This document shows positions 1-32,793 of a DNA stretch of 32,793 nt, one piece after another. Origin of the DNA: Candidatus Gastranaerophilales bacterium (GTDB lineage: Bacteria; Cyanobacteriota; Vampirovibrionia; Gastranaerophilales; Gastranaerophilaceae); NCBI GenBank assembly GCA_944325075.1, contig CALUYU010000027.1:1-32793 (forward strand), read 5' to 3'. Under the pieces are notes generated by a model. It was given only the letters and a program-made list of their open reading frames with translations. It was not told the DNA's origin and did no database searches. Positions within the stretch are counted from its first letter, which is position 1; each line of letters starts with the position of its first letter. A program made the position numbers and the translations under genes.

Positions 1-15
1 AAAGAAGTATTAGAT

Positions 16-281
16 AAAGTAGGTTGGGCTTTCAGCCCAACAATGAAATTATGTTGGGGTAGAAACCCCAACCTACATAAAAACAGCGATGACCTCATGG
101 GGAAAAAGTCGATAAAAGATTCCCCATGTCATCCTGAACTCGCAGCTCCTCTAGTTGCCGACGAAAAGGAGGCTTACAAGGGAGGGTGCTCGCAGAGTAT
201 TTCAGGATCTAGCCACCGACAAAAATGTTCGGCCATTTGCACACAAAAAACAAATGTTGGGCTGAAAGCCCAACCTACATT
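16..281. repeat. Composite dispersed repeat A upstream of prepilin-like gene 1
   Basis: This stretch is built of hairpin repeats. At 16-42 is a GTAGGTTGGG unit folding as GTTGGGCT-TTC-AGCCCAAC. At 55-77 is an opposed unit (GTTGGGG-TAGAAA-CCCCAAC ending in CTAC). At 129-142 and 200-214 are the two halves of a GTCATCCTGAACTCG/TTTCAGGATCTAG unit. At 255-281 is GTTGGGCT-GAA-AGCCCAAC followed by CTACATT. The outer ends (AAAGTAGGTTGGG and CCCAACCTACATT) are inverted repeats differing at one base. A frame stays open across all of this from the ATG at 43, but that translation is repeat-derived, lacks a ribosome-binding site and resembles no protein I know. Related units recur at 21161-21315 and 32696-32724. 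No transposase is present, so any mobility would depend on enzymes elsewhere. Confidence 0.75.
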
Positions 282-309
282 GATACCCGTTTCATTCCGC
301 AGGCGGAGC

Positions 310-1077
310 ATTGTAATACAGTGCCACAGACACAACTCGCCTCGCAAGGTCGCGTTCACCCTTGCTGAGGTTTTAATAACCCTAGGCATAATCGGAGTTG
401 TGGCCGCTATGACTTTGCCTACTTTAATTGCTAATTATGAGAAAAAGGTTGTTGCAACAAGGGCCAAACAGACATATTCAATGCTTTCTCAGGCAATAAA
501 ACTTTCTGAGGCACAAAATGGTGAGGCTAAATATTGGGATGTTGGAACAGTTTATAGTTTTGATAATACAGAAGCATTTTTGAAAAAATACCTATTACCA
601 TACCTGAAAGAAGCAAAATTTTGCGGTAATGGCAAAGATAATGAAGAAGCTATAAAAAAATGCGGAATTTCTTCATTTATTTTTGGGCAAACTTATATGC
701 TTTCAAATGGAGTTGCTGTTTCTCTATTTCCGTTATCTGTTGATCCCGCCAGACCTGACTTGAGCCAGGATGCAAATTCTATTTTAATAAATATGATTAT
801 AGATGTAAACGGAGCTAAGCAGCCAAATAAAATGGGATATGATCAATTCCAGTTTTATCTTTATAAAAAGGACAGTAAATTATTACCAATTGCAGAAGTT
901 TTAGATCTTACCAGAGAAGATATTTTAAATGGTAAGGAAGTTGAAATTCACGGTGCTAATTTTTATATGGCGTGCAAAAAGTCAAAATCTGATGATAATG
1001 ATACTTATTACAGACACGGTTGTACATACCTTCTGATGATGGATAACTGGCAGATTAAAGATGACTATCCATGGTAG
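310..1077 (+). CDS. Prepilin-like protein with type IV pilin N-terminal methylation/cleavage motif (gene 1)
   Basis: This is a secreted or membrane protein with a class III (prepilin peptidase) signal. A short basic leader (SPRKVA) precedes FTLAEV, where cleavage would fall between Ala and Phe and Glu5 of the mature protein is present. A hydrophobic helix ILITLGIIGVV-like then leads into PTLI and a soluble domain with several Cys. The family is type II/IV pseudopilin-like; what this protein builds is unknown. The start is uncertain. The open frame reaches back to an ATG at 43, but that extension is repeat DNA. The site homologous to the ATG of gene 2 (21350) reads ATA at 316-318 here. I give the in-frame ATT at 310, just after a GGCGGAG Shine-Dalgarno-like stretch at 302-308; the TTG at 280 is another option. 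From 310 the product is 255 aa. A terminator follows at 1109-1142. Confidence 0.75.
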   Translation: MVIQCHRHNSPRKVAFTLAEVLITLGIIGVVAAMTLPTLIANYEKKVVATRAKQTYSMLSQAIKLSEAQNGEAKYWDVGTVYSFDNTEAFLKKYLLPYLKEAKFCGNGKDNEEAIKKCGISSFIFGQTYMLSNGVAVSLFPLSVDPARPDLSQDANSILINMIIDVNGAKQPNKMGYDQFQFYLYKKDSKLLPIAEVLDLTREDILNGKEVEIHGANFYMACKKSKSDDNDTYYRHGCTYLLMMDNWQIKDDYPW

Positions 1078-1108
1078 CGTTTCGTAATTCCTTTTAACTG
1101 TATAAGCC

Positions 1109-1142
1109 AAAAACGGAGCCGAAAATTATTCCGGTCGTTTTT
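1109..1142 (+). terminator. Intrinsic terminator after prepilin-like gene 1
   Basis: AAAAACG at 1109-1115 pairs with CGTTTTT at 1136-1142. An inner CCG/CGG pairing and a small asymmetric internal loop complete the hairpin, which ends in a T run. It lies 32 nt after the stop codon and before the murA promoter. Confidence 0.55.
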
Positions 1143-1227
1143 GTCTGCCAATTTTTATTTGCATTAACCAGGATATCAATATTTTAGGGGTGTGTAAAAT
1201 AGATTTTTCTTTACATTATTTAACTTA

Positions 1228-1256
1228 TTTACACAAAGATTTTATAGTTGTATTAT
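1228..1256 (+). promoter_or_regulatory. Sigma70-type promoter of murA
   Basis: TTTACA at 1228-1233 and TATTAT at 1251-1256 are separated by exactly 17 nt. The predicted start of transcription is near 1263, giving a leader of about 37 nt that ends in the GGAGG ribosome-binding site at 1291-1295. Confidence 0.6.
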
Positions 1257-1299
1257 TATATTAGAGTGAGATTATAAAGTATATTTTTCCGGAGGAAAA

Positions 1300-2625
1300 T
1301 TGACTCAAAAATTTTATGTAAAAGGCGGGACCCCATTAAAAGGAGAAGTTGAAATCGGCGGTGCAAAGAATTCAGTGTTAAAGCTTATGGCGGCTGCGAT
1401 TCTGGCAAAAGGTGCAACAAAAATTTATAATGTGCCTGATTTGACCGATGTTGAAATAATGTTAAGTGTTATTGAAGGATTAGGGGCAAAAACAGTTTAT
1501 GATAAAAAAGAAAAATCTATTGTAATTGATGCAACTGAATTAACAAGTATTACTGCAAAGTATGAACTTGTAAGTAAAATGCGTGCGTCATTTATAATTC
1601 TTGGAGCCCTGATGTCCAGATGTAAAGAGGCCATTGTTGCGCTGCCGGGCGGTTGTGCAATAGGTGAAAGACGTGTTGACTTCCATATAAAAGGCTTAGA
1701 AGCTCTCGGCGCTAAGATTAAAATTGAAAATGGTTATGTTCATGCAAAGGCCTCTAAACTTGTTGGAACTGATATTTATTTAGATATTCCATCAGTTGGT
1801 GCTACTGAAAATCTTATGCTTGCGGCTACACTTGCAAGCGGTTCAACCAGAATACAAAATGCAGCCCAGGAACCTGAAATTGTCGATTTGGCAAACTTTC
1901 TGAATTCTTTAGGGGCAGATGTAAATGGTGCAGGAACTTCAGAGATAGTTATAAACGGAGTTACCGCTGACAAATTACATCCTATTGAATATACGACTAT
2001 TCCGGACAGAATTGAGGCCGGTACATATATGTCTGCTATTATTGCAACAAGAGGAAAGGGTATTATTAAAAATGTATTTCCGGCTCATTTAACGTTCTTT
2101 ACCGATAAGTTGCTAAAAATGGGCGCTAATATTAAATTACTTGAGCCTACAATGCTTGAGGTAAGCTGTAAAAACAGATTAAACTCAATTAATTTTATAA
2201 CCCAGCCTTATCCCGGTTTTCCAACAGATTTGCAGTCAATGGCAATGGCGTTGCTGTCAACAGCTAACGGGGTTGGTATAATCACGGAAAGTTTATACGA
2301 AAACAGATTTATGCAAGTTCCCGAGTTACGCCGCATGGGGGCTGATATCCATCAGGATCGTAACCACGCTATTATAAAAGGTGTGAAGAAACTTACCGGG
2401 GCCGGTGTTGCAGCAAGTGATCTCAGGGCCGGAGCCTCTCTTGTTGTTGCGGCTCTTATGGCAGAAGGAACTTCTGTTATTGAAAACCTACATCATATAG
2501 ATAGAGGATACGAAAAATTTGAATCTAAGTTAAGATTGTTAGGAGGAAAGATTGAGAGAAAAGATGATGAGATCGTTTCTCCCGACAACTTAACGGAGGG
2601 AAAACACAATGAGTCCTACATATAA
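1300..2625 (+). CDS. murA: UDP-N-acetylglucosamine 1-carboxyvinyltransferase
   Basis: This cytoplasmic enzyme transfers enolpyruvate from PEP to UDP-GlcNAc, the first committed step of peptidoglycan synthesis, and is the target of fosfomycin in the family. At 441 aa it is of normal length (the E. coli enzyme is about 419 aa). Visible motifs are GGAKNS with the substrate-binding Lys23-Asn24, and the active-site loop LPGGCAIGERRVDFH with the catalytic Cys at residue 119. The Cys form is the fosfomycin-sensitive type, since resistant homologues carry Asp here. Also present are DRIEAGTYM near 238 and a C-terminal NRFMQVPELRRMGADI. The start is a TTG preceded by a perfect GGAGG with 4 nt spacing. 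Its last 17 nt overlap the next gene, which implies co-translation. Confidence 0.97.
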   Translation: MTQKFYVKGGTPLKGEVEIGGAKNSVLKLMAAAILAKGATKIYNVPDLTDVEIMLSVIEGLGAKTVYDKKEKSIVIDATELTSITAKYELVSKMRASFIILGALMSRCKEAIVALPGGCAIGERRVDFHIKGLEALGAKIKIENGYVHAKASKLVGTDIYLDIPSVGATENLMLAATLASGSTRIQNAAQEPEIVDLANFLNSLGADVNGAGTSEIVINGVTADKLHPIEYTTIPDRIEAGTYMSAIIATRGKGIIKNVFPAHLTFFTDKLLKMGANIKLLEPTMLEVSCKNRLNSINFITQPYPGFPTDLQSMAMALLSTANGVGIITESLYENRFMQVPELRRMGADIHQDRNHAIIKGVKKLTGAGVAASDLRAGASLVVAALMAEGTSVIENLHHIDRGYEKFESKLRLLGGKIERKDDEIVSPDNLTEGKHNESYI

Positions 2626-2947
2626 ACGGTGGTATGATCACGATCCGTTACTGCTAGAAGTTATCGAACTGCTCAGGAATTATCAAAATGAGCTGCATGC
2701 TCAGGCTGAAATATTTTTGAAAAAGATTGAAGAAAAAGTTTCCAAAGAAACAGTCGATAAATTTTATGCAATGGTTAAACCCGTGAATGCAAACAATCGT
2801 TGGTATGATAAAGATCCGGTTATTTCAAAAACAGTTGAAATTTTGAGGATTGTTCCTCCGGAGGCTCAAAAAATCTGTGCACAAAATTTTATCAGAACCC
2901 TAAAAGAGCTTGGAATTGAATACACCAGTCCAAACGGGAATGACTAG
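2609..2947 (+). CDS. Small hypothetical protein with two RWYDxDP repeats
   Basis: This 112-aa protein is of no family I can name. It contains the same 17-residue module twice: RWYDHDPLLLEVIELLR at residues 7-23 and RWYDKDPVISKTVEILR at 64-80. Each module is followed by a helical stretch (EIFLKKIEEKV and AQNFIRTLKELGI), so the protein looks like two related helical halves. It has no signal peptide or membrane segment and is probably cytoplasmic. The ATG lies inside the end of murA (17-nt overlap) with its own site, CGGAGGG, about 9 nt upstream, so it belongs to the murA transcript. A role in regulating or binding MurA is possible but rests only on position. Confidence 0.85.
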   Translation: MSPTYKRWYDHDPLLLEVIELLRNYQNELHAQAEIFLKKIEEKVSKETVDKFYAMVKPVNANNRWYDKDPVISKTVEILRIVPPEAQKICAQNFIRTLKELGIEYTSPNGND

Positions 2948-2979
2948 CTGATATAATTGAATTGGGTTTTATAAAAATA

Positions 2980-3008
2980 AAGTGTATATGTAATTTACAT
3001 ATACACTT
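2980..3008. terminator. Bidirectional terminator hairpin between convergent genes
   Basis: A perfect 14-bp inverted repeat has its arms at 2980-2993 and 2995-3008, with a single T at the centre. It lies between the convergent ends of the murA operon and the small membrane-protein gene. It is AT-rich and lacks a strong T run on either side, so it may act mainly as a 3' end stabiliser. Confidence 0.5.
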
Positions 3009-3064
3009 ATTTGGTGTTAAGACGGTTTGTCCTTACATAAAAAAGTTTGATTGATAGATTGGAT

Positions 3065-3448
3065 TTATTTTTGTGTTTTAGGAGGCTGCTTGTCCAGATT
3101 TACTTTTTTATCCGGCTGCGGTTTATCAATTTTTTGGGGAGAAATCGGTCTATCAGCTTTTTTAACATTCTGGTGTCCTCTAAATTCTTTAGAAGGCGGC
3201 ATCATTTTATGATAACCATGGTGAGGTCCTCTTTCCTTCATTAGCGGGCATGGATAAGGTGCCGGTTGTGGCGGCATAGAAAATCCACATGGTTTAACAG
3301 GAGGTTTATGTGTTGCTGCAAACAGCATTAATGCGAGTGAAGCTCCTATAAATGTTGTTGCAATAGACCACAGCGCTTTATAAACGCCTTCTTTTTCAAT
3401 GTAAAAATATTTTTCTTTAGGTTTTTCAATTTTTTCTTCTTCTGTCAT
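3065..3448 (-). CDS. Small single-span membrane protein with Pro/Lys/His-rich tail
   Basis: This 127-aa protein has an acidic and basic cytoplasmic head (residues 1-23), one hydrophobic span (about 25-46, ALWSIATTFIGASLALMLF) and a long low-complexity tail. The tail is rich in Pro and Lys, contains two Cys and has a HHGYHKMM cluster. From the charge distribution the tail would face the periplasm. I do not recognise a family. The His/Met cluster could bind metal, but nothing around the gene supports that. It has a good promoter (3529-3557) and a monocistronic layout convergent with the murA operon. Confidence 0.75.
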   Translation of the reverse strand: MTEEEKIEKPKEKYFYIEKEGVYKALWSIATTFIGASLALMLFAATHKPPVKPCGFSMPPQPAPYPCPLMKERGPHHGYHKMMPPSKEFRGHQNVKKADRPISPQKIDKPQPDKKVNLDKQPPKTQK

Positions 3449-3528
3449 AAATGTCTCTTTTTAATTTTTACTAATAGCCGACCTGATATTTTATAAACGA
3501 CGATGTTTATAAATTTGTTTATTTTTTT

Positions 3529-3557
3529 AATATAATGTTTTTATTTAAATATGTCTA
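3529..3557 (-). promoter_or_regulatory. Sigma70-type promoter of the small membrane-protein gene
   Basis: On the minus strand, TAGACA (plus coordinates 3552-3557) and TATATT (3529-3534) are separated by 17 nt. Predicted transcription starts near 3522, about 75 nt before the ATG at 3448. The same -35 word, TAGACA, is used at 15119. Confidence 0.5.
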
Positions 3558-3594
3558 TACTGAATTATTAAAGCTTATTTTTTCTTTAATTATT

Positions 3595-3626
3595 AAAAAA
3601 AAAAGCTACACACTACTGTATAGCTT
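3595..3626 (-). terminator. Orphan minus-strand intrinsic terminator
   Basis: Read on the minus strand, the hairpin (AAGCTA at 3603-3608 pairing with TAGCTT at 3621-3626, extended past one mismatch by two more pairs) runs straight into about ten T (3595-3604). No minus-strand gene lies upstream of it: the next minus gene ends at 4262 beyond aroQ. It therefore either ends a small RNA from 3627-3760 or stops antisense transcription across aroQ. The rest of 3449-3724 holds no gene I can see. Confidence 0.5.
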
Positions 3627-3724
3627 CACAATAATCTTGGGAGGAGATTTGGGGATAGTTGTACATGCATGATAAGCTGAACATGAAAAACATGTTACAC
3701 ATGTAATGCAAAATGTAATAAAAA

Positions 3725-3753
3725 TTTACAATTCAATATATTTATTATATTAT
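3725..3753 (+). promoter_or_regulatory. Sigma70-type promoter of aroQ
   Basis: TTTACA at 3725-3730 and TATTAT at 3748-3753 have a 17-nt spacer. Both hexamers are identical to those proposed for murA. The predicted transcription start is near 3760, just before the AAGGAG ribosome-binding site, so the leader is very short. Confidence 0.55.
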
Positions 3754-3772
3754 TTACCTAAGGAGAATTAAG

Positions 3773-4228
3773 ATGAAGATATTAATAATTAACGGTGTAA
3801 ATATGAATATGCTCGGTATTCGGGAGCCGGACAAGTACGGTACACTTACATTAAAGGATTTAGAAAGAAACTTGTATTCATTCTCATTTGAACTTGGAGT
3901 TGATATAGAGACCTTTCAGAGTAACCATGAAGGCGAAATTGTTGAAAAAATTCAATCTGCTTATAACAATTTTGACGGAATAGTAATAAATCCGGCGGCA
4001 TACACTCATACAAGTGTTGCTATAAGGGATGCAATCTCAAGTGTAGCAATTCCGGCCGTAGAAGTTCATATGACAAATATCAATGCCCGTGAAGATTTCA
4101 GGCATAATTCTTTAATTGCTCCGGTTTGTATTGCGCAAATATGCGGATTTGGCGCAGAAAGTTATAAACTTGGGCTAAGAGGAATTGTTGATTTTCTAAA
4201 AACTAATGAAAATCCTGAGAATACCTAA
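3773..4228 (+). CDS. aroQ: Type II 3-dehydroquinate dehydratase
   Basis: This enzyme dehydrates 3-dehydroquinate to 3-dehydroshikimate in the shikimate pathway and is normally a cytoplasmic dodecamer. At 151 aa it has normal length. Family motifs run in order: INGVNMNMLGIREPDKYG (catalytic Tyr22), FQSNHEGEIVEKI, INPAAYTHTSVAIRDA, EVHMTNINAREDFRH (catalytic His99) and ICGFGAESYKLGL. A strong AAGGAG precedes the ATG. The gene appears to be alone in its transcription unit; the following gene is convergent. Confidence 0.97.
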   Translation: MKILIINGVNMNMLGIREPDKYGTLTLKDLERNLYSFSFELGVDIETFQSNHEGEIVEKIQSAYNNFDGIVINPAAYTHTSVAIRDAISSVAIPAVEVHMTNINAREDFRHNSLIAPVCIAQICGFGAESYKLGLRGIVDFLKTNENPENT

Positions 4229-4261
4229 AATAAACAGCTAAATAAGCAATTAAAGATATTT

Positions 4262-4621
4262 TTATTTTGTAAGAAATTCATTTTTGAATGCGTTTGCAAG
4301 CACTGTGGATTGCTCATAAGGCGCATCAACCCCTTTTTCTCTCAGGATTTGTTCGGCTAATCCCTGGAAATTCAATGCTTTTTCAACCATTTCAGGATTA
4401 TTAAGCATTGTTTTTACATCATTTTCAAGATTGTCAGCCTTATGTACCTGGGATCTGCCAATGATAGCTTCCGGAGATTGGGAAAGATTTTCTGTAACCT
4501 GAGAAGATGATGAATTATTGTCCTGCACTTTTTCAGGAGTAGGAGTTACATCAGTCTTTGTTTCAACTTTTTGGAAATTTGTAGGATTTAAATTACCTGT
4601 AGAATTGTTAATTTCTCTCAT
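4262..4621 (-). CDS. Small Asn/Ser/Thr-rich hypothetical protein
   Basis: This 119-aa protein has a disordered, Asn/Ser/Thr/Pro-rich N-terminal half (residues 1-48) and a helical C-terminal half (about 55-119) that includes SPEAIIGRSQV and ends EFLTK. It has no signal peptide, membrane segment or motif I recognise. An AGAGG ribosome-binding site sits about 8 nt before the ATG. It is convergent with aroQ and divergent from the sensor-kinase homologue at 4829. The disordered head with a compact helical tail suggests a small adaptor or scaffold, but no function can be assigned. Confidence 0.75.
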   Translation of the reverse strand: MREINNSTGNLNPTNFQKVETKTDVTPTPEKVQDNNSSSSQVTENLSQSPEAIIGRSQVHKADNLENDVKTMLNNPEMVEKALNFQGLAEQILREKGVDAPYEQSTVLANAFKNEFLTK

Positions 4622-4781
4622 AGTTGTACCTCTTTTCCGGAATACAGCCGCCTTATATGTATTAGGGCAACCTCATCGTATTTATCTGTATCTCTTTATC
4701 CGTTTTATGCTTTAAAACACCAAGATTATTTTTTTTGCTAGTTTGTAAAAAAAAAATTACAAAAGTTAATAAAAATTTTTT

Positions 4782-4810
4782 CTTACAAATTTTATGTTAT
4801 CATCTATTAT
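4782..4810 (+). promoter_or_regulatory. Promoter of the kinase-like/ABC ATPase pair
   Basis: CTTACA at 4782-4787 and TATTAT at 4805-4810 have a 17-nt spacer. Transcription would start near 4817, leaving only about 12 nt of leader before the ATG at 4829. Confidence 0.45.
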
Positions 4811-4828
4811 ATAACATAACAGAAAGTA

Positions 4829-5971
4829 ATGCAAGAGATGAATTTATTAAATTTATTTGGCGGAATTAATACAAAAGATGTACTCCAATACCTGCCTGAT
4901 GCGGTATTTGTTGTAGAAGAAGCGACCGGTAAAATTTTATGGGCTAATAATCGGGCTGAGATGATTTTTGAATTATCAAAAGATGAATTAATGCAGTTGA
5001 ATTTTGATGATGTTGTGGTTCAGGGAATGAAACTTGCTGAGCAGTCATCATACAAAGATGTTGCTGTAATTGGCGGTGCGGTTGTTAATTCCAAGGAATT
5101 TTTTATTGAACTTAGTGCTAATTTATTGGAAAGCCAGTACTTTATTACTATCCGTGATGTTACGGAAATGACCAATATTTTAACTCAGGCTGAAAAGACC
5201 GGCAGGTTGAATAAAGATAAAAACCTTATGTTGACAAAACTTTCCAGTGAATTTAAATCCCCGGTTCAATCTATTTTGGGATTTTCTCAGGCTCTAAATG
5301 ACGGACTCGGCGGCGAAATAAATGATAAACAGAGAAAATATGTCCGTATTATTAACAAAAATGCTACAGAGTTGCTATACTTTATGGATAAATTCTTTGA
5401 ATTCGCACAAGTTGAGTCACAGCTTTATCAAAAACATATGCAGCTTTTTGATATTGTTGATCTTATCCAGAATGTTATTCGTGAAAATGAAGTTGTTATA
5501 GCCACTAAAAAACTTAATGTAACAACTGATTTTGAAGGCATTGCTGACCGGTTTGTGTACAGTGATGAAAATGCTTTAAAAATTATACTTCAAAATATCA
5601 TAGAAATTTCTATTAAATTAACGGAAATAGGCAATATAAATATTGAATTGTTCAATCCTTCATTGGAAGATGTTGTTAATGTGGGTATTAACCCTATTAA
5701 AAATGCAACAGAAACGTCTTATATGTTAATCAGGATAAGCGATAACGGTATAGGCCTGCAAGAAAACGATGTAGAAGGAATATTTGAACCATACACCCAG
5801 TTAGACCGGACTAATAAGAAAAATCTTGTCCGCTCAATATCTTTGGGAAGCGCAAAAGAACTTGTTAAAACCCTTAACGGAGCTATTTGGCTGCAAACGG
5901 AGGTTATGAAGGGTACAGTCTTTAATGTTATTATTCCTGTAGAAAACGGAGCTGTTCAGCAAGATGAGTAA
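4829..5971 (+). CDS. PAS-domain sensor histidine kinase homologue, probably catalytically inactive
   Basis: This soluble 380-aa protein has a PAS domain (about residues 14-118), a dimerisation helix pair resembling HisKA (about 120-205) and a HATPase-like domain (about 240-372). Key residues are missing. The H-box, normally SHELRTP, reads SSEFKSP at 139-145, so Ser140 stands in for the phospho-acceptor His. In the N-box, NIIEISIKLT, the second Asn is Ile260. The G1 box DNGIGL (305-310) and F-box IFEPYTQLD are kept, but the G2 glycine lid (normally GxGLGL) reads VRSISLGSAKEL. It probably signals by conformation rather than phosphotransfer, which is inference. ATG at 4838 is an alternative start. 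It overlaps the ABC ATPase by 8 nt. Confidence 0.9.
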   Translation: MQEMNLLNLFGGINTKDVLQYLPDAVFVVEEATGKILWANNRAEMIFELSKDELMQLNFDDVVVQGMKLAEQSSYKDVAVIGGAVVNSKEFFIELSANLLESQYFITIRDVTEMTNILTQAEKTGRLNKDKNLMLTKLSSEFKSPVQSILGFSQALNDGLGGEINDKQRKYVRIINKNATELLYFMDKFFEFAQVESQLYQKHMQLFDIVDLIQNVIRENEVVIATKKLNVTTDFEGIADRFVYSDENALKIILQNIIEISIKLTEIGNINIELFNPSLEDVVNVGINPIKNATETSYMLIRISDNGIGLQENDVEGIFEPYTQLDRTNKKNLVRSISLGSAKELVKTLNGAIWLQTEVMKGTVFNVIIPVENGAVQQDE

Positions 5972-6962
5972 CGTCATTTTACAAAACGTTAAAAAGATTT
6001 ATGATAAAAAAGTAGTTATTGACGGAGTGAACCTTGAAATTAAAGACAAGGAATTTATGGTTCTTGTCGGGCCCTCCGGCTGTGGTAAATCAACAATTCT
6101 CAGGATGATTGCCGGATTGGAAGAAATTTCCGGCGGTGAAATACTTATTGATGATAAAAAGGTTAATAATATTCCGCCTAAAGACCGTGATATTGCGTTT
6201 GTGTTTCAAAGTTATGCGCTTTATCCTCATATGACTGTTAGGGAAAATATTGCTTTCGGGCTTAAAATGCGTAAAGTTGATAAAAAAACTATTGAGTCTA
6301 AGGTAAATGAGGCAGCTGAGATTTTAGATTTGACAGAGTATCTTGACAGAAAGCCTAAACAGCTTTCCGGCGGACAGAGACAGAGGGTTGCGCTTGGGCG
6401 TGCAATTGTCCGGAATCCTAAAGTATTTCTTATGGACGAGCCGTTGTCTAATCTTGATGCAAAATTACGTGTGCAAATGCGTTCAGAAATTAAAAAGCTG
6501 CATGAAAAATTACAGACCACTTTTATTTATGTAACACATGACCAGACAGAAGCTTTAACCATGGGCGATAGGATAGTGGTTCTTAATAAAGGTGTTGTCC
6601 AGCAGGTTGATACGCCTGAAGAAATCTATAATAATCCTAAAAATACTTTTGTAGCGGGATTTTTAGGTTCTCCTCAGATGAATTTTATTGACGGAGAATT
6701 TTTAAGTGAATGTTACGCAGGCATGATTGCGGGTGTTCGTCCAGAAAGAATGTTAACCGGCGGAGAGATAAAACTTTTGGTTAATGTTGATATTACAGAG
6801 TTATTGGGTTCTGAAAAAATAGCTTATTTTAACATAGACCATTGCAAGTGTTCTGCTAAATTCCCGGCGGATAAATCTGTAGGAGAAACTATAGAGTTGT
6901 CTATACGCCCTGAGGATATTTATCTTTTTGATAAATTCACCGGACAAAGAATTACTAATTAA
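5964..6962 (+). CDS. ABC transporter ATP-binding protein, MalK/UgpC/MsmK type
   Basis: This 332-aa cytoplasmic ATPase would power an importer, most likely for sugars or polyols by family. The Walker A GPSGCGKST is at residues 36-44, the Q-loop Gln at 82, the signature LSGGQRQ at 134-140, the Walker B VFLMDEP at 154-160, the D-loop SNLD, and the switch His at 192 (VTHDQTEALT). The C-terminal regulatory region contains a TOBE-like stretch with GVRPERM and ends SIRPEDIYLF. It is somewhat shorter than the usual 350-370 aa. No permease or binding protein is adjacent, so it may serve permeases encoded elsewhere, as MsmK does. Its ATG lies inside the end of the kinase-like gene (8-nt overlap), implying translational coupling. 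Confidence 0.93.
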   Translation: MSNVILQNVKKIYDKKVVIDGVNLEIKDKEFMVLVGPSGCGKSTILRMIAGLEEISGGEILIDDKKVNNIPPKDRDIAFVFQSYALYPHMTVRENIAFGLKMRKVDKKTIESKVNEAAEILDLTEYLDRKPKQLSGGQRQRVALGRAIVRNPKVFLMDEPLSNLDAKLRVQMRSEIKKLHEKLQTTFIYVTHDQTEALTMGDRIVVLNKGVVQQVDTPEEIYNNPKNTFVAGFLGSPQMNFIDGEFLSECYAGMIAGVRPERMLTGGEIKLLVNVDITELLGSEKIAYFNIDHCKCSAKFPADKSVGETIELSIRPEDIYLFDKFTGQRITN

Positions 6963-7041
6963 AAAAGATTAATATTTACTGTTTCCTGGGATATTTTGTT
7001 CCCCCGGTTATTATTTTGATGGAGGGGGGGGGCAGTAATTT

Positions 7042-7206
7042 TTAGTTGTTGGAATTATCATTGTCTACCCAAATTATAGTAAGATTAACCGGTTGTTGTT
7101 TGGCAAACGGGTTTGAGATATTGTTTGGGAAATTTTGTGATTTGATAATCCGGTCATAGAAATTTATTTTTTCATAAAGCCTTTTAGTATATGCAAGCAG
7201 ATTCAT
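7042..7206 (-). CDS. Short hypothetical protein (54 aa)
   Basis: This is a complete small frame on the minus strand, starting MNLLAYTKRLYEKINFYDRI and ending WVDNDNSNN. An AGGAG ribosome-binding site stands 8 nt before the ATG, the strongest argument that it is real. It has no membrane segment, and I recognise no family. It occupies most of the 413-nt gap between the ABC ATPase and rubrerythrin. Beyond its stop is a run of nine G (plus strand 7024-7032). Confidence 0.55.
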   Translation of the reverse strand: MNLLAYTKRLYEKINFYDRIIKSQNFPNNISNPFAKQQPVNLTIIWVDNDNSNN

Positions 7207-7296
7207 AATTCATTCTCCTAACTATTACCTGAGTATATTATTGAATTTTTTTAACCAAGTATAATCCCCTTAAAGTATTGATTTTTAATTAAGAGT

Positions 7297-7314
7297 ATTA
7301 TCCTGAAGGATAAT
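7297..7314. promoter_or_regulatory. Operator-like palindrome upstream of rubrerythrin
   Basis: ATTATCC-TGAA-GGATAAT is a perfect 7-bp inverted repeat with a 4-nt centre, 62 nt before the rubrerythrin ATG. The right arm contains GATAAT, which could serve as a -10 element, so a bound repressor would block the promoter. It does not match the Fur, PerR or Rex consensus closely enough to name the regulator. Confidence 0.4.
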
Positions 7315-7375
7315 CCCGGTTTCCGATAGAAAAATTTCATGCATAAGAATAGACTGTTTAAGAAAAGGAGATGCT

Positions 7376-7954
7376 ATGAATAAAAAACTTGAAGGAACAA
7401 AGACTTTACAAAATCTTATAAATTCGTTTGCCGGAGAATCCCAGGCCCGAAACCGTTATACAATGTATGCTAAGGTGGCTAAAAAAGAAGGTTATGAACA
7501 AATTGCCCAGGTTTTTCTTGATACTGCTGATAATGAGTTGGAACATGCAAAACTTTTTTACAGACATATAGGTGGTATGTCTTCCGGTCATGTTGACTCT
7601 GATTATCCATTTGAAGAAGGAACTACACTTGAAAACCTTGAAAGCGCCATGAAGGGAGAATTTGAAGAATATGATGAGTTATATCTGAAGGGTGAAAATG
7701 ATGCTAAAGCTGAAGGATTTGATGATATTGCAAAACTCTATGCAAATATTCGAACCGTTGAAAAACATCATTCTGACAGATACAGAATTTTGATGGAAAC
7801 TCTTAGTGAAAATATAACTTTTTCAAGAGATCATGAAACAGACTGGCAATGCAGAAAATGTGGTTATATACATCATGGAAAGTCTGCTCCGCAGGTTTGC
7901 CCGTTGTGTGATCACTCAAGAGCTTATTTCCAGCAGCTTTGTGAAAAGTATTAA
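7376..7954 (+). CDS. Rubrerythrin
   Basis: This cytoplasmic non-haem iron protein reduces hydrogen peroxide in anaerobes using electrons passed through its rubredoxin domain. At 192 aa it has the classic two-domain layout. A ferritin-like four-helix domain carries the diiron ligands Glu21 (AGESQARNRY), Glu54 and His57 (NELEHAK), Glu95 and Glu98 (GEFEEYDELY), and Glu129 and His132 (VEKHHSDRY). A C-terminal rubredoxin-like domain has Cys159/Cys162 and Cys175/Cys178 for its FeS4 site. An AAGGAG site precedes the ATG. It stands alone under the palindrome at 7297-7314, which may couple it to redox or metal status. Confidence 0.97.
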   Translation: MNKKLEGTKTLQNLINSFAGESQARNRYTMYAKVAKKEGYEQIAQVFLDTADNELEHAKLFYRHIGGMSSGHVDSDYPFEEGTTLENLESAMKGEFEEYDELYLKGENDAKAEGFDDIAKLYANIRTVEKHHSDRYRILMETLSENITFSRDHETDWQCRKCGYIHHGKSAPQVCPLCDHSRAYFQQLCEKY

Positions 7955-7966
7955 TTGTTAATATAC

Positions 7967-7995
7967 TGGCAATTATTATTATTGTGTACTATAAT
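7967..7995 (+). promoter_or_regulatory. Promoter giving a nearly leaderless AsmA-like mRNA
   Basis: TGGCAA at 7967-7972 and a perfect TATAAT at 7990-7995 have a 17-nt spacer. Transcription would begin near 8002, about 5 nt before the ATG at 8007, and no Shine-Dalgarno sequence is present. Confidence 0.55.
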
Positions 7996-8006
7996 TGTTA
8001 TGTATT

Positions 8007-11000
8007 ATGAAGAGATATCTTACAATAATTTTAGCCCTTAGTAGTGCCTTTGTTATCTATGGAGGATACTACTTTGGGCTGCCGTATCTGCTTAATAAAC
8101 CTAAATTTGGAAATTTTATTGAAAATGAGGTTGCTGCAAAAACCGGTTATAAAATCAACTTTGTAAATCCTTATTTTAAAACGGGCATTATCCCATCTGT
8201 AATTGTTAAAGCGGATGAATTTAGTATTCTTAACAGTGACGGAACTAAAGCTCTTGAAATAACTAATCCGTATACCAAAATAAGATTACTTCCCCTTATC
8301 ATAAAAAAGGTTGAGATCTGTAACTTTGATGCAGATAACCTGAGTGCAAATTTGGTTTTTGATAAAAATTCCCAATTCAGATTAGGGGATTATTTGCTCC
8401 TCAAACGTGATAAACAGAGTGTAGTTTTGACAAAAGCTACTATGCATGTAAAAAAATATTCTGTAAATCTTAAAGATGAGGTGCAAAATAAAACGCTTAA
8501 GCTGCTTGGAGATGAATTATTTGTTAAAGATTACTCAAAAGATGAGCGGATTTCTTTATCAACATCTTCAAGACTTTATACCGGGAAAAAAGTTTCTGAA
8601 ATTGACGCAGATGTTGATATTAACCTGCCAATAAAGAAGATATCTGAGGATAAAGCTAAGCTTAATATTAATGTTAAAGATTTGGATTTATCTGATTTTA
8701 CGGTCTATGCAAATTCTCTTTCTAATAATAAAATAAAGAGTTTGTCCGGTATAATTAACCTTATAACTGTAACAAAAATGCAGGACGGGCATAAAAATAT
8801 TACCGGGAGTTTATCTATAGATAAATTGGGTATAATGCAGAAAGATAAAGCTTCTTCAATATTTTGTGATTATCCTCTGAAAATTACCGGAGATGCTAAC
8901 ATTATTGATGAAGGTGTTAGAATTAATAATTTAAAAGTGCTATCTAAAAATATAGACTTTTTCATAGACGGGCATGTTTATAAAACTAATGCCAAATTCC
9001 CTATCCTTGATTTGAGTGCAACAATTAATCATCTCAGAGGGGAAAATATTATTCCTTTATTTCCGGGAGAAGAAAATTTAAACCCTGATTTCAATTTTTA
9101 CAAATTAAAGCAGCATGTCATATACGGCAGTGCTACCGGTCATTTGGATATAAAAGGTGAAGCTGATTATCCGAACTTATACGGGAATGTGTTACTTTCT
9201 GACGTTTATTTGGTCGAACCTATAAAGGATGCCCCTAAAAACGGAGTTTTAAAACTTTCTTTTGATAAGCATCAGATGACGCTGGATGCCCATGTGCTTA
9301 CATCCCCGTCTGAATTTGTTGATGTAAAAGGGAAATTTAAACTTTTCAGAGACAGATATACAGATTTATATATTACTTCTACCAAAAATGTTGACTTGAC
9401 TAAAGCTAAAAAAGTATTAATGCCATTAAGAGAAATTTTCAAATTTGAGCTTGGGCCTATCCCGATGATGAATATTGATGCAGGTTTTGGAAATGCTAAT
9501 CTGCATATCTCAGGGTCAAAACAGGATCCTCATGCGTGGGGGGAAGTTTCTTTTAGAAACGGGATTGCGTCATTTATAACTATAAATAACATGGTTGCAA
9601 AAAATATCGCCGGCCGGGTAAAATTTGATGACGAAAATGTTACTTTTAAAACCTCTTCAGCATATTTAAACAATCTTCCGGTTAATATTGACGGAACTTG
9701 TACCATGGACGGAGACTTGTCCGTAAATGTTAAGGGTGACGGACAAAATTCTAAAGATTTATTGAAAATAATTAATACATCCCCAATTCTGGCTGAACTG
9801 CAGGAAATGCTTGAACCTATTACAACTGCTAACGGTAAAACTAAAATATTTTTGAATATATTCGGGCATGTTGACAGAGGGGTTGAGCCGGTATTTAACA
9901 AGGACTTGTTTGCTAAAGGGTCTGTTGAGCTTATATCTAATACGATGACTTTTTTTAAGCCCAAAATTCCGGCTTCTTCTATTTCCGGGATTGTTAATTT
10001 TAACAAAAATGACGGAGACTTTAACATTGATGCTAATTTAATAAATTCTCCTATAAGCGCAAATGGTGTTATTAAAAATAATATTATTACAACTAATGCT
10101 TTTTCTAATAAGTTTAATGCCGGTGACGGGTTAAAAATTGCCCAGCTTCTTTATGGAACTAAAAAAGTCCCAACCCTTCCGGGGATTAATACAATAAGTA
10201 CTTCATTTTCCGGGCATTATCAGGGGCCGGTTGACTTGAAGCAGTTAGATTATAAAAAGATTACTGCAAAAGGTAAAATATATAATAACAGAGGTTCAAA
10301 ATCTTCTATTATTGTTAATGACAGCGATTTTGAAATAAAAAACGGGAACCTGAAACTTTCACAAATCCGTGGTGTTATAAAAGGGAATCCTTATAACTTA
10401 CAGCTTGATGCCTCAGATATTCTTACGGAGAAACAGAGGGTAAATGGCAGTTTTTCCATGCGGGATTTTGATATTTCGGTTCTTAATGGAATTAAGATAC
10501 CTGAAATACCTCAATTAGATGATTTTGACCGTTTTCAGGGCAAAATTAATATTGCTTCAAAAATAAGAAATAATAATATTCGTGTATTTGCGCAACTTGG
10601 AGATACAAGCTGTGTTTATAGACCTAAACATATTAAAATAAGTATTTTAAATGGAAATGCTCTTTTTGATACGGATGATCTGAATTTGAATAAGATTAAC
10701 GCTTATGTTGGTGAAATGCCTGTGTTTATAAACGGTAAGATTAAAAATCTTTCCAAGACCCCTGATGTAAATCTATATGTGAATGCAAAGCCTTCTCAGG
10801 AATTTTTTGATCAGTTTTTTAATTCAAAGTCGGTTTATCCTATAAAATTAAAGGGTGATGTTCTGGTAATGTCCAAATTAAATGGTTTGATTAACAAGCT
10901 TAATGCAAAAACAGAACTTAAACTGGATGAAAATTCTTCTCTTTATTATATGGGGGCGACTATCGGTGATTTAGCCAATCCGGTTAGAATTTTTGTCGAC

Positions 11001-12455
11001 AGCGTTACGAGTCCTGATAAATTAAAGTTAAATAACTTTGTTTATGAAAAAATTATTGCTTCTCAAAATGGTAAACAATTTCCAAATACTCAGCTCACTG
11101 CTAACGGGGAAGTACAGTTTTTAGAAAATAATAATTTAAAATTTAGAAATTTCAGAGTAAAAACTGAAAATCCTACAGATGCTAAAATTTTTAATATAAT
11201 CTTTAAAAAACCTTTTATGAAACAAGGTGTATTTACCTCTAATCTGTTGATAAACGGGGATATGTATACCCCTAAAATATTGGGAACACTTGATGTAACA
11301 AGTATTGATGTTCCTATTGTCGATATGACTGTTAAGGATATTAGTCTTGATTTTAAGCCGGATAATATTTATATAAAAACAAAAAGTTCGGTTTTGGATA
11401 GTTCTATTCTCTTGGAAGCGGTTATGCAGAATAAATTGGTACAGCCTTTTGTATTTAATGATATCAAGCTGCATTTTGAAAATCTTGATTTCAATAGGAT
11501 TTCAGAGGCAATGCAAGAATATGACGCTACTTTATATAAGCAGAACCTTGGTGTTGATGAGAACGCTAAAACATTTGATCCAAGGCAGATTATTATTAAA
11601 AAGTCGGAGATTACCGCAGATAAAATAAAAATAAGAGAGTTAAATGCAACTAACTTTAAGTCTGATTTATCAATAAACAACAAAATGCTTGCAACAGTAA
11701 AAAAATACAGTTTTGATCTTGCAGATGGACGTGTTGAAGGGAACGCTGATTTTAATCTTTTAAATAACAGAATGAATTTAAATTCACATATTGAAAATTC
11801 TAATGCGCAAACTATCGCAGAGTCATTATTTAACCTTAAAGGACAGTTTTACGGCATTGTTAATGGTGATATGCACTTTAACTGTAATGGTCAAAATCAG
11901 AATAAATGCATGGAAACGTTATCCGGTAACGGGGATTTCGTTATAGCGGACGGCAGAATGCCTAAATTAGGGTCTTTAGAATATCTTTTAAAAGCAAGTA
12001 ACCTTGTTTCAGGTGGAATTACCGGGTTATCAATAAACGGGATAATTGATCTTATTACCCCTTTAAAAACCGGTGAATTTAAAAGTATTACCGGGCATTA
12101 TCTTATAGACAACGGTATTGTAAAGGATTTAGAGGTGTTCTCTAAGGGAAAAGATTTGAACATATATTTAACCGGTTCCTATAATATTGAGAATTACATT
12201 GCGGATATGGAGGTATATGGAAGTCTTTCTAGCAATATTACATCTGTATTCGGTCGTTTAAAGAATTTATCTTTAAATACATTACTTAATACAATTCCAC
12301 TATTGAATAATAATGAACGCTCACCTGAGATTACAGCAAAAATTAATAAAATTCCAAATGATGAGCATACCAGCATTTCCAGAATTTTTGCGGTAGATAT
12401 TAATGGTGATATCAATGGTGTTAATTATGTAAAAAGCTTTAAATGGGTTAAATAG
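8007..12455 (+). CDS. Giant AsmA/TamB-like envelope protein, candidate lipid-transfer protein
   Basis: This 1482-aa protein is anchored by one N-terminal span (about residues 5-30, ending GLPYLL). The rest is a long beta-rich periplasmic repeat region with few Cys. The C-terminal region (about 1290-1440) has the AsmA_2-like pattern GNGDFVIADGRMPKLGS, then LITPLKTGEFKSITGHYLID, then a LTGSYNIENYIADMEVYGS-like end. Relatives (AsmA, TamB, YhdP) form hydrophobic grooves that carry phospholipid between inner and outer membrane. That role is known for the family and inferred here. I chose the ATG at 8007 over a TTG at 7995, because the TTG overlaps the -10 element. The frame is intact along its whole length. 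Confidence 0.88.
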   Translation: MKRYLTIILALSSAFVIYGGYYFGLPYLLNKPKFGNFIENEVAAKTGYKINFVNPYFKTGIIPSVIVKADEFSILNSDGTKALEITNPYTKIRLLPLIIKKVEICNFDADNLSANLVFDKNSQFRLGDYLLLKRDKQSVVLTKATMHVKKYSVNLKDEVQNKTLKLLGDELFVKDYSKDERISLSTSSRLYTGKKVSEIDADVDINLPIKKISEDKAKLNINVKDLDLSDFTVYANSLSNNKIKSLSGIINLITVTKMQDGHKNITGSLSIDKLGIMQKDKASSIFCDYPLKITGDANIIDEGVRINNLKVLSKNIDFFIDGHVYKTNAKFPILDLSATINHLRGENIIPLFPGEENLNPDFNFYKLKQHVIYGSATGHLDIKGEADYPNLYGNVLLSDVYLVEPIKDAPKNGVLKLSFDKHQMTLDAHVLTSPSEFVDVKGKFKLFRDRYTDLYITSTKNVDLTKAKKVLMPLREIFKFELGPIPMMNIDAGFGNANLHISGSKQDPHAWGEVSFRNGIASFITINNMVAKNIAGRVKFDDENVTFKTSSAYLNNLPVNIDGTCTMDGDLSVNVKGDGQNSKDLLKIINTSPILAELQEMLEPITTANGKTKIFLNIFGHVDRGVEPVFNKDLFAKGSVELISNTMTFFKPKIPASSISGIVNFNKNDGDFNIDANLINSPISANGVIKNNIITTNAFSNKFNAGDGLKIAQLLYGTKKVPTLPGINTISTSFSGHYQGPVDLKQLDYKKITAKGKIYNNRGSKSSIIVNDSDFEIKNGNLKLSQIRGVIKGNPYNLQLDASDILTEKQRVNGSFSMRDFDISVLNGIKIPEIPQLDDFDRFQGKINIASKIRNNNIRVFAQLGDTSCVYRPKHIKISILNGNALFDTDDLNLNKINAYVGEMPVFINGKIKNLSKTPDVNLYVNAKPSQEFFDQFFNSKSVYPIKLKGDVLVMSKLNGLINKLNAKTELKLDENSSLYYMGATIGDLANPVRIFVDSVTSPDKLKLNNFVYEKIIASQNGKQFPNTQLTANGEVQFLENNNLKFRNFRVKTENPTDAKIFNIIFKKPFMKQGVFTSNLLINGDMYTPKILGTLDVTSIDVPIVDMTVKDISLDFKPDNIYIKTKSSVLDSSILLEAVMQNKLVQPFVFNDIKLHFENLDFNRISEAMQEYDATLYKQNLGVDENAKTFDPRQIIIKKSEITADKIKIRELNATNFKSDLSINNKMLATVKKYSFDLADGRVEGNADFNLLNNRMNLNSHIENSNAQTIAESLFNLKGQFYGIVNGDMHFNCNGQNQNKCMETLSGNGDFVIADGRMPKLGSLEYLLKASNLVSGGITGLSINGIIDLITPLKTGEFKSITGHYLIDNGIVKDLEVFSKGKDLNIYLTGSYNIENYIADMEVYGSLSSNITSVFGRLKNLSLNTLLNTIPLLNNNERSPEITAKINKIPNDEHTSISRIFAVDINGDINGVNYVKSFKWVK

Positions 12456-12467
12456 TTTTAAGACTTT

Positions 12468-12707
12468 TTATTTTTTATCCGGTTTTGGAATGTCAATTGT
12501 AATGTTATTACGAACGGCAAGCTGATTAGCATATCGGTCTAGTATATCCATATGTATTTGTAATGCTTCCAGCCATGGAGATATATTAAACCGTTTTGTG
12601 TTCCTTTCTTGCAGCGTCTCAACAGTTTCTTTTACCTGAAGAATATATGCAATAAGCTGTCTGAATTCTTCCCGTTTAATTGTTGCATTTTTTTTAATAT
12701 AAGCCAT
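12468..12707 (-). CDS. Small helical hypothetical protein (79 aa)
   Basis: This protein begins MAYIKKNATIKREEFRQ and is predicted largely helical through residue 70, with heptad-like hydrophobics (LIAYILQVKETVETL, LEALQIHMDILDRYANQL), then a PKPDKK tail. It has no membrane span or signal. AGGAG sits 7 nt before the ATG. It is convergent with the AsmA-like gene, with stops only 12 nt apart. No family is recognised; a small coiled-coil or dimeric protein is likely. Confidence 0.75.
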   Translation of the reverse strand: MAYIKKNATIKREEFRQLIAYILQVKETVETLQERNTKRFNISPWLEALQIHMDILDRYANQLAVRNNITIDIPKPDKK

Positions 12708-12784
12708 TAGGCGCTCCTTTGATAATATAAAATCTTATACGTTTATATCTATCATTTAATTAATTGAATGTAAAGAGGGAAAAG

Positions 12785-12827
12785 AAAAAAACTTCTAACA
12801 GTTTTAATAATGTTAGAAGTTTTTTCT
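12785..12827 (-). terminator. Intrinsic terminator of the 348-aa gene
   Basis: The arms ACTTCTAACA (12791-12800) and TGTTAGAAGT (12811-12820) form a perfect 10-bp stem, extended by A/T pairs and flanked by A and T runs. It begins 15 nt after the stop codon at 12842 and separates that gene from the 79-aa gene. Confidence 0.8.
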
Positions 12828-12841
12828 TATATTAATTGTTA

Positions 12842-13888
12842 TTAAATTCCGCTTCTTGCCATTCCTTTGCTTACAAGTTCTTTAATAAGGTAGTCAGCGC
12901 TTTCTGTGTCAATTTTCCCATCTTCGTGTAGGACAACTTCCAGCATCCTGAAAAGTTCTTTATAGGAATGATCTTTTTCTAAACCTATTGAGTCTGCCCA
13001 ACTAAGAACAGTTGAAATAACTTTAGAGAATGTTTCCTGTTTTTCTGATTTTGTCCAGCCAAATTCGTTTTCTATTTGGTTTAATAATCCGCCTTTACCA
13101 TACTTAATACCAAGGACTGTATCATTTTCGTTGTAACCGCTGATAAATCCCATAATTGTTGCCGGTGACTGTTTCATAATGTATCTGATAACATTTTGTT
13201 TTTCTGCTGTTGTTGTATAGCCGATTAAATCTTTTGCAACCTGTTTTCCTTCCGCAAATGCGGCTGTGTAGTTTTCTTTGCTGTTTTTCATTGCCTCGTT
13301 TCTTTTTTCTGCTTCGGTTGCAGCTTCGGCCGCTCCTTCCATAAGTTTCCCTGCAATGCTTCCTGCTTTAATTATTACATTATTATCACCTGAAACAATA
13401 ATATTGTCTTTATTGTCCTTTACAACATTTTTCTCATTTTCCGGCTCAGGCTTAGTATCCGGTTCCGGTTTTTTCTTTGTAGGAATATCAGGTTCCGGAA
13501 CATGCGGTTCAGGTTTTTTATCCGGTGCCGGGGCAGGTTTTTTATAGTCTCCGCTTTCTTTCGGAGGTAGTTTAGGTTGTTTTTTATCAAACGGTGTATT
13601 TAATTTGCCGCCCTGGACTCCGTTTGTAACCTCTGATCCGCATTGAGTTGGTTCTTCTCCTCCAAGATAGCGTTTTTGATATTCAAGCTGCAAACCTTTA
13701 ATATACATTTCGTCTTCGGCAATTGTGTTTTTGTCAAGTTTGCCGGCTTTTACATCGGCCAATAATTGCCCTAGTTTTTCATATTCGTAATATGTATCGA
13801 TTTGCTTTTTCTTGCCTTCTAAACCCTTAATTTGTTTTACTGCTCTTTTTACTGAATCTGATGAACTATTTAATTTTGGTGGTTCCAT
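12842..13888 (-). CDS. Hypothetical protein with Lys-Pro-Glu-Pro linker (348 aa)
   Basis: The protein has three visible regions. A helical N-terminus (about residues 1-90) includes YYEYEKLGQLLADVKAGKL and MYIKGLQLEYQKRYLG. A highly charged Pro linker (about 100-155) has repeated KPEP/PEPD units. A C-terminal part (about 160-348) starts with NIIVSGDNNVIIKAGS, has an Ala/Glu-rich helix and ends in a helical domain with EVVLHEDGKIDTESADYLI, which looks vaguely EF-hand or TerB-like. It has no signal peptide or span. I do not recognise the family. AGGAG precedes the ATG. The gene is divergent from the XRE regulator at 14178, whose product may control it; the 289 nt between holds no other gene. Confidence 0.8.
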   Translation of the reverse strand: MEPPKLNSSSDSVKRAVKQIKGLEGKKKQIDTYYEYEKLGQLLADVKAGKLDKNTIAEDEMYIKGLQLEYQKRYLGGEEPTQCGSEVTNGVQGGKLNTPFDKKQPKLPPKESGDYKKPAPAPDKKPEPHVPEPDIPTKKKPEPDTKPEPENEKNVVKDNKDNIIVSGDNNVIIKAGSIAGKLMEGAAEAATEAEKRNEAMKNSKENYTAAFAEGKQVAKDLIGYTTTAEKQNVIRYIMKQSPATIMGFISGYNENDTVLGIKYGKGGLLNQIENEFGWTKSEKQETFSKVISTVLSWADSIGLEKDHSYKELFRMLEVVLHEDGKIDTESADYLIKELVSKGMARSGI

Positions 13889-14177
13889 GTTTCTACTCCT
13901 CGTGTGTTTTAATACTTCTTACTATTAAATTGCAATTGCATTTATATATTTATATAAACGTAATTAATATTTCTGAATTGCCTTATTACAGCTGTTAGAT
14001 TTATAAAAATAACTAAACATCTCTATTCATAAGATTTTTCGACCTTCATAAAAGTTTACAATTATCAGAAAAATTTAGAAAATAATGAGATTATATCTCA
14101 ATATATTGTTAATAATTGGTATTAAATCTCGTTTAAAAAAGTTAAAAATCAAATAAAATTATAAATGAGGTGAAAAT

Positions 14178-14501
14178 TTGAATATCAAGAAACAATTAGG
14201 ATCAAAAATAAAACGTTTACGTCAAAAAAAAGGCTATACACAAGAGCAGCTTGCGGAAAAAATGGGGATTGCAACCCGAACGTTGAGCGGCATTGAAATC
14301 GGGGAAAATTTTGTAACCGCGGAAACACTTGAAAAGGTCTTTGATGTTCTTGAAGTCTCTGGCAGTGAGCTATTTGCATTTGATCATTTAAAGTCACAAG
14401 AAGAACTTATTGAGGAAATTGTATCTGATCTTTATAATATTAAAGATCGTGAAAAGATTGAAACTATATATAAAATAGTAAAAGCTACTATGAATGATTA
14501 A
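14178..14501 (+). CDS. XRE-family helix-turn-helix transcriptional regulator
   Basis: This is a 107-aa cytoplasmic DNA-binding protein. The HTH_3 domain is at residues 5-62: KIKRLRQKKGYTQEQLAEKM, then the recognition helix GIATRTLSGIEIGE, then a supporting helix ending VSGSELF. The C-terminal helix (about 72-107, LIEEIVSDLYNIKDREKIET) is probably for dimerisation. The start is TTG with GAGGTG upstream. It is divergent from the 348-aa gene, the usual arrangement for a local regulator, and is closed by a strong terminator. Targets cannot be read from the sequence. Confidence 0.92.
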   Translation: MNIKKQLGSKIKRLRQKKGYTQEQLAEKMGIATRTLSGIEIGENFVTAETLEKVFDVLEVSGSELFAFDHLKSQEELIEEIVSDLYNIKDREKIETIYKIVKATMND

Positions 14502-14515
14502 TTAAAAGTTGATAT

Positions 14516-14551
14516 ACAACGGCCAAGAAATAATTATTTCTTGGCCGTTGT
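14516..14551. terminator. Strong bidirectional terminator (36-nt perfect palindrome)
   Basis: The 18-nt arm at 14516-14533 is exactly complementary to 14534-14551, with a GC-rich outer core (ACAACGGCCAAG). It lies between the XRE gene stop (14501) and the convergent zinc-ribbon gene stop (14579). Confidence 0.85.
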
Positions 14552-14578
14552 AAAATTATTATTAAATTTACTGTTAAT

Positions 14579-14854
14579 TTATTGATGTTCTTCTTTTACA
14601 AAACAATCTTTACAGAAAACTTCTTTTCCCGGTATAGGTTTAAATGGGACTTGAGTTTGAACTCCGCATTTAGAGCAAACGGCGTCATACATTTTTCGTG
14701 GTCTTCTGTTGGCTTGTCTGCGTTTCCGTCTACATTCAGGACATCTTTTCGGTTTGTTAACCAGTCCTTTTTCAGCGTAAAATTCCTGTTCGCCTACTGT
14801 AAAAACGAATTCTGCGCCGCAATCCTCACATACGAGTTTTTCATCTTGGTACAT
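14579..14854 (-). CDS. Zinc-ribbon protein with two CxxC-type sites
   Basis: This 91-aa protein has two treble-clef or ribbon units. The first has CEDC at residues 9-12 and CPEC at 38-41, with the characteristic VGEQEFYAEKGLVNKPKRC stretch. I recall that from the 'probable zinc-ribbon domain' (zf-trcl type) family. The second has CSKC at 60-63 and CKDC at 81-84, with VPFKPIPG between. A basic linker (RRKRRQANRRPRK) joins them and suggests nucleic-acid contact. The function of the family is unknown. AGGAG lies 8 nt before the ATG, and the gene has a clear promoter with an operator-like palindrome. Confidence 0.88.
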   Translation of the reverse strand: MYQDEKLVCEDCGAEFVFTVGEQEFYAEKGLVNKPKRCPECRRKRRQANRRPRKMYDAVCSKCGVQTQVPFKPIPGKEVFCKDCFVKEEHQ

Positions 14855-14928
14855 TTTTGTGTCTCCTAATTTAGTTAATTGTAGAAGTTAATATCCTCAA
14901 TATTACCTTCATTAGCTAATTATAGCGT

Positions 14929-14957
14929 ATAACGCTAAATTATGCAAGTGGGTTATT
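14929..14957 (-). promoter_or_regulatory. Promoter with embedded operator palindrome for the zinc-ribbon gene
   Basis: On the minus strand, TTGCAT (14952-14957) and a perfect TATAAT (14929-14934) have a 17-nt spacer. The inverted repeat TAGCGT-TAT-ACGCTA (14933-14947) fills the spacer and overlaps the -10, the classic position for a repressor site. The leader is about 68 nt. The gap 14855-15173 otherwise holds only the divergent promoter at 15119. Confidence 0.6.
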
Positions 14958-15118
14958 GAAAAATAAATAAAATATTTGTTAAGAAAATTTGCAAGTATTG
15001 GATACAGATTGTCTCGCAGAATTTTTATTTTCAGGCTGTTTTGCTGTAGATTAGTTCAAGAGATTCCTTGTTTGTAAATATTTGTATAAAAAATATTAAT
15101 GATATTTCCGTTTTTATA

Positions 15119-15147
15119 TAGACAAATTTTTTTTAGTGTTGTATAAT
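15119..15147 (+). promoter_or_regulatory. Sigma70-type promoter of the 84-aa gene
   Basis: TAGACA at 15119-15124 and a perfect TATAAT at 15142-15147 have a 17-nt spacer. The predicted start near 15154 lies about 20 nt before the ATG. Confidence 0.65.
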
Positions 15148-15173
15148 CAAATCGGAATTAAGGATAAAAAATT

Positions 15174-15428
15174 ATGAGTAAAATTAAAAAAGCAAAATTA
15201 GAGCAGTTTACCGTCTTAAATACTATGCTGTTGGAACAAAAAAGTTATCTTAATATTATTAAGGGGTATTGCGAAAATGCTATGCATGACTCTGAAGAAA
15301 TCGCGGATATTCTGCTGCTTGTAGAAAAATCATGTGAACTGCATGAAAAAATTTCTGATAATATAGATAATTTTGTTATATTATTTGGCTCCCAGTCTTC
15401 CGGATATAACCCGGTTAATACCGGCTAA
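15174..15428 (+). CDS. Small helical hypothetical protein (84 aa), 3' end overlapping prmC
   Basis: The protein starts MSKIKKAKLEQFTVLNTMLL and is mostly helical and acidic (HDSEEIADILLLVEKSCELH), with no span or signal. AAGGA precedes the ATG and a near-consensus promoter stands at 15119-15147, so I accept it although its last 48 nt run antisense through the 3' end of prmC. The final residues (FGSQSSGYNPVNTG) are read from prmC coding sequence and may be a recent extension. No family is recognised. Confidence 0.7.
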   Translation: MSKIKKAKLEQFTVLNTMLLEQKSYLNIIKGYCENAMHDSEEIADILLLVEKSCELHEKISDNIDNFVILFGSQSSGYNPVNTG

Positions 15429-16226
15429 ATCTTTAATAATTTCAATATCCGTAAAACCGGCATCTTTCATCATTGAAAAGACTTTATCAGACTGTTCTGT
15501 GCCGAGCTCAAACAGCAGATATCCGGAGGCATTTAAAATGCCGGGCGCATTGGAGGTTATCTGTAAGTAGTAATTTACCCCGAATTCATCCTCCGCAAAA
15601 AGTGCTAATTCCGGATCATATTTAACCTCATTCTGAAGCTCGGCTTTTTCTTTTAATGGAATATATGGCGGATTTGAAACGATTATATCAAACTTTTCTC
15701 CCGGTTTGACATTTGAAAATATATCTGATTTTCTGAATATTGCTTTGTTGTATAAGTTTAATCTTGAAGCGTTATCAAGGGCCGTATTTAAAGCGTCAAG
15801 AGAAATATCCAGTCCCATAACCTGACAATCTGTATATTTTGCAATCATGCATGCAATACAGCCGCTGCCTGTTCCCACATCCAATGCTGTTTTAAGACCG
15901 TTCTCATTAATAATTTCTATTGCTTTTCTGGTTAGAATTTCCGTTTCATCACGGGGAATAAGTACTGAAGGATTGACAATAAATTTTTCACCCATAAAGT
16001 CCGCAAATCCGATAATATGTTGGATAGGTTCACGGGTTTGCGCGCGCCTTTGGGCTTTTTGTTTAACTATTTCTAATTTTTCCTGATCAAGTTTTTTGCC
16101 AAGAATTAGATCTTTTACACCGTATCCGCAGAAGTGTTCTATTAAAAGTTTGACTTCAATATTTGCCTCATTAGGTTCTATTCCTGCATCTGTAAGAATT
16201 TTTACTATTTCCTGAATTGTTGTCAT
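15381..16226 (-). CDS. prmC: Peptide chain release factor N5-glutamine methyltransferase
   Basis: This cytoplasmic enzyme uses S-adenosylmethionine to methylate the Gln of the GGQ motif in release factors RF1 and RF2. It is 281 aa, a normal length. It has the N-terminal helical substrate domain, the PRDETE motif near 91-96, the SAM-binding loop DVGTGSGC at 116-123 and the catalytic NPPY at 185-188. It starts 2 nt after the stop of the upstream DUF3137 gene, so the two form one transcript. The 3' end is overlapped by the convergent 84-aa gene. Confidence 0.95.
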   Translation of the reverse strand: MTTIQEIVKILTDAGIEPNEANIEVKLLIEHFCGYGVKDLILGKKLDQEKLEIVKQKAQRRAQTREPIQHIIGFADFMGEKFIVNPSVLIPRDETEILTRKAIEIINENGLKTALDVGTGSGCIACMIAKYTDCQVMGLDISLDALNTALDNASRLNLYNKAIFRKSDIFSNVKPGEKFDIIVSNPPYIPLKEKAELQNEVKYDPELALFAEDEFGVNYYLQITSNAPGILNASGYLLFELGTEQSDKVFSMMKDAGFTDIEIIKDLAGINRVISGRLGAK

Positions 16227-16228
16227 TT

Positions 16229-17182
16229 CTATAGTCCTATAGTCTGATATAATTTTAACTCTTCAATCATTTCCAAAATAGAGATAATTTCATTTAGGAA
16301 TGTTGTAAATTGTTTTGTATCAGTCAGCGGCTTATTTAAATCCCCAAGCGCAAACAAATCCCGGCTTACTGATACTGCAAGCAGGAGATTATTATTAAGA
16401 AAACAGCATTCAATTTTGCTTGCATTAAAAGCCTTTTGAATATTCTTATACCTTTGCATAAATGCTGTAGTCAGAAGGTATCTGGCTTCAACCTGATCAT
16501 TTGAGTTTACATAAAACTGTTTTGAAAATTCAGGATCTTCAAGTTTAACTTCATCATAAGGGCCGTTGTTGCCGATGATAGACCGTTTTTTGACCAGAGT
16601 ATGACAGTGAAATTTTTTAGGAATTTCCAGAGAGATAAGTACACCGTCAAATACCGTTGTTACATCACGTTTCCCTTTGGAATTTCTGGTTTCATATTCC
16701 ATTTTTGCTTCAGAAATCCTAATTGAGACATTTTTGTAGGAACCAACAAAGTTATCGTCAATATTTATTTTATTAAATCTGTTAATAAGCCTCGACATTC
16801 TTATTTCATCCGTAGATACTACAGCTAACTTTGTCCAGGCAAAATTTCCAAATGCCGGCATAATAATAGGCATAATTATTGTTTTAATTTTTTGTTCAAA
16901 GTTCTTTTTAAACATATAATAAACCGCAAGTGCTGCGGCTCCAGCAAATACGAAACTAAATAATAAACTAAATGTATTTTCTTTTGTACCTATATTAAAA
17001 TCCAAATTTGTAAGAAAAGTTATAATTATGGCTACAAGCAAAAAAATTATGATTGAAATTACTATTGCTAACTTTTGTGTTCTTTTCCGTTTACCTTCCA
17101 TTCCTTCAAGAGCCGGAACAACCTGATTATGGTATATTCTGGTGAAATTCATTTTATATTGATTTAGGTCTTTATTCAACAT
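16229..17182 (-). CDS. DUF3137-type membrane protein
   Basis: This 317-aa protein has a soluble N-terminal helix (residues 1-35), two adjacent hydrophobic spans (about 37-60 and 70-93, a tight hairpin) and a large cytoplasmic domain. The domain has VFDGVLISLEIPKKF near 180-195 and QVEARYLLTTAFMQRY near 230-245. The phrasing matches my memory of DUF3137 proteins, which have no established function. It is the first gene of a two-gene unit with prmC, and no obvious link in function is visible. Confidence 0.75.
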   Translation of the reverse strand: MLNKDLNQYKMNFTRIYHNQVVPALEGMEGKRKRTQKLAIVISIIIFLLVAIIITFLTNLDFNIGTKENTFSLLFSFVFAGAAALAVYYMFKKNFEQKIKTIIMPIIMPAFGNFAWTKLAVVSTDEIRMSRLINRFNKINIDDNFVGSYKNVSIRISEAKMEYETRNSKGKRDVTTVFDGVLISLEIPKKFHCHTLVKKRSIIGNNGPYDEVKLEDPEFSKQFYVNSNDQVEARYLLTTAFMQRYKNIQKAFNASKIECCFLNNNLLLAVSVSRDLFALGDLNKPLTDTKQFTTFLNEIISILEMIEELKLYQTIGL

Positions 17183-17285
17183 AATTTGCCTCTATATTGA
17201 TAATATATCTTGTGCAGCAAAATATGAAATCATATTAAGATATGATTTTTTTATCAAACGTATTTAATTTGCACCGAAATAAAAA

Positions 17286-17332
17286 ATACCGTTGGCTTGA
17301 AAGGTTTTTATTTATACCAACAGTATTTTTTT
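17286..17332 (-). terminator. Terminator after the symporter/ACT operon
   Basis: ATACCGTTGG (17286-17295) pairs with CCAACAGTAT (17317-17326) through one G-U pair. T or A runs lie outside both arms. It follows the stop of the ACT-domain gene on the minus strand and may work in both directions. Confidence 0.65.
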
Positions 17333-17352
17333 ATTAAATATAACGCTTGTCT

Positions 17353-17631
17353 CTAAATAATGTGCATATTATCAACAATTTCTTTACGCTGAACCCAAAT
17401 TTCCATCCCAAGTTCTTCCCCTGCTTTAAGAAGTGCGTCTTTAATTTCTTTGAACGAAAATTTTGATTTAGCAATATTCCCGAGCATAAACATTACAAAA
17501 TGGCCCTGCATAAGAGTTTGCTTAATATCTTCAATATTAACTTCATATTTGGCCAGCACTGAAGTAACATTTGCAACAATTCCGACTTTATCAACACCTT
17601 GAACTGTAACTATAATTTGCTGATCTGACAT
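17353..17631 (-). CDS. Small stand-alone ACT-domain protein
   Basis: This 92-aa protein consists of one ACT domain: IIVTVQGVDKVGIVANVTSV at the start with the typical glycine turn, then VNIEDIKQTLMQGHFVMFML, then GMEIWVQRKEIV. ACT domains bind small ligands, usually amino acids, and this one resembles the UPF0237/GcvR-like group. Its ATG shares one base with the stop of the sodium:amino acid symporter upstream (TAATG), so translation is coupled. A regulator that senses the imported amino acid is a reasonable inference. Confidence 0.9.
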   Translation of the reverse strand: MSDQQIIVTVQGVDKVGIVANVTSVLAKYEVNIEDIKQTLMQGHFVMFMLGNIAKSKFSFKEIKDALLKAGEELGMEIWVQRKEIVDNMHII

Positions 17632-19178
17632 TATTTATCCTCCGTGTCTTGAGTTGCAGGAACCGGGGCGAGCCAGTCCTTATTTATTAATTTTCCTATC
17701 TGGTGTTTTCTGCAATATTCAGCGAGGTCTTTTTTAATTTCAGGAGCAAGGATATACATTGTTATAAGGTTTGGAATAGCCATTGCCATCATCATTGCAT
17801 CGGTAAGATTAATGACTGATTTAACATTCAACACTGATCCGATTACCGTGAAAATACAAAATGCAATTTGGAAAGACAAAGTTCTTCTTTTCCCTTCTCC
17901 AACTAAAAAGTTCCAGGCTTTTTGGGAATAATAAGCCCATGAAAGTATAGTTGTAACGGCAAATAATACTACAATAACAGCCAGAACATAAGGGAACCAG
18001 CTGAATACTGTTTCAAAAGCTCTTGAAGTTAGCTGAATACCTGTAGCTTCTCCTACATTTACATAAGAATTTGAAATGATAATTAAAGTAGCAGTTAGCA
18101 AACAGATTAACCCTGTAAATAGCGGTTCGGTCAAGGAAACAAATCCAAGAGAAATAGGTTCTTTTGTCTGAGCGGTAGCATAAGCAATAGGCGCGGATCC
18201 TGTCCCTGCTTCATTAGTTTGAACAGACCTTCTTAATCCGGCAATAACAACTCCGATAAATCCTCCGTACATTGCGTCAGGGTGAAACGCCTGTTTAAGA
18301 ATTACAGCAAGTGCGTGAGGAAGATGCTGAATATTAACAATAATAACCAGCAATCCTGACAATATGTATAATACACACATAAACGGAATGACCTTTTCAG
18401 CAACTTTAGCAATCTGCTTAATACCGCCGATAACGATAATACCAAGGATTACGGCTGTGACAAGTCCCACAAGCCACATTTTATCACCCATAAATCCGTC
18501 TACTCCGCCGGTAACATTTACAATCTGCTGGGCGGTTTGATTTATCTGAATCATATTCCCGCCGGCAATACCTGCCCCGATACAAAGTATTGCAAAAATT
18601 ACCGATAAAGGCTGACCAAGCCAGCGTAATTTTTTTCTGGTCAAACCGTGTGCCATATAATGCATTGGCCCGCCGGAAATAGATCCGTCAAGGTTAAATC
18701 TTCTATACTTAATAGCCAGTGCTGCTTCAACAAACTTTAATGCCATGCCTAAAACAGCCCCGACAAAAATCCAAAATACTGCTCCGGGCCCACCTATTGA
18801 AATAGAAATTGCTACACCTGCAATACTTCCTAAACCAACAGTTCCTGATAATGCGGTCATTAAAGACTGTAAAGGTGAAACTTCCCCACCGCCGTCATTT
18901 CCCTTTTGAGCAGGAGTTTTCAAAATTCTAACGGATTCTTTTAGGCCCCATACAGCAATTCCTCGGAGGTAAAATGTAAAAAACAAACCTCCTATAAGTA
19001 TCCACAGAACAACTATAGGAATTGATGTTCCGCCAACGTTAATCGGGAAAAATATAATGTTTGACACAAAATCCGACAAAGGAGTTAAGTGCTTATCTAA
19101 AAAAACATCAACGGAAACCGCATTTGCACTTTGTACAGACATTAGCATAATAAAAAGTGCAGTTAAAAATTTATTCAT
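17631..19178 (-). CDS. Alanine/glycine:cation symporter (AGCS family)
   Basis: This inner-membrane sodium-coupled importer is 515 aa. A signal-like N-terminus ending SANAVS is followed by about eleven hydrophobic spans. Family landmarks are GTVGLGSIAGVAISISIGGP, GAVFWIFVGAVLGMALKFVE, the conserved QTNEAGTGSAPIAYATAQTK and AYYSQKAWNFLVGEGKRR. AAGGA stands before the ATG, and a short leader hairpin (TTACCC/GGGTAA) lies just upstream. A promoter is visible at 19229-19256. It is co-transcribed with the ACT protein. Confidence 0.95.
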   Translation of the reverse strand: MNKFLTALFIMLMSVQSANAVSVDVFLDKHLTPLSDFVSNIIFFPINVGGTSIPIVVLWILIGGLFFTFYLRGIAVWGLKESVRILKTPAQKGNDGGGEVSPLQSLMTALSGTVGLGSIAGVAISISIGGPGAVFWIFVGAVLGMALKFVEAALAIKYRRFNLDGSISGGPMHYMAHGLTRKKLRWLGQPLSVIFAILCIGAGIAGGNMIQINQTAQQIVNVTGGVDGFMGDKMWLVGLVTAVILGIIVIGGIKQIAKVAEKVIPFMCVLYILSGLLVIIVNIQHLPHALAVILKQAFHPDAMYGGFIGVVIAGLRRSVQTNEAGTGSAPIAYATAQTKEPISLGFVSLTEPLFTGLICLLTATLIIISNSYVNVGEATGIQLTSRAFETVFSWFPYVLAVIVVLFAVTTILSWAYYSQKAWNFLVGEGKRRTLSFQIAFCIFTVIGSVLNVKSVINLTDAMMMAMAIPNLITMYILAPEIKKDLAEYCRKHQIGKLINKDWLAPVPATQDTEDK

Positions 19179-19228
19179 TTAATATCCTTTCTTGACAAAT
19201 TACCCGCCCTAAGGGTAAAACCAACGTT

Positions 19229-19256
19229 ACAATAGTAGCAAAAACAAAGATGTCAA
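19229..19256 (-). promoter_or_regulatory. Promoter of the symporter/ACT operon
   Basis: On the minus strand, a perfect TTGACA (19251-19256) and TATTGT (19229-19234) have a 16-nt spacer. Transcription would start near 19222. The leader carries TTACCC-GCCCTAA-GGGTAA shortly before the ribosome-binding site. Confidence 0.5.
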
Positions 19257-19400
19257 ATATCAAATGTAAACAAAATTTTACTTTAATATTTATAATATTG
19301 CGCTTTAATATCTATAAGACGGTTGGGAACGACTATTGTGCAGCTTGGGTGTAAGCCGGCGTTCTCCGGTTCATCTTTCATCGTGAACGGATTCTTGCCG

Positions 19401-19430
19401 TTACATCGTGGTGGCCGTTTATGCTATAAT
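19401..19430 (+). promoter_or_regulatory. Extended -10 promoter giving a leaderless uvrC mRNA
   Basis: TATAAT at 19425-19430 is preceded by TG one base upstream (TGCTATAAT), an extended -10 that tolerates the weak -35 (TTACAT at 19401-19406). The ATG at 19437 begins 7 nt after the -10, where transcription itself should start. No Shine-Dalgarno sequence is present. Confidence 0.55.
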
Positions 19431-19436
19431 ACTTTT

Positions 19437-21107
19437 ATGAATGAGAGTTTAAAACAAACATTAAAACTGCTGCCTTCTTTGCCGGGTTGTTATATTTATT
19501 ATAACAAAGACGGTGAAATAATTTATGTCGGGAAGGCAAAAATCCTTAAACGACGTGTTATGAGTTATTTTAACAAAAAACATCATGATAGTGTTAAGGT
19601 TCAGGTGCTTGTTTCACAGATAGAGCGGATGGAATATATTATTACAAACACGGAAGTTGAAGCACTCATTCTCGAAAGTCATTTGATAAAAAAACATAAA
19701 CCCCGCTACAATATTCTTCTCAAAGACGATAAGAAATATCCGTATTTTCTTATTACTGATGAAGATTTCCCGCGTATTCTTGTTGTTCGTAAAAAGAATA
19801 TGAACCCGGAAAAAGGTCGGTATTACGGCCCTTATACTGATGTTCGTGCAATGTATTCAACTTTGGATTTTTTAAAAAAGATTTTTCCGCTCAAACAGTG
19901 CAAAACCCCAAAATTTAAAGACCGGCCCTGCCTTTATTACCAGATAGGAAGATGCATGGCTCCTTGCCAAAATCTTGTAACAAGTGAAGAGTATAAGAAT
20001 TTGGTTAAGCAGGCTGAGTTGTTTTTGTCGGGAAAACAGTCTGAATTAATGAAACAACTTCAGGAACAAATGCAGAAATATGCTGATACTGAACAATTTG
20101 AAAAGGCTGCAAGATTACGTGACAGTTACCTGGATTTGAAAAAAACTCTTGAAAAACAAAAAGTTGTATATGAAAATACCAAACTTAATGAAGATGTTAT
20201 CTCAATGCTTAACGAGGACGGAATCTTTGCAATTGTAATTCTTATGATTAGAGAAGGTCGTTTAATAGATAAAAAAGATTTTACATATGATGTTGAAGCA
20301 GATGACAGGGCGGAATTTTTTGCTGCTTTTTTCAAAGAATATTACAATACTCTTGCATTAGAGTTCCCGGACAAAATTGTCTCCAATGAGCTTGAGGCGG
20401 TTGGGGAAAAAGCCTTATATGAAGAATGGCTTAATATTATATCGGGCAAAAAGGTTAAAATAAGTTACGGAAAATCCACGCAGGGTAAAGAGCTGCAAAT
20501 GCTTGCAGATAAAAATGCCCGTGTTGTTCTTGATAATGCCAAAATTAAAAAAATGGTTAAAATTAATGAGGATTTCAATGAAATAGGTGCGTATCTTGCA
20601 GAGAAACTTAAACTTAAAAACTTTCCGCACAGAATGGAATGCTATGATATTTCCCATATTCAGGGTACGAATACAGTTGCATCTATGGTAACATTTATTA
20701 ACGGCTTACCAAAGAAGTCAGAATATAAAAAATTTAAAATAAGATCAACTGAAGGGAAACCGGACGATTTCTTGTCTATGAAAGAAGTATTAACAAGACG
20801 GCTTTCTCATCTTGGCGAAAAGAATTGGGCTAAACCGGATTTGATTATTATAGACGGAGGGAAAGGACAGCTTTCAAGTGTTATGCAGATAGTTGATGAA
20901 ATGGGTATAAAAGGGATAGATTTTGTAAGTTTGGCTAAACGTCAGGAAGAAGTTTTTCTGCCTCATCAGTCTAAATCAATATTGCTCCCCCGAGAATCAG
21001 GAGCACTTTATCTCATCCAAAGAATTCGTGATGAAGCTCACAGATTTGCGATAACCTACCACAGAAAACTCCGTGGAAAAAATGCCTTGAAAGATAAGGA
21101 AAAGTAA
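19437..21107 (+). CDS. uvrC: Excinuclease ABC subunit C, lacking the C-terminal helix-hairpin-helix region
   Basis: This is the dual-incision nuclease of nucleotide excision repair, acting with UvrB on damaged DNA. It has the GIY-YIG domain (residues 12-95: LPGCYIYY, IIYVGKAKILKRR), a Cys-containing middle region, the UvrB-binding UVR motif (about 200-232, EQFEKAARLRDSYLDLKK) and the RNase H-like endonuclease domain (CYDISHIQGTNTVASMV, IIIDGGKGQLSSVM, SLAKRQEEVFLP). It stops at residue 556, right after HRKLRGKNALKDKEK, where family members usually continue with a tandem helix-hairpin-helix DNA-binding unit. The next bases show no HhH remnant in other frames. The upstream extension to 19323 is GC-rich DNA overlapping the promoter, so I start at 19437. 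Confidence 0.95.
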   Translation: MNESLKQTLKLLPSLPGCYIYYNKDGEIIYVGKAKILKRRVMSYFNKKHHDSVKVQVLVSQIERMEYIITNTEVEALILESHLIKKHKPRYNILLKDDKKYPYFLITDEDFPRILVVRKKNMNPEKGRYYGPYTDVRAMYSTLDFLKKIFPLKQCKTPKFKDRPCLYYQIGRCMAPCQNLVTSEEYKNLVKQAELFLSGKQSELMKQLQEQMQKYADTEQFEKAARLRDSYLDLKKTLEKQKVVYENTKLNEDVISMLNEDGIFAIVILMIREGRLIDKKDFTYDVEADDRAEFFAAFFKEYYNTLALEFPDKIVSNELEAVGEKALYEEWLNIISGKKVKISYGKSTQGKELQMLADKNARVVLDNAKIKKMVKINEDFNEIGAYLAEKLKLKNFPHRMECYDISHIQGTNTVASMVTFINGLPKKSEYKKFKIRSTEGKPDDFLSMKEVLTRRLSHLGEKNWAKPDLIIIDGGKGQLSSVMQIVDEMGIKGIDFVSLAKRQEEVFLPHQSKSILLPRESGALYLIQRIRDEAHRFAITYHRKLRGKNALKDKEK

Positions 21108-21160
21108 ATAAAAAAGAAAACCTTGCAAATCTACTTCATTGCCTAAGGCGGTGATTAGTT

Positions 21161-21315
21161 AATGTAGGTTGGGGTTTCTACCCCAACAAAAATAATGAAT
21201 TTCAAAAATCAAACAGCTGTCATCCTGAACTCGTTTCAGGATCTAGCCGCCGTCAAGAATGTTCGGCCATCTGCACACAAAAATCTAATGTTGGGCTGAA
21301 AGCCCAACCTACATT
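21161..21315. repeat. MITE-like composite repeat B with 13-bp inverted ends
   Basis: The ends AATGTAGGTTGGG (21161-21173) and CCCAACCTACATT (21303-21315) are perfect inverted repeats. Inside are a GTTGGGG-TTTCTA-CCCCAAC hairpin, a GTCATCCTGAACTCG-TTTCAGGATCTAG hairpin and a GTTGGGCT-GAA-AGCCCAAC hairpin. No coding sequence and no clear target-site duplication are seen. The 50-nt gap before it (21108-21160) has CCTTGCAAATCTACTT, close to CCTTGCAAACCTACTT at 32744-32759. The element flows directly into the 5' end of prepilin-like gene 2. Confidence 0.75.
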
Positions 21316-21349
21316 GATACCCGTTTCATCTCGCCGGCGGAGCATTGTA

Positions 21350-22162
21350 ATGCAGGGCCTCAGGCCCCATTCGCCTCGCAAGGTCGCGTTTACTCTTGCT
21401 GAGGTCTTTTTACCATACTATTTATTGCCTCGTCGAATTGCGTTCACCTTAGCGGAAGTTTTAATAACCCTTGGCATAATCGGAGTTGTTGCTGCAATGA
21501 CGCTGCCGACACTTATTCAAAATTATAAAGAACGCTCAAGAGTTGTCGCACTTCAAAAGGCTTTTTCAATATTAAGTCAGGCGTATCAGCGAATAGTTTT
21601 AGAGGATGGTACACCTGATGTCTGGCTTTCAGAGGATGGTACCACTACCAGTAAAAAGAATGCCCAGATTGTTGCTGAAAAATTTAAACCATACTTAAAA
21701 GTAATAAAAGATTGCGGTTTTGAAACCGGGTGCTTTAAAGACGGTTATGTAAAAACTCTTAATGGATTGGATTATAATAATTACAACCAAAACACAAATG
21801 AATACAAACTAATACTTGCTGACGGAACAGCTTTAATATTTTATGGTGTTGGTGTAGAACATTTTACAAATGGACTATTTGCTAACATAAAAATCGATGT
21901 GGATGGATTAAATGGCGAGAATACATTTGGAAAAGATGTTTTTCTCTTTGAAATAGGTAAAAAGGGGTTATATCCATGTGGAGATGAAAGACTTAATAAT
22001 GATTATGATAGAACCTTTGAAGGTAATTGTATAAATAAATCGGTGTCAAGAGATTCTGCAGGAGGAATATCCTGCACTGCATGGGTAATATACAACGGAA
22101 ATATGGATTACCTTCATTGTCCGGAAAAACTCGGCTGGGATAAAGCTAAGCGCTGTAAGTAA
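21350..22162 (+). CDS. Prepilin-like protein with a doubled cleavage signal (gene 2)
   Basis: This 270-aa secreted or membrane protein has a type IV prepilin signal. The start is an ATG at 21350 with GGCGGAG 7 nt upstream. The signal occurs twice: KVAFTLAEV at residues 11-19 and RIAFTLAEV at 29-37, with 18 residues between equivalent Ala codons. Only the second is followed by the hydrophobic helix (LITLGIIGVVAAM), so cleavage should occur there, after Ala30, leaving an unusually long leader. The soluble domain contains several Cys (DCGFETGCF, CINKS, CTAW). A 12-nt direct repeat (21601-21612 and 21631-21642) encodes a local EDGT duplication. A TTG at 21425 could be an older start but has no ribosome-binding site. 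Confidence 0.8.
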   Translation: MQGLRPHSPRKVAFTLAEVFLPYYLLPRRIAFTLAEVLITLGIIGVVAAMTLPTLIQNYKERSRVVALQKAFSILSQAYQRIVLEDGTPDVWLSEDGTTTSKKNAQIVAEKFKPYLKVIKDCGFETGCFKDGYVKTLNGLDYNNYNQNTNEYKLILADGTALIFYGVGVEHFTNGLFANIKIDVDGLNGENTFGKDVFLFEIGKKGLYPCGDERLNNDYDRTFEGNCINKSVSRDSAGGISCTAWVIYNGNMDYLHCPEKLGWDKAKRCK

Positions 22163-22176
22163 TTAATAGAAAATAC

Positions 22177-22214
22177 TAACAAAGGCTTTATGGTTAAACA
22201 TAGAGCCTTTGTTA
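22177..22214. terminator. Bidirectional terminator between prepilin gene 2 and the 492-aa gene
   Basis: TAACAAAGGCT (22177-22187) and AGCCTTTGTTA (22204-22214) form a perfect 11-bp stem. It sits exactly between two convergent stop codons. Confidence 0.7.
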
Positions 22215-22216
22215 CG

Positions 22217-23695
22217 CTAAGCAATTTTGTTATTTTTTGCAGCCATTTCAGCTTTTAGTTTTTTCTCAATTTCTGTTTTTACTTTATATTCTTTATTTTC
22301 TTTGTCCATGAATCTCCAGCCGACTATCATTGCAGGAAGAAGAATTCCCAAAAATCCAATACAAGCACCAATATTCTGAATTGTAGCAATTCTGTTGCCT
22401 TTCTTAACTTTATCGAGATACTTAGATAAAAATTCAACTTTTTGCTCTGCACTTAAGCCTGCAAATTCTTTTCCTTCTGATTTAAGTTTTGTTTTTAAGT
22501 TTTCGACTTCTTTATTAACAAACTCTTCACCTTTTTCATACAGCATAGCAAGTTTATCTTTTAAGCCTTGTATTTCATCCGGATCAATATATTTTCTGTT
22601 GTCAATAGAACCCGAACCTTGAACCGCTTTACCGGTTTGTTCATTGATTGCTTCTGTTCCCTTGACTGTTTTAATAATTCCTGAAATTTTACCCATTTTA
22701 ACAATGAGGTTATCCGGATTTTCATTTACAAATTTATAGATTTCAGCGTTTGTCGGCTTGCTATTTGCAGGAAATTCATAGATACTTTGCATAATTTTGT
22801 TATTAAGAAGAGCTTTTTTTAATTCCTCAGATTCAATAGCCCTTGCATCAAGGCTTATTGGTATATTCCGTTTCTTGAGTGAATTATTTTCAAGCATTGT
22901 TTTAATTCTCTCTCCGGCAAAGTACATAAAGAACCAGAAAAATCCTTCTTTGAGGACATATCCCATAAATTCCTGTTTATTTTGCGATTTTGCAATCCTT
23001 TCTGTAGTGATTGAACCGTCAACAATCATCAGGTTTTTTACCGGCGAAAACATGAAGTCTTCAAGTTTTCCTGTAAAATTAACTTTCTTATTTTCTTTAT
23101 GAATATCTTTAAATGCTTTTGAATAAGTAAGCGGGTTTATAGTATTTTGATGTTTTTGATTTTTTGAATGTTTTTCGTAAAAATCTTTTTTAATTTTTTC
23201 TTCTCTGTATTTTTGTCTGAAGTTAGTTAAAGCTCCATAGGAAATAATGGTTAAAGCGGTTGAGGCAACAAATTTACCAAACGTAAGCCCTTTGAAAAGT
23301 TTTTGTTTTGAAGTAATTTTTTCAAGGCTCTGAGAAATTTGTTTAATTTTTTTGTTGTCTTTGAATTTTTCATCGTGTTTTTGGGCATACTTTTTGGCAA
23401 GTTCAAAAACTTCCTGATCTTTAAGAACTCTTGCATCTACACCGGCATCAAGTCCTAATGATTTAAATAATGTCCAGTCTAAAACCTTTTTGTATGCCGG
23501 GATACCTAATAACCAAATAGCCTGAGTTCCAAACTCATCTATAAACCTATCCTGACTTTCTGCATCTTTTCCTGTTATATATGATCCGGCCGTCAGACCT
23601 AAACTGTTCGCGGTATCTTTGATTGCCATTGGAACCAAAGAATCTGTATTACCTAATGTTGAAAAAATTTTGCTTGCTGTTATTGGGGAAATCAT
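22217..23695 (-). CDS. Hypothetical membrane protein (492 aa)
   Basis: The protein starts MISPITASKIFSTLGNTDSL and has hydrophobic stretches near residues 140-160 (FGKFVASTALTIISYGAL), 250-265 (FFWFFMYFAGERI) and 450-472 (IGACIGFLGILLPAMIVGW). These are separated by long Lys-rich helical segments, and the C-terminal tail is strongly basic and Ala-rich. It contains VNFTGKLEDFMFSPVKNLMI around 205-225. It resembles no characterised family I know; I believe homologues are confined to related genomes, but that needs a search. GGAAAGG precedes the ATG, and a folded leader lies at 23728-23802. Confidence 0.8.
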   Translation of the reverse strand: MISPITASKIFSTLGNTDSLVPMAIKDTANSLGLTAGSYITGKDAESQDRFIDEFGTQAIWLLGIPAYKKVLDWTLFKSLGLDAGVDARVLKDQEVFELAKKYAQKHDEKFKDNKKIKQISQSLEKITSKQKLFKGLTFGKFVASTALTIISYGALTNFRQKYREEKIKKDFYEKHSKNQKHQNTINPLTYSKAFKDIHKENKKVNFTGKLEDFMFSPVKNLMIVDGSITTERIAKSQNKQEFMGYVLKEGFFWFFMYFAGERIKTMLENNSLKKRNIPISLDARAIESEELKKALLNNKIMQSIYEFPANSKPTNAEIYKFVNENPDNLIVKMGKISGIIKTVKGTEAINEQTGKAVQGSGSIDNRKYIDPDEIQGLKDKLAMLYEKGEEFVNKEVENLKTKLKSEGKEFAGLSAEQKVEFLSKYLDKVKKGNRIATIQNIGACIGFLGILLPAMIVGWRFMDKENKEYKVKTEIEKKLKAEMAAKNNKIA

Positions 23696-23727
23696 TATAT
23701 TACCTTTCCAAAGGGCACTTAACCCTT

Positions 23728-23802
23728 ACTCAATTATCTACTACAAGCCCCAAATTAAGTTCATTAATTTGACGATTGGGGCATTCGCCTTTATAATTGA
23801 GT
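23728..23802 (-). ncRNA. Structured leader RNA candidate upstream of the 492-aa gene
   Basis: A 10-bp perfect outer stem (23728-23737 with 23793-23802) encloses an asymmetric internal loop. An inner stem pairs GCCC (23747-23750) with GGGC (23779-23782), and an apical stem pairs CAAATTAA (23751-23758) with TTAATTTG (23764-23771) around a 5-nt loop. A further hairpin (AAGGG at 23711-23715 with CCCTT at 23723-23727) follows directly before the ribosome-binding site. Nested stems with unpaired internal loops in a 5' leader suggest a cis-regulatory RNA. It matches no riboswitch class I know. Confidence 0.4.
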
Positions 23803-23911
23803 TTCGTCGGAAATTTTTTTTCATCATACTAACCTTTCATTTCTTTTAATACTTCTGAATTTTTTTAATTGCTAATTGATAATTAATTTTTAATGTTTTT
23901 TAACAAAAGAG

Positions 23912-23936
23912 AAGGCCTTTTTGTTCAAAAGGCCTT
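23912..23936. terminator. Hairpin terminator in a divergent intergenic region
   Basis: AAGGCCTTTT (23912-23921) and AAAAGGCCTT (23927-23936) form a perfect 10-bp stem with a 5-nt loop. It lies between genes transcribed away from each other, where no terminator is expected. Apart from this and the leader structure, I see no gene in 23696-24154. Confidence 0.5.
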
Positions 23937-24154
23937 GTTTATGATTTTATTTTTTATTGACATAAATAAGTAATTGTCTCATTTTATAAACAAGCCTTTG
24001 GTTTTACTTTCTATACGTCGGTATTCAAATCTTTTTATCATAGCTCATTTATTATAAATGAAATTATTTTTTTTGTAAACCTTTTTGTTGCAAAAAAATT
24101 TTACTGTTGGTACTATTTATATGGAAAATAATCTTAATGTAAGGATGAGGGAGA

Positions 24155-26311
24155 ATGATTTTATTTTTTATATCGTTATTTTTGACCGCGCTAACGGCAT
24201 TTTTTGTAACTTCAGTGTTTGAAAACAAAGAATTTATTAAATGTATATTATTGTTTTTCATAATAATGTTTGCAAATCTTGTCGGGATTATTGAATTACT
24301 GTCACTATTCTCCCTGATTTCCGCGCCGGGAATATTAATTCTCAATCTGGTCTCGTCATTGATTGCGGGCCGGATTTGGTACAAAAAAGGATGTCCGGGG
24401 TTTCAATTTAATTTTAAACCATACTTTAAAAAATTGTTTTTTACTTTGAAGTCTGATAAATTTTTGCTGGTTCTCGGACTTTCATTTTTATTTATGTGCG
24501 GCGTTACTTTATTCCTGATAAGCTTTATGCCTGTTGTTAATCCCGATGCGGAGGCTTATCATGTTTTAAGAAGTGTTGTTTGGGTTTGTAACAAAAATCT
24601 TAATCATTTTCCGATTGGAGATGTAAGAAATTTACCAATGCCTATAAATTCCGAAATATTATACTCATGGCTGTTTGTATTTTTGAAAAAGCAGTTATGG
24701 CTTGGGATTTTCCCTTTTGTAGGATTTATTATGTCTCTGCTGTCTTTATACGGAATTATGAACAATATAGGCTTAAATGAAAGAAGAAAGTTATGGACAC
24801 TTTTTTTGCTTTCATCTTTTCCATCTGTAATTGTTCAAATTTCTGGGACGGAAACAGATGTTATTATTGCGGGGCTTGTTTTGGCAAGTATATATTTATT
24901 CTGGAATGCCCTTAAAAATTCCAAAATTTCTACACTATATTTTTCCGCTCTTGCTTATGCGCTGGCTATAGGAACAAAAACTCCTGCTTTAATGCTTGTT
25001 TTGCCGGTTGGACTTTGGATGTTATGGATGGCTTATTCTTATAAACAAAAAGACTTTTATAAACCTATTGTTTGGTTTTTAGGGTTTGGGGTTATAAATT
25101 TTGTATTGTTTGCTTCTTATAATTATGTATTAAATTTTATCGATTTTGGAAATATTCTTGGGCCGCAGTCTTTTATAGATACCCATAAAAATCTGTATGG
25201 TATAAAAGGAATGTTTGCCGGGTTTATAAAACATTTATTTTTGTTCTTTGACTTTACCGGTTTTAAGTGGAATGATACTTTGGGAATACACCTTCTTAAT
25301 TTGAAAAATTCCGTTTTAGCCGCTTTAGGACTCGGGTACATTCCCGACGGTTTGCATAATAAATCTACAGACGAGCTAAACAGATCTTTACTGGAACCTT
25401 TAATGGGGATGAGTATATTGGGGTTTCTGGTATACTTACCGTGCTGGATTAAATCACTTTGTATTCCGCTTTTTTCACGGAAAAAACGTGATTTAATCAT
25501 TGCCTCTTTTGGATATATTTTACTTGGCGCAATTATTGTTATGTCTTTTGAAATTGTTTATATGGCATACAGCATAAGGTTTTTAACTTCATTTTGTATT
25601 GTTGCGGCCCCGGTTCTTGCTTATTCTTACATCAAAAAGGCCAATATTGTTAAATTTATAATTACTTTTTTTGCACTTTTCGGCTTATTGCTGATATCGA
25701 CACATTTATGGGCACGGCCTGTTGTCAAAATTGTCGGTTATTTTAAAAACGGGGCCTCTGTTCATGATGTCAGAAATATTGCGAAATGCTCTTTATTTTT
25801 CAAGGAAATTCCTAAAGATAATGTTATACTTAACGAGATGTGCAAAATGGAAGACCGGATAAGACATTTTGATAAAAGAAATAAAATTTTATATTTTGGC
25901 AGCAACAGCGAGAATTTGCTGATTATAAAACTTCTGGAATTTGAAGGGTATAAGATTGATTTTGCTCAGGCTGAGGAAATGGATAAAATAAACTTATTTG
26001 ATTATAATATTTTGATAAATCTGGATAACAGACAAGTTACCTCAACTTTTGTAAATGAAAACAGAGGCCCATATTATTCGCCTGTTGACGGAGTCCGGTG
26101 TACTTATTTGGGAATGGAAAAGGAGGCTTTTTACCCGGGAAGAGGAAAAGCTCCATATCATTTGGAATGCAGTATGTCTAACAGATTCCTTAATAATTAT
26201 GGGTTTAGGCTTTACGATACTCTGTCAACAACACTAAGAGAGAACAAAAGTTCTTATAAGCTGAACTATATGTTTTACGAAAATACCCATAATCCGATTA
26301 TCGGGAAATAG
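24155..26311 (+). CDS. Polytopic membrane protein, probable GT-C type glycosyltransferase
   Basis: This 718-aa inner-membrane protein has roughly a dozen hydrophobic spans from residue 1 to about 510, then a soluble C-terminal domain of about 200 residues. After the fourth span, the first large outward loop carries NPDAEAYHVLR (near 128-138), an acidic site like the catalytic Asp/Glu loop of lipid-linked GT-C enzymes (PMT, ArnT, GT39/83-like families). The conserved-looking GTETDVIIAG and GTKTPALML segments also fit that fold. It would move a sugar from a polyprenyl carrier to a periplasmic acceptor; donor and acceptor are unknown. GAGGGAGA precedes the ATG. It ends 1 nt from the convergent hydrolase gene. 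Confidence 0.65.
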   Translation: MILFFISLFLTALTAFFVTSVFENKEFIKCILLFFIIMFANLVGIIELLSLFSLISAPGILILNLVSSLIAGRIWYKKGCPGFQFNFKPYFKKLFFTLKSDKFLLVLGLSFLFMCGVTLFLISFMPVVNPDAEAYHVLRSVVWVCNKNLNHFPIGDVRNLPMPINSEILYSWLFVFLKKQLWLGIFPFVGFIMSLLSLYGIMNNIGLNERRKLWTLFLLSSFPSVIVQISGTETDVIIAGLVLASIYLFWNALKNSKISTLYFSALAYALAIGTKTPALMLVLPVGLWMLWMAYSYKQKDFYKPIVWFLGFGVINFVLFASYNYVLNFIDFGNILGPQSFIDTHKNLYGIKGMFAGFIKHLFLFFDFTGFKWNDTLGIHLLNLKNSVLAALGLGYIPDGLHNKSTDELNRSLLEPLMGMSILGFLVYLPCWIKSLCIPLFSRKKRDLIIASFGYILLGAIIVMSFEIVYMAYSIRFLTSFCIVAAPVLAYSYIKKANIVKFIITFFALFGLLLISTHLWARPVVKIVGYFKNGASVHDVRNIAKCSLFFKEIPKDNVILNEMCKMEDRIRHFDKRNKILYFGSNSENLLIIKLLEFEGYKIDFAQAEEMDKINLFDYNILINLDNRQVTSTFVNENRGPYYSPVDGVRCTYLGMEKEAFYPGRGKAPYHLECSMSNRFLNNYGFRLYDTLSTTLRENKSSYKLNYMFYENTHNPIIGK

Positions 26312-26312
26312 C

Positions 26313-27509
26313 TTAAATATTCGTCATATAATTGTAAATTATTTTAGAAGCATTTACAATGAAATCTTTTCCGGCCGGAGAGTTATAAGGTCTGTTTGCC
26401 AGAATTACAACGATATATTTTTTCCCGTTAGGGGCATAGACAATACCGGCATCTCCAAGCATTTTACCAATATCCCCGGTTTTATGCAGGAATGAAGCTC
26501 CGTTACCAAGTCCGGCCTGGATAAGCCTTGTATTTTTTACATGTCCCATGTAATCAAATATTTTTTCACGGGATTCTGCTGTTAAAAATTTAGGATTTTC
26601 TATATTATATAGCATTCTGGCAAGATCTCTTGCAGTTGTATGATTTGTTCCCTCTAAATCCGGAAGCCAAGTTTTTACATGGGTTTGTTTCAGTCCCCAA
26701 TCTCTTATCCCCTGGTTAACATCTGTCATTGAACCAATTTTGGACATAAGCATATTTGTTGCTGAGTTATCTGAATCAGTAATCATTATTCTTGCAAGAG
26801 TATCCAGTGAATATCTGGAATTTTCTGCTTTAAACTGAAGATTTCCGGAGCCTGAGGCCCTGTAGTAATCTGTAAGTATCATCTCATCATACAGAGATAC
26901 CTGTTTACTTTCAATAGATTTAAACAGTTGTAAAAGAACCGGAATTTTAATAATACTTGCAGCTGAGAATAGTTCCGATCCGTTTATATCAACGTAATTT
27001 CCTGTATCATAATCCCACACAAATACAGACGGATGTATTGAAGGGTACATCGGAAGAATATTTTTGATTTGATTTTCCAACCCGGTTAACTCTTCTCCAA
27101 TATTTAACTCAGTCATTGCCGGTTTTTTTGTTTCTGCTCCATTTAATGAAAGTTCATTTAAAAATAAATGGTTGTTTACATAATTTTGTGTTGGGAACAG
27201 AAGTTTTTTATAATCGGTTTTCAAAGACGGGTATGGCGATTTTGTAAACATTGAGCCGGCAATATTTTTAAACCCGATTGGCAGCACAAATACTCCCAAA
27301 AGAAGCATTACCGAAACAGACACAATTCTTGAAATTCTGTCATTACGTTTTATTTTTGCAGAGTTTCTATGCGGTTCTCTGCTTTTATATCTTCTCACAA
27401 CCGGTTTTGGAGCGTGGGGATACCTTTTTACAGGAACCGCTGTGCAGTTTTGGCGGACATTTTCGTAATAGTAATAACGTTCTTCATATTTGCGGGCTAA
27501 TTCCGGCAT
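26313..27509 (-). CDS. Membrane-anchored class A beta-lactamase-like serine hydrolase
   Basis: This 398-aa protein has a basic, Tyr-rich cytoplasmic N-terminus (residues 1-58), one span (about 60-80) and a periplasmic hydrolase domain (about 140-398). All active-site motifs are present: SIIK at 185-188 (nucleophile Ser185), SDN at 246-248, the general-base Glu286 in LEGTNHTTA, and KTG at 343-345. The domain belongs to the class A beta-lactamase/PBP-like group. Whether it hydrolyses beta-lactams or acts on peptidoglycan cannot be read from sequence. A fixed anchor and long cytoplasmic head are unlike classical secreted beta-lactamases. Confidence 0.88.
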   Translation of the reverse strand: MPELARKYEERYYYYENVRQNCTAVPVKRYPHAPKPVVRRYKSREPHRNSAKIKRNDRISRIVSVSVMLLLGVFVLPIGFKNIAGSMFTKSPYPSLKTDYKKLLFPTQNYVNNHLFLNELSLNGAETKKPAMTELNIGEELTGLENQIKNILPMYPSIHPSVFVWDYDTGNYVDINGSELFSAASIIKIPVLLQLFKSIESKQVSLYDEMILTDYYRASGSGNLQFKAENSRYSLDTLARIMITDSDNSATNMLMSKIGSMTDVNQGIRDWGLKQTHVKTWLPDLEGTNHTTARDLARMLYNIENPKFLTAESREKIFDYMGHVKNTRLIQAGLGNGASFLHKTGDIGKMLGDAGIVYAPNGKKYIVVILANRPYNSPAGKDFIVNASKIIYNYMTNI

Positions 27510-27634
27510 TCTATACTATCTCCTCAAATCTGATAATATTATTTTACTATATCTGTTTTTACAAGGCAAGAAAATTACATTCTTTTTTACATAAATTATT
27601 CAAGAAGGTTAACCTGGCAGGGGGGGATGTTCGT

Positions 27635-27670
27635 ATAAAAAATCCCGCGGTCTTATATAACCTCGGGATT
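27635..27670 (-). terminator. Terminator of the lpxD-lpxC-fabZ operon
   Basis: AATCCCG (27641-27647) pairs with CGGGATT (27664-27670), with inner GG/CC pairs. On the minus strand the stem is followed by TTTTTT (27635-27640). It lies 27 nt after the fabZ stop. The rest of 27510-27634 holds only a run of seven G. Confidence 0.8.
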
Positions 27671-27696
27671 AAAATTTACAATATTATATAAATTGT

Positions 27697-28140
27697 TTAT
27701 TTTAACGCAAAAGTCATATCAGCTTCTACACAAACTTTTCCGTCTACCCTTCCGGTACCGTGGGCTTTGCAGATAGGGCCTTTAACTTTTACAAGTTCAA
27801 TTTCCATATCAAATCTGTCACCAGGTCTTACGATGTTTTTAAATCTAACACCATCAACTCCTGCATATAATGTTAACTTCCCTTTAAATTCAGGCATTGT
27901 CATTAATACCGGTGCGGAACACTGCGCAAGCGCTTCTAATTGCAATACTCCCGGCATGATTGGATTGTTAGGAAAATGTCCTTGGAAAAATCCTTCATTC
28001 ATTGTCATATTTTTGTATCCTTTGGCATATTTGCCCGGAACACATTCGGTAATCCGGTCTACTAAAAGAAACGGATATCTATGCGGAATCATTTCCATAA
28101 TTTGCATAATGTCAAAGTTTAAAACTTGTTCTTCGGTCAT
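27697..28140 (-). CDS. fabZ: 3-hydroxyacyl-ACP dehydratase
   Basis: This hot-dog fold enzyme of the fatty acid elongation cycle removes water from 3-hydroxyacyl-ACP. It competes with lipid A synthesis for the same acyl-ACP pool. At 147 aa it shows IPHRYPFLLVDRI (19-30), the catalytic His55 in GHFP and Glu69 in PGVLQLEALAQ. It follows lpxC by 17 nt in the same direction; the lpxC-fabZ pairing is common in Gram-negative genomes and in cyanobacteria. Confidence 0.97.
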   Translation of the reverse strand: MTEEQVLNFDIMQIMEMIPHRYPFLLVDRITECVPGKYAKGYKNMTMNEGFFQGHFPNNPIMPGVLQLEALAQCSAPVLMTMPEFKGKLTLYAGVDGVRFKNIVRPGDRFDMEIELVKVKGPICKAHGTGRVDGKVCVEADMTFALK

Positions 28141-28157
28141 TTTTTCTCTCCTTACTT

Positions 28158-28973
28158 TTATTTACATTCGATTAACTTATCTTTTAACATTTTAGCTGTT
28201 TTAATATGCACGGCGTGTCCGGCTTCTTTCGCAAGTATCTGGCATTTCATATTAAGAGGATTTACCCCGGTTAAATATAAATCTCCTATCAGGTCAAGCA
28301 TTTTATGTTTTGCCGGTTCTTTTTCTGATCGGAGTTCTGTTGTGTAGCCGGTGTCTGTTAAGCCTACGGTGTTTTCTATGGTTACACCCTGCGCAAAACC
28401 AAGCATTTGGAACTTTTTCAGATCCTTATAAAACCCAAACGTTCTTGCTTCAATTATTTCCTGCTGATTTTTAGGATTATAATTAATAAAGCAGCTTTTA
28501 AGATCCGGATGGTCGTAATTTACTGCATAAGAGATAAACAACTCATCGGCCGGTAATATTACGAGGCTTGTTTTTCCGTTAAGATAATAAACCGGTTCCG
28601 ATACCGTGTAATATTTAGGCTTATAGAAAAACGGTTTATCAATTCCGGCATTTTTGAAAAGTTTAACCCATTCCTTTGAACTTCCGTCAAGAGCAGGAAC
28701 TTCTCCTTCATCAGGGATTATGTCCAGAGAATCAATCCCGCAAAATGCCAGCGCCGCGGTTAAATGTTCTGTCAGCATCATTTTTGCCTTGTTTTTACCA
28801 AGGACAACACAGTGTTCCGTTGAAAGAACATTTTCTGCTTTAGCCTCAAACTCTTCTCCGCCGATAAGGTATCGAATTTTCCCTGAATCAGAAGGTCTGA
28901 ATTTAATTGTGCAAGGCTTGTTTTTCATTAAACCATTGCCGGTTATAGATACTTCTTTTTTTAGTGTAACCAT
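28158..28973 (-). CDS. lpxC: UDP-3-O-acyl-N-acetylglucosamine deacetylase
   Basis: This zinc enzyme catalyses the committed step of lipid A synthesis in the cytoplasm. At 271 aa it is slightly short for the family (about 300). The zinc ligands are visible as His70 (LTEHLTAALA), His223 and Asp227 (KHKMLDLIGD), with the general acid/base His253 in GHAVHIK. An ARTFGF motif lies near 176-181. It sits between lpxD and fabZ and is evidence for an outer membrane with lipid A. Confidence 0.96.
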   Translation of the reverse strand: MVTLKKEVSITGNGLMKNKPCTIKFRPSDSGKIRYLIGGEEFEAKAENVLSTEHCVVLGKNKAKMMLTEHLTAALAFCGIDSLDIIPDEGEVPALDGSSKEWVKLFKNAGIDKPFFYKPKYYTVSEPVYYLNGKTSLVILPADELFISYAVNYDHPDLKSCFINYNPKNQQEIIEARTFGFYKDLKKFQMLGFAQGVTIENTVGLTDTGYTTELRSEKEPAKHKMLDLIGDLYLTGVNPLNMKCQILAKEAGHAVHIKTAKMLKDKLIECK

Positions 28974-28996
28974 TTTCCTTTTATATCTTTTTTAAA

Positions 28997-30088
28997 TTAA
29001 GAGTTATGTTCTTCTACAAATGCATCAAGCATCGGCTCAAGTTTTCTGAATTTGGCAAAGATTTCCTGAGCATCTTTCATTGTTTTAAGCTGCTTAATAA
29101 ATTCTTTTCTCGGAACAGCAGGAATACCAACAATGATTGATTTTTCAGGGAAAGATTTTGTAACGCCTGCTTTTGCGGTGATGATTGTATCCGAACCGAT
29201 TTCGATATGATCCGCAAGGCCTGCCTGGCCTGCAATAACAACACGGTCACCAATAACGCAACTGCCTGCAATCCCTACCTGAGATACAATTAAACATCCT
29301 TTCCCTATACGACAGTTATGCCCAATCATAACAAGGTCGTCAATCTTAGTGTTATCACCGATTGTTGTGTTTTCAATAGTCCCGCGGTCTATTGTTGTGT
29401 TAGCTCCGATTTCAACATTGTTGCCAATTGTGACAGAACCAATAGAAGGAATTTTGAAAATAACGTGTTTAGTATTTTCTTCTTTGATAGAACCTTCTTT
29501 TCTGGCTTGTTCGATGTTGTCCGGATTTTCTGTAACAAAACTAAACCCGTCGGCGCCTAATGAAACCCCGTGATGAAGAATTACATCATTTCCTACTTCA
29601 ACGCGGTCTCCGATATTTACGCCCGGATGGATTAAGCAATTTTTCCCTAGCTTAGCCCCGCCGCCTATATATGAGTTGGCAAGAATTTTGGTATTATCGC
29701 CAATTACCGCATCGTGGGAAATTACAACATTTGGTCCGACTTGAACATTTTCCCCTAAAGTTGCACTTGGATCTACTACTGCTGTTGGGTGAACACCTTC
29801 ATTTACTCTTGGAGGTGTATAGAAAAGATTGAGCAGTTTCATCATTGCAAGACGCGGTCTTTCAACTTCAATTGTTGTAAGCCCGTCTATTTGTACTCCC
29901 AAAGGTACAAGAGCTGCCTTAGCATGTGATTTTGCTAGGTTTGCAATTTCATCTTCTCCTAATGCTAAAGCCAGAGTATTCTCATCGGCAAGAAGCGGAG
30001 GCGCAATATGTTCAATTTTTACATCATTTACTTTTGTGAGCATACCGCCTGTGATGTTTGTAATTTCTTCTACTGTAAAAGATTTCAT
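28997..30088 (-). CDS. lpxD: UDP-3-O-acylglucosamine N-acyltransferase
   Basis: This enzyme adds the second hydroxyacyl chain to UDP-3-O-acylglucosamine, following LpxC. At 363 aa it has an N-terminal uridine-binding domain (1-95), a left-handed beta helix of hexapeptide repeats (about 100-325) and a C-terminal helix. The catalytic His is His257 in MIGHNCRIG. A loop longer than in E. coli (about residues 184-212, between GADGFSF and IPSIGSV) interrupts the helix; I recall similar loops in cyanobacterial relatives. It is the first gene of the lpxD-lpxC-fabZ run, 23 nt before lpxC. Confidence 0.96.
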   Translation of the reverse strand: MKSFTVEEITNITGGMLTKVNDVKIEHIAPPLLADENTLALALGEDEIANLAKSHAKAALVPLGVQIDGLTTIEVERPRLAMMKLLNLFYTPPRVNEGVHPTAVVDPSATLGENVQVGPNVVISHDAVIGDNTKILANSYIGGGAKLGKNCLIHPGVNIGDRVEVGNDVILHHGVSLGADGFSFVTENPDNIEQARKEGSIKEENTKHVIFKIPSIGSVTIGNNVEIGANTTIDRGTIENTTIGDNTKIDDLVMIGHNCRIGKGCLIVSQVGIAGSCVIGDRVVIAGQAGLADHIEIGSDTIITAKAGVTKSFPEKSIIVGIPAVPRKEFIKQLKTMKDAQEIFAKFRKLEPMLDAFVEEHNS

Positions 30089-30155
30089 TTGATACTCCTT
30101 TTTATATTAATGTAATCGCTGTTTTCAATTTAAATTTTGAAGAGAAATCATGTTT

Positions 30156-30623
30156 TTAATTATTTATTTTATTTATGATATTTGTTGTTGACTTCCCTTC
30201 AACAAAACTTATAAACTCAACTTTTGTATTATTTTTTTTCATAATATCTGCTTCCGGCAGGGTTTCCATTGTGTAATCAGCGCCTTTTGTGTAAACATCT
30301 GGCTTCATTTCATCCAGAAGATTCCGCGGGCTGTCTTCGTCAAAAAGTACAACGTAATCCACGCAAGAAAGTGCGCATAATATTTCTGCGCGGTCATTTT
30401 CGTTATTTATTGGTCTTGCAGGCCCCTTGATACTTTTTACCGATTTGTCTGAATTTAGCAGAACAATAAGCACATCAGCAAAACTTTTTGTTTTTTGCAG
30501 ATATCTTACATGACCTACGTGCAAAATATCAAAACAGCCGTTAGTTGCGACTACTGTTTTCCCTTCTTTGTGCAATTTATCAACAAGCTGCACAACATTT
30601 TCTCTTCTCAGAAGATTTCCCAT
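30156..30623 (-). CDS. rfaE2: D-glycero-beta-D-manno-heptose 1-phosphate adenylyltransferase
   Basis: This 155-aa cytidylyltransferase-fold enzyme activates heptose 1-phosphate with ATP to ADP-heptose for the LPS core. The nucleotide-binding motif TNGCFDILHVGH (27-38) contains the HxGH signature. LLNSDKSVKSIKGPARPI and the late EGKSTTNII motif are typical of the family. It is the stand-alone RfaE2 half, with no kinase half fused or adjacent. I use the ATG at 30623, 7 nt after AAGGA, over a GTG two codons upstream. It lies just ahead of lpxD in the same direction. Confidence 0.94.
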   Translation of the reverse strand: MGNLLRRENVVQLVDKLHKEGKTVVATNGCFDILHVGHVRYLQKTKSFADVLIVLLNSDKSVKSIKGPARPINNENDRAEILCALSCVDYVVLFDEDSPRNLLDEMKPDVYTKGADYTMETLPEADIMKKNNTKVEFISFVEGKSTTNIINKINN

Positions 30624-30726
30624 TAACACATCCTTAATATCTTAATGCCATTATTTTATCAAAAAGAAAGCATAATGTATATTCTTTTTAACAAAAAGTA
30701 ACGGAATTATTCAAATTTTTTCATTA

Positions 30727-30757
30727 AAAAATCCGCTCTTTAAAAAAGCGGATTTTT
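30727..30757 (-). terminator. Terminator of the 50-aa gene
   Basis: AAAAATCCGCT (30727-30737) and AGCGGATTTTT (30747-30757) form a perfect 11-bp stem with A and T ends. It stands 25 nt after the stop of the small gene at 30783, which supports that gene being real. Confidence 0.8.
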
Positions 30758-30782
30758 GATTGGAACCATTTAAGCAACGTTA

Positions 30783-30935
30783 TTATGTTGTTTGCAATGT
30801 ATCATTCAGGTAATCAAATGATGTTCTTGGAAATTCCAGAGAAATTTTGTGCTGGTTTTTCAAAAACAACCATTCTAAAAAACTGATTTTTTTGCCTGAA
30901 TTTTTTACAATTGTTTCAATTTTTTTGTCTTCCAT
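30783..30935 (-). CDS. Short hypothetical protein (50 aa)
   Basis: This small complete frame starts MEDKKIETIVKNSGKKI, contains SFLEWLFLKNQHKISLEF and ends DTLQTT. A GGGGGA purine run lies 7-8 nt before the ATG and a strong terminator follows the stop, so it reads like an independent gene. It has no membrane span. No family is recognised. It lies between rfaE2 and the 83-aa gene, in the same direction as both. Confidence 0.6.
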   Translation of the reverse strand: MEDKKIETIVKNSGKKISFLEWLFLKNQHKISLEFPRTSFDYLNDTLQTT

Positions 30936-31024
30936 AATTTATCCCCCTAATTAAATTCCCTTATTTATATAAAGATTTTGAGTGGGAATTTATTGCTTTA
31001 ATTTAACAGCTTTTTTAAGTTTTA

Positions 31025-31276
31025 TTAAGCATTTATAAGTAATTTTTTTGCAAGCTCGGGATATTTTTCTGAAATTTTATAATTATTCCCAACAACTGTT
31101 TCTTTGAAAGTATTTTGGCTGAAATATTCCCGGGAAAGATTTTTCAATTGCTGCTCATGACGTAATTGCCTTTCTCGTATTATTTCTTCGGATATGTCAT
31201 CAAAACGCGTTTTAATCCTGTTTGTTAATTTTGTCAGATATTTTGCAGATATATTCCCTTTACAAATATTGTTCAC
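31025..31276 (-). CDS. Small basic hypothetical protein (83 aa) with a sequestered start
   Basis: This helical, positively charged protein (RIKTRFDDISEEIIRERQLR, then NYKISEKYPELAKKLL) has no span or signal. The start is a GTG 7 nt after AGGAG. The start codon lies within one arm of a perfect 14-bp inverted repeat (31266-31279 and 31307-31320), with the ribosome-binding site in the loop, so translation may be controlled by folding. No family is recognised. An RNA- or DNA-binding role would fit its charge, but nothing proves it. Confidence 0.7.
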   Translation of the reverse strand: MNNICKGNISAKYLTKLTNRIKTRFDDISEEIIRERQLRHEQQLKNLSREYFSQNTFKETVVGNNYKISEKYPELAKKLLINA

Positions 31277-31320
31277 CTGGTTGCTCCTTTTTTGAATTAT
31301 ATAAGTCAGGTGAACAATAT
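31266..31320 (-). promoter_or_regulatory. Inverted repeat enclosing the start codon and ribosome-binding site of the 83-aa gene
   Basis: ATATTGTTCACCTG (31266-31279) and CAGGTGAACAATAT (31307-31320) are exact inverse copies separated by 27 nt. In the mRNA the second arm contains the GUG start, and the AGGAG lies in the loop. Confidence 0.6.
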
Positions 31321-31358
31321 AAATTGATTAAATTTTTAAATTTGTTAAGATATTTAAA

Positions 31359-32378
31359 CTAAAATAAATCCATTTCAATAACTTTTTTGCAAAGTCTAAC
31401 AGTATTTAAGGCCGCGCCAATTCTAAGGTTATCAGCAACACACCATAGCGAAAGTCCGTTATTAAAAGCAAGATTTTTTCTTATTCTTCCGACAAACACC
31501 GGGTCAACTCCTGAGGCGTCTCTTGTCGTCGGATAATCAAAGTTTTCAGGGTCGTCAATAACTTTGAGCCCGAATGATTGTGAAAGAATTTCTCTTGCTT
31601 CATCGGGGATAATTGATTTTTCAAACTCTATATCTACAGCTTCCGAATGTCCGTTGTATACCGGAACCCTTGCTGCTGTGCACGAAATAGGCAGGTCATT
31701 TGGAAGGTGAAGAATTTTTTTTGTCTCATTAACGACCTTCATTTCTTCTTTTGTGTAACCATTTTCGGTAAATACATCTATCTGCGGAATTACATTAAAC
31801 GAAATTGGTTTTTTAAACGCCTTGTTTTCAAACTCTCTGTTTTCAATCCGCGCTTTTGTGTCATCTGTAAGCTCGTTTATTGCTGCAAGTCCTGCTCCTG
31901 ATACAGCCTGATAAGTTGAGACAATCAGTCTTTTAATCATTGCTTTTTCATGCAATGGTTTTAGAACAAGCATTAACTGAGAAGTGGAACAGTTCGGATT
32001 TGCAATAATTCCTTTATGCTTTTTCAAATCTTCATCGTTTACACCGGCTATGACAAGCGGCACATCTTCTTCCATTCTGAAAGCGCTGGAATTATCAATT
32101 AAAACACCGCCTCTTTTTACTATTTCCGGAGCAAACTTTTTTGATGTTGAGGCCCCTGCCGAGGCAAGGACAATGTTTATCCCGTCAAAACTTTCCGGTT
32201 TTGCTTCTTCAACTATATAGGTTTTGCCCTGAAATTCAATCTCAGATCCTGCACTTCTTGCGCTTGACAAAAATTTTATTCCGTTATACGGAACTTTTAA
32301 TTCGTCCATAATCTTCAGGATTTCTCTTCCGACAACTCCGGTTGCTCCAAGAATTGCTATATTTGGGTTTTTAGACAT
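31359..32378 (-). CDS. asd: Aspartate-semialdehyde dehydrogenase
   Basis: This NADPH-dependent cytoplasmic enzyme makes aspartate 4-semialdehyde, the branch point to lysine and diaminopimelate, threonine and methionine. At 339 aa it has normal length. It has the nucleotide-binding GATGVVGREIL (11-21), SAGASTSKKFAPEIV, the catalytic Cys in NPNCSTSQL (near 130), YQAVSGAG and the base His in RVPVYNGHSEAVDIEF. It is the first gene of its unit. The 5' leader runs through 32379-32530 with a TATAAT on the minus strand near 32540, and no recognised riboswitch is seen in it. Confidence 0.96.
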   Translation of the reverse strand: MSKNPNIAILGATGVVGREILKIMDELKVPYNGIKFLSSARSAGSEIEFQGKTYIVEEAKPESFDGINIVLASAGASTSKKFAPEIVKRGGVLIDNSSAFRMEEDVPLVIAGVNDEDLKKHKGIIANPNCSTSQLMLVLKPLHEKAMIKRLIVSTYQAVSGAGLAAINELTDDTKARIENREFENKAFKKPISFNVIPQIDVFTENGYTKEEMKVVNETKKILHLPNDLPISCTAARVPVYNGHSEAVDIEFEKSIIPDEAREILSQSFGLKVIDDPENFDYPTTRDASGVDPVFVGRIRKNLAFNNGLSLWCVADNLRIGAALNTVRLCKKVIEMDLF

Positions 32379-32594
32379 ATTTGTTGTTCTCTCTTTCGTT
32401 TTGTTATTTTTGATTTTTATATTGCCGGTTTGTTTTTTCGCTAACGGCTGTTGTCGGCTTGACTTTTAGGGTTTTTGTTAATTGAATCTTTTCACGTCGT
32501 GCGGCATTTAAAGTGATTAAACAATCCGGTTTTTATATTATATCATATACAAATTTTTCTATTCTAATTTATTAATTTCTATTAATTTTTTGTT

Positions 32595-32632
32595 CACTTT
32601 TTCTTTTTGAAGGCAGGCAAAAAGAAAAAGTG
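32595..32632. repeat. Perfect 15-bp hairpin repeat
   Basis: CACTTTTTCTTTTTG (32595-32609) and CAAAAAGAAAAAGTG (32618-32632) are exact inverse copies around an 8-nt loop. It belongs to the repeat cluster at the window end. No gene is visible in 32379-32793. Confidence 0.6.
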
Positions 32633-32695
32633 GTGCCAGAGGCACTTCATAATAACGCTGCGCTTTCTGAGACGCGTAGAAATAATATTAAAACC

Positions 32696-32724
32696 AATGT
32701 AGGTTGGGGTTTCTACCCCAACAT
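32696..32724. repeat. GTAGGTTGGG hairpin repeat, copy C
   Basis: AATGTAGGTTGGGGTTTCTA followed by CCCCAAC is identical to the left end of repeat B (21161-21187). The following ATTGAAATTAT resembles AATGAAATTAT at 42-52 in repeat A. Confidence 0.75.
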
Positions 32725-32751
32725 TGAAATTATATTTCCCCCCCTTGCAAA

Positions 32752-32786
32752 CCTACTTTTTTCTTTGGCTAAAAGAAAAAAGTAGG
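32752..32786. repeat. Perfect 15-bp hairpin at the window end
   Basis: The arms at 32752-32766 and 32772-32786 are exact inverse copies (CCTACTTTTTTCTTT and its complement) around GGCTA. The preceding CCTTGCAAA is shared with the DNA just after uvrC. Confidence 0.6.
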
Positions 32787-32793
32787 CAAAAAA

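Follow-up and report, generated by a model that had tools for sequence, protein, structure and literature searches.

The window analysed here, a stretch of 32,793 nt that is contig C27 of a draft Candidatus Gastranaerophilales genome (2.26 Mb, 107 contigs), contains two prepilin genes whose 5' parts are almost the same DNA, which raises the question of what such a shared block does. The initial annotation had read it as a dispersed cassette that combines a noncoding hairpin repeat, a ribosome-binding-like site and a start region with the codons of a prepilin signal, and that could bring new proteins into prepilin export. The repeat itself was confirmed, as bases 200-371 and 21234-21405 align without gaps over 172 nt with 18 differences (89.5% identity, E 2e-61), and the similarity extends slightly further, ending at 374 and 21408, respectively. 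The hairpin, the GGCGGAG motif and the codons for SPRKVAFTLAEV are present in the shared block, but the start codon is not shared: the first copy has ATA and the second has ATG (21350-21352). Moreover, the supposedly noncoding hairpin stretch lies in an open prepilin frame in both genes (Table 1).

Table 1. Coordinates of the features of the two prepilin genes in the window
Feature	Position	Strand	Basis or remark
Leader ORF of prepilin gene 1, made of repeat modules	1..351	+	frame open for 117 codons to base 1
Start of gene 1 leader	beyond the contig edge	+	
Two palindromic repeats, translation KVGWAFSPTMKLCWGRNPNL	16-42 and 51-78 (16..78)	+	repeat finding; dispersed in genome
5' cassette copy, family F1	200..371	+	genome matches, 5' clustering
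GGCGGAG with degenerate start, ATA replacing ATG at 316-318	302..318	+	sequence
Prepilin signal and helix AFTLAEVLITLGIIGVVAAMTLPTLIANYE	352..441	+	core invariant in 33 paralogues
Prepilin gene 1 from the signal on	352..1077	+	DUF6613 match in mature part; model pLDDT 86
In-frame leader region of prepilin gene 2, 77 codons, without poly-G	21155..21385	+	
Palindromic repeat in gene 2 leader region	21161..21183	+	repeat finding
Second F1 cassette copy	21234..21405	+	alignment, repeat finding
GGCGGAG with ATG, sole SD-preceded ATG of gene 2	21336..21352	+	sequence, start list
54-nt tandem unit AFTLAEVFLPYYLLPRRI, duplicate signal without helix	21386..21439	+	
Prepilin gene 2, functional signal to stop codon	21440..22162	+	

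The translation start of gene 1 is most likely located upstream, since the internal start is ATA, and a similar leader elsewhere in the genome (C20:8320) opens with an SD-preceded ATG (MNKLFKKAGNEEN...). Gene 2, which lies in the gap behind uvrC and has no poly-G tract, probably starts at 21350; in this gene, we infer, the earlier reading of the start may hold, and the cassette ATG may also serve as the start in genes of this kind. The gene 2 signal carries a 54-nt tandem duplication (AFTLAEVFLPYYLLPRRI-AFTLAEV, 21386-21462). The GTTGGGGTTTCTACCCCAAC hairpin occurs again at 32695-32724, close to the right contig end. The window thus terminates in this repeat family on either side, which likely marks an assembly break.

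Distribution of the block and the proteins that follow it

The cassette is not confined to two loci, as it has 82 matches in its own genome (G000); among the best 30 of these, 22 lead into AFTLAEV prepilin genes and most of the others lie upstream of poly-G elements. Long copies were found in only one of 97 relatives, the same-genus Candidatus Gastranaerophilales MAG BRZ_DP bin38 (G011), which is also the one other genome of the GTDB collection that has the core of the cassette. Counts of a degenerate AFTLAE pattern are 188 in G000 and 98 in G011, and range from 0 to 48 in ten further genomes from this genus. We read the surroundings of 86 genes in G000 and 66 in G011, with the sampling centred on the signals, and clustering of the 75 nt preceding the first signal of 132 genes yielded five dispersed 5' families and 45 genes in small or single clusters. 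The window cassette is family F1 (24 genes, 22 in G000), and the others are F0 (28 genes, 24 in G011), F2 (14, all in G000), F3 (11, 10 in G000) and F4 (10, all in G011). Extra signals, one to three per gene, occur in many genes as a 54-nt tandem repeat (AFTLAEVFSPYYLSPRRI), the copy number of which varies between orthologues (4 versus 2 in C16/C33).

The proteins encoded downstream have a class III signal and an N-terminal helix, as expected for type IV prepilins, and their mature domains form one divergent family with 33% mean column identity and an invariant AFTLAEVLIT core among 33 paralogues. A DUF6613 match was found in 21 of the 33 mature domains, and type IV pilin-type HMMs matched with E values of 4e-6 to 0.02, none of the matches reaching the curated cut-offs. 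The structure model of gene 1 begins with an N-terminal helix of 55 residues, after which come further helices and strands, and Foldseek returned no significant PDB fold match for the mature-domain model.

These results bear directly on the idea that a mobile repeat cassette with a translation start and a prepilin signal recruits new proteins to prepilin export, which would agree with its many copies, their position next to signals, the SD and ATG in many F1 copies and the helix DNA that travels along. However, every recipient already encodes a helix and a mature domain of the same prepilin family, so that no new protein is attached. Nor does translation initiation characterize such blocks in general: an SD-preceded ATG close to the signal is missing from most members of F0, F2, F3 and F4, which rules out the F1 start as the general one, and the starts of these families lie far upstream, beside a poly-G tract or as a separate SD-ATG. 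The F1 ATG sits within a palindrome (GCATTGTAATGC) and is also found in copies located 5' of the real start, of which 8 of 13 are broken. There is also no matching transposase, only an unrelated IS200. We therefore consider recruitment by a mobile cassette very unlikely, and the block appears to be mostly a part of a long translated leader rather than a translation start. Two further vehicles were rejected. For REP mobility driven by a RAYT, the sole Y1_Tnp of G000 is a single IS200-like TnpA gene (C73:327-683; L129, L150) that is unrelated to the cassette and has unrelated flanks, and none was found in G011; for phage carriage, the core pattern was on no viral contig.

Poly-G tracts and putatively translated leaders

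The explanation we favour, with a probability of about 0.77, is that the block belongs to a poly-G phase-variable prepilin repertoire, in which in-frame palindromic repeats have filled a cleaved leader and recombination at the conserved signal has shuffled the 5' ends. A typical gene has a strong RBS and an ATG preceded by AAGGA or GGAGG (typical starts are MEKSSIARHTGGGG... or MLKLNHRADFHDRGGG...), about 8-12 codons and then a tract of about 9-14 G. The SD-ATG stands just 5' of the G tract in most of 69 genes from the two genomes, and in 19/19, 13/13 and 9/10 poly-G genes sampled in three more genomes. Exactly one of the three tract phases reads into the prepilin in 49 of the 69 genes with poly-G and a scored start, as well as in 19/19, 12/13 and 8/9 poly-G genes of the three additional genomes. 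As assembled, 12 genes are ON, and many others meet a TAA right after the tract. Among the other 20 of the 69 genes, 19 have a separate downstream in-frame SD-ATG, in several cases followed by repeat modules (e.g., MNKLFKKAGNEENNVGWAFSPTMKLCWGRNPNLHKN...). In about 19 genes (C34, C15 and C20 of G000; C34 and C31 of G011), the poly-G seems to lie in a short upstream ORF, often MQNPIIA..., that ends 5' of the prepilin's own SD-ATG, and translational coupling is possible there. Within the DNA around signals, 60 poly-G runs could be assessed, and 58 of them are followed by AFTLAE on the same strand. At the C31:16451 locus, which is 98.7% identical in G011, the consensus counts of the two species are 11 G (off) and 10 G (ON). 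Because only one G count in three would read through the leader into AFTLAEVLITLGIIGVV..., slippage is predicted to switch the gene on or off, although most F1 copies hold an internal SD-ATG that would bypass such a switch. In a ranking of 78 family genomes, G000 comes first both in runs of at least nine G (128) and in AFTLAE motifs (188); the G counts are the assembly consensus of draft MAGs, and poly-G is error-prone in short reads.

The region between the switch and the signal forms an open frame. In F0 to F4, the prepilin frame is open upstream of the signal for a median of 120-138 codons, and in the other two frames no gene reaches 100 codons. The stretch from the poly-G to AFTLAE is stop-free in the prepilin frame in 52 of 74 genes and in neither of frames 1 and 2 in any of the 74, against an expectation of 0.77 genes from dinucleotide shuffles, the 74 leaders being non-independent through repeat sharing. 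F1 copies within leaders are intact in 32 cases and broken in 5, which resemble alignment-edge or compensated gaps, while copies 5' of a poly-G start are intact in 5 cases and broken in the 8 mentioned above (Fisher p = 0.0017; some of the broken copies have one TAA subtype in common and are partly non-independent). The dispersed palindromes in the leaders are read in frame, with CHPELVSGSS and NVGWAFSPTMKLCWGR as examples of the predicted peptides.

Prepilin peptidase cleaves the leaders of prepilins off. In the present genes the cut would be expected between A and F, and everything upstream would be discarded; the leader would therefore tolerate in-frame insertions, and repeats could accumulate there. 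In another genus the leader is about 20-30 codons long, and in this genome it may have expanded to 50-190 codons, consisting of palindromic repeats that are translated. The occurrence of pilD and pilus genes has been reported in termite Gastranaerophilus (PMC5877343). Counting against this reading, leaders of such length are unusual for prepilins.

Exchange of 5' ends between prepilin genes

The 5' ends, comprising the leader and the DNA that encodes the helix, are decoupled from the mature domain in their movement. In a maximum-likelihood phylogeny of mature domains, from which the helix was excluded, the 5' family label changes 73 times against a shuffled mean of 76.3, a value as low being reached in 29 of 200 shuffles, and each of the 14 F2 and 10 F4 genes is a separate event; the families are spread almost at random over the tree. 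We also compared 12 reciprocal-best pairs of orthologues from G000 and G011 with mature domains at least 93% and up to 99% identical, which often have unrelated leaders. In five of the 12 pairs the signal-helix DNA has been replaced: within the first 60-120 nt, 30-nt bins are about 70-90% identical and most differences are synonymous, and identity is about 100% beyond. Four of the five have an unrelated leader as well. The breakpoints are sharp and fall roughly +90 to +120 nt, where the signal helix ends. Several of the replaced genes have helix DNA that most resembles that of same-species paralogues of the same 5' family.

A finer picture was obtained at C1:90659, where the leader is near identical to that of its G011 counterpart (C1:32110), the differences are restricted to about -9 to +56, and the flanks are near identical for about 180 nt upstream and 2.3 kb downstream. 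This tract has a conversion-like signature; conversion and crossover are separable for one gene only, and contig ends limit the upstream flanks of most swapped genes. The upstream neighbours of C36:17433 are a GlyS-like gene in G000 and DnaA- and RuvA-like genes in G011, and these different neighbourhoods point to crossover or gene movement as well. Taken from the alignments, 5' ends are evidently exchanged between prepilin genes. Homologous recombination, by gene conversion and crossover, would swap them among paralogues because leaders and helix DNA are nearly alike there, the repeated leaders and the conserved signal both feeding such recombination, and F1 would be one of several 5' families exchanged in this way.

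Whole-unit gene duplication with drift, by which common 5' ends would simply be inherited, accounts for paralogues that have both parts in common (the C31 pair and the C65/C12 pair) and for interspecies differences in whole units at uvrC and murA. Nevertheless, simple duplication is rejected by the random label on the mature-domain tree together with the orthologue breakpoints, where near-identical mature domains are preceded by unrelated leaders and by helix DNA only 73-86% identical. As the sole process it is refuted, and we regard it as extremely improbable, but units must surely also be duplicated or moved as wholes. Elsewhere in the genus, uvrC and murA have no prepilin next to them except murA in G011, so that these loci gave no empty-site comparison of the cassette alone.

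It might also be proposed that palindromic repeats of MITE or REP type inserted independently upstream of the signals, with no recombination between prepilin genes. The hairpins are indeed dispersed and are present in leaders of another genus, the palindrome beside AFTLAE shows paired changes in 21 cells versus 10.0 in shuffles (0/500), and an independent insert, GATHVAQSAKPRRA, is found in the genome G004. However, the replacement reaches through helix-coding DNA, and one tract around the second signal lies mostly inside helix codons, which insertion alone does not give; this makes insertion without recombination quite unlikely as the full explanation.

Relation to known systems and to other genomes of the family

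Researchers have found that a G tract in the sortase pili of Bifidobacterium breve decides translation into a second ORF without its own start (PMC9187656), and translational phase variation through a homopolymeric G tract has also been cited for Helicobacter canadensis (PMC2823697). The present genes differ from those of B. breve in that there are tens of separate genes per genome, in that they encode type IV prepilins rather than sortase pilins, in the repeat-built leader of 50-190 codons between the switch and the signal, and in that switching is only predicted. Rickettsia palindromic elements are likewise dispersed palindromes read in frame inside genes (PMC10969869), whereas those described here are unrelated in sequence, cluster within the discarded leaders of a single gene family, and are divided into several species-specific families. 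Unlike in REP/RAYT systems, a cognate RAYT flanked by palindromes was not found in G000 or G011.

In Neisseria, gene conversion among the pilin paralogues pilE and pilS uses a conserved N-terminal coding segment. The antigenic variation there (PMC4023411 and others) resembles our case in the conversion among pilin paralogues, but in the present genes it is the 5' end that changes places while the mature domain is kept; neither a single expression locus nor promoterless silent cassettes were seen, and the genes are full length with their own starts or switches. The parts are known separately, and no description of their combination was found; a literature search, covering part of the literature, returned no report of phase variation in Gastranaerophilales. 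If the prepilins are expressed and act at the surface, the system looks like a large, previously undescribed kit for cell-surface variation in uncultured gut relatives of Cyanobacteria whose surface biology is little known, and its 188 prepilin signals and 128 long G tracts would rank among the richest phase-variable surface repertoires known to us. A cut-off leader that can absorb any in-frame insert would be a simple reason for the piling up of repeats. Gene callers will mis-annotate the starts or miss OFF genes, and the repertoire is therefore likely undercounted. More tentatively, the leader could be a functional diversification platform that combines, under selection, a G-tract switch with palindromic recombination modules and a conserved signal; it would have evolved family-wide in Gastranaerophilales and would reassort the set of active variants among more than 80 pilins and the strength of their translation, an extension that we find doubtful.

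In a genome of another genus (G033), poly-G occurs in 19 of 20 sampled genes, all 19 with one ON phase. Its leaders are often 20-31 codons long (median 31), and three genes with the same GGGCTGAAAGCCC hairpin have leaders of about 57, 95 and 115 codons; leaders with and without the hairpin are both present, though in non-orthologous genes. Long G runs and signals are not always coupled across the family. Three genomes of genus g9 (G020, G123 and G057) have 87-115 runs of at least nine G and only 4-5 AFTLAE motifs (115 and 4 in G020), and their poly-G genes may represent another phase-variable family or prepilins with a different motif. Conversely, G038 has a large prepilin set with 127 AFTLAE motifs and 7 such runs, apparently without a poly-G switch. 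The same plan, with different leader repeats, is seen in G006 (RFFGFHPQNDKKKA) and G004 (GATHVAQSAKPRRA). At six loci of G004 (L281, L282, L284, L292, L293 and L296), the GATHVAQSAKPRRA insert, with the palindrome GCTACGCACGTAGC inside it, directly follows FTLAE; it duplicates the signal and sits where G000 has its 54-nt unit.
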